From assembly GCF_001650195.1 (NCBI RefSeq), contig NZ_LXYR01000045.1, positions 1-41,538 on the forward strand: DNA of 41,538 nt. Direction: 5' to 3'. Within the stretch, counting starts at the first letter, position 1. Each line of letters begins with the position of its first letter. Source of the stretch: Phormidesmis priestleyi BC1401. GTDB taxonomy: Bacteria; Cyanobacteriota; Cyanobacteriia; Leptolyngbyales; Leptolyngbyaceae. Of the stretch, positions 1-41,538 are shown one piece after another. The notes below the pieces were generated by a model. It was not told the DNA's origin. It saw only the letters and a program-made list of their open reading frames with translations, and searched no databases. The translations under genes and the position numbers were made by a program.

Positions 1-82
1 TTGACGCAGGTCGTAGCTGTAGGGTTTTGACATCAATGGGTTGTCTTGAGTTGGACTTCCTTCAGTCTATGTCCTATCAGTC

Positions 83-490
83 TTGGCGACCGCTATAGTA
101 TTTGTGGAGTTACCCAAATTCAAACAACCGTTGAACCGATTGGAAACTATTACAGACAAGTGGTTATATTTTCTCAAATGCGCCAACCAGCTTGAAGCAG
201 TGCCGTCCAGCTTAGAGTCGATTCCGGCGATTAACCATGCTTTCAGCGTGGCGAAACAAAGCAAACTAAGCCGTAAGGAGTTAGAAGTCTTGGAGAATCG
301 AGAGATCTTTACTCACGACAGCCGCAACGCAATTCTCAAGGCGCGACAGGAGGGACGAGAAGAAGGGGAAGCGATCGGAGCAAAGCAAAAAGCGATCACC
401 ATTGCTCGTCAGCTTCTTAACGTGCTAGATGTGGATACCATTAGTCAGATGACGGGACTCTCGATCGCAGAAATTCAAACCTTGACCTAA
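83..490 (+). pseudogene. Rpn-family nuclease / putative transposase, C-terminal fragment
   Basis: The 135 codons match the C-terminal part of the Rpn (recombination-promoting nuclease, PD-(D/E)XK) proteins common in cyanobacteria. Visible family hallmarks are VFVELPKF at the start, the ETITDKWLYFLK block, the ELEVLENREIF block, and a charged REEGEAIG-type tail followed by a short helical segment that ends the protein. The family is usually about 250-300 residues with its catalytic motifs in the N-terminal half. Here that half is absent: an in-frame TGA lies at 47-49 and the only start is a TTG at 83, inside the conserved domain. The other upstream frames in the visible 82 bases show no recognisable N-terminus, so I read this as a decayed fragment. 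The window edge leaves a frameshifted upstream part possible. Confidence 0.6.
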
Positions 491-553
491 ACTGCTTTCA
501 CGACTCGCAGATCAATATGACAAGATAGATAAGGTGTTTACTGCGTTTGTCTC

Positions 554-964
554 ATGTTTGAGGTTCCTCCTTCCCTTGATGTCAGGCTTATTCATCTCAA
601 AGCTGTGCGAGTGTCGCTGCTGCGGCTCCACAAAGCCTTACTAGATTCTGAACGTGAAGCCTACGAGCAGACCCACGGACAAATCCGATCACAGGGCGAA
701 TTGTTTCAGCTTGTTTTAGAAGACAAGTGGTTTAGCTGGCTGCGTCCGATCTCACAATTTATTGTCCAGATCGATGAAGCATTCGCAGCAAAAGAGCCTG
801 TGACGCTCAACCAGGCTAATCAGCTTATCGAGCAGGCGCACTCCTTGCTTAAACCCGATGCAGAAGGCGCTCCGTCACAGCAGCGTTATTATCAGGCGAT
901 TCAGCGCGATCCCAACATTGCGTTAATGAATGCAGACTTATCAATGTTGTTTGCTGAAGGGTAA
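554..964 (+). CDS. Hypothetical protein, 136 aa, upstream of a histidine kinase
   Basis: This gene encodes an ATG-started, soluble, mostly helical protein without signal peptide, membrane segment or cysteine. I do not recognise a named domain. It contains conserved-looking stretches such as HKALLDSEREAYE and DKWFSWLRPISQF, the latter typical of compact cyanobacterial hypothetical proteins. The stop codon is 8 nt before the ATG of the histidine kinase gene at 973, so the two are very probably co-transcribed. A link to the kinase's signalling role is inference from this spacing only. Confidence 0.75.
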   Translation: MFEVPPSLDVRLIHLKAVRVSLLRLHKALLDSEREAYEQTHGQIRSQGELFQLVLEDKWFSWLRPISQFIVQIDEAFAAKEPVTLNQANQLIEQAHSLLKPDAEGAPSQQRYYQAIQRDPNIALMNADLSMLFAEG

Positions 965-972
965 AGGGCGAT

Positions 973-2334
973 ATGTTTCAGGTTACTCGTCGTCGTCTTG
1001 CGCTCTGGTATACTACAGTCACTGCCATATTGCTTTTAGTGTTCGCAAGCGGATTTTATTTGTATGTTCGCAGCACGCTAATTGAGCGCATTGACGACAC
1101 GCTAAATCATGTGGTCGAAGTCGTGCAGCGATCGCTGGTGATTGAGCCAACCGATCCCCACTTTGAAGGCGGACAGGTGCGCGTCAACGTCGAGTCAAGC
1201 TTTCGAGATAATGCGATTCCGGTAGAGGACGACCACATCGATTTGGAGTGGTTTAGCTCACAAGGTAAATTGGTGTGGTCAACGTTTGCCGACGCGATCG
1301 CCGTTCCGCTAAACTTCAACAGCGCAGGTGAAACGGTTCACCAGTCAAAGGATCAGTTGCTGAGACAAGTCACGCAACGAGTGCAGATTGGGCGGCAAGT
1401 GTTGGGATATTTGCGGGTGAGTCATCCTTGGTTTGAGGTGACAAAACCCACTCGTGAGCTATTTTTAGATCTCACCGTTGGCACTACGGTCATGGTTGCG
1501 ATCGTTGCCGCGATCGGGTGGTTTTTATCGGGTTTGGCAATGCAGCCAATTCGAGAATCGTATCAGCGATTAAAGCAGTTTACCGCCGACGCGTCTCATG
1601 AGTTGCGGAACCCGATCGCGATTATTCAAACGAATGTGCAAGTTGCACTTTCTGATCCAGATTCAGATCCCCAAATGCAACGCTATCATCTACAGGTCGT
1701 TGAACGGTTAACGCGTCGGTTAGGAAGACTGGTTGATGATCTGTTATTTCTCGCCCGACAAGACAGCAGTATGGTGCAACCGAGACGAGTTTTAATCAAT
1801 CTCGATGAATTGCTGACTGAAGTAGTCGAAGAACAGCAGACGATCGCCGTCGAAAAAGGAATTTCGTTAAGTCTAAATCACAGCGCGGAATCAGAAGAAC
1901 TTATCGCTAATCAGTCTACCCTTTTGAAGTCACTGCCACGGATTGAGAACTCGCTCTCGATTCAGTGTGATCGCGATCAGATTTCTCGACTCTTCACAAA
2001 CCTCATCAGCAACGCCTTACAGTACACGCCGACGAATGGAAAAGTCACGATCGAGCTACAGCAACTCAAACGCACGAGTGGATCGTCTCTCCAAGTCAAA
2101 GTGATCGATACTGGAATCGGGATTCCAGAAGAAGCATTGCCGCAACTGTTCGATCGCTTCTATCGCGTCGATCCCGCCCGAACTAAATCAACAGGCGGAT
2201 CGGGATTAGGGTTAGCGATCGCCCAAGTCATCATCGAAAATCATCACGGACAGATTCAAATTGAGAGCCAGGTTGGTCAAGGAACGACTGTCATCGTAAC
2301 GCTGCCTCAGCAGTCCCAAGAGAATACAAGTTGA
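973..2334 (+). CDS. Membrane sensor histidine kinase
   Basis: This 453-residue protein has the layout of a classic two-component sensor. A transmembrane segment lies at about residues 10-32, an extracytoplasmic sensing region at about 33-165, and a second membrane segment at about 168-190. The HisKA domain follows, with the phospho-accepting His209 in the H-box SHELRNPI. The ATPase domain has Asn347 in the N-box (LISNALQ), the G1 box DTGIGIP (Asp379), and the G2 box GGSGLGLAIA. The protein is expected to autophosphorylate His209 and pass phosphate to a response regulator, but no regulator gene is in the neighbourhood, so it is an orphan here. It resembles cyanobacterial RppB-like kinases in overall form. 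The signal is unknown. It probably forms an operon with the 136-residue gene ending 8 nt upstream. Confidence 0.92.
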   Translation: MFQVTRRRLALWYTTVTAILLLVFASGFYLYVRSTLIERIDDTLNHVVEVVQRSLVIEPTDPHFEGGQVRVNVESSFRDNAIPVEDDHIDLEWFSSQGKLVWSTFADAIAVPLNFNSAGETVHQSKDQLLRQVTQRVQIGRQVLGYLRVSHPWFEVTKPTRELFLDLTVGTTVMVAIVAAIGWFLSGLAMQPIRESYQRLKQFTADASHELRNPIAIIQTNVQVALSDPDSDPQMQRYHLQVVERLTRRLGRLVDDLLFLARQDSSMVQPRRVLINLDELLTEVVEEQQTIAVEKGISLSLNHSAESEELIANQSTLLKSLPRIENSLSIQCDRDQISRLFTNLISNALQYTPTNGKVTIELQQLKRTSGSSLQVKVIDTGIGIPEEALPQLFDRFYRVDPARTKSTGGSGLGLAIAQVIIENHHGQIQIESQVGQGTTVIVTLPQQSQENTS

Positions 2335-2464
2335 CTAGCTTTGGTTGCGGATTACACATATCTGCGAGGTGACTTGTATGGTTATACAGACACAAAGCTT
2401 AACGTTCATAACAAACATGTAAAACAGCACTACTCTTACATGGCAGTGGCAGTGAGTAGTCGGT

Positions 2465-3058
2465 ATGAAGATCGTTCAAGAGATTTCTTTAATTAGTATC
2501 GGAAGTTTTGAGGAATCAAGCGATTGGTCCGTTATTCGAGATGAGATTCGCGAAGCTATTTCCCTGATCGTTTATCCTTCTGGCGCAACAAACTTTACAA
2601 TCAACCCAGTCAAACATGGCAATGGTGTCAAACCGATTAAAGAAGCTTGCATGATTGCTCTAAAGGATAGGTTTGGATGGAAACTAGAAACTTCAATCAA
2701 CTATGCGACTCGATCGCCAGGAAAGGTAGATGCAACAAAAGCCCTTGACAACCATCTTTTTGCTCTTGAGTGGGAGACAGGCAACATCTCCTCAAGTCAT
2801 CGAGCAGTCAATAAGATGGTTCTTGGGTTGTTACGGGGTGTTTTATTGGGCGCTGTCCTCGTACTTCCAAGTCGAAAACTCTACCCTTATTTAACTGATC
2901 GAATTGGTAACTATGAAGAGCTAGAGCCGTATTTTGATGTTTGGCGAGCAGTTCGGCTCGAAGAGGGGTTTCTTGCAATTTTCGTGATTGAACATGACCA
3001 AGTAGATGGCAACATACCGACAATTACTAAAGGAACAGACGGTCGTGCATTGATCTAA
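2465..3058 (+). CDS. Type II restriction endonuclease, BglII/BstYI family
   Basis: This gene encodes a 197-residue PD-(D/E)XK nuclease expected to cleave a short palindrome with a GATC core (BglII cuts AGATCT, BstYI cuts RGATCY). The match, judged from memory of BstYI, runs along the whole length: an N-terminal start of the MKIVQEIS type, a DEIREAI helix, a GWK block near residue 72, and the catalytic stretch. In that stretch Asp89 (VDATK) and the pair Glu102/Glu104 (ALEWETGN) line up with the BstYI metal-binding Asp, Glu and Gln. The helix VNKMVLGLLR, a strand GAVLVLP and the YEEL region follow, also as in BstYI. The size agrees with that family (about 200-220 residues). The gene converges on a methyltransferase gene, leaving 17 nt between the two stops, which is the expected company of a type II enzyme. 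The exact recognition site is not deducible. Confidence 0.85.
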   Translation: MKIVQEISLISIGSFEESSDWSVIRDEIREAISLIVYPSGATNFTINPVKHGNGVKPIKEACMIALKDRFGWKLETSINYATRSPGKVDATKALDNHLFALEWETGNISSSHRAVNKMVLGLLRGVLLGAVLVLPSRKLYPYLTDRIGNYEELEPYFDVWRAVRLEEGFLAIFVIEHDQVDGNIPTITKGTDGRALI

Positions 3059-3075
3059 ATGTTTCTATGCAAGAG

Positions 3076-4062
3076 CTATGTAGAGTAAGGAATGGGCAGT
3101 TGTGAGACCGTCACTCTTCGCTTCTTTAGTTTTTTGTTTCCCCTCGCTGACTCCCATTGCTCAATGATTCCATTCGCTAAGTCAGTCAAACGTTCTATTG
3201 CTGGCTCTGTGTCCCCAATTTCCGAACCAATCCAATAACGGTGAAGTTTTTCTGCTGCGTAGAACGTAGTACCAGAACCCCCGAATGGATCAACTACAAC
3301 TTGACCTGGATTAGATGCCATAGCAATAATCCGTTCCATCATGATAGGAGCAAGTTCGTTAGGAACTCGCTTTTTATGGCGACGATGCCGAACGGGTGGA
3401 ATATCAGTCCACATTTCCTCTGCTAGCGCCCACAACACTTCGTTGGGATCAGTTTCAGGGGCATCTTCCCAAACATCTTCTGTCATATCCCAGACATCCA
3501 TTAGATTGATACCTTTTTCATTAAGGCTTTTGCGATGTCCGCCATAATCACGAATTTCTCCGCTACAATGCCGACAAACTTGAATAGGTGTATAGATTTT
3601 ATTGAAAACTGCTGGCTCCCCTTTTGTGTAATAGATTAGCCCGTAGTGAGCGGGAGACATTTTCTTACCTCTAGGAAAAGCTTTCGGCATCCTGCAAGCA
3701 ATCCAGTGTCGAAACCACATTCCTTTTTGATTGAGATATGCTCCATACTCTATGCACCATCTAGGCAGGTTGAATACAAATAAACTTCCACCAGGTTTAA
3801 GCACTCGGACGCTTTCATCAAGCCATTGTTGCGACCAAGCTAAATACTTCTCGATCTCCATGTGATCACTAATCCCTTTTCCATACTCTTTTCCGATGTT
3901 AAAGGGCGGGTCGGCAAATACAACATCTACAGATTCATTAGGTAACGCTGAAAGAAGTTTGAGGCAATCTCCTTGATAGAGAATGCCATGCTCACTTTTA
4001 TAAACCTGTTGTAATTCCTGTTGAGTCGCTAAATCAAGTGAGATCGCTTCAAGTGGGTGCAT
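3076..4062 (-). CDS. Site-specific DNA methyltransferase (beta class, N6-A or N4-C)
   Basis: This 328-residue SAM-dependent DNA amino-methyltransferase should protect host DNA from the neighbouring endonuclease. The catalytic motif IV is DPPF at residues 51-54, near the N-terminus. The SAM-binding motif I is at the C-terminal end (DPFGGSGTT, about 258-266). That order (IV, target recognition region, I) defines the beta class. The middle region carries a lone CxxC (163-166) and probably holds target recognition. DPPF is more common in N6-adenine enzymes, but BglII-type partners are N4-cytosine enzymes, so the modified base is open. It follows the small HTH gene by 44 nt on the same strand and converges with the endonuclease gene. 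There is no sign of damage. Confidence 0.93.
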   Translation of the reverse strand: MHPLEAISLDLATQQELQQVYKSEHGILYQGDCLKLLSALPNESVDVVFADPPFNIGKEYGKGISDHMEIEKYLAWSQQWLDESVRVLKPGGSLFVFNLPRWCIEYGAYLNQKGMWFRHWIACRMPKAFPRGKKMSPAHYGLIYYTKGEPAVFNKIYTPIQVCRHCSGEIRDYGGHRKSLNEKGINLMDVWDMTEDVWEDAPETDPNEVLWALAEEMWTDIPPVRHRRHKKRVPNELAPIMMERIIAMASNPGQVVVDPFGGSGTTFYAAEKLHRYWIGSEIGDTEPAIERLTDLANGIIEQWESARGNKKLKKRRVTVSQLPIPYST

Positions 4063-4106
4063 TGATTTAGCCTCTAGTACTTTGGTATAGCTTGAGCTTA
4101 CAGACT

Positions 4107-4355
4107 CTATTTACGATTGTCAATAGAGCCTTCCGTAGGAGTTGTACTACGTGGTTGATAAGGTCTTCCAGTAGGTTGATTCTTATAGTTCTCTAATTCA
4201 GCAGCTTCTATGTAGTAGTAACGCCCTAGCTTACAAGCTACGATCTGACCATTTTTAATCAGGTCATGAACTCGCTGACGAGTTACATCAAGTGACTTCG
4301 CAGTTTGAGCTACGGAGAGCAATTCAGAGCTATTACTTGAACTGGAGTCTGTCAT
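4107..4355 (-). CDS. Small helix-turn-helix protein, candidate R-M controller
   Basis: This 82-residue protein contains one excisionase/MerR-like HTH (HTH_17 type) at about residues 12-60. The pattern is LLSVAQTAKSLDVT, then RQRVHDLIKNGQI, then a wing ending in YYYIEAAELENY. The last 25 residues are polar and rich in Pro, Thr and Ser. It is transcribed just ahead of the methyltransferase gene with a 44-nt gap. Type II systems often carry a small regulator in this position. Classical C proteins belong to the Xre/HTH_3 fold, so a control role for this one is inference. A recombination-directionality role is the other family function, but no integrase is nearby. Confidence 0.8.
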   Translation of the reverse strand: MTDSSSSNSSELLSVAQTAKSLDVTRQRVHDLIKNGQIVACKLGRYYYIEAAELENYKNQPTGRPYQPRSTTPTEGSIDNRK

Positions 4356-4445
4356 AAGATGGAAGTGCTTCAGTCATTTAACTAGTCTCTTCAAGGTTAC
4401 GCTTGAGGTTAAGTTGTGTGTAAGATAGGCTCAAAAGCTTCATCA

Positions 4446-5504
4446 TTAAACCTCAACTAATTGCGATTCTGTCTCCTCAATCTCTTGCCAGTCGGATTGG
4501 GCTAACCGCTCGATCGCCAGATCAATTAACGCTAATCCCTGCCCGACATTTTCAACTAAGCTGAGTTTTCCGCGCAGATCGGCGGCACCGTCAAACCCTT
4601 TGGCATACCAGGTCATGTGTTTTCGGGCTTGTCTGACTCCCCGATCGCCCTTGTATTCCCACAGCATTTGCAGATGTTCGCGGGCGCATTCTAAACGCTC
4701 GATCGAAGTGGGTTTTAATCTTTCAATCCCAGTTTTCAAAAAGTGATCGACTTCGCCAACTAAGAATGGATACCCCAGCGTTCCGCGAGAACACATTACA
4801 CCATCGGCTCCGGTTTGCTCTAAGCATTTAACGGCGGCTTCAATAGAGAACATATCGCCATTCGCGATGACAGGAATTGAGAGAATTTCTTTCACGCGTC
4901 CGATCCATTCCCATTTGGCGGCTCCATTATAGCCTTGAGCGCGAGTCCGCCCGTGAACGGTGATCATTTTCGCTCCCGCCGCTTCCATTCGTTTAGCAAA
5001 ATCGAGAATGTTGATTTCTTGATCGGTCCAGCCGATGCGAGTTTTGACCGTCACCGGGACGTTGACTGCATTCACCACAGCCCGCACGATCGCTTCTGCC
5101 TTTTCGGGGTCTCGCAGCAGAGAAGAGCCGCCGCCGTTTTTAGTGATTTTGTTCACCGGGCAGCCCATGTTGATATCAACCGTATCGGCTCCTTCTGCGA
5201 CCGCCATTTGTGCGGCTTCTGCTAAAAAGTCGGGGCGACAGTCAAAAAGCTGAATGCTGATCGGACGCTCGTTGGGGTCTACCTCCATAATGATCGGCAG
5301 TTCTTTGACGTAATGTAACCCTGTCGCGTTCACCATCTCGGTGTACATCATCGAATCGGGCGCATAGCGACGTACCAGACGACGAAACACCAGATCGGTT
5401 ACGCCAGACAGCGGCGACTGCAACACCCGGCTTTTGACCTCAAGATCACCGATTTTGAGCGGGGCAGCGAGTCTAGCTTTGAGACTTGGAGACAGAGAAA
5501 CCAT
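4446..5504 (-). CDS. dusB: tRNA-dihydrouridine synthase
   Basis: This 352-residue FMN-dependent enzyme reduces uridines in the tRNA D-loop to dihydrouridine using NAD(P)H. The TIM-barrel family motifs are all present: an N-terminal SPLSGVTD (substrate and FMN face), the catalytic Cys115 in NMGCPVNKI, KTRIGW, the FMN-phosphate motif VHGRTR, VIANGD, and GVMCSRGTLGYP. The length and the first residues after the ATG agree with the DusB/NifR3 branch usual in cyanobacteria. It is a housekeeping gene and stands alone on its strand between the restriction-modification module and a broken ABM-domain gene. Confidence 0.93.
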   Translation of the reverse strand: MVSLSPSLKARLAAPLKIGDLEVKSRVLQSPLSGVTDLVFRRLVRRYAPDSMMYTEMVNATGLHYVKELPIIMEVDPNERPISIQLFDCRPDFLAEAAQMAVAEGADTVDINMGCPVNKITKNGGGSSLLRDPEKAEAIVRAVVNAVNVPVTVKTRIGWTDQEINILDFAKRMEAAGAKMITVHGRTRAQGYNGAAKWEWIGRVKEILSIPVIANGDMFSIEAAVKCLEQTGADGVMCSRGTLGYPFLVGEVDHFLKTGIERLKPTSIERLECAREHLQMLWEYKGDRGVRQARKHMTWYAKGFDGAADLRGKLSLVENVGQGLALIDLAIERLAQSDWQEIEETESQLVEV

Positions 5505-5529
5505 AATTCACGATCGTATCAATCCATCT

Positions 5530-5928
5530 TTATCCTAAAGGATTGGGGGAAGTTACTGGGCTGCTTTGGGATGAAGCCAGCGATAAGCGATCAAAGAGGC
5601 GCGTGACGCGGGGGATTACGAAATTAAGTGAGCAACACCACTGAAATGCTACAGTGAGAGGCTTTACATGTTCGAGCCAACATTTGCGAACGTCTGATTC
5701 AAGCCAGGTTCTGAGATTTTTGTAGCGGTCAAATCGGAGAATCACGACATATTCAGGATGGTCGTGATCATGAGGTCGGATAATGTTGATGCCTGCATGT
5801 CCTTCAAAGCTGTGGGCAGCCACTGAAATGTCTCACTGCCATTGCTCATAAGCCTCTTCATACCCTGGTTTGACGCTTTGTGAAATGATGGCAGCGACGG
5901 GCAGGTTTTCATCGATCGAGAAGGTCAT
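5530..5928 (-). pseudogene. ABM-domain (antibiotic biosynthesis monooxygenase-like) gene with premature stop
   Basis: Reading from an ATG at 5928 gives 31 codons (from MTFSIDENLP to EEAYEQWQ). A TGA follows at 5835-5833, and the same frame then continues with SVAAHSFEGHAGINIIRP, HDHDHPEYVVILRFDRY and LESDVRKCWLEHVKPL. Together these form the ferredoxin-like ABM fold seen in about 190-residue cyanobacterial proteins. In those proteins a residue such as Gly, Lys or Trp occupies the position of the stop. After VKPLTV the sequence no longer resembles the family and the usual C-terminal membrane helices are missing, so the 3' end has also decayed. The region from 5823 could still be read from a GTG but would give half a domain. 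Confidence 0.65.
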
Positions 5929-6071
5929 TTCAAGAGTCTCTCGCAGCATTCTCTAGAGTCCACTAATGGTCTGATATATAGTTTGAGCGGTCACAAAGAT
6001 GGATGACTATTTTAATTCTCTGCTCTAAAATAAGCCGAACACTTGAACAGCCTTTCAAAGGAGCTTTCACC

Positions 6072-7073
6072 ATGATTCACGCCTATGTAGCTGAGAAAAA
6101 GGGTGCCGACCTTAAACCCTTTGAATACGATCCGGGCGTTTTGGGAGGCGAAGAAGTCGAAATTAAGATCGAATACTGTGGGATCTGCCACAGTGATTTG
6201 AGTATGCTCAACAACGATTGGGGCATCTCGCAATATCCGTTAGTCGCTGGGCACGAAGTCGTTGGCACGATCGCCAGTGTTGGTAACTCAGTCAAAACAC
6301 TCAAAGTTGGGCAGCGAGTCGGCTTAGGCTGGAACTCTCGATCCTGCATGACCTGTGAATGGTGTATGTCAGGCAATCATAATCTTTGCTTGACCGCAGA
6401 AGCCACGATCGTTGGTCGCTATGGTGGGTTTGCTGATGCAATTCGCGCTCACTCGGCGTGGGTTTTACCATTACCCGAAGCAATCGATCCAGCGACTGCG
6501 GGACCGTTGTTTTGTGGAGGCATTACGGTTTTCAATCCGCTCGTGCAATTTGACGTGAAGCCTACCGATCGAGTCGGAGTCATCGGTATTGGTGGATTGG
6601 GTCACCTGGCGTTGCAATTTCTTCACGCTTGGGGGTGTGATGTCACCGCGTTTTCGACTAGCTCTGATAAAGAAGCTGAAGCGAGAGAACTAGGTGCGGA
6701 TCATTTTGTGAACTCTCGTGATGCTACGGCGCTAAAGTCAGTCGAAAACTCGTTTGATTTGATTCTCTCGACGGTGAATGCCGATCTCGACTGGAACTCT
6801 TACATCGCGTGTTTGCGTCCCAAAGGGCGACTGCACTTTGTGGGGGTGGTGCCTAACCCGGTTAGTGTCTATGTCTTCTCGTTGATGCCCGGTCAAAAGT
6901 CGATTTCTGCCAGTCCTCTCGGTAGCCCTGCAACGACGAATCAAATGCTCGATTTTGCAGCCCGACACAACATCGAACCCATCACCGAAATGTTTGCGTT
7001 TGACCAGATCAACGAGGCGTTAGAACGGCTGCATAGTGGCAAGGCACGCTATCGAATTGTACTAAAACATTAG
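6072..7073 (+). CDS. Zinc-dependent NAD(P) alcohol dehydrogenase (CAD/YahK type)
   Basis: This 333-residue medium-chain dehydrogenase should interconvert aldehydes and primary alcohols with NADP(H). The catalytic zinc ligands are Cys39 (YCGICHSD) and His61-Glu62 (AGHEVVG). The structural-zinc loop holds four cysteines (SCMTCEWCMSGNHNLC). The Rossmann motif GIGGLGH sits near residue 175. The order and spacing match the cinnamyl-alcohol/YahK branch. I chose the ATG at 6072 because AAAGGAG lies 9 nt upstream and MIHAYVA is the normal N-terminus; the frame stays open upstream to about 6003, but that extension has no family support. The substrate is unknown. It is followed by a strong inverted repeat that can end transcription from both sides. 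Confidence 0.9.
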   Translation: MIHAYVAEKKGADLKPFEYDPGVLGGEEVEIKIEYCGICHSDLSMLNNDWGISQYPLVAGHEVVGTIASVGNSVKTLKVGQRVGLGWNSRSCMTCEWCMSGNHNLCLTAEATIVGRYGGFADAIRAHSAWVLPLPEAIDPATAGPLFCGGITVFNPLVQFDVKPTDRVGVIGIGGLGHLALQFLHAWGCDVTAFSTSSDKEAEARELGADHFVNSRDATALKSVENSFDLILSTVNADLDWNSYIACLRPKGRLHFVGVVPNPVSVYVFSLMPGQKSISASPLGSPATTNQMLDFAARHNIEPITEMFAFDQINEALERLHSGKARYRIVLKH

Positions 7074-7143
7074 GACGAACCCGATAGATGTCGGTTGCAG
7101 TCCGGCTCTGAGACAAGTTTGGGTTGATGATGCACCTAAGGTA

Positions 7144-7172
7144 AGGGGTGTATCAGAGCAAGATACACCCCT
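7144..7172. terminator. Inverted repeat between convergent genes, probable bidirectional terminator
   Basis: AGGGGTGTATC (7144-7154) and GATACACCCCT (7162-7172) form a perfect 11-bp stem with a 7-nt loop. It lies 71 nt past the dehydrogenase stop and 17 nt past the DUF3352 gene stop, exactly between convergent genes. There is no strong T-run on either side, so it may act as a transcript-end or RNA-stabilising hairpin instead of a textbook intrinsic terminator. Confidence 0.6.
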
Positions 7173-7188
7173 CATCAAGAGATTCAAA

Positions 7189-8805
7189 CTACTTCGCAGG
7201 GTTAAGTGCCAGCACCGCTTCAAATTGACTCGTTGCTTTGTCGGTTGGAGTAGTCGTCCCACCAAACCCCTTAATCGAATTTAGAATCGCAGTGGCTTCT
7301 GGGTTCATGGCTGATTTTTGAGAAACTGACGTGACTCTGTTAATCAAAGTCATGGTTTTCTCCACATCCACGTAAAAGTAGCCAATATTTTGCTTAGGCA
7401 GAGAAGCCGTTACCGCCTTAAAACTATCACTGGTTTCTAAAGAAGGATTAGTTTGACTGGACAGCGTAGTCACAAGCTGATCACCCGTTGCAATAAATAC
7501 AGTGTTGTTGTCTAGCCAACCGTGACCCAAAAGAGCACCTTGAGGCGTTTTCCATTCAGTCACTTTTTTGCCGTTGACATTACGCTCAACGATCGCCAGA
7601 GATTGACTCTTTGCGATCGTGTCCAGCTTACTCAACGTTGCGTCGGCGGTTTTACGATCGCTCGTGCTAAACACCATTGCCCCTCCAAATCCAAGCTGCC
7701 CCAGTATGCCTTGACTGAGCGGCATCATGCCGATCGCAAACTCGCCGTTCATCCAGCTAAAGATCTCTTTATCGAGGTCAAGACCGATCATTTGGCTGCC
7801 GCCTCGCATCGTGTCAACCACTTGCTTTTCCTGTGGGCTGTCTTTGGCTTGTGCTGCCATCTGGCTCCAATAAGAGTCAAGATTAGCGCCAGACACGAGC
7901 GCAAACGTGTCAGTTGGAAACTGGGCAACTACTTTGCCAGGGGAAGTCTTATAGTCGATCGCGGTTTTTGGGTCAACCATCACCGCCCCTTTGAGGCGTA
8001 ATCCGACATCATCAATACTCACAGTGCCGACCACAGATTTGACTCGCTTTAGCTGCTCTAAAGTCGAGGTGTCCATCGGGGTGCGAGACTTGCTGCTCAT
8101 AGCTTGCACCATTCCAGCATAGTCAGGCAGATAAAAGCGGGCAACAGGGGCATCTCCGTTGTCTGTTTGAGACGATTGCGGCGTGGCTTCTAGCTTGGTC
8201 GCAAAAGAGGGGCTGCCCTGGAGAGTGTCGATCGACTGCTCGATCGCTGTTTTGTTAGACGACAGCATCAGATAAGACTCTTTTAGCACTGCCGTATAAA
8301 TGGGCTTTTTGCTTTTTTCCCCCACGAGTTGATTAATTTTGACCCCTTTATAATCCGTCTCAGTGTTCTTGACCTTTGCACCGCTCTTAAACTTGTTAGC
8401 AAAGCTCAGAGCACTCGCCTTATCTTTAATGGCGATCGCCATCACCACATCTGGCTCTTTAAGATTGGCGCTGGGCATGACTGCCACCATCAGGTTGCCC
8501 ACCCAGGGCTTCAGGTCTTTGTCTGCATCAACGCTCGTTTCGGTCAGCATTTTTTGCTGAAATTCCTGAAGGCTTTTATCGACTGCCTGGTGAGCTTCGG
8601 GGGTGCCAAACTGCTTTAGCTTTGCCCAATTTTTTTCATCTGTAGCAATAAAGGCTGCCATATAAGCCTGATTAGGAATGACTTTAGCGATTCCTAAAGG
8701 GGTTGCACTATCGCCTGTTGCCCCGTTGAAATAAAGGTATCCTGCCACGCCTCCTGCAAGAGCAGTCGCAGCCACAGCAGGCAGAATCAACTTTTTTACA
8801 GACAT
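7189..8805 (-). CDS. DUF3352 domain-containing protein, membrane-anchored
   Basis: This 538-residue protein matches the cyanobacterial DUF3352 family in its overall pattern. A short N-terminal lysine pair and a hydrophobic, alanine/glycine-rich segment at about residues 6-26 form a signal anchor. A large exported domain follows, starting with ATPLGIAKVIPNQAYMAAFI, with repeated beta-rich segments and the family-like stretch FSWMNGEFAIGMMP. The molecular function of the family is not established. The location is most likely the periplasm, tethered to the inner or thylakoid membrane. There are no cysteines in the exported part. The start ATG is preceded by a 560-bp intergenic region with a transposase remnant, so the gene is transcribed on its own. 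Confidence 0.8.
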   Translation of the reverse strand: MSVKKLILPAVAATALAGGVAGYLYFNGATGDSATPLGIAKVIPNQAYMAAFIATDEKNWAKLKQFGTPEAHQAVDKSLQEFQQKMLTETSVDADKDLKPWVGNLMVAVMPSANLKEPDVVMAIAIKDKASALSFANKFKSGAKVKNTETDYKGVKINQLVGEKSKKPIYTAVLKESYLMLSSNKTAIEQSIDTLQGSPSFATKLEATPQSSQTDNGDAPVARFYLPDYAGMVQAMSSKSRTPMDTSTLEQLKRVKSVVGTVSIDDVGLRLKGAVMVDPKTAIDYKTSPGKVVAQFPTDTFALVSGANLDSYWSQMAAQAKDSPQEKQVVDTMRGGSQMIGLDLDKEIFSWMNGEFAIGMMPLSQGILGQLGFGGAMVFSTSDRKTADATLSKLDTIAKSQSLAIVERNVNGKKVTEWKTPQGALLGHGWLDNNTVFIATGDQLVTTLSSQTNPSLETSDSFKAVTASLPKQNIGYFYVDVEKTMTLINRVTSVSQKSAMNPEATAILNSIKGFGGTTTPTDKATSQFEAVLALNPAK

Positions 8806-8960
8806 TTAAGTTCCTCAACGTTCTAACAATGATTACGACTGAATTTAACTTCACCCTGATACTTAGCAAATTCGGACAAATGGATCACGAAGGTGAACGA
8901 TCGTAGAGTTCCCTGTAAGTCTGGAGTTAGCGCAGAAGGTGTTTTGAGTCCATGAGGTGA

Positions 8961-9060
8961 TGGATGTCTCGCTTTCGGCGCTTGGTGCGAGATTACGAGC
9001 GATTACCAGAAACCTGAACGGGCTTTCACCTGATTGCATTTGTCCTGTTGATGGTCATAC
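8961..9060 (+). pseudogene. IS5-type transposase C-terminal remnant
   Basis: Reading from 8961 gives WMSRFRRLVRDYERLPET, then an in-frame TGA at 9015-9017, then TGFHLIAFVLLMV. This is the characteristic C-terminus of IS5/IS4-group DDE transposases (GWLSRFRRL..DYERLPET..G.H..AF..LM). Everything upstream of the conserved Trp is missing, with a TGA at 8958-8960, and the remnant is interrupted by a nonsense codon. It is a relic of an old insertion and cannot make an active enzyme. Confidence 0.7.
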
Positions 9061-9090
9061 CAAATCGATCAATGAATGCGACAGATGATG

Positions 9091-9131
9091 GATTTACCCG
9101 ATGCTGTAGAGACGTTTCGGTGAAACGTCTT
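9091..9131 (+). repeat. Short palindromic dispersed repeat, copy 1
   Basis: The core AGACGTTTC-GGT-GAAACGTCT (9110-9130) is a perfect 9-bp stem with a 3-nt loop, preceded by ACCCGATGCTGTAG. A second copy of the whole 41-bp unit lies inverted at 32071-32112. It belongs to the class of GTAGAGACGT palindromes common in cyanobacteria, and here it follows directly on the transposase remnant. Confidence 0.75.
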
Positions 9132-9368
9132 GCCAATTTTGCCATGACACAGGATCTGTCCCATTCAAAAATCAAATGAGTATTAGACAGTAGATGAGTA
9201 TCGGATTCAAAAGTGCAAAACATTCTCTAGCACGATCGCATACTCCAAAGGGTAGATTGAGCGGCTTTATAATCTCGTTCGATCGATAGATTCTCTAATT
9301 TGTCTTTAGAAATATATTTTTGAAGTTCGCGACGATCGTAAATTCAAACACATTATTACTCTCAAACT

Positions 9369-9785
9369 ATGCCTGACATTGTTGATACTGCGATGAGCGC
9401 GGGAACCTTTAGCACTTTAGTGACCGCTATTACAGCGGCTGGTCTTGATACTGCACTCAAGAGTCCGGGTCCATTCACGGTGTTTGCGCCCTCCGATGAC
9501 GCTTTTTCTAAGCTGCCATCAGGAACGGTTGAATCGCTGCTAGAAGATCTTCCAACGCTAAGAAAGATATTAGAATATCACGTTGTTTCTGGAAAAGTGA
9601 TGGCATCAGATGTCGTTAAGATGAACAGTGCAACGACCACTCAAGGAGAAGATGTCAAGATTGATGCTTCTAATGGCAGCGTCAAAATCAATAATGCAGT
9701 AGTCACCACGCCAGATGTTGAAGCTGACAATGGAGTGATTCATGTGATCGATTCCGTTTTATTGCCGGGGTCAATCAGTCTTTAA
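9369..9785 (+). CDS. Fasciclin (FAS1) domain protein
   Basis: This gene encodes a single complete FAS1 domain of 138 residues. The H1 box is present as [15 protein letters not shown] (about residues 37-51). The YHV motif ([10 protein letters not shown], about 74-83) is present. The C-terminal H2 box is [13 protein letters not shown] (about 121-133). No signal peptide or membrane anchor is visible, so export would need another route or the protein acts inside the cell. FAS1 domains mediate adhesion or protein-protein contacts in other systems; the role of the small cyanobacterial versions is not known. It is monocistronic, with an AT-rich upstream region. Confidence 0.92.
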
Positions 9786-9868
9786 GCGTCATTGAGATCG
9801 CTAGCAGACTACCTATCCCATCTGCTAGCGATCGAGGGTTTCAATGCACCCAATAACCCCTGAAAATC

Positions 9869-10399
9869 TTATTCAGGAATCTTTTCTTTGACGTATGCAA
9901 CGGAGATCGGAGTAATTTTCTGCTCTATTTGAGTCATAACATCGCGGTCAAATTCTGTCCAAACTCGCGGCTGACCAAAGACACAGGGTTGCAAAATTCC
10001 CCACGTCACGCCGTCTTGACGTAGGTGAGCATGAACTAAAGCTCTGTGCCCAAAAGACTTTTGTTCAAACTCTAAGTTGACGACTGTTGAATCAGCGGTT
10101 TCGACATCTTCGACATAGACTGACGGCTTTGCGTCTAGTGCCGCTGCAAAAAGCGGATCTTCTTCGGACAAAGATTCTGGTTCTATTTTTAGCTCCTTGC
10201 TGGTGACATCGGGAACCGCTGGGTTTCGTCGCCAACAGTAAGGCGTATGTCCCACATTCGTATTAGGATTTCGCAAGTAGAGGAAGCAGCGATCGCACTG
10301 CAACACTTCACACAACACGGGCAACAAGGCGGAAAAGACAGCATCCGGGTCGCTGGTATTGATCAAAACGTTGTCTAGCGCGTCAGGTAGCTTTTGCAT
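9869..10399 (-). CDS. GAF domain protein
   Basis: This 176-residue protein has one GAF domain over most of its length. It starts with a helix (DPDAVFSALLPVLCEVLQCDRCFLYLRNP). An insertion follows, then the region KSFGHRALVHAHLRQDGVTWGILQPCVFGQPRVWTEFDRDVMTQIEQKI, typical of the sixth strand and last helix of GAF domains. No kinase, cyclase or HTH output domain is attached. Whether Cys36, Cys39 or Cys138 (approximate positions) holds a bilin is not evident; the usual C-H motif of cyanobacteriochromes is not seen. The gene follows the UPF0182 gene by 66 nt on the same strand and may share its transcript. Confidence 0.8.
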   Translation of the reverse strand: MQKLPDALDNVLINTSDPDAVFSALLPVLCEVLQCDRCFLYLRNPNTNVGHTPYCWRRNPAVPDVTSKELKIEPESLSEEDPLFAAALDAKPSVYVEDVETADSTVVNLEFEQKSFGHRALVHAHLRQDGVTWGILQPCVFGQPRVWTEFDRDVMTQIEQKITPISVAYVKEKIPE

Positions 10400-10465
10400 T
10401 GAATTTAAGAGTGGATTGTGGGATACAAATTGAGGAGTTAAAGCCCGTTAGACAAACAATAGGGT

Positions 10466-13381
10466 TTAATTGCTCAAAGCAGGCTCCTCAAACGGACGGA
10501 TAATCGCAGGGGCAGGCGTGACTTCTGGTTGAAAAATCGCTTGCAGGGCTTGTTCTAACGTTTGAGCCATCACAATTCGGTTTTCGTAGGCAACCACGAC
10601 GCGAACAAGGGTTGGTAAGCTATTTTGGGTCGCTTCTAGATAAATCGGTTCTACATACAGCAATGATTGCTCGATCGGCACAATCAGCAAATTTCCTTGA
10701 ATAGCTCTTGACCCTTGCCGATTCCACAGCGAGATTTGTTGTGAAATCACGGGATCTTGGTTGATACGTGCCTCAATTTGCTCAGTGCCATAGATCAGCC
10801 GTTCTTTGGGGAAGGTGTAGAGCAACAAGCGACCATAATTTTCACCGTCCGATCGAGCCGCTAACCAAGCAATTAAATTAGTGCGCTCTCGTGGCGTGTA
10901 GGGCAACAGCAAAATAAACTCTTCAAACGGGACGGTAGGAAGACTGGTAATCAAGTAGTACGGCTCGACCGGACGGGATTCTGCCCCATAGACTTCATTG
11001 GGAATTTGCCATTGATCTTCACGATTATAAAACACTTGAGGATCGGTCATGTGATAGGTCATTAATCGCTCAGACTGAATGTTGAAAAAGTCAGTTGGGT
11101 AACGAATATGATCACGCAGCGCGTCTGGCATCAATGCTAGAGGCTTTAATAAGGTTGGAAAAATTGCAGACCACGTTTTAATAATCGGATCGCTGGCATC
11201 GGCTACATAAAAGTTAGTAGTGCCATCATACGCATCGATTACAACTTTTACAGAATTGCGAATGTAATTGATATCGCCATTCGCTGGCTCTGAATAGGGA
11301 TAATGATTGCTAGTCGTGTAGGCATCAACGATCCAGTAAAGATAGTTTTGATTGGCTGGAAACTGACCTTTGTTATTCCTGTTTGCGTCTACCGCCACTA
11401 AATAGGGATCGCGATCGTAGCGGAGAAATGGCGCGATCGCCCGAATCCGCTGATTAATATTGCGACGAAATAAAACCTTTGTCTGTGGTTGAAATTCCCG
11501 TGTTAGAAAGACTCTCCAGTCTTTTAAGTAGAGGCTAAACAATGCCCGTCGCCACCACGAGCCGATCGAGATTCCACCTTGCCCATCATAAGAGTTATAA
11601 ACATTGTCACTGCCACTCGGATAATCTAACTCTCGCTGTCGCGTTCCGGTCATTACATAGTTATCTGTGATCTCACCGTAATAGATTCGAGGTCGCCCGA
11701 TCGGAATTCCCGATCGAATCGCCTCACTGGATGTCACGAGCGCTCCGCCATTGGTGTCGCCAATATCTTTAACAAAATATTCTGGTAAGCCACCCGCCCC
11801 AACCGTATTCACCGGACTCACCGTAAACCCATATCCGTGCGTGTAAATCAGATGACGATTGATCCAAGTTTGTGCCTGTTGAGGCACTGCATTTACATCC
11901 ATCTCCCGTGCAGCGATAAACACCTGTCGGCGTTCTGTCTCAGATTGAGCAGATGACGAGGGCTGACTAGGGGCATTCGGTCTGCGAGTTGCCACTTCAG
12001 TTGGCAGGGTGTAGCGATCGATGTTGGCATCAGAAAAGCGATAGTAGAGGCGGATTTGCTGAAGTTGACGATTGGTCGCGAGGAGGGGTCGCTGATCCCA
12101 CAGGCGGATGTTGCGAATGGTCAGGTCATTGGCTCGAATATCGGCTTCGGTGAGTTGCCCTTGAGGATTGAAGGTTTGCGAATCGATCGATTCCAGCCCA
12201 AAAGCCTGCCGAGTCAATGAGATCGTGCGTTGAATATAAGGTCGCTCTCGCACCAATTCATTCGGCTGAACGATCAAATACTGAACTGCTTCTGGCAAAG
12301 CAACTCCTACTACAGACAACCCACTAAACAGCCACAGCGCTATCACAGCCCAGCGACGATGCTTTGATCTTGGCTGCCAAAAGACAGAGTGCCAGAGTAG
12401 GTAAAGCGCGATCGCCAAAGCGCTAAGGCTCAGAACAATGTAGGCAGGTAGTTTTGCTTTAACATCGGTATAGCCCGCTCCATAGATTACCCCGTTTGTA
12501 GAATAGAGCAGTTGATAACAACTCAGCCAATTGCTAAACGCGATCGCGCCCATTAAACCTGCGCTAACTCGATATAAGTGACGCTGCTGTTGGGGTGAGA
12601 ACCCTGGAAACCGCCCCTGACTCAGACTATTGCCCGATAGCAGATAGGTCAGCAATACAGAAACGAAGCCGTAGAGAGAAAGCCCGATACTTAAAAACGC
12701 AATCAGTTCTGCAATAGGAAGCGCAAAAATATAAAAGCTAATATCACGGTTGAATAAAGGCTCTGTTGCATTAAAAGGAGTGGACTGAAAATATTGTAAA
12801 ACCGTTGCCCAATGCTGAGAGGCAATGAATCCGAATAAAATGCTCAACACGATCGCGATCGCAATGAGTAAAAACCGAGGATAAACCAGCAATGCAATCA
12901 GTGCAGCAAAAGCAACTCCTAAATACCAGGGAGCATTTAGTTGCTGAATGATTTGCCAAAGGGCGATCGTATCAAACGTTGAAGTTGATAGACGAGTCGG
13001 CTCTGCTTGCCAATAGCTGAACGCGATTTGGCTATAGTGCGCCAGCATCAAGCCAATTAATAAGCTCAGTCCCGCTGCGATCGGTAGGAGAGTCTTAAGC
13101 CTAAATGGAACGGTTGAGTGAATCGGCTTTGCGACATCTTCGATCGGCTCAGAATAGTTGTGTCGGTGAGCCAGCCTTAAGTTTGTGAGAAAGTATCCGA
13201 TCGTCAGGGCAGTTACTCCCGACCACAAAACGCCTTGAGTGGTCAGCCGCAGCAAAAACACTGATAAATAGCCTACTTCTTGAAACCAAAAAGCCTCGGC
13301 TCCTAGATGAGCAACCCCATCGAATAGAACCCACCCTCCCAGGCAGAATATTAGAAGTCGTAGGCGGTGTTTTCGCAGCAC
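10466..13381 (-). CDS. UPF0182 family integral membrane protein
   Basis: This 971-residue protein has a membrane N-terminal third and a large soluble remainder. About seven to eight hydrophobic segments lie between residues 8 and 355. The soluble part contains the family-typical stretches [64 protein letters not shown] and [13 protein letters not shown]. That arrangement is the UPF0182 family, found in cyanobacteria, actinobacteria and others, with no established function. The start codon is a GTG at 13381 giving [10 protein letters not shown]. The downstream GAF gene is 66 nt away. The length is within the usual family range of 900-1000. Confidence 0.92.
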
Positions 13382-13471
13382 AAAATTTAGGGGGCAACGC
13401 GGATGGTTGAGTCAGACAGATTTAACATCTTACCAACCATACACACCAACCCCCCGCTATAGATAGAGCTT

Positions 13472-13675
13472 TAGGGCGTGTTTTAAACCTTTCTCGCTGC
13501 GATGCTGCCTCGCCCTGAACTGAAGTTCGGGCTAATTTGGGAAAGTCCGTTGAAACGGACTGAAGATCGGGCAGTGACTCGCATTTAGTCCGTTAAAACG
13601 GACTTACCACCACTAGCCCGAACTTTAGTTCAGGGCGGGACAGCAACAAAGACTAAAGGTTTAGAACACGCCCTA
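13472..13675. mobile_element. Foldback (MITE-like) element, copy 1
   Basis: The ends are a 21-bp inverted repeat, TAGGGCGTGTTTTAAACCTT on the left and its near-exact complement on the right (20 of 21 match), flanked by TA. Inside are four hairpins in mirror order: CCCTGAACT...AGTTCGGG (13512-13532), AGTCCGTTGAAACGGACT (13544-13561), AGTCCGTTAAAACGGACT (13587-13604) and CCCGAACT...AGTTCAGGG (13616-13636). No ORF is present. The ends and the TA target suggest a non-autonomous element mobilised by an IS630/Tc1-type transposase. A second copy lies at 21195-21413. Confidence 0.75.
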
Positions 13676-13711
13676 GTCTTAGTGAGGTGGATTTATTAAA
13701 GTGCAACTTCT

Positions 13712-13805
13712 TACCCTCACCCTAGCCCTCTCCCCAAGGAGAGGGAACAAGACTCTAACCCCCTTCTCCTGGGCGAGGGCTTGCCCCACTTCGTGAGGAG
13801 GGCAG
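13712..13805. repeat. CCCTCACC-type dispersed repeat, copy 1
   Basis: ACCCTCACCCTAGCCCTCTC at the left end and GCCCCACTTCGTGAGGAGGGC at the right end enclose short complementary GGGAGA/TCTCCC-like segments. The unit recurs in reverse orientation at 19457-19641 and as a partial copy at 25066-25094. No coding capacity is seen. Confidence 0.7.
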
Positions 13806-13832
13806 AAGAGGCTCACAAGTCTGACAGATTAT

Positions 13833-13961
13833 TTAATCCTCGATTCTCAAGGAAGTAGAAGCCGAGTTTCCCCAATCTGTGCGAACTGATACACTGCCCG
13901 TCTGCGATCGTGGTGAAGTCTCAAACGGGAAGGTTCCCTCGTTATTCACAGCCTGCTGAAT
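13833..13961 (-). pseudogene. Possible C-terminal gene remnant
   Basis: A 42-codon open stretch on the minus strand ends at 13833 and reads, in part, NNEGTFPFETSPRSQTG then VSVRTDWGNSASTS. It looks like the end of a real exported or surface protein by composition. It is preceded immediately by a TAG, has no start codon, and no upstream portion is visible. I do not recognise the family. It is offered as a weak candidate. Confidence 0.25.
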
Positions 13962-14383
13962 CTAGCATTCGTGCTAGCTTAAGTCTCTCCATCGTTCGAC
14001 AGAAACAGATTGATGTCGGCACGCATATTCTATAGGATCCACCGCTATTTCTATGGGTAGAACAAATTAATGTATAGAAAACTACATAACCTGATTCTGT
14101 CACGAAATATCATCCTCGATAGGAATAAATTCGTGCAAGATAGCTTGAACAAACAACCGACAGAAATCAAATGTAAGTATTATGACTTAACCCGTTGCGT
14201 TCCATTTATCAACTGGGTATTCTAGCAACGATCGCATCAAAGACTTGCGACGACTGAGCTTGATCACTGGGAATCTTCTCTCTGCCTTGCCTAGCGATTT
14301 GATAGAGAAAGGTGATTTGAAAAACTTTTGAGCCTGACTGTTGAGTTTTGACCGTTTTTCTTAGACTTCGCTAGATAAAGAAG

Positions 14384-17300
14384 ATGATTCCAGCCCCACC
14401 ATCGCCTGACGAAGCCGCTAGACTTCAAGCGCTCTTTCGATACAAGATTTTAGATACTCCAACCGAAGGAGTGTTTGATGACATCACGCATCTAGCTGCT
14501 TACGTTTGCCAAACACCGATCGCGCTAGTAAGTTTGATTGATTCTGAGCGGCAGTGGTTTAAGTCAAAAGTGGGGCTGGCAGCAACCCAAACTCCGCGTA
14601 AAGTGGCATTTTGCGCCCACGCCATTTTGCAGTCAGAGCCGCTGATCGTGCCGAATGCTTTGACGGATGAACGGTTTGTTGATAATCCTCTCGTGACAGG
14701 TGAGCCTCACATTCGGTTTTATGCAGGCGTGCCCTTAACCACCTCTGAGGGCTATAACCTGGGGACGCTCTGTGTGCTCGATCGCGTGCCTCGATCGCTG
14801 ACTCACGAGCAGATCCAAGCTCTCAAAGTGCTGGCACATCAGGTTGTCCGGCAGATTGAGTTACGTCACACGCTCAGAGATTTGCAGCTTGTTCAGACAG
14901 GGCGTAAACAGAAATGGGAGAAAAGTCGGCATTTTTTCGCCAAAGTCGCAAGCGGGTTTGTGTTAGCCTCAGCAATTTTGGCAGTCGTTGGAGTAGTGTC
15001 TTATCAGAGCCATTCTCAAGTTCTTCAAGGCAACGTCTTAGAAGCACAGTCTCAGCAGATACTTTTAGATCTCACAGAAGTTCTCTCTTTGCTAACCGAT
15101 GCAGAAACTGGACAACGAGGCTATTTGATCACAGGCAAAGAGCAGTATCTAAACTCTTATTACGCGGGGGTTCAACAGATTAGTCAAGAACTCAAGGAGT
15201 TACGATCGCAGACGTTCGCCAATTCTCAACAACAGCGTCCACTCGATGCGCTTGACGTTCTGATCAAAAGTCGGCTAGGTGAACTCAATCGAACCCTTGA
15301 GGTGCGGCGAGTGCAGGGGTTTGATGCAGCCGCCCAGATGGTTGACACTGACGATGGCAATGAAGTCATGGTGAAGATTCGCGCTGTGATTGGCGAAATG
15401 CAGACTCAAGAGAAGGCTGCGCTAAAAGAGCGATCGACGACCCTGATCATGAGTGCTCACAGAGCCACTCTGACTTCTTTTTTAGGCATTAGCTTAGATT
15501 TTGTTATTCTGACTTGGGTTTATGCTGCCATTCATCGCGAGATTCTCAATCGCAAGCGATTAGAAGAAACTCTAGAGCAAGAGCGTGACTTTATTGCAGC
15601 AACCTTAGATACGATCGCAGCCTTGGTCGTTGTTCTCGATGCTCAAGGAAGAATCATTCGCTTTAATCTCACCTGCGAGCAAGTCACAGGCTACTCGTTT
15701 GAGGAAGTTAGAAACAAATGCTTTTGGGATGTATTTTTAATCGATGAAGAAGTTGAACCTGTCAAAGCGGTCTTCGTCAGTTTGCAAACTGGACATTTTC
15801 CAAGTAGCTACGAAAATTATTGGCTTACGAGAGGGGGCGATCGGCGGCTAATTGCCTGGTCTAACACAGCGCTCACTGACTCAGAAGGCACTGTTGAATA
15901 TGTGATTTGCAGTGGCATTGATATCACAGAGCGGCGGCAAGCTGAGACAGATCTAAAAGGCTCAGAGGCAGAGCTGCGTGCACTCTTTGCTGCCATGACC
16001 GATGTGGTTTTGGTCAGAGATGCAGACGGGCGGTGCATCAAGATTGCTCCGACCAATCCCGTTAATCTCTACAAACCTTCTGACGAAATGAGAGGCAAAA
16101 CGCTGCATGATATGCTGCCATTCGCGAAGGCTGACCTCATCTTGAGCCACATTCAAACGGCTTTAACCACTCAGCAAACCCTGAATTGTGACTATAGTTT
16201 GGCGATCGAGGAGCAAGAAGTCTATTTCTCGACGAGCATTTCTCCCTTATCTCAAGATTCAGTGGTTTTGGTCGCACGAGACATCACCCAACTCAAGCGG
16301 GCTGAACAGCGTCGAGGCATCCAATATGAGATTGCTTGTGTCTTAGCAGAATCTTCGACGCTCAGTGAGGCAATCACTAGAGTTCTCCAGGCGCTGGGTC
16401 GCGCTTTGTGCTGGGAGTTGGGCGAGTTTTGGGTCATTGATGCTCAAGCAAATCTGCTGCGACTCGCAGAAGTCTGGGTCACACCTTTGGCTCCTTCAAC
16501 CGACTTTGAGGCGATGTCTCAGCAGCTCACCTTTGCTCAAGGTGTAGGGTTGCCGGGGCAAGTGTGGCAAACCAGCAAGCCTGTTTGGATAGCCGACTTC
16601 GTGCAGGATACAAACTTTTTACGATCGCCCTCCGCCCTTAGAGCAGGGTTTAATCAAGCGATCGGGTTTCCTGTTTTAGGCAATGATCAGACGTTAGGGA
16701 TCATCACATTTTTTAGTCACAAGATTCGTCAATCTGATCAAGATTTGCTAGAGATGGTGACTGATCTCGGTCGGCAAATCGGTCAATTTGTTGAGAAAAA
16801 ACAAGCAGAAGAAGAAGTGCGGCAGCAAAATCGGCGATCGCAACTGCTCTCTGACGTGACTTTGCGAATTCGACAATCTCTCAATCTTCAAGAGATTCTC
16901 AGCACAACTGTAGAAGAAGTCCGTCAGTTTCTCAAGGCAGATCGGGTGGTGCTTTATCAGTTTGACCCAGATTGGAACGGCACCGTCGTGGTTGAATCGG
17001 TTGGAGTAGGTTGGACATCTGCGTTGAATGCAAAAATCGAAGACAACTGCTTCCAGCATGGGTATAGACAGAGATATGAGAACGGGGAGACCTCGACGAT
17101 CGACAACGTTGTGCAAGCAGACCTTACACTGTGTCATCAAGAAATGCTGGCAGGGTTTGAGGTGCAGGCAAACCTGTTAGTGCCCATTCTAGGTGTCAAC
17201 GGGCTTTGGGGTTTGTTGGTGGCTCATCAATGTTCTGCCCCTCGTCACTGGCGATCGTTTGAGGTTGATTTTCTGGTTCAACTTGCCAATCAGGTTGGCA

Positions 17301-19384
17301 TTGCTTTAGAACAATCTCGTCTGTTGACTCAAGAAACTCGGCAGCGAGAACAGCTAGCACACCAAAATCTGGCGTTAGAACAGGCTCGCAGAGAATCAGA
17401 GCAGGCAACTCGCATGAAGAGTGAATTTTTAGCCACTATGAGTCATGAGATTCGCACTCCGATGAATGCGATTATCGGCATGACAGGCTTGCTGATCGAC
17501 TCTAACCTCGACCCGCAGCAGCAAGACTTTGCTGAAACTATTCGGATCAGTGGAGATAGTCTGCTCACTCTCATTAACGAAGTCTTAGATTTCTCTAAAC
17601 TAGAAGCTAATCGGATGGAGTTAGAAATTCTAGAGTTTGATCTCAAGAATTGCATCGAAGAGATTACTGATTTGTTAGCATTTTCTGCTCATAAAAAAGG
17701 AATCGAGATTGCAATCTTTATCGACCAAAAGGTTCCGATTCATTTGCGCGGAGATGTCAGCCGATTGCGTCAGATTCTGATGAATTTGACAGGAAACGCG
17801 ATCAAATTTACTGAAGTTGGAGAAGTGGTGATTCAGGCGTTTCTTTTAGGAGAAACTCCAGATACCGCTATCATTTCATTCTCAGTCACCGATACTGGAA
17901 TTGGCATTTCTCCAGACGCTCAACGAAAGTTATTTAGACCTTTTTCTCAAGTAGATGCCTCCACCACTCGAAAGTATGGAGGAACGGGTTTAGGATTAGC
18001 GATTTGCAAACAATTGGTCGATTTAATGGGAGGCACGATCGCGGTCGAAAGTCGTGCAAGACAGGGTTCTAATTTCTCGTTTACCCTCTCACTCAAAAAG
18101 CAGCTTCATCCGACGATCAGTCAGTTTACTCAATTCACAGCCGCTAGTTTGAGGGGTCTCAAACTCTTAGTCGTAGATGACAGCGCGACTAACCGAAAGA
18201 TCATTCGTCATCAAGCCTCTGCTTGGGGCGTGCAAGTAGGCGAGGCAGAAAGTGTCAATGCAGCATTAGAAGCGATGCAAAACGCGATCGAGCAAAAGAC
18301 TCCTTATAACATTGTGATTCTCGATATGCAGATGCCCGATGGCGAGATGCTAGTTCAGCAAATTAGCCTAAGTCCGCCGCTATCAAACAGCCGATTAGTG
18401 ATGATGATTTCGCTCTACCATCCCAACGGAACGGAGTATGCATCAAAGCTTGGTTCTGCCTATTTAGTCAAGCCTGTTAAGCAGTCTCGTTTGTTTGATT
18501 GCTTAATGGAGGCGGCGAACAAATCGAATGACAAGCCGATTCAATCAGTGACACAAGGAGAGTCTGATCGATTTGCTTTAGAACTCATTGCTGGTGAGCA
18601 GAGTCGTATAAAGCTCAAGGTTTTGCTGGCAGAAGACAGTTTAGTCAATCAGAAAGTAGCGCTGAATCAGTTAAAAAACCTGGGCTATGAAGCAGATGTT
18701 GCAGCCAATGGTCAAGAAGTTTTGGATCTGCTCACAAAAATTCACTACGATCTGATTTTAATGGACTGCCAAATGCCTGAATTAGATGGCTATGAAGCAA
18801 CGCAAGAAATTCGTCGATCGCCAGGAAAAATCAAAGACACGATCGTCATTGCGCTGACTGCAAATGCGATGAAAGAAGATCGAGCACGCTGTTTAGATGC
18901 TGGAATGAACGACTATCTCAGTAAGCCAGTTCGCCAAGAAGAGTTAGCGGCTAAACTGAGTCATTGGAGCCAAATCATTAAGACTGCAAAAGAGCAGATA
19001 AATGAATGCTCGATAAGCGCTCATTCTCCGAATCAGGAAGACGGTGTAGCAGGGGATGGTTTGATTGATTGGGGTTATCTTCGCAGGCTTTCTAATGGAA
19101 ACGAAGCCTTTGAATTAGAACTTTTAAAGACATTAGTTGAGACATTGCCCGATCGTTTAAAGGCATTAGAATCTGCTATCTGTGCCCATGATCGTCACAA
19201 CATTAGGCGCGAAGCCCACTATATTAAAGGCTCAAGTGCAAACACGGGTGCGATCGCGATTCAAGTTTCAGCAGACCAGCTAGAGAAGAAAGCCGCATCA
19301 GGTGAGCTAGAAGGGGTTTCAGAATTATTCGTAGAACTGATGGATAATTTCAATCGAACCCGGAATCTTGTCAAATCTGAATAA
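14384..19384 (+). CDS. Hybrid sensor histidine kinase with two receivers and HPt (GAF-CHASE3-PAS2-GAF2-HK-REC2-HPt)
   Basis: This 1666-residue protein holds an entire phosphorelay in one chain. The domains in order are GAF (about 20-165); TM1 (190-207); CHASE3 (about 215-355, with [15 protein letters not shown]); TM2 (about 363-382); PAS (400-525) and a second PAS (530-645); GAF (650-800) and a third GAF (820-990); HisKA with His1021 ([10 protein letters not shown]); HATPase with DTGIGIS (Asp1170) and [12 protein letters not shown]1 with Asp1265/1266 and acceptor Asp1314; REC2 with acceptor Asp1461 ([14 protein letters not shown]); and HPt with His1612 ([14 protein letters not shown]). All phosphorylation residues are intact. 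Phosphate probably flows His1021 to Asp to His1612 and on to an unlinked regulator, as in BarA/ArcB relays. The start ATG follows an AAAGAAG ribosome-binding stretch. No regulator gene is adjacent. Confidence 0.93.
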
Positions 19385-19456
19385 TAGTCGCTGGTTGCAG
19401 TTCTCATTCTGCTTAGCATCGCGAATTAAATAAGGTCGGTTATTGCAAAATGGGGT

Positions 19457-19641
19457 TGCCCTCCTCACGAAGTGGGGCGAAGCCCTCGCCTAACCCCTTC
19501 TCCCTGGGGAGAAGGGGAACTAGACGTTTGCTCCCTCTCCCTGGGGAGAAGGGGAACTAGACGTTTGCTCCCTCTCCCTGGGGAGAAGGGGAACTAGACG
19601 TTTGCTCCCTCTCCCTAGGGAGAGGGTTGGGGTGAGGGAGA
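19457..19641. repeat. CCCTCACC-type dispersed repeat, copy 2, inverted and expanded
   Basis: This is the reverse orientation of the 13712-13805 unit: GCCCTCCTCACGAAGTGGGG on the left and GAGAGGGTTGGGGTGAGGG on the right. The middle has grown by duplication of a 37-bp module, so this copy is about twice as long as the first. Confidence 0.75.
19501..19611. repeat. 37-bp unit in three perfect tandem copies
   Basis: Units start at 19501, 19538 and 19575, each TCCCTGGGGAGAAGGGGAAC followed by TAGACGTTTGCTCCCTC. A fourth, diverged start (TCCCTAGGG) is at 19612. Each unit contains a small hairpin (CTTCTCCCTGGGGAGAAG spans the first junction). The copies are identical, which points to recent slippage. 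Confidence 0.9.
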
Positions 19642-19711
19642 ATTTGGTTTTATTTAATTCACGATCCTTAGTCTTTTGTGGAAGCATGGAGCATGAATCT
19701 AGACATCGACC

Positions 19712-20305
19712 ATGAATAATTCTCTTGTTCGAGCAATTTATACAGACGGCAGTGGGAATGTGGGCGTGTGCGGCTATGCGGCGGTCGTGCGATTTGCTGA
19801 CAGCACCACGATCGAGCTAGGCGGCTATGAGCCAGATAGCACAAACCTACGGGCTGAGTTACTCGGCGTAATCACTGCATTGGAGTATCTGCGAGCGAAT
19901 CCACAGCCTCTTAAAGCGCCGATTTTCTCTGATTCTAAATACGCGATCGACGGACTTAATGAGCAGTGGGTTTCGATTTGGCAGCAGCGCAGTTGGCTAA
20001 CCATCAAAGGAAAACCTGTGGTGAATCGGGATCTGTGGGAGCGGCTTGAGGCGTTACGATCGGTTCCCGCCACCTTTCATCATCTGCGAGGGCACACCGA
20101 TGCAGCCGGAAAAAAAGGTCGAGATGCTCTCGCTCAAAACCGCGCCTGCTTTGGTGAAGACACCCCTTTACACAACGCGGGAAATCAAGCTGCCGATCGT
20201 GCGGCTGACGGTTTCCGGCTAAATTGGGCGACTCTCAAGCCGGACGAACAAACTGATATCACAGCAAAAGCCGTCTCATACGTGAAAAATTCTCTCCCAG
20301 ATTGA
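19712..20305 (+). CDS. rnhA: Ribonuclease HI family protein
   Basis: This 197-residue RNase H hydrolyses the RNA strand of RNA-DNA hybrids. The four catalytic carboxylates are in their usual contexts: Asp12 (YTDGSG), Glu49 (LRAELLGV), Asp74 (FSDSKYAI) and Asp162 (GNQAADRAADG). The RGHTD motif (about 126-130) belongs to the handle/substrate region, and the insertion AAGKKGRDALAQNRACFGEDTPL before the last Asp is longer than in E. coli RNase HI. There is no N-terminal hybrid-binding domain. The ATG at 19712 gives a normal start a few residues before the first strand. It appears to be monocistronic. Confidence 0.93.
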   Translation: MNNSLVRAIYTDGSGNVGVCGYAAVVRFADSTTIELGGYEPDSTNLRAELLGVITALEYLRANPQPLKAPIFSDSKYAIDGLNEQWVSIWQQRSWLTIKGKPVVNRDLWERLEALRSVPATFHHLRGHTDAAGKKGRDALAQNRACFGEDTPLHNAGNQAADRAADGFRLNWATLKPDEQTDITAKAVSYVKNSLPD

Positions 20306-20594
20306 GTCTAAGCTTTCGCCATTTCTCAGAGATTAGATATCAGTCGGCTGGTGCAGCTCCTGCATCAAAGCCTTTGCACGCGATCGCACCTTTCTTAGCA
20401 CTCTCATCGCATCATTAATTTATAGGTTGAACTATAGGGACTGAGATTGTAGACATATCAGAATACTACAAAGCCCAATAGAGATCAGATAAGAAAGTAT
20501 TACTCAATTTCTTGACTCGCTGACGAAAAGTATTCTTTCAGGTGTGCCCTGGTTAAGTTATAGTCTACATACTAACTTCAATAAATGGACTCTC

Positions 20595-21182
20595 ATGCCT
20601 CGTAACTCTAATGACTTATCGCCGACAGAGAAAGTTAAAGTCGCTTTAGATTGCTTACATCGAGAATTATTGGGTGACTCAAATGCCAGCAAAACGGTCG
20701 CCAAGAAATATGATCTCTCGACTCGCGGAGTTACTACTCTTAGAAATCTAGCTCTAGACATCCTTCAAAAGGGCTTTAGTCCTTCGATGACTCCTGCTCC
20801 ATCGGTGACGGCTGCTCTCAACGACAAAACGCTCGATCGCAACTTAGATTCTCTTCTAAATTCTTCTACTTCGATAGGAGACTCGCAGCTAGAAGCGTCA
20901 GAATCTGAAGCAGATGACACTGATGAAATCGCGATCGATGAAGTAGTCGCTGCCATCATCGACTACAATAAGTCGAAAAAAGAACCTCCTGTCTACATCT
21001 CGCAGGGCATTCTTCAAAAGATTAGCGGTCAGTCTGTCGCAGAGGTCAAATCGTGGTTTGCCGATCACGAGCAGGAAGTCAATAAGCACAACGCAAAATA
21101 TGACCTCACTCCGGTTACCAATCGCAGGGTCAAGCGCAATTTTAATTATCGGCAGGAGTTAGGGTTGGACGATTCTGAATAA
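20595..21182 (+). CDS. Unknown DNA-binding-like protein with telomere-resolvase-type C-terminus
   Basis: This is a 195-residue acidic protein. Residues about 8-55 (SPTEKVKVALDCLHREL, then KTVAKKYDLSTRGVTTLRNL) look like a helix-turn-helix of the type found in recombinases and transposases. A polar linker rich in Ser and Asp follows (about 60-115). Residues about 118-190 hold the pattern I.YN-10 residues-VYISQGILQKISGQ...VKSWF..H..EVNKHNAKYDLTPVTNRRV. I know this pattern from the C-terminal domain of protelomerase-like and integrase-like proteins of cyanobacteria, where it binds DNA. The catalytic Arg/Tyr core is absent. I chose the ATG at 20595; an in-frame GTG at 20544 would add 17 unconvincing residues. 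The function is not known; DNA binding is an inference. Confidence 0.65.
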   Translation: MPRNSNDLSPTEKVKVALDCLHRELLGDSNASKTVAKKYDLSTRGVTTLRNLALDILQKGFSPSMTPAPSVTAALNDKTLDRNLDSLLNSSTSIGDSQLEASESEADDTDEIAIDEVVAAIIDYNKSKKEPPVYISQGILQKISGQSVAEVKSWFADHEQEVNKHNAKYDLTPVTNRRVKRNFNYRQELGLDDSE

Positions 21183-21194
21183 CTTGGACAGACA

Positions 21195-21413
21195 AGGGGC
21201 TTAAGCAGTGTTTTAAAACCCTGGTCTTCGCTGCTATCCCGCCCTGAACTCAAGTTCGGGCTGACAGTGGGAAGTCCGTTAAAACGGACTGAACGCGAGT
21301 CAGACCAGATCCTGAGTCCGTTTCAACGGACTTTCTCTCGTTAGCCTGAGCTTCAGTTCGGGACGAGGTAGAATCGCAGCGAGAGAGATTTTAAACACGC
21401 CCTAAGCCCCTCG
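21195..21413. mobile_element. Foldback (MITE-like) element, copy 2
   Basis: This diverged copy of the 13472-13675 element has outer ends GGGGCTTAAGCAGTGTTTTA and, inverted, GGGGCTTAGGGCGTGTTTAA. The inner hairpins CCCTGAACTCAAGTTCGGG, AGTCCGTTAAAACGGACT, AGTCCGTTTCAACGGACT and CCTGAGCTTCAGTTCGGG are in the same order as copy 1. Both arms have changed while the stems stay paired. It sits between the telomere-resolvase-like gene and the terminator of the transketolase-like gene. Confidence 0.75.
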
Positions 21414-21498
21414 TTTAGCACGATCGTGACCTGCGAAAAGGTTCAACTTATTTTTACTAGCCTCCTTAGTGCTCTGATTGATTCACTCTTTTAAAGAA

Positions 21499-21531
21499 CA
21501 AACGCCGCCTTGTTATCTAAGACGACGTTTG
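21499..21531 (-). terminator. Probable terminator of the transketolase-like gene
   Basis: CAAACG (21499-21504) pairs with CGTTTG (21526-21531), extended inward by further CG pairs with two mismatches. On the minus strand the hairpin is followed by TTCTTT. It lies 43 nt beyond the stop of the transketolase-like gene. Confidence 0.5.
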
Positions 21532-21573
21532 CTCGATCGCGCTCTTATTCCCCTAAAGAATTGGACAGAGACA

Positions 21574-23484
21574 TCACTTAATCAACTCTTTCACTTTGCT
21601 GATGATGCCATCTGGATCAAGTCCTTGATGAGGATACTGTTCCCACAAACCGCCACAGCCTTCTTTGTGGGTGCCAAGATGTGCAAACTTGGGAGTCAAA
21701 CCCCGCTCTAGTAGCCAAGAACCAAAGCGGATTCCTAGCCCAGTGCGGCGGTTAAAGGCTTCGACCACGAGCACAAACGGCGCAGCCCCGATTTTTGTCA
21801 TCATTGCTTCATCAATGACATTCAGCGTCGGTTTGTTAATCAAGCCCACATCAATGCCTTCTTGCTTGAGTCGTTCTACCGCATCGGCGGCGCGATATAA
21901 CGCCTCTCCAAAGGCGACGATGTAGCCTGCGGTTCCTTCTCGCACCACTTCATCTTTGCTCGGAACAAAGGTGTAGTCGCCCCCATAGAGATCGGTGTTG
22001 TTTACGTCGAGAATATTGGGCGTTTTGGAGCGAGTTGAGAAGATGAACCGCAGTCCGGGCTGGTGGAACACAGCTTTGACGCAGGCTCTCATCTGTGCGG
22101 CATCGGCGGGGAAGTAAAGCCGGGTTTCATAGCCGTCATCGAGTCCATTATCGGCAAAGAAGTTGTTGATCCCAAAGTGACAGGTGTTGTCTGCCATATC
22201 GTCAACGCCAGAGTGCGAAAAGTGGCAAAGCAAGTTGGAGTAGTTGAGCCGCGCCATCGTGATTTCTGACACGCACATTTCAAGAAACGCCGCGAAGGTG
22301 GAGAAGATGCCCTGCTTACCCGCGACCATGCCAAACCCAGCCGCAGCCGAGATGTTGCCCCGCTCCATGATGCCAGACGAAATAAAGACTTCAGGATGGG
22401 CATCGTGAATCTTTTTTAACCCGGTGGAGCCTTCTAGGTCGCTGTCAATCACGAGGACATTGGCTTTGCGATCGGCTTCACTCATTTCATCCAACATGGC
22501 GACTACTGCCTCGCCAAACACGATGCGATTGGAACTCCAGTTTTTGCCCGACCCGACAAAGTTGTAGGGGTTCCCGGTCGGCTTGATGCCCTTGAGATAC
22601 TCGACAGCGGAGGTTAGTCCGCGCTTTTCGAGATACGCGATCGCTGCCTTAACGGGAATCACATCGTGACCGTGGGTGCTGCCTTCAATCCCTTCAATGC
22701 CGACCGACATTGGGCGATAGTTGACGACAGCGATCGGTCCTGGAGTGGTGATGGCTTCGCAGATCCGACGATACAAATCATCAATATCTTCGCCGTTGCC
22801 TTCTAGCACTTTCATGCCTTCTCCCGCCAGGGTTTTAGCCACCTTAAATCCGGGCAGATATTTAGAAGGATGCCCCGCGATCGTCACGTCGTTGTCGTCG
22901 ATAATTAGCTTGATGTTGATGTGTTGAGCCACTGCCAGCCGCGCCGCTTCTGCATCGTTGCCTTCTTGCTGTGCGCCATCAGAGCCGAGACAAAACACCG
23001 TCTTGCCAGGGTTAGCGATCGCGACCCCATTCACATAGCCCCACAGATGCCCCAGACGACCTGAACTAAATTTTACCCCCGGAGTCAGCCGCAGTTCGGG
23101 GTGCCCAGGTAGGTGAGAATAGGCTTCACGATAGTGGGCAAGCTGCTCGACGGGGAGGTCGCCGTGAATCGCGGACATCAAATACTGTGTGGCAACCCGA
23201 TGTCCAGCTTCGTCGAAGAAAATCGGCACAAACTGGTCGGGGGTTCCTCTAAAAAGCGCATCTAGGATCATCACTTCGGGAACGGTGTCATACGGTCCGC
23301 CTGTGTGTCCGCCTACGCCTCTAGCCGCCCCGGTTGCGGTGAAGAACACGATCGCGTCGCGGCAAAATTGGATGTTGGCTTTCAAACTCGATCGCTGCTC
23401 ATCGGTGAGGATCGGATTGGCTACGTCGAGCTTTAACGGTTTGTAGTGGCTGAGGTCGATCGGAAACGAAGTAGTAGGATTCAT
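21574..23484 (-). CDS. Transketolase-like thiamine diphosphate enzyme, non-canonical branch
   Basis: This 636-residue protein has the three transketolase modules: a ThDP-binding N-terminal domain (GHTGGPYDTVPE at about 55-66; GSDGAQQEGNDAEA, with DDND for the usual GDG...NN motif), a pyrimidine-binding middle domain (ERGNISAAAGFGMVAG with the cofactor Glu), and a transketolase C-terminal domain (VEAFNRRTGLGIRFGSWL). It differs clearly from the standard transketolase encoded at 32189-34195: the N-terminus is longer, and the usual AKSGHPGLP and GDGCNMEG motifs are replaced. The natural substrate is not evident. The start is placed at the ATG (23484); a TTG at 23541 would extend the protein across the operator-like repeats. 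A DeoR-family repressor is divergent, suggesting sugar-phosphate control. Confidence 0.88.
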   Translation of the reverse strand: MNPTTSFPIDLSHYKPLKLDVANPILTDEQRSSLKANIQFCRDAIVFFTATGAARGVGGHTGGPYDTVPEVMILDALFRGTPDQFVPIFFDEAGHRVATQYLMSAIHGDLPVEQLAHYREAYSHLPGHPELRLTPGVKFSSGRLGHLWGYVNGVAIANPGKTVFCLGSDGAQQEGNDAEAARLAVAQHINIKLIIDDNDVTIAGHPSKYLPGFKVAKTLAGEGMKVLEGNGEDIDDLYRRICEAITTPGPIAVVNYRPMSVGIEGIEGSTHGHDVIPVKAAIAYLEKRGLTSAVEYLKGIKPTGNPYNFVGSGKNWSSNRIVFGEAVVAMLDEMSEADRKANVLVIDSDLEGSTGLKKIHDAHPEVFISSGIMERGNISAAAGFGMVAGKQGIFSTFAAFLEMCVSEITMARLNYSNLLCHFSHSGVDDMADNTCHFGINNFFADNGLDDGYETRLYFPADAAQMRACVKAVFHQPGLRFIFSTRSKTPNILDVNNTDLYGGDYTFVPSKDEVVREGTAGYIVAFGEALYRAADAVERLKQEGIDVGLINKPTLNVIDEAMMTKIGAAPFVLVVEAFNRRTGLGIRFGSWLLERGLTPKFAHLGTHKEGCGGLWEQYPHQGLDPDGIISKVKELIK

Positions 23485-23530
23485 GGGTTGTTTTTGAAAA
23501 GGATTAGACAGTACAGATTGCACGAATGTG

Positions 23531-23633
23531 CTTGAATTCAAGTGAAAGTGCAGGTTTAATGCATGATAATAGGAACATCAATGAGTATAAACTCACAAAC
23601 GTGCGATTTCAAGACCAAACATGCAATTTCAGG
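23531..23633. promoter_or_regulatory. Candidate DeoR operator sites between divergent genes
   Basis: Two direct repeats, AAACGTGCGATTTCAAG (23597-23613) and AAACATGCAATTTCAGG (23617-23633), are spaced exactly 20 bp apart. A perfect palindrome CTTGAATTCAAG (23531-23542) sits about 70 bp away and shares the TTCAAG half. They flank the divergent start regions, as expected for repeats bound by a DeoR/GlpR protein that loops or covers both promoters. The role is inferred from position and sequence similarity. Confidence 0.5.
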
Positions 23634-23644
23634 AAAACTTGATT

Positions 23645-24409
23645 ATGCTGACTGCGGAGCGGAGGCAATTTATCTTAGAACTCTTGCAGCGAGAGAAGAA
23701 GGTGCTGTCTTCAGACCTGAGTGCAGTTCTCAAAGTTTCTGAAGATACGATTCGGCGTGACCTGCGAGAGCTGGCAGAGTTAGGTCTATTGCAGCGCGTT
23801 CATGGAGGCGCACTCCTTACCTCTCCAGCGATCGCTAGCTACGCCGATCGTCAGAAACAAGCGCCTAAAGAAAAAGAAGCGATCGCCCGCACCGCCGCAA
23901 AGTTAGTGCGTCCGGGACAGGTTGTGATCTTAGATGGGGGAACTACGACACTGCAAGTTGCTCGTCATTTACCATTAGGTCTGCACGCGACGATCGTGAC
24001 TAACAGCCCGCCGATCGCGATCGCCCTTGCCGATCATCCCCACATTGAAGTGGTGATGCTGGGCGGACAACTTTATAAGAAGGCACTGGTGAACGTCGGC
24101 GCTGCAACGGTTGAGGCATTACGAATGATTCGGGCAGATCTGTGTCTGCTGGGCGTTTGCAGTCTGCATCCAGATATAGGAATCAGCGTCACAAACTTAA
24201 ACGAGGCTCATGTAAAACGAGCTATGATCGCGAGAGCCACTGAGGTAGTCGGATTAGTGACTGCTGCAAAGTTAGATACGGCAGCCTCTTATGTTGTGGA
24301 ATCGATTCAGGCGCTTACTTACTTAGTCACTGCGCCAACCGTGACAGATGAAATGCTGATTGCCTACAAAAGCTTGGGGCTAACGGTCATCCGAGATGAG
24401 TTTTCCTAG
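23645..24409 (+). CDS. DeoR/GlpR-family transcriptional repressor
   Basis: This 254-residue regulator has a winged HTH at about residues 5-58 (ERRQFILELLQREKKV, LKVSEDTIRRDLRELAELGLLQRVHGGA). A DeoR sensor domain related to sugar-phosphate isomerases follows (about 75-235), with DGGTTTLQVARHL, VTNSPPIA, VVMLGGQLYKK and GVCSLHPDIGIS. These proteins usually respond to phosphorylated sugars. The start at 23645 gives the standard MLTAERR beginning; the upstream in-frame ATG at 23621 falls inside a repeat that I read as operator. It is divergent from the transketolase-like gene, its most likely target, and possibly autoregulated. msrB follows 56 nt downstream. Confidence 0.92.
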   Translation: MLTAERRQFILELLQREKKVLSSDLSAVLKVSEDTIRRDLRELAELGLLQRVHGGALLTSPAIASYADRQKQAPKEKEAIARTAAKLVRPGQVVILDGGTTTLQVARHLPLGLHATIVTNSPPIAIALADHPHIEVVMLGGQLYKKALVNVGAATVEALRMIRADLCLLGVCSLHPDIGISVTNLNEAHVKRAMIARATEVVGLVTAAKLDTAASYVVESIQALTYLVTAPTVTDEMLIAYKSLGLTVIRDEFS

Positions 24410-24465
24410 TCGATCGAGTGCATTTCTAACCATTAACTTAATCGTTCTACAACACACGATCGCTC

Positions 24466-24960
24466 ATGAAAAAACGAACATTTTTATTCTCAGGAACTGC
24501 GATTGCTGGAATGGTTTTATTATCCTATTATCCATTCAGAAAAGCGCAAGGAATGAAGGCAACCAGCCGTCTTTTTGAAATCACGAAACCTGAAGAAGAG
24601 TGGCGCAGACTTCTAACGCCAGAACAATTTAGTGTACTGCGACAGCAGGGAACCGAACGAGCGCGAACTAGCCCACTTGATAAGCAATACGGCAAGGGGA
24701 CGTATCGTTGTGCGGGGTGCGACTTATCTCTTTTTACTTCAAAAACGAAGTTTGATAGCGGTACAGGATGGCCCAGTTTCTACGCACCGATCGAGGGAGC
24801 GATCGAGACGACCTCCGATCGTTCGCTCTTAATCGCTCGTACTGAAGTTCACTGTCGTCGTTGTGGTGGGCATTTAGGGCACGTCTTCGACGATGGTCCT
24901 AAACCTACAGGCGATCGCTATTGTATGAACGGTGTGGCACTGAAGTTTGTTTCGGGATGA
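24466..24960 (+). CDS. msrB: Peptide-methionine (R)-S-oxide reductase, probably exported
   Basis: This enzyme reduces methionine-R-sulfoxide in proteins. The core MsrB domain covers about residues 38-163. It has two zinc CxxC pairs (CAGC near 81-84 and CRRC near 130-133), the FDSGTGWPSF substrate loop, GGHLGHVFDDGP, and the catalytic Cys in RYCMNGVAL. An N-terminal KKR followed by a hydrophobic stretch (about 5-20) and a short linker is not part of the cytosolic enzyme and looks like a signal peptide or anchor, so it probably works in the periplasm or lumen. A resolving Cys upstream of the zinc site is not evident. It follows the DeoR gene by 56 nt; co-transcription is possible. Confidence 0.93.
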   Translation: MKKRTFLFSGTAIAGMVLLSYYPFRKAQGMKATSRLFEITKPEEEWRRLLTPEQFSVLRQQGTERARTSPLDKQYGKGTYRCAGCDLSLFTSKTKFDSGTGWPSFYAPIEGAIETTSDRSLLIARTEVHCRRCGGHLGHVFDDGPKPTGDRYCMNGVALKFVSG

Positions 24961-25065
24961 GCAACTGGGGGACAAAAGATTTGCTGAATTCAGCTTTTTA
25001 GGCATCGGTCGTAAATGGGTTGAGGGTTACTGAGCGACAGACTAAACTTCCTGCACGAATACTTC

Positions 25066-25094
25066 GCCCTCACCCTAGCCCTCTCCCTAAGGAG
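25066..25094 (+). repeat. CCCTCACC-type repeat, partial copy 3
   Basis: GCCCTCACCCTAGCCCTCTC followed by CCTAAGGAG matches the left end of the 13712 copy. The rest of the unit is missing. Confidence 0.65.
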
Positions 25095-25143
25095 CTACTG
25101 TGTATACACAAGTCCTCATAGCTTCATTTGAGTCGGCTTGTGT

Positions 25144-25246
25144 CCCCTAAATCCCCCAATTTTGGGGGACTTTGAATCAGATAAATGGCTTGACCTCCAA
25201 AACCTCGTTTCATCTCAAAGTCCCCCAGAATGGGGAATTTAGGGGG
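25144..25246. repeat. Inverted repeat of the CCCCTAAATCCCCC type
   Basis: The left arm is 25144-25173 (CCCCTAAATCCCCCAATTTT and on to GGGGGACTTT). The right arm is 25217-25246, its imperfect complement (AAAGTCCCCCAGAATGGGGA and on to TTAGGGGG). They enclose 43 bp. Each arm can itself form a small CCCCCAATT/GGGGG hairpin. This repeat class is widespread between cyanobacterial genes and has no ORF. Confidence 0.7.
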
Positions 25247-25489
25247 CGAGGGTCTCAGCGATGACTGATAGACTTCACGCAGAAGGTCTATTGTTAAGCA
25301 GCTTCAAAACCTGTGAGGGAGTGCATCTACTCACTACTACTCCCCAAACTTTTTAGCTCAACGATGACTCACAGCAGCTTTGGTCTTAACCAATGCGATT
25401 TTTGCCAAACACGGATATCTTGAGCCATAATGCTAACAAATTCATATCATTAAAAATTGTTCACGTTTATTGCCCAAAGCAGGTTATCC

Positions 25490-26242
25490 ATGCTTGATTC
25501 CAGCCAGTGCCCGACCAACCTTTCAACGCTTTATTGGACGAGCTTGAGTTGGCAGATTTTCAATGGGCTGACGAACCCGGCACTCGTACTTCCAATCCTG
25601 TTCATCTTGATCACCCTACCGTGGGCAATCAAATCGATTCGCCACAAACGCCGATGGAGCGCAGGGGCAACCGGACTGTTATTGATTTATCTGCTAGCGC
25701 TCTCTCCCCAAGCGATCGCAGTAGGCAATCAAGTTTTGGTTCAAAACTTACCTCACGATGATGGCACCTCAGCCGACGCGATCGTGGTATTGGGACGAGG
25801 CGCAGAATTACGACAAGACCGGGTGAATGTAGCGGCTCAGTTGTGGAAGGCTCAACGCGCCCCGCTCATTTTTGCAAGCGGGATGGGCGACGGGGAAGAA
25901 ATTGCTCAACGGCTGCAAGAGCAGAGTATTCCTCAACGTGCGATCGACGAAGAATCCTGTTCACGCACTACTGGAGAGAATGCTCTATTCACTGCCTCAA
26001 AACTCTACCCTCGGCACGTTCGGCGAATTATATTAGTCACCGATCCGCCTCATATGCTGCGCTCTGCTCTGACGTTTCAGGGGCAGGGGTTTGACGTAAT
26101 TTCTCACCCAAATCCTTTCCCTAAACAATTGAGTGAGAAAAAGAGAGGGTTTTTGGTGTTTAGAGAATATCTTGGGCTGGTCAGCTATAAGCTACAGGGA
26201 CGATTTGACGCTAAAAATACGCCTTCCGCCTATCACGCCTAG
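25490..26242 (+). CDS. YdcF/ElyC-family (DUF218) membrane protein
   Basis: This 250-residue protein has two N-terminal membrane segments (about residues 29-48 and 59-78) and a DUF218 domain from about 92 to 235. The domain shows ADAIVVLGRGAELR, the conserved SGMGDGEE loop, IDEESCSRTTGENALF and ILVTDPPHMLRSALTF. The family is linked in other bacteria to envelope maintenance (ElyC, SanA, YdcF), with no proven enzymatic activity. The ATG at 25490 is preferred, since AGG precedes it and MLDSSQ is a plausible start; a TTG at 25457 also exists. The soluble part should face the periplasm. Confidence 0.88.
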   Translation: MLDSSQCPTNLSTLYWTSLSWQIFNGLTNPALVLPILFILITLPWAIKSIRHKRRWSAGATGLLLIYLLALSPQAIAVGNQVLVQNLPHDDGTSADAIVVLGRGAELRQDRVNVAAQLWKAQRAPLIFASGMGDGEEIAQRLQEQSIPQRAIDEESCSRTTGENALFTASKLYPRHVRRIILVTDPPHMLRSALTFQGQGFDVISHPNPFPKQLSEKKRGFLVFREYLGLVSYKLQGRFDAKNTPSAYHA

Positions 26243-26589
26243 AAGCCTTACTTTAGACGAAGGCAATCATGGCTGCTCTTCCTTCAATACGTCAGTAATA
26301 TAAAAGCTACGATCGTGATTAAGGCAAGAACTAATGCAAAAATAATTGCCTTATCTAACGTCTTGCCAGACGCGCTAACAACTACAGTTAAGCAAATAGC
26401 AATCACCAGAAATCATACATACGCTGCATTCTGCCAGCCGTGAGCAACTAAGGAATTGTTATCAATGACTTAGGAGTGGTAAGGATTAACCGGATCTTCT
26501 GAGGTGGCTGCGATGAGCGTAGATGCTGAACTCTGTGGAGTGCAATGGGTCGAATTTAGCAGAACAAGGGATATTTTGACTTTATCTTT
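26243..26589. other. Intergenic region with a possible small membrane ORF
   Basis: Between the YdcF gene and murD, which converge on it. It contains the minus-strand hydrophobic small ORF at 26284-26406; otherwise no gene or clear repeat is seen. Confidence 0.5.
26284..26406 (-). pseudogene. Small hydrophobic ORF, perhaps a broken small membrane protein
   Basis: On the minus strand a GTG at 26406 opens 40 codons. Two hydrophobic stretches flank a polar SASGKTLDK turn and the sequence ends AFILLTY, as in a two-helix membrane protein. Directly upstream in the same frame are FL, a TGA (26415-26413) and then NNSLVAHGWQNAAYV, which would also fit as part of the same protein with a Trp-to-stop change. 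I do not recognise a family. It may be either a real 40-residue protein or a relic. Confidence 0.35.
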
Positions 26590-27954
26590 CTATTGAAGCG
26601 ACTCTAAGCAAAGTTGACGAAAGTGATCCCCGCGCTGCTCAAAGTTTGGATATTGGTCAAAACTCGCACAGGCAGGAGATAACAGAACAACTTGGACAGA
26701 CCGCTGTTTTGCCAAGTCGGTCGATCGCTGTACGGCTCGTTCCATCGTCTCCACAATTTCATAGTGAGTGTAACCAATCTGATCTAACCGTTGGGCAAAG
26801 GTTTCTGCTGCACTTCCAATCAGCAACACCGCCGCCGCTTTTTCTTGAATCACCTTCAGCCAAGCTGCATCTTCGCCCATCTTGGCTTCACCGCCTGCAA
26901 TCAAAATCGCTGGACTGTTGACCGCCGATAACCCGACTTCTGCCGCATCATAATTGGTGGCTTTGCTGTCGTTAATAAAGTCAACGCCTTGCCAAGTGCA
27001 AATGTGCTCTAACCGATGAGGCACACCGGGGAAATTGGCGATCGCGTCTACAATAGCGGCTTTCTCAATGCCTGCAAGATGGGCGGCAGCAACTGCCATC
27101 AAAAGGTTTTGCTGATTGTGAGATCCGGGCATCCGCAGAGTGTTGACCTCGACGATCGGGACATTCTGAACGATCGCCCAGCCATCTTCAATATAAGCGC
27201 CTAATTCAGGATTTCCAACTAGCTGCGATCGCCCTTTGACACTGGTCCAGCAGGCATTTGCAGCAACGGGATCGGATTGCTTAACCCCCAAATTCCTCAA
27301 AAAGGGATCATCGCCGTTAAAAATCTGCTGTCCAGACTGATGCAGGAGATGAGCTTTGATGTTGAAGTAATTCTCTAATGTTTTGTGGCGGCTAAGATGA
27401 TCTGGGGTAAAGGTCGTCCAAACGCCGATTTGAGGGGCGACGGTCGGTGCAGCTTCGATCTGATAGCTGCTAAACTCAGCGATCGCCCAATCAGGTTGAG
27501 GTTCTAACATCGCCGCTTCACAGGCAGCATAGCCGATGTTACCAAAGGCGGGAGCGTGAAAGCCAGCGGTTTGAAAGATAGCGGCAATCAGCGCAGTCGT
27601 CGTGGTTTTACCGTTTGTGCCTGTGATGCCAATCCACGGACAGGACTGTAGATTTTTCCAGGCTAATTCCATTTCTCCGATCGTTTCGATTCCCATACCT
27701 CTCGCTTTCACTAAAGCAGAAGCATCCCACGGCACACCAGGACTAACCACGATTAACTCTGGTGTTGTCAATTCTGGATCAAAAGAGTCTCCGATCGTGA
27801 CGTAAATTCCTTCAGCGCTGAGTTGGTTTTTTTGTTGTTGCAGACTATCAGACGTGCCTCGATCGCTAATCGTAACCTCCCACCCGTTGCGCTTGAGTAA
27901 TCGAGCCGCCGCGTTCCCTGATTTTCCGAGTCCGATTACATAAGCGTGGGGCAT
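26590..27954 (-). CDS. murD: UDP-N-acetylmuramoyl-L-alanine--D-glutamate ligase
   Basis: This 454-residue cytoplasmic Mur ligase adds D-glutamate to UDP-MurNAc-L-alanine in peptidoglycan synthesis using ATP. It shows the N-terminal Rossmann start ([17 protein letters not shown]), the P-loop [11 protein letters not shown] (about 109-119), the central-domain motif EFSSYQIE, the TPDHLSRH region with its metal-binding His, and the C-terminal-domain sequences [14 protein letters not shown] and [12 protein letters not shown]. The start at 27954 gives [10 protein letters not shown], close to the family norm; the frame stays open upstream to 28017 without family support. It is divergent from the DUF6888/DUF6887 pair, 109 nt away. 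Confidence 0.95.
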
Positions 27955-28063
27955 GGTCTGATTACAATCAACAATTTTGCATTCTTTATCGTACTGCTTA
28001 ACAGTTCCTACAATCACTCAATTGTGACATGCTGAATTCCAGCAAATAAAAAATCCCGCTAGA

Positions 28064-28261
28064 ATGAGAAGACCGCTATACCCAACCTCAAAACAAGAAG
28101 CTCGGTGCTTCATCTTTTGTCAAAATCTTACGACTCTGTACCGTTCAATTTATCTTGTCAGATTGGATGAGCGGGCAGGAGATGTTTGCATCTTGGCAGG
28201 GGAAGAAATAGAAATTATCATCACCCGTGATGGGGAATGGAGTTTTGAAAATGAAGCCTAA
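28064..28261 (+). CDS. DUF6888 family small protein
   Basis: This 65-residue protein matches the pattern of the cyanobacterial DUF6888 family as I know it. A helix contains the conserved CFxxCQNLTTLYRSIYLVR segment, followed by a beta strand pair ending in ILAGEEIEIIITRDGEWSF. Two cysteines lie in the N-terminal helix. It overlaps the next gene by 11 nt (the ATG of the DUF6887 gene is within its last codons), which implies translational coupling. No function is established; the two families usually occur as a gene pair in cyanobacteria, which makes a toxin-antitoxin-like arrangement worth considering but is not proof. Confidence 0.8.
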   Translation: MRRPLYPTSKQEARCFIFCQNLTTLYRSIYLVRLDERAGDVCILAGEEIEIIITRDGEWSFENEA

Positions 28262-28472
28262 TTTTAATGCCATGACCCGGAAGGAACTCAGAGCTTATGT
28301 TCTTGAGCATCGAGATGATGCGGAAGCGATTAGTGTAATTGTTGAAAAAATTAAAGCAGACCCCAATACCCACTGGTATAAGCCTGAAGACACCGATCGC
28401 TTTCCCGAAATTTATGCAGAGCATCAAAAACGTCGAGAAGAAGCTCAGAGAAGTCAGGAAAACGAACCATAA
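28251..28472 (+). CDS. DUF6887 family small protein
   Basis: This 73-residue hydrophilic protein has the family start KPNFNAMTRKELRAYVLEHRDD (two blocks, KPNF..MTRKELR then AYVLEHRDD). A helical region and a charged tail rich in Glu, Arg and Gln follow. This copy has an extension after the core (DPNTHWYKPEDTDRF and on) that is longer than the short versions I know. Its ATG (28251) lies inside the 3' end of the DUF6888 gene, so the two proteins should be made in a fixed ratio. An upstream in-frame GTG at 28227 is less likely. The stop is 8 nt before the convergent glyS stop. Confidence 0.8.
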   Translation: MKPNFNAMTRKELRAYVLEHRDDAEAISVIVEKIKADPNTHWYKPEDTDRFPEIYAEHQKRREEAQRSQENEP

Positions 28473-28480
28473 ATCTCCCT

Positions 28481-30625
28481 TTAGCTTTTGACGATCGCTC
28501 CAAAGTCTGCCAGAACGCGGGCATGATTTCGCAACACACCCAGTAAGTTAAGACGATTTTGCTTGATTGCCGAATCAGAGTCCATCACCAAAACACTATC
28601 TTCACCGTCAAAAAACTTGCTAACCGCAGGCGCAATCTGACTCAGTGACTCAACGAGCTTAGGGTAGTCTTGTTGTCCTTGCTGAGAAAGGGTGACCAAT
28701 GCATCGTAAAACGTCTGCTCTGAGGCTTTTTGAAATCGATCGGGATGCACCACTTCGACGGGATTTAGCGGTTGGGTATCCAGGGTTCCTTGGGCAGCAA
28801 GACGAGAAGCACGATTCACCGTTTCGTAGATTGCGGCAAGTCTACCATCATCACGAATCGTTTGCAGAAACTGAGCACGATCGCGCACATCTAATAAATT
28901 CCTCAGCGATCGCTCTGCGTATTCGGGATCATTCTCGCCCACTACAGCGTTAACGAGATCATAATCAATTTCGCGATCTTCTCGTAGTAGCGTATGAACA
29001 CGCTGTAAGAAGAAATCTTTTAACTGTTGCAGCAATTCTGAAGCAGAAACTTTTAATACGTGAGCATGATTGCTAGAGAAATTACGAACAATCTGTTCTA
29101 GAAGTTGATAGAGATCAATCGTGAGATTCGCTGACCACGTAATATTGACAACAGCATTTGCAGCCCGACGCAGCGCGAATGGATCAGACGAGCCAGACGG
29201 AATCATGCCCAATCCAAAAATGCTGACGAGTGTATCGAGACGATCGCTCAACCCCACCACTTGACCTGTGATCGTTTGCGGTAGGGTATCTCCGGCACCG
29301 CGAGGTAAATAATGCTCAAAAATTGCCGTGGCAACCGCTTCGGGTTCTTGGCTGTTGAGCGCATATTTCTGACCCATCACGCCTTGCAGCTCAGGAAACT
29401 CACCGACCATTTGCGTCACCAGATCCGCTTTACATAACAAAGCAGCCCGCTGGATGTGCGCGTTTGGCTCACCGACGATCTGAAGCTGATCTGCAATTTG
29501 GTTGGCGATCGTCCCGATGCGATCGACTTTGCCCCGCACCGATCCCAAATCAGCTTGAAAAGTGACGGTTTCGAGTTTGGGGAGATAGCGATCGAGCGAG
29601 ATTTTACGATCGGCATCAAAGAAGAATTTGCCGTCTGACAGACGCGCTCGAATCACGCGCTCGTTTCCGGCAGCAATAATGGCAGACTTGGCAGGATCGC
29701 CATTTGAGGCAGTGATGAAGTAAGGCAGCAGTTCGCTAGAATCCTGACGTTTGCGAACCGGGAAGTAGCGCTGATGGCTCTCCATCTCAGTCGTAATCAC
29801 TTCTGAAGGCAGTTCTAAAAATTCAGCATCAAATTTGCCTACCACAGCAGACGGATATTCCACTAGGTTTGTGACTTCACGAAGCAGATCAGGCGAGATA
29901 GTGGCAACTCCTCCAATCTTGGCGGCGGCGGCTTCTACTTGCTGTTGAATCGTGGCTTGTCGCTGGTCAGGGTCAACTTCAACAAATGCAGTCCTTAACG
30001 TTGAAACATACGAATCTGCGCTAGTAATCGAAACGGTATCGGGATGCAAAACGCGATGTCCGTAAGAAACTCGATCGCTTTCATAGTGAATGGAATGACT
30101 GACGATCGAGATTGGCAACACGACTTGATCTAACAACGCGACTAACCATCGAATCGGGCGAGAAAACTTTAACTCACCATCGCCCCAACGCATCAGACGT
30201 TTACCCTCTAGTCCGGTGATCCATGAGGGCACCAATTCAGTCAAAATCTCAGAAATCGGGCGACCCTTGATCACCTTGCGGACAAATACAAAATCGCCCT
30301 TCTCAGTCGGACGAATCTCTAACGCATCGACTGAAACACCTTGCTTTTGAGCAAATCCTGTGGCTGCTTTTGTGGGCTTGCCCTCTTTAAAAGCCGCTTG
30401 AGCAGGCGGACCTTTAACCTCTTCTTCTTGATCGGCTTGCTGAAGGGGTAAGCCTTTGATTAGGACAGCAAGACGGCGAGGAGTGCCGTAATAAGCGATC
30501 GAGTCTGGAGTCAAATAATGGTCAGCCAGAATTTTGGGAATGCGCGATCGCCACTGTGCCAGCGCTTCATCGATAAAGCTTGCGGGGAGTTCTTCTGTGC
30601 CAACTTCTAATAAGAACGATGCCAT
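28481..30625 (-). CDS. glyS: Glycyl-tRNA synthetase beta subunit
   Basis: This 714-residue subunit pairs with GlyQ in the heterotetrameric bacterial glycyl-tRNA synthetase and contributes tRNA recognition. Its start [17 protein letters not shown] is the family signature. Further hallmarks are the YGTPRRLAV motif (about 45-53), KGPP, the [17 protein letters not shown] block, [21 protein letters not shown], and an HD-type region with [15 protein letters not shown]. The C-terminal DALR-like anticodon region contains [12 protein letters not shown]. The length is the usual one. glyQ is not in the window, so the two subunits are encoded apart, as is usual in cyanobacteria. Confidence 0.95.
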
Positions 30626-30664
30626 GAGTTTGAGTCGCTAGAGGCAAAACGGAGAGTCAGTTCC

Positions 30665-31282
30665 TCAGTTTACCGTGTTGGCTGATATCTTGACCGATTG
30701 CACACGCCCATTAGTAGAGACGATCGCGCAAAGCTCCGAGTCGGAAAATTCTGGCTCTAACTTAGCAGACTCATTTTTGACATTAACGTGTTTGAGCCGA
30801 AAGTTACCTGATGTTTTTTCATTAAACAGAACCCAGAGCGGATATTCCCAGTCATCTTCTCCAGAAATTAACCCGACCGTATGACAATGATCTCGATCGA
30901 CAACTGTATCTACAATTTTGCGATAGGTGACATCTAAATATTTAAGAGAACCACTGAAGTAAATTTGTTGGCGCGGCAATAACAAGATTGATTCTGACTG
31001 CTGAGAGGCTAAATAAGATGACCAATTTGGCAATGAGATGAGGGGATGACGAATCGGAGTTAAGGCATATAAGATAGCGACGATACCAATAATACCTAAC
31101 AACTTTATGAATAGTTTGTTGTATTTGACACTCAGATGGCGCATAAAATAATAGCTAATGATTGGAGTTTGCACCATAAATAGGGGCAATAACAGCCGAT
31201 TTCCCCAAGGCTGCCATTTTAACAAATAGCAATATAGTAGATAATCAGCGGCGATCGCGCTTAGAAAAAGCAATAAATACAC
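30665..31282 (-). pseudogene. C-terminal fragment of a PMT/ArnT-like membrane glycosyltransferase
   Basis: These 205 codons start with three hydrophobic segments (about 1-20, 30-48, 58-78). A soluble tail follows, containing ILLLPRQQIYFSGSL and a GLISGEDDWEYPLWVLF motif. The composition, and the phrase LLKWQPWGNRLLLPLF in the second helix, resemble the C-terminus of family 39-type membrane glycosyltransferases, which are about 500 residues. The N-terminal two-thirds with the catalytic loop are missing: an in-frame TAA lies only a few codons upstream of the GTG start. It is followed at once by the GtrA-like remnant upstream, so all belong to one degraded locus. The family assignment is tentative. 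Confidence 0.55.
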
Positions 31283-31316
31283 GGACTGCGACCATTACCA
31301 AGGGAGAGACTGTTCT

Positions 31317-31610
31317 TCAACGGACGAAAGATCGGGCAGATTGCGCTTGACCAAACGAACATAGTCGATGCTCCACAAAGCTCAACAACGCTACACAGCC
31401 TGCACTTGTCAGCCGCGCGATCGTGGTGCTCCAATGCAAGTCATTGACTAATACCTGAAGCAATCCTAAATTTGCTAATAAACTGTTTATGGCAACTGCT
31501 GTAAAGACTGCGTTCTGTATTTGCGTTACAAGTGAGAAGAGCGTTACATCCACGATCGTGGCAAATCCACCTGCTACCAGATAGCCACTCAACTGCTTTG
31601 CAGTCTCCAC
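31317..31610 (-). pseudogene. GtrA-like small membrane protein, probably degraded
   Basis: This 97-codon ORF has the GtrA start (LSGYLVAGGFATIVDVTLFSLVT), a second hydrophobic stretch (FTAVAINSLLANLGLLQVLV) and an end, TIARLTSAGCVALLSFVEHRLCSFGQ, that mimics the usual N-R-x-W-x-F finish of the family. GtrA proteins are about 130 residues with four helices and flip lipid-linked sugars. This version is short, starts with a GTG within the end of the preceding broken gene and has lost the consensus Asn/Trp. It may be the last readable piece of a decaying gene, though a functional short form cannot be excluded. Confidence 0.5.
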
Positions 31611-32070
31611 AATCTGACGATGCTTTGATGGAGCAGCACTTTTGCGGCAGTCGTGGCAACATCTGCCTGAGCTTCTTTAGCATAGTCACTGTCATAGTTG
31701 ACCGCCCACAGGTTATGCTTTCCAGGAATTAGCACGTTTTCGGCATCTAAAATGCCCATCAGCAAACTGTGATTTTGATTGTTATATTTGAATGCGCCAT
31801 AGCGTCCGAAACTGCACGACAAATCCTCCCGATTCTCGGTGCATACCTCAAAGAAAATTTCAACCAGGCGTTTGCCAAAACGAGCACTCACCTACTCAGA
31901 GAAGTTTTTAGGATAGGAAGGAGGAAACAACCGCGTTTGTGCATAAAAAATAATGATGCGGAGGCTCTCGACGATTCCTAAAGCTGAAAGCGTTTCGATC
32001 ACTAGCGGGTAATTGAAGTATTTTCTGCCGTAGTAGATGCGAGTTGAGTGAGAACTCTGAGCACGATCGA
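31589..32070 (-). pseudogene. Broken FAD-dependent oxidoreductase (protoporphyrinogen-oxidase/UGM-like)
   Basis: In one frame the region reads RIYYGRKYFNYPL, LGIVESLRIIIFYAQTRLFP, then an in-frame TAG (31894-31892), and then VSARFGKRLVEIFFEVCTE followed without a break by FGRYGAFKYNNQNHS, LLMGILDAENVL and GKHNLWAVNYDSDY. These are two well-separated parts of the amine-oxidase/UDP-galactopyranose-mutase-like FAD proteins found in cyanobacterial glycosylation loci. The FAD-binding N-terminus is gone, about 200 residues between CTE and FGRYG have been deleted, and the amber codon stands where a Trp is usual (E-x-W-V). The 5' end abuts a palindromic repeat (32071-32112). Confidence 0.7.
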
Positions 32071-32112
32071 TGAGACGTTCCACCGACACGTCTCTACAGC
32101 ATCGGGTGAATC
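32071..32112 (-). repeat. Short palindromic dispersed repeat, copy 2
   Basis: Inverted relative to copy 1 (9091-9131), with ACCCGATGCTGTAGAGACGT at its 5' end on the minus strand and only a few base differences over 41 bp. The stem is slightly degraded here (AGACGTGTC opposite GGAACGTCT). It lies exactly at the 5' edge of the recognisable FAD-oxidoreductase remnant. Confidence 0.75.
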
Positions 32113-32188
32113 TATTGACTATTTCTTCAAATAAATAAGGCTCCCGCAAAGGAGCCATTTCAGATCACTCAAAGATCACAGTCGTTGA

Positions 32189-34195
32189 TTAGCCGAGAAC
32201 TTTTTTGGCTTCAGCCACCACGTTATCAACTGTGAAACCAAATTTCTCCATTGCAATGTTGCCAGGAGAAGAAACCCCAAACCGATCGATGCTGACGATC
32301 GCGCCTTCGCTGCCGCAATATTTGTGCCAGCCAAAGCTAGAAGCCGCTTCGACGACCAGCCGCTTTTGATCTGCTTTGGGCAGAACGGCGTTTTTGTAAT
32401 GCTCGTCTTGCTCCTCAAACAGTTCCCAGCAGGGCATTGAGACGACACGAACTTTGCGACCCTCTGCGCGCAGCTTCTCAGCCGCCTGGACGCAAAGACT
32501 GACTTCGCTTCCGGTGCCAATCAGGATGATATCGGGCAAGTCATCGCTCCCAGACAGGATGTAAGCACCACGAGCAACGCCCTCAAAGGAGCTTCCCTCT
32601 AGATTAGGCAACGCTTGACGAGTCATTGCCAATAGCGAAGGCTGCTTACGACGCTCGATCGCAATCTTATAAGCCCCAGAAGTCTCGTTTCCATCGGCGG
32701 GACGGAAGACTAACAGGTTGGGAATGGCGCGGAGAGACGCGATCGTTTCGACAGGTTGGTGAGTTGGACCATCTTCACCCAGTGCGATCGAGTCGTGGGT
32801 CATGACATAAATCACGCCCGCTTGAGACAGCGCCGATAGACGAATCGCTGCTCTCATGTAATCTGCAAACACTAAGAACGTCGCGCAGTAGGGAATCAAT
32901 CCCGAACCGGATAGCGCAATTCCATTACAAATCGCGCCCATGCCGTGCTCACGGACTCCAAAACGGAGGTTGCGTCCTGCATAGCTGCCCTTCTGGAAAT
33001 CAGGAAAGCCTTTCAGCAACGTCAAGTTGGAGTGGGTCAAGTCAGCCGAACCGCCAATCAGTTCAGGAATTGCTTGAGCCAGCGCGTTCAAAGTCTTCTC
33101 AGAGGTTTGACGAGTTGCGAGTGCCTTGTCTGCGGGAGTGTAGGTCGGCAGCGAACTCACCCAGCCTTCCGGGAGCTTGCCGCTCAACCGCCGCTCAAAC
33201 TCAGCCGCCTCTGCGGGATATTTTGATTTGTAGCGGTCTAGTGCGCTGTTCCAGTCAGACTCAAGTTTTGCGCCACGATCGATCGCTTTCCGCCAGTGAT
33301 TCAGCGCATCTTCAGGAACTTCAAACGGAGCGTAATTCCAGCCCAGGTTTTGACGAGTTGCGGTGATTTCATCGCTACCCAGTGCCGCCCCGTGAACGCC
33401 TGCGGTGTTTTGCTTGTTGGGAGACCCGTAGCCGATCGTGGTTCTGACTTTAATTAGAGAAGGCTTGTCGGTGACGGCTTTTGCTGCCTCGATCGCCGCT
33501 TGAATTGCCTCTAAATTTGTGTCGCCATCGGACACTGCCTGAACGTGCCAACCGTAAGCTTCAAACCGCATTCCGACATCTTCGGTGAATGAAACTGCGG
33601 TGTCACCATCGATCGAGATGTGGTTATCGTCATACAGCGCAATCAGTTTGCCTAACCCCAAGTGACCTGCAAGAGAACATGCTTCACCCGAAACGCCTTC
33701 CATGTTGCAGCCGTCGCCCAAAATCACATAGGTGTAGTGATCGACGATCGTCGCATCAGGCTTATTAAAGGTCGCTGCCATGTGCGCTTCTGCAATCGCC
33801 AACCCAACGCCGTTGCAAACCCCTTGACCGAGCGGACCGGTCGTAACTTCTACCCCGGCGGTCTCAAAGTTTTCAGGGTGTCCAGGAGTCTTTGATCCCC
33901 ACTGGCGAAACTGCTTGAGATCTTCTAAACCCACGCTGTCATAGCCTGCCAGATAGAGCAGGGCATATTGCAGCATTGACCCGTGACCTGCCGACAAGAC
34001 GAAGCGATCGCGGTTATACCAGGATGGATTTTTGGGGTTAAACCGCATGAACTTGTCCCACAGGACAAACGACATCGGAGCCGCACCCATCGGCAAGCCA
34101 GGGTGTCCTGATTTTGCTTTTTCAACCCCATCGATCGCCAAAAAGCGAATCGCGTTAATACAAAGTTCTTCGAGTGACTGGGCTGCAACGACCAT
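32189..34195 (-). CDS. tkt: Transketolase
   Basis: This 668-residue thiamine-diphosphate enzyme moves two-carbon ketol units in the Calvin cycle and pentose phosphate pathway. All standard motifs are present: [18 protein letters not shown], the [13 protein letters not shown]...DDNHISIDG ThDP site, [13 protein letters not shown], a middle domain with [10 protein letters not shown] and FGVREHGMG (cofactor Glu), [15 protein letters not shown], and a C-terminal domain ([11 protein letters not shown]). The start at 34195 gives [23 protein letters not shown], the usual cyanobacterial N-terminus; the frame stays open 30 codons further upstream without family support. It lies downstream of fabF on the same strand, with 205 nt between. 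Confidence 0.95.
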
Positions 34196-34400
34196 GATCT
34201 GTGTGTAATGAAGGACGGTTTCGCGCTGGGCGGACATGATGGGCAGAAAGAGTTCAGGTGGCACCATTTCCTGAACGTGAATCACATACTCTTCATAATG
34301 GCGAAAAGTGAGCGATTTTATCTAGCGACAAAAATGATTAGAAGCTGCCAATTTCTCACAACTTCTTAATAATTTCAGACAAGCGGGCATAACACAAGCA

Positions 34401-35654
34401 TTACCCAACGTATTTTCTAAACGCTAACGTGACGTTGTGCCCGCCAAACCCAAAGGAATTAGAGAGCGCAACATCGACTTGCAGATCGCGGCTTTTGTTA
34501 GCGACATAATCTAAATCACAGTCGGGATCGGGGTTCTCTAAGTTGATTGTGGGCGGCACTTTGTTATGAGCGATCGCCATTACTGCTGCGACTCCTTCAA
34601 TGCCTCCCGATCCGCCCAAGAGATGCCCCGTCATCGATTTAGTCGAACTCACCGCAACCTTATACGCGTATTCACCCAGCGCTTTTTTCATCGCGGCGGT
34701 TTCGGTCGAGTCATTCATCGGAGTGCTGGTGCCGTGAGCGTTGATGTAGCTCACCTGTTTGGGAGTCAAGCCACCATCTTTGAGCGCAAGCTGAATCGCT
34801 CTCGCTGCCCCTTCTCCGCCGGGAACTGGAGATGTGATGTGATAAGCGTCGCAGGTCATGCCATAGCCCACGATCTCGGCGTAAATTTTGGCTCCTCGGC
34901 TCAGCGCGTGTTCCAACTCTTCGAGAATCAAAATCCCGGCACCTTCGCCTAAGACAAAGCCATCGCGACTTTGGTCAAATGGGCGGCTGGCATGAGCCGG
35001 ATCATCGTTGCGGCTAGACATTGCTTTACACGCCACAAATCCTGCTACACATAACGGAGTGACAGCGGCTTCCGTCCCACCGCAGATCATTGCCTGGGCA
35101 TAGCCGCGCTGCACTAATCGAAAGGCATCTCCGATCGCGTTTGACCCTGCCGCACACGCTGTCACTGGGCAAGAGTTAGGACCCTTTGCCCCTGTGTGAA
35201 TCGCGGTCAGCCCTGCTGCCATATTCGCGATCATCATCGGAATCATGAACGGACTACAGCGATCGGGTCCCTTCGTTAAATTAATTTCTTGCTGATCTTC
35301 CAGCACTTTCAGCCCACCGATGCCTGTGCCAATCATCACGCCCACCTGTTCTGCATTCAGGTCGTTAATGGTGAACTGAGCGTCTGCAAGCGCTTGCTTA
35401 CTCGCTGCCACGGCAAGTTGAGCAAACCGATCCATCCGTTTGGCTTCTTTGCGCTCCATATAGTCGTGAGGGTCAAAGCCTTTTACCTCACCCGCAATGC
35501 GACAGCCGTGGCGAGAAGCGTCAAACAGCGTAATCGGTGCAATACCATTCCGCCCACTGATCAAGCCATCCCAATAGTCAGAGAGGGTGTTGCCAATGGG
35601 AGTGATCGCGCCCAGACCTGTGATAACAACGCGCTTACTTACAAGATTTGTCAT
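34401..35654 (-). CDS. fabF: Beta-ketoacyl-ACP synthase II
   Basis: This 417-residue condensing enzyme extends acyl-ACP with malonyl-ACP in fatty acid synthesis. The active-site triad is intact: Cys167 in TACAAGSNAIGDA, a His in NAHGTSTPMND, and a His in KSMTGHLLGGSGG. The N-terminal RVVITGLGAITPIG and C-terminal SNSFGFGGHN are typical. The gene follows acpP by 115 nt on the same strand, the common acpP-fabF pairing, so enzyme and carrier are probably co-expressed. Normal length. Confidence 0.96.
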   Translation of the reverse strand: MTNLVSKRVVITGLGAITPIGNTLSDYWDGLISGRNGIAPITLFDASRHGCRIAGEVKGFDPHDYMERKEAKRMDRFAQLAVAASKQALADAQFTINDLNAEQVGVMIGTGIGGLKVLEDQQEINLTKGPDRCSPFMIPMMIANMAAGLTAIHTGAKGPNSCPVTACAAGSNAIGDAFRLVQRGYAQAMICGGTEAAVTPLCVAGFVACKAMSSRNDDPAHASRPFDQSRDGFVLGEGAGILILEELEHALSRGAKIYAEIVGYGMTCDAYHITSPVPGGEGAARAIQLALKDGGLTPKQVSYINAHGTSTPMNDSTETAAMKKALGEYAYKVAVSSTKSMTGHLLGGSGGIEGVAAVMAIAHNKVPPTINLENPDPDCDLDYVANKSRDLQVDVALSNSFGFGGHNVTLAFRKYVG

Positions 35655-35769
35655 GATGTCGGCTCAAAGGGGTTTCAACACCCAAGATTAAAAAAGGTTT
35701 GAACTCTGAACGGGGACGATCGAGAAAGAAGGGCAATTCATTGCTCGATCGTCAACACTCAAAATTCGG

Positions 35770-36021
35770 TTAAGCGGAGGCGGTGACTTTGCTGTTGATG
35801 TAGTCTACTGCCGATTGCACCGTCAAAATTTCTTCTGCGGCTTCGTCAGGAATTTCGATCTCAAATTCCTCTTCTAGCGCCATCACCAGCTCGACCGTAT
35901 CTAACGAGTCTGCGCCCAAGTCGTTTTGAAAACTGGCTTGAGGAACCACGGCACTGGTTTCTACACCCAATTGATCGGCAACAATTTTTTGCACTTTCTC
36001 GAAAATCTCATTTGCGCTCAT
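35770..36021 (-). CDS. acpP: Acyl carrier protein
   Basis: This 83-residue acidic protein carries growing acyl chains on a phosphopantetheine arm. The attachment Ser39 is in the invariant [16 protein letters not shown] motif, and the preceding FQNDLGA is standard. I place the start at the ATG at 36021 ([10 protein letters not shown]), which gives the normal ACP size; an upstream TTG-type start at 36048 would add nine residues without precedent. It is first in the acpP-fabF-tkt run on the minus strand. Confidence 0.96.
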
Positions 36022-36241
36022 AGTCTTCCTCACTCGTTGCGGCAGCAACCGTTCTCGCTAATGTCTGATGTAGTTCTACGCCCGTCATGTCAGCCGTTGA
36101 GACGTGTCACACGTACTTTAGGAGAAGACATGACTTTAAGCATTTTTTCATCTTATCTGAAAGCGCGATCCTTAGATCTGTGCAAGGCGATTCGTCAGCC
36201 AGTTTCCGATCTGGTTGTTTATGAAAGGAACGGGTATCGAT

Positions 36242-36925
36242 TCAACCAGCTATTAATTTTTGAACAAAAGCACTGTGTTCGGGAGAGCGAGTCCCGGCTT
36301 GTAAAGTCGCTAATACCCGTCGCATATCTCCTGCCAATAGTTTTTCAACGTCTAGCCACAGTCCTGGAAAAACTTGACTTCTCAGGACTCCATTAGGATC
36401 AGGCGATCGCTCCAGATATTCCCCTTTTAAATAAAACCCGCTAATCTTTTGGTCAAGAACTTGCCAGACAATATATTCGTTTACGCCATTGCGACGGTAG
36501 GCTTGCTTTTTAGCGTGAAGGTCGATCGCGGCACTGCTGGCAGCAATTTCGACGACTAGCTCTGGTGCCCCTTCAATATAGTCATCGTCATTGAGTCGGG
36601 TTTGACCACCTGATTCTTCGTTGATCAAAAGAACGACATCTGGCTGAAACTCGTTGTCTAGATCTAAGCGCACCGTTGGCTCGACTCCTAAAGCCACCCC
36701 CGGAGTCATCGCTTCGTAGTTTCCTAGCCATGCCATGACCCAACCGTGAGGTTGACTGTGGCTTTTAAAGCGCAAGGCAGCAGGCATATAGACGATTCCT
36801 TCAATCAACTCAGCTTTTTTGAGACTGGGCATTGAGTCATAACGACGCTTAAATTCGCAGCGATTTAAGCGATCGCCATTCTCTAATGGAGGAATTGTCA
36901 AACGTTGGGAATGTGTTTCAACCAT
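36242..36925 (-). CDS. Uma2-family (DUF820) putative endonuclease
   Basis: This 227-residue member of the PD-(D/E)XK-like Uma2 family is highly expanded in cyanobacteria. The nuclease-like core is visible: a start with RYDSMPSLKKAELIEGIVYMP, Asp in FQPDVVLLIN, Glu in PELVVEIAASS, and Lys in KKQAYRRNGVNEYIVWQV. An N-terminal extension of about 25 residues precedes the domain. No DNA substrate is known for the family, and activity here is unproven. It lies just upstream of acpP on the same strand, 320 nt short of acpP with an AT-rich gap, and is probably unrelated to it. Confidence 0.85.
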   Translation of the reverse strand: MVETHSQRLTIPPLENGDRLNRCEFKRRYDSMPSLKKAELIEGIVYMPAALRFKSHSQPHGWVMAWLGNYEAMTPGVALGVEPTVRLDLDNEFQPDVVLLINEESGGQTRLNDDDYIEGAPELVVEIAASSAAIDLHAKKQAYRRNGVNEYIVWQVLDQKISGFYLKGEYLERSPDPNGVLRSQVFPGLWLDVEKLLAGDMRRVLATLQAGTRSPEHSAFVQKLIAG

Positions 36926-37078
36926 GACCGTTGAAGTTGAGAGCAGCGTAGATTCATCCTATCGAGTTTAAACGGTGAAAAGATTCTTCATCTAAAAATC
37001 GGCGATGATACATTTGAATGGCGAGTTTTGGGTAACTTTGCTCAAGCTCGGTGATTGATATTGTTTTTCTGAATAACC

Positions 37079-37984
37079 ATGCGATCGTCCACGCTCAAAT
37101 ACGCCTATTTCCCCGGTTGTGTTGCTCAAGGAGCGTGCCGGGAGCTTGACCAATCGACCAAAGCTTTGACGAAGATTCTGGGAATCGAGCTAGTTGAGCT
37201 TAAAAAAGCCTCCTGCTGTGGCTCTGGCACTTTTAAAGAAGATTCTCAACTGCTCGAAGACACCGTAAACGCCCGAAATATTGCCTTAGCCGAGCAGTTA
37301 AATCTGCCGCTGCTGACCCATTGCAGCACTTGTCAGGGCGTGATTGGTCATGTGGATGAGCGATTAAAAGACGCACAAATCAACGATCGGGCTTATCTCG
37401 ACCAGGTGAATGGATTTCTCAAAAAAGAAGGCTGTTCACCCTATCAAGGCTCGACGGATGTTAAACATCTACTTTGGGCACTCGTCGCCGATTATGGACT
37501 GGAGGCGATCGCCGATCGAGTCACTCGCAAACTTTCTAATCTGAACTGCGCTGCCTTCTACGGCTGCTATCTATTGCGCGGGCAAGACCACATCCGCTAT
37601 GACGATCCGTTTAAGCCAGAGTCGATGGAGAACGTCTTCCGAACCGTGGGCGCAACTCCGATCTATTATCGCGGTCGGACTCAGTGCTGCGGATGGCCGC
37701 TTTCAAGTTACGCCACCGACCAATCGTTCAAAATGGCAGGGGCGCACATTCAGGAGGCGATCGCCGCCGGAGCCGATTGCATCGTCACACCCTGTCCGCT
37801 TTGTCATTTGAATCTCGACTCTCGCCAACCCGAAGTTGAAAAAGTGATTGGTCAGAAGCTGGGGTTGCCTGTGCTGCATTTGCCTCAGCTTGTGGCGTTG
37901 GCGCTGGGCGTGAGTCCGAGTGAGTTGGGACTCGATCGACATATCGTTTCAACCCGTTCTGTTTTAGAAAAACTAGGGTTTTAG
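37079..37984 (+). CDS. HdrB-like CCG-domain iron-sulfur protein
   Basis: This 301-residue protein has two cysteine-rich CCG domains. The first holds [18 protein letters not shown] and [12 protein letters not shown]. The second holds [23 protein letters not shown] and [12 protein letters not shown]. Such pairs bind a non-cubane iron-sulfur cluster in heterodisulfide reductase subunit B, and occur in type E succinate:quinone oxidoreductases (SdhE-like) and GlpC-like proteins. In cyanobacteria the protein is annotated as HdrB-like or SdhC-like with a proposed quinone-linked role; the partner is not in the window. The ATG at 37079 gives [14 protein letters not shown], typical of the family. psaC follows 171 nt downstream on the same strand but is more likely expressed from its own promoter. 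Confidence 0.9.
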
Positions 37985-38077
37985 TCATCTGTCACGTAAC
38001 GGAGTTTAAAGTTTTGCAACTGTCTGAAAGAGTGCGTCAAGCTCGTAGAGTAAACTGAGCAATGATTCTGAGGTTGA

Positions 38078-38401
<324 letters not shown>

Positions 38402-38450
38402 GCAAACCTGATACGCAATCTATTTTTCATTCATGTGGGTTCAAAGCTAA

Positions 38451-38475
38451 GGGGGCACGTTGCCTCCTTTTTTTT
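38451..38475 (+). terminator. Rho-independent terminator of psaC
   Basis: GGGGGCA (38451-38457), loop CGT, TGCCTCC (38461-38467) with one G-T pair, then eight T (38468-38475). It lies 50 nt beyond the psaC stop and upstream of the glmS start. Confidence 0.9.
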
Positions 38476-38557
38476 GGCGACAGTGGGTGAGTCAACGCAA
38501 AAATAATTAGGTGTAGAGTAGCTTAGATACACGATCGCCAAAGGAAAATGAACTCAT

Positions 38558-40438
38558 ATGTGCGGAATTGTTGGCTATATCGGCACCCAAGCAGCCAGCG
38601 GCATTTTGCTTGAAGGGCTTCGCAAACTAGAATATCGAGGCTATGACTCTGCCGGAATCGCCACAGTCTTAGAAGGTGAGATTCACTGTGTCCGGGCGAA
38701 GGGGAAGCTAATCAACCTCGAAGAAAAACTGGCTGGCGAAGACAATCCCGCTCGCATTGGCATCGCCCACACTCGTTGGGCAACCCACGGCAAACCCGAA
38801 GAATATAACGCCCATCCCCACATGGACACTGCAAAGCGAATTGCGGTGATTCAAAACGGCATTATTGAAAACTATCGCGACCTGCGCGAAGAGTTAAAGA
38901 GTCGTGGCTGTGAGTTTCGATCGGACACCGACACCGAAGTCATTCCCCACTTAATTGCAGAACAGCTTGCCGAGTCGGACACGTCTTTGTTAGAAGCCGT
39001 CCGTTTAGTCGTGAATCGGCTGAAGGGCGCGTTTGCGATCGCCGTCATTTCCGCCGACTATCCCGATGAATTGATCGTGGGGCGGCAGCAAGCTCCCGTC
39101 GTGCTGGGTTTTGGACAAGGTGAGTTTTACTGTGCGTCAGACACACCTGCTCTGGTGCCTTACACTCGCGCTGTGTTGCCGCTAGAGAATGGCGAATTAG
39201 CACGCATGACTCCGCTAGGCGTAGAGATTTATAGCTTTGATGGACATCGCCTCAAAAAGACTCCGCGCACGCTGAACTGGAACCCTGTCATGGTCGAAAA
39301 ACAGGGGTTCAAACACTTCATGCTCAAAGAAATTTATGAGCAGCCTGGAGTCGTCAGAGCCTGTTTGGAAGCTTACTTTGATGGAGAGTGGGCGGCGACA
39401 GACGCAGACAAATCACCGACTCATCTCGGTTTACCGCCCGAACTGTTGACCGATTTACAGCACATTCAAATCGTGGCGTGCGGGACGAGTTGGCACGCTG
39501 GCTTAGTCGGCAAATATCTGATTGAGCAGGTGGCAGGAGTCCCAACTACGGTGCATTACGCATCAGAATTTCGCTATGCTCCGGCACCGATTACGTCCAA
39601 CACGCTGACGATCGGAGTCACTCAATCCGGTGAGACTGCCGACACATTAGCCGCCTTGGAGATGGAGAAGAAACGTCGATCGGGCTTCACTCAACCTGAA
39701 TTACAGTCTCGTCTGCTCGGCATCACCAATCGTCCTGAAAGCTCGTTGGGCGATCTGGTTCCCCATATTATCGATACCCACGCAGGCATCGAGATTGGCG
39801 TAGCAGCCACCAAAACCTTTGTGGCTCAAGTGATGGCATTCTACGCCCTCGCTTTGGATTTGACCTATCGCCGCACTGCCAAGTCTCCAGAACAGCTTGA
39901 AGAAATCTTGATCGGGCTGCGACAGCTTCCGGCGCAAATGGAAGTCGTGCTAGAAAGCCAGGAACGCTATATCGAAGAACTGGCGCATGACTTTGCTGAG
40001 ACTCAAGACTTCATCTTTTTGGGACGGGGCATTAACTTCCCGATCGCCCTCGAAGGTGCCTTGAAGCTCAAAGAAATCAGCTACATTCACGCCGAAGGCT
40101 ATCCCGCTGGTGAGATGAAACACGGTCCGATCGCGCTTTTAGATGCCAAGGTGCCTGTGGTGGCGATCGCCATGCCGGGAGCGGTTTACGAAAAGGTGCT
40201 TTCTAATGCTCAAGAAGCACGAGCGAGAGATGCTCGACTGATCGGCGTGACCCCAATGGATGAGCAGGAAGCCGCAGATACATTTGACACGCTGATTCCG
40301 GTGCCCCATGTAGATGAACTGCTGTCTCCGATTTTGACGGTGATTCCGCTTCAGTTGTTGGCATATCACATTGCGGCTCGACGCGGATTGGATGTCGATC
40401 AACCTCGCAACCTCGCCAAAAGTGTCACTGTGGAGTAG
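38558..40438 (+). CDS. glmS: Glutamine--fructose-6-phosphate aminotransferase
   Basis: This 626-residue enzyme makes glucosamine-6-phosphate, the entry to peptidoglycan and LPS sugars. The N-terminal glutaminase domain begins MCGIVGYIG with the catalytic Cys2, followed by THTRWATHG and HNGIIENY-type loop IQNGIIENY. Two SIS sugar-isomerase domains follow (HYASEFRYAP, ITNRPESSLG, IEIGVAATKTF, and FLGRGINFPIALEGALKLKEISYIHAEGYPAGEMKHGPIALL in separate blocks). The C-terminus DQPRNLAKSVTVE is universal. The start is preceded by AAAGGAAAA. No leader riboswitch or ribozyme is seen. The unknown 162-residue gene follows 8 nt downstream. Confidence 0.97.
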   Translation: MCGIVGYIGTQAASGILLEGLRKLEYRGYDSAGIATVLEGEIHCVRAKGKLINLEEKLAGEDNPARIGIAHTRWATHGKPEEYNAHPHMDTAKRIAVIQNGIIENYRDLREELKSRGCEFRSDTDTEVIPHLIAEQLAESDTSLLEAVRLVVNRLKGAFAIAVISADYPDELIVGRQQAPVVLGFGQGEFYCASDTPALVPYTRAVLPLENGELARMTPLGVEIYSFDGHRLKKTPRTLNWNPVMVEKQGFKHFMLKEIYEQPGVVRACLEAYFDGEWAATDADKSPTHLGLPPELLTDLQHIQIVACGTSWHAGLVGKYLIEQVAGVPTTVHYASEFRYAPAPITSNTLTIGVTQSGETADTLAALEMEKKRRSGFTQPELQSRLLGITNRPESSLGDLVPHIIDTHAGIEIGVAATKTFVAQVMAFYALALDLTYRRTAKSPEQLEEILIGLRQLPAQMEVVLESQERYIEELAHDFAETQDFIFLGRGINFPIALEGALKLKEISYIHAEGYPAGEMKHGPIALLDAKVPVVAIAMPGAVYEKVLSNAQEARARDARLIGVTPMDEQEAADTFDTLIPVPHVDELLSPILTVIPLQLLAYHIAARRGLDVDQPRNLAKSVTVE

Positions 40439-40446
40439 GTCAACCT

Positions 40447-40935
40447 ATGCAACTGGCAGATCTTCCAGATGAAGTGATAGCGGATCTCTGTCAGGACGAT
40501 CGTTGGAGGTTAGACATCGATCCTGGACTTGATGCCAAGCATGAGTTCTTTCTATCTTGGCAGCATTTCGTGGCTTTACCAGAAAGTGCCTCTCCCTACT
40601 ATGAAACAACCGAAGCAGATTTGGCGGATTTTTTAACGTTTGATGGTTTTGAGGTGCTGTTGCCAGTGCCCCGTTCTCATCATCCAACTATTGAGCTTAT
40701 TCGTCTCATTCCAGGGGTGAATCATCAAACATTAACGCTATTTCTACATGACTCGTTTCATGAATCCTACTTCAACGACGAATGGTCAGCGCGGTATGGC
40801 TTTCTGGCAGTTGCCGATCGCTATCAACAATTTGGCTGTGATTTCTACCTCGCAAGTTACTATCACTTCTCCTATCTCATTGGTGAAGATTATGAAGTTG
40901 CCAGAGAAGTGATGCGAAGGAAGCTGAATTTTTGA
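40447..40935 (+). CDS. Hypothetical protein, 162 aa, downstream of glmS
   Basis: This soluble acidic protein has no recognisable domain, signal peptide or membrane helix. It contains aromatic-rich stretches (HDSFHESYFNDEW, LASYYHFSYLIGEDY) and a sugar- or protein-binding look, but no named motif. It starts 8 nt after glmS, so the two are likely co-transcribed. The stop TGA (40933-40935) coincides with the right end of an IS605-type element, so the last codons or stop may have been supplied by that insertion. Confidence 0.75.
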   Translation: MQLADLPDEVIADLCQDDRWRLDIDPGLDAKHEFFLSWQHFVALPESASPYYETTEADLADFLTFDGFEVLLPVPRSHHPTIELIRLIPGVNHQTLTLFLHDSFHESYFNDEWSARYGFLAVADRYQQFGCDFYLASYYHFSYLIGEDYEVAREVMRRKLNF

Positions 40936-40939
40936 TACT

Positions 40940-40961
40940 CCCCATGCCTAAAGGCGAGGGG
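40940..40961. mobile_element. Right-end hairpin of an IS200/IS605-type element
   Basis: CCCCATGCCTAAAGGCGAGGGG (bases 40940-40961) folds as a CCCC/GGGG stem with an inner GCC/GGC pair and a short loop, as in the right ends of IS605-type elements. It is 7 nt away from the tnpB stop and marks the boundary of the element with the glmS-linked gene. The left end is outside the window. Confidence 0.7.
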
Positions 40962-41538
40962 ATTCTTGAAGAGTCCACAAGCGAACCTTCAAAGGCGTTA
41001 ACAAAGCGCCCCTACTGACTCCCTCAAGGCATAGCCCTAAAGTTGTCGCTACTTTTCGCAAGATGTTTGCCGCACCGTTGCAATCAGCATTGATGTACTG
41101 ATTGTTTTGAGTGCGGTACAAGCCACGTTTAACTCGTCTGCCTGACTCCTTCCACCCTTCGGGTTTCTCACCGATTTTAGGCAGGAAATCATCATCCACA
41201 AACGAAGCCTTAGACGTATAGCTTTCTTCCGTCTCAACGAATCGAATCCCGTGCTGTTCGCACAGTTGCGAGACTCTCTCTTTGAGTCTGCCCGTGGGAA
41301 TCTGGACAAACTTCTGATTGGTTTTAGCACCCATATTGGCACCGTCTTTCTGCCCTCGATTCCAGCCAAACACGACGGTGCCGATTCTGTTCTCAAGACA
41401 ATGATTGATCACCTTTCTAGCCGCTTTATTGACCGCATCCCTAACCTGACGATTGCGTTTCTCAGTGATGGCAGCTAATCGCTTAGACCAAAAACCTTGA
41501 GGCTGATTCTCTTTGAGGGTGGCAACTTGCTTGTTTTT
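40948..41538 (-). CDS. tnpB: TnpB-type RNA-guided nuclease, partial, zinc finger replaced
   Basis: The gene runs off the window edge; 196 codons are visible and the frame is open to 41538. It is the C-terminal half of an IS605 OrfB/TnpB RuvC-like nuclease. The arginine/lysine-rich helix (RLAAITEKRNRQVRDAVNKAARKVI), the strand GTVVFGWNRGQK, the RuvC-II Glu in FVETEESYTSKASF and the RuvC-III Asp in NADCNGAANILRK are present. The stretch between YTSK and NADCNGAAN, normally two CxxC pairs of a zinc finger, here lacks them and reads FVDDDFLPKIGEKPEGWKES and RVKRGLYR. This form is common in cyanobacteria. TnpB is guided by an omega-RNA made from the right end. Confidence 0.9.
   Translation of the reverse strand, partial: KNKQVATLKENQPQGFWSKRLAAITEKRNRQVRDAVNKAARKVINHCLENRIGTVVFGWNRGQKDGANMGAKTNQKFVQIPTGRLKERVSQLCEQHGIRFVETEESYTSKASFVDDDFLPKIGEKPEGWKESGRRVKRGLYRTQNNQYINADCNGAANILRKVATTLGLCLEGVSRGALLTPLKVRLWTLQESPRL

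What the first reader, a model, noticed from the sequence alone, without database searches (positions are those of the whole stretch)
2465..4355. Compact BglII/BstYI-like restriction-modification module with its own small HTH protein
A 197-residue endonuclease of the BstYI/BglII type converges (17-nt gap between stops) on a beta-class methyltransferase, and an 82-residue excisionase-like HTH gene precedes the methylase. The recognition site is likely GATC-centred, which is notable in a genome full of CGATCG and GCGATCGC. The HTH belongs to a different fold from the usual C proteins, so control of this system may be unconventional. The lower density of HIP1 sites here suggests transfer from elsewhere.
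Basis: partly seen in the sequence, partly recalled or inferred. Interest (0 to 1): 0.6.

Follow-up and report, generated by a model that had tools for sequence, protein, structure and literature searches.

The report
BamHI-type restriction system in a cyanobacterium
This is a compact DNA-defence pair, a cutting enzyme of the well-known BamHI family and its protective methylase, acquired between two ordinary genes of a cyanobacterium, and the only unusual part is a small DNA-binding protein encoded just ahead of the methylase.

Summary
The three genes are real and placed as described: a 197-residue endonuclease (2465-3058 +), 17 nt, a 328-residue beta-class amino-methyltransferase (3076-4062 -) and an 82-residue HTH protein (4107-4355 -). 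The endonuclease belongs to the BamHI family, not to BglII/BstYI: Pfam BamHI E=1.6e-77, nearest solved relative OkrAI (53-54% identity, Z 28.7); BstYI and BglII share only the wider fold (Z 12.5-17). The residues aligned to BamHI's catalytic and base-contacting ones (roles recalled) are present, so the predicted site is G^GATCC, protected as GGAT(N4m)CC by analogy with M.BamHI. GGATCC occurs 21 times in 5.55 Mb; the BglII site AGATCT is not avoided in a 400-kb sample. The cassette is an insertion: in a congeneric genome the flanking kinase and dus genes are adjacent. The convergent R/M layout recurs in 37 of 37 comparable named cyanobacterial loci; the HTH gene precedes M in 22 of 36. The HTH resembles Xis/BldC/MerR rather than the Xre-type protein of a Bacillus BamHI-like locus; in 194 genomes its three close copies all lie beside this system. 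Its regulatory role is inferred. Ordinary R-M system; modest interest in its control.

The parts
2465..3058 (+). Type IIP restriction endonuclease, BamHI/OkrAI family, 197 aa; predicted site G^GATCC
   Evidence: Pfam PF02923 E=1.6e-77; OkrAI 3odh E=4.7e-62, BamHI 4.4e-30; model pLDDT 90.1, OkrAI Z 28.7
3059..3075 (.). 17-nt gap between the converging stop codons of R and M
   Evidence: the gap is 0-34 nt in the 20 loci, window included, where the script could measure it
3076..4062 (-). Beta-class amino-methyltransferase, 328 aa (DPPF motif IV before the DPFGGSGTT motif I); predicted to make N4-methylcytosine in GGATCC
   Evidence: Pfam N6_N4_Mtase 2.2e-40; PADLOC MTase_II PDLC03238 4.1e-89; 44% identity (residues 17-294) to the 423-aa M of a BamHI-like locus, L048
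4107..4355 (-). 82-aa HTH_17/excisionase-like DNA-binding protein, likely regulator of the H-M operon
   Evidence: HTH_17 3.7e-10, excise TIGR01764 2.9e-7; fold nearest Xis 4j2n and BldC, all E above 0.001; dN/dS 0.18-0.33 against 11 loci
4383..4402 (-). Degenerate copy of a 20-nt element (AGTTACGCTTGAGAATGCAA) found upstream of H in 9 of 18 representative loci; candidate promoter/operator, weak here
   Evidence: score 7.1 here; 13.5-19.2 in the nine
2335..4445 (.). Inserted segment between a sensor histidine kinase gene (973-2334 +) and a dus gene (4446-5504 -)
   Evidence: In G001, same genus, both neighbours are adjacent without it; similarity to other copies of the cassette spans at most 2380-4377

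Best explanation
A horizontally acquired Type IIP restriction-modification system. The 197-residue enzyme dimerises and cuts unmodified G^GATCC in incoming DNA by the BamHI mechanism; the 328-residue methyltransferase methylates the inner cytosine (N4) of the same site and protects the host; the 82-residue HTH protein, encoded just ahead of the methyltransferase and probably on the same transcript, binds the promoter of that unit and adjusts methyltransferase output. Shown by computation: gene families, fold, conserved residues, site depletion, empty site, recurrent arrangement. Inferred: actual cutting and methylation, the N4-C chemistry, co-transcription, and the whole regulatory role of the HTH protein (about 0.6 likely).
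For: Family. Fold: OkrAI TMq 0.89-0.92, Z 28.7; BamHI Z 23.1-24.7; BstYI Z 16.1-17.1; BglII Z 12.5-16.5. Residues aligned to BamHI D94, E111, E113, N116, S118, R122, D154, R155 are invariant in 21 of 21 aligned sequences (window plus 20 loci), that of D196 nearly so (roles recalled). GGATCC: 21 in 5.55 Mb against 144 for the reversed control; 0 in 400 kb against 19.9 (maximal-order Markov) or 90.3 (first order), while AGATCT is 114 against 133.7 and TGATCA 210 against 150.2, first order. Carriers of the family hold fewer GGATCC per Mb than other members of their taxonomic family: stratified permutation p=3e-4, 11 carriers among 108 genomes of the five families that have carriers. Cognate pairing: R and M distances correlate, Spearman 0.91 over 51 loci. 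M.BamHI makes GGAT(N4m)CC (PMC3646050, passages). HTH: 22 of 36 named cyanobacterial loci carry it, 41-66 nt ahead of M; among 194 genomes close copies occur in 3, each beside R.
Against: GGATCC depletion is not specific to carriers: many f28 genomes without R are as poor, and six other hexameric palindromes are also absent from the 400-kb sample. G134 carries a distant family member with the key residues yet holds 567 GGATCC sites; two f28 carriers rank 14 and 25 of 42. The permutation test does not correct for relatedness inside families. The element upstream of H is clear in only 9 of 18 representative loci, is degenerate in this window, and is kept in two loci that lack H, so it may be a plain promoter. 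14 of 36 cyanobacterial loci show no HTH gene at tblastn E up to 0.01. No methylome, no assay.
Confidence: 0.92

Rival explanations
1. The endonuclease is of the BglII/BstYI type with site AGATCT or RGATCY.
For: The wider fold is shared: BstYI Z 16.1-17.1, BglII Z 12.5-16.5; the BamHI-like endonuclease of L048 has a sub-threshold match to the BglII model (E 0.099).
Against: The window protein matches the BamHI model only (E up to 1); identity to OkrAI 53-54% against 16-23% for BstYI and 10-14% for BglII; AGATCT is not avoided in the genome sample.
Confidence: 0.03
2. The HTH protein is not a regulator of the system but a passenger, for example the relic of an integrative element's excisionase carried along with the cassette.
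For: Its nearest fold is a phage Xis (E 0.008); 14 of 36 cyanobacterial loci lack it, and on the M tree its presence needs six changes.
Against: Purifying selection (dN/dS 0.18-0.33, 11 loci); constant place 41-66 nt ahead of M in 23 loci, window included; H distances follow R and M distances (Mantel p=0.001, 22 loci). No integrase was looked for.
Confidence: 0.28
3. The system is decayed or silent in this strain.
For: Stop codons inside R or M in 6 of 40 related loci; the H-M upstream element is degenerate in the window.
Against: All three window frames are open, R and M are under strong constraint (dN/dS 0.05-0.11), and GGATCC is rare in the genome.
Confidence: 0.1

Closest known systems
OkrAI (PDB 3odh), BamHI isoschizomer
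   Same: Length (194 against 197 aa), fold (Z 28.7), 53-54% identity over the whole protein
   Different: Its gene neighbourhood was not examined here; its paper is not held, so what is known of it beyond searches is recalled
BamHI R-M system (as seen in the BamHI-like locus L048, Bacillus haynesii)
   Same: Endonuclease family, methyltransferase family, predicted site
   Different: L048 has M (423 aa) and R divergent with a 72-aa Xre-type (HTH_3) gene before R; here R and M converge, M is 328 aa without the N-terminal extension, and the small gene is HTH_17 ahead of M
MADS protein MAD1 and HTH domains linked to methyltransferases
   Same: An HTH_17-like protein linked to a methyltransferase; weak matches to mad1 (4.6e-4) and to the N-terminal part of a 727-position MTase_II model (0.0062)
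   Different: Weak similarity only; no other MADS gene was sought

Membership tests
BamHI family endonuclease (PF02923) | Sequence match above the curated cut-off | tested here: met
   259.1 bits against 22.8
BamHI family endonuclease (PF02923) | Catalytic D94/E111/E113 and base-contacting N116, S118, R122, D154, R155, D196 (roles recalled) | tested here: met
   Aligned residues D89, E102, E104, N107, S109, R113, D145, R146, D192 in the window protein
BamHI family endonuclease (PF02923) | BamHI fold | tested here: met
   OkrAI Z 28.7, BamHI Z 23.1-24.7
BamHI family endonuclease (PF02923) | Cleaves G^GATCC | not testable with these tools
   Only indirect: GGATCC depletion
BglII (PF09195) / BstYI | Sequence match to the BglII family model | tested here: not met
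   No PF09195 match at E up to 1; no BglII or BstYI chain by phmmer at E up to 1
BglII (PF09195) / BstYI | Shared wider fold | tested here: met
   BstYI Z 16.1-17.1, BglII up to 16.5, well below OkrAI
M.BamHI-like N4-cytosine methyltransferase | Beta-class motif order and N6_N4_Mtase domain | tested here: met
   PF01555 2.2e-40; DPPF precedes DPFGGSGTT in the sequence
M.BamHI-like N4-cytosine methyltransferase | Methylates the inner C of GGATCC at N4 | not testable with these tools
   Reported for M.BamHI (PMC3646050, passages); here by homology only
C (controller) protein of R-M systems | Xre/HTH_3 fold (recalled as typical) | tested here: not met
   HTH_17/excise; fold nearest Xis and BldC, weakly; the L048 gene is HTH_3
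C (controller) protein of R-M systems | Controls transcription of R and/or M | not tested
   Only a sequence element at H in part of the loci, not shared by R

The most novel reading that the evidence does not exclude
In cyanobacteria the BamHI-type system uses, in place of the Xre-type gene of a Bacillus relative, a dedicated excisionase/MerR-like protein in the methylase operon, which times methylase and hence restriction in a convergent layout where read-through control of R is impossible: a second, independent solution to the establishment problem for the same enzyme family. (Probability lowered from 0.35 to 0.30 on re-checking: the upstream element is clear in 9 of 18 representative loci, not in most.)
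Probability: 0.3. Interest if true: 0.42.

Novelty: new member of a known kind. Interest (0 to 1): 0.25.

Why it matters
The predicted specificity corrects the site to test and suggests that BamHI sites on incoming DNA would be restricted in such strains. The same endonuclease family is found with two different kinds of small HTH gene and two gene layouts, so it offers a natural comparison of how R-M systems time protection and attack. Otherwise it adds a member to a classical family.

Tried and rejected
BglII/BstYI membership: rejected. Shared operator of H and R: the element upstream of H (log-likelihood 124.8 with 40 starts, against a maximum of 68.7 in 15 shuffled sets with 15 starts each) does not clearly recur upstream of R; 5 of 39 R regions pass the shuffled 95% level of 5.2 (L008, L027, L034, L035, L059) and only L035 (11.3, opposite strand) the 99% level of 6.6. 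A likeness by eye of TAC-T-CTTG upstream of R to the H element was dropped for that reason. The idea that the separate HTH equals the N-terminal extension of the 423-aa M in L048: no HTH family was found in that extension at E up to 5; left open. Phages and viral contigs: no relative of R in 50,697 phage records; in IMG/VR five stretches matched one of six peptide patterns and none was a relative. Plasmids: 4 records, all under 60% identity. Insertion mechanism: no inverted repeats of 14 nt or more and no flanking duplication seen. Sigma-70 consensus scan of the cassette: 1 site against 3.8 in shuffles. Literature: searches for C.BamHI with controller protein (0 papers), for excisionase, MerR and restriction-modification (1 paper, by its title on Klebsiella phages), for Nostoc BamHI isoschizomers and for cyanobacteria with GGATCC and R-M or palindrome avoidance (listings only) showed me no description of this three-gene arrangement; the library lacks most subscription papers and REBASE. 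Rows dropped: the R alignment used 20 of the 56 loci plus the window, L029 and L031 having been left out for stop codons, with the others chosen for spread; the motif model used 18 of 23 upstream regions, chosen by eye to lessen near-copies; distances and tree left out L014, L045, L057 and loci without M; dN/dS used 13 chosen loci, of which H gave a value in 11, R in 13, M in 12; the depletion test used only the five families with carriers.

Full report
Observation. Pfam gives BamHI (1.6e-77), N6_N4_Mtase (2.2e-40) and HTH_17 (3.7e-10).

Endonuclease. It is a BamHI-family enzyme. The nearest solved sequence is OkrAI (4.7e-62), then BamHI (4.4e-30); no BglII or BstYI chain was matched by sequence at E up to 1. 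An AlphaFold2 model from 21 sequences (pLDDT 90.1) matches OkrAI at TMq 0.89-0.92 and Z 28.7, BamHI at Z 23.1-24.7, BstYI at Z 16.1-17.1 and BglII at Z 12.5-16.5. The residues aligned to BamHI D94, E111, E113 (catalysis) and N116, S118, R122, D154, R155, D196 (base contacts; roles recalled) are D89, E102, E104, N107, S109, R113, D145, R146, D192; the first eight are invariant in 21 of 21 aligned sequences and the last nearly so. BamHI has 213 residues and is aligned to its residue 198, so this enzyme lacks the BamHI C-terminal extension, as the 194-residue OkrAI does. The predicted site is G^GATCC.

Methyltransferase. Motif order is that of the beta class. It is 44% identical over residues 17-294 to the 423-residue M of L048, a Bacillus haynesii locus with a BamHI-like endonuclease. 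M.BamHI makes GGAT(N4m)CC (PMC3646050, passages read), and two Bacillus velezensis strains with BamHI/BamHIM show cytosine modification at 99.4% and 98.3% of GGATCC sites (PMC6873887, passages read; that paper's footnote takes the mark as m5C). N4-C here is by homology.

Site depletion. The genome (5.55 Mb, 213 contigs) holds 21 GGATCC, one of them in the window at 14035, against 144 of the reversed control word. In 400 kb (the first 20 kb of contigs 1-20) GGATCC is 0, expected 19.9 by the maximal-order Markov estimate and 90.3 by first order; AGATCT is 114 (133.7) and TGATCA 210 (150.2), first order. So among GATC-centred hexamers only GGATCC is missing. Caution: AGGCCT, CGGCCG, GACGTC, GCATGC, GCCGGC and GGCGCC are also absent, so palindrome avoidance is general here. 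Across genomes, R occurs in 3 of 58 relatives, the window's own included, and in 9 of 386 of the phylum, own included; GGATCC counts are. In the five families that hold carriers (108 genomes, 11 carriers) carriers have fewer GGATCC per Mb: medians 3.78 against 37.84 in f1, 0.96 against 3.27 in f28, 2.03 against 12.0 in f29, 1.59 against 77.25 in f27, but 171.8 against 113.0 in f32; stratified permutation p=3e-4. This does not correct for relatedness inside families. The f32 carrier, G134, has a distant member (43% identity, key residues present) and 567 sites; in f28 two carriers rank 14 and 25 of 42.

Acquisition. In G001, of the same genus, the matches to the histidine kinase (89% identity) and to Dus (94%) end 31 nt apart with no cassette between; in the printed junction the two stop codons are about 10 nt apart. 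In G019, of another genus of the family, the two are also adjacent. So about 2.1 kb (2335-4445) was inserted. CGATCG poverty and lower G+C agree. No inverted repeats were found.

Distribution and layout. The search for related loci returned 56 loci. In 37 of 37 named cyanobacterial loci with R at 70% identity or more and M on the contig, R and M converge; H lies ahead of M in 22 of the 36 whose region upstream of M is on the contig (L014 ends inside M); absence means no tblastn match at E up to 0.01. Of the other 19 loci, five converge too (L037, L043, L044, L046, L047; in L043 the two lie more than 1 kb apart), ten have M divergent from R (nine Bacillota, one deltaproteobacterial record) and four show no M (L036, which ends at the contig edge, L039, L042, L054). 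In L048 an Xre-type HTH_3 gene of 72 codons precedes R. R and M distances agree (Spearman 0.91, 51 loci; 0.84, 37 cyanobacterial loci), and H follows them (0.63-0.66, 22 loci, Mantel p=0.001) (window included). On the M tree the presence of H needs six changes against 16.8 in shuffles, so H has been lost or gained several times.

HTH protein. It is an HTH_17/excisionase-like protein; its model is of middling confidence (pLDDT 72.2) and is nearest to phage Xis 4j2n (E 0.008) and BldC, all above E 0.001. It is under purifying selection (dN/dS 0.18-0.33, 11 loci), less strict than R and M (0.05-0.11). In 194 genomes three close copies were found (E below 1e-30; G000, G100, G174, the last with one TGA inside the match), each within about 2 kb of R; six other matches were weak (E 7e-5 to 4e-4). 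Whether the other R carriers were among those 194 the listing does not show. A 20-nt element lies upstream of H with a high score (13.5-19.2) in 9 of 18 representative loci, a middling one (9.3, 9.9) in two and a low one (7.1 or less) in seven, the window among the latter (7.1); it is kept directly upstream of M (13.7) in L005 and L011, which lack H. It is not clearly found upstream of R. The most likely reading is a promoter/operator of the H-M unit that H binds; it could equally be a promoter that needs no H.

Verdict. A new member of a classical kind, with an unusual but untested small regulator.

Noticed in passing
   Followed up: partly
window genome, 400-kb sample L060-L079: Many GC-rich six-base palindromes are absent or nearly so (AGGCCT, CGGCCG, GACGTC, GCATGC, GCCGGC, GGCGCC at 0), which suggests several past or present R-M systems.
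   Followed up: no
L004, L009, L019 (M) and L013, L029, L031 (R): Internal stop codons in the methyltransferase with an open endonuclease frame in three loci, and in the endonuclease in three others; sequencing error not excluded.
   Followed up: no
L054:5001-5264: A second, partial BamHI-family fragment (59% identity, residues 3-88) on another scaffold of Drouetiella hepatica.
   Followed up: no
L026:2388-3428: In Aphanizomenon flos-aquae the cassette lies one gene away from a dus gene (83% identity to the window's), although the immediate neighbour differs; coincidence or a favoured region.
   Followed up: partly
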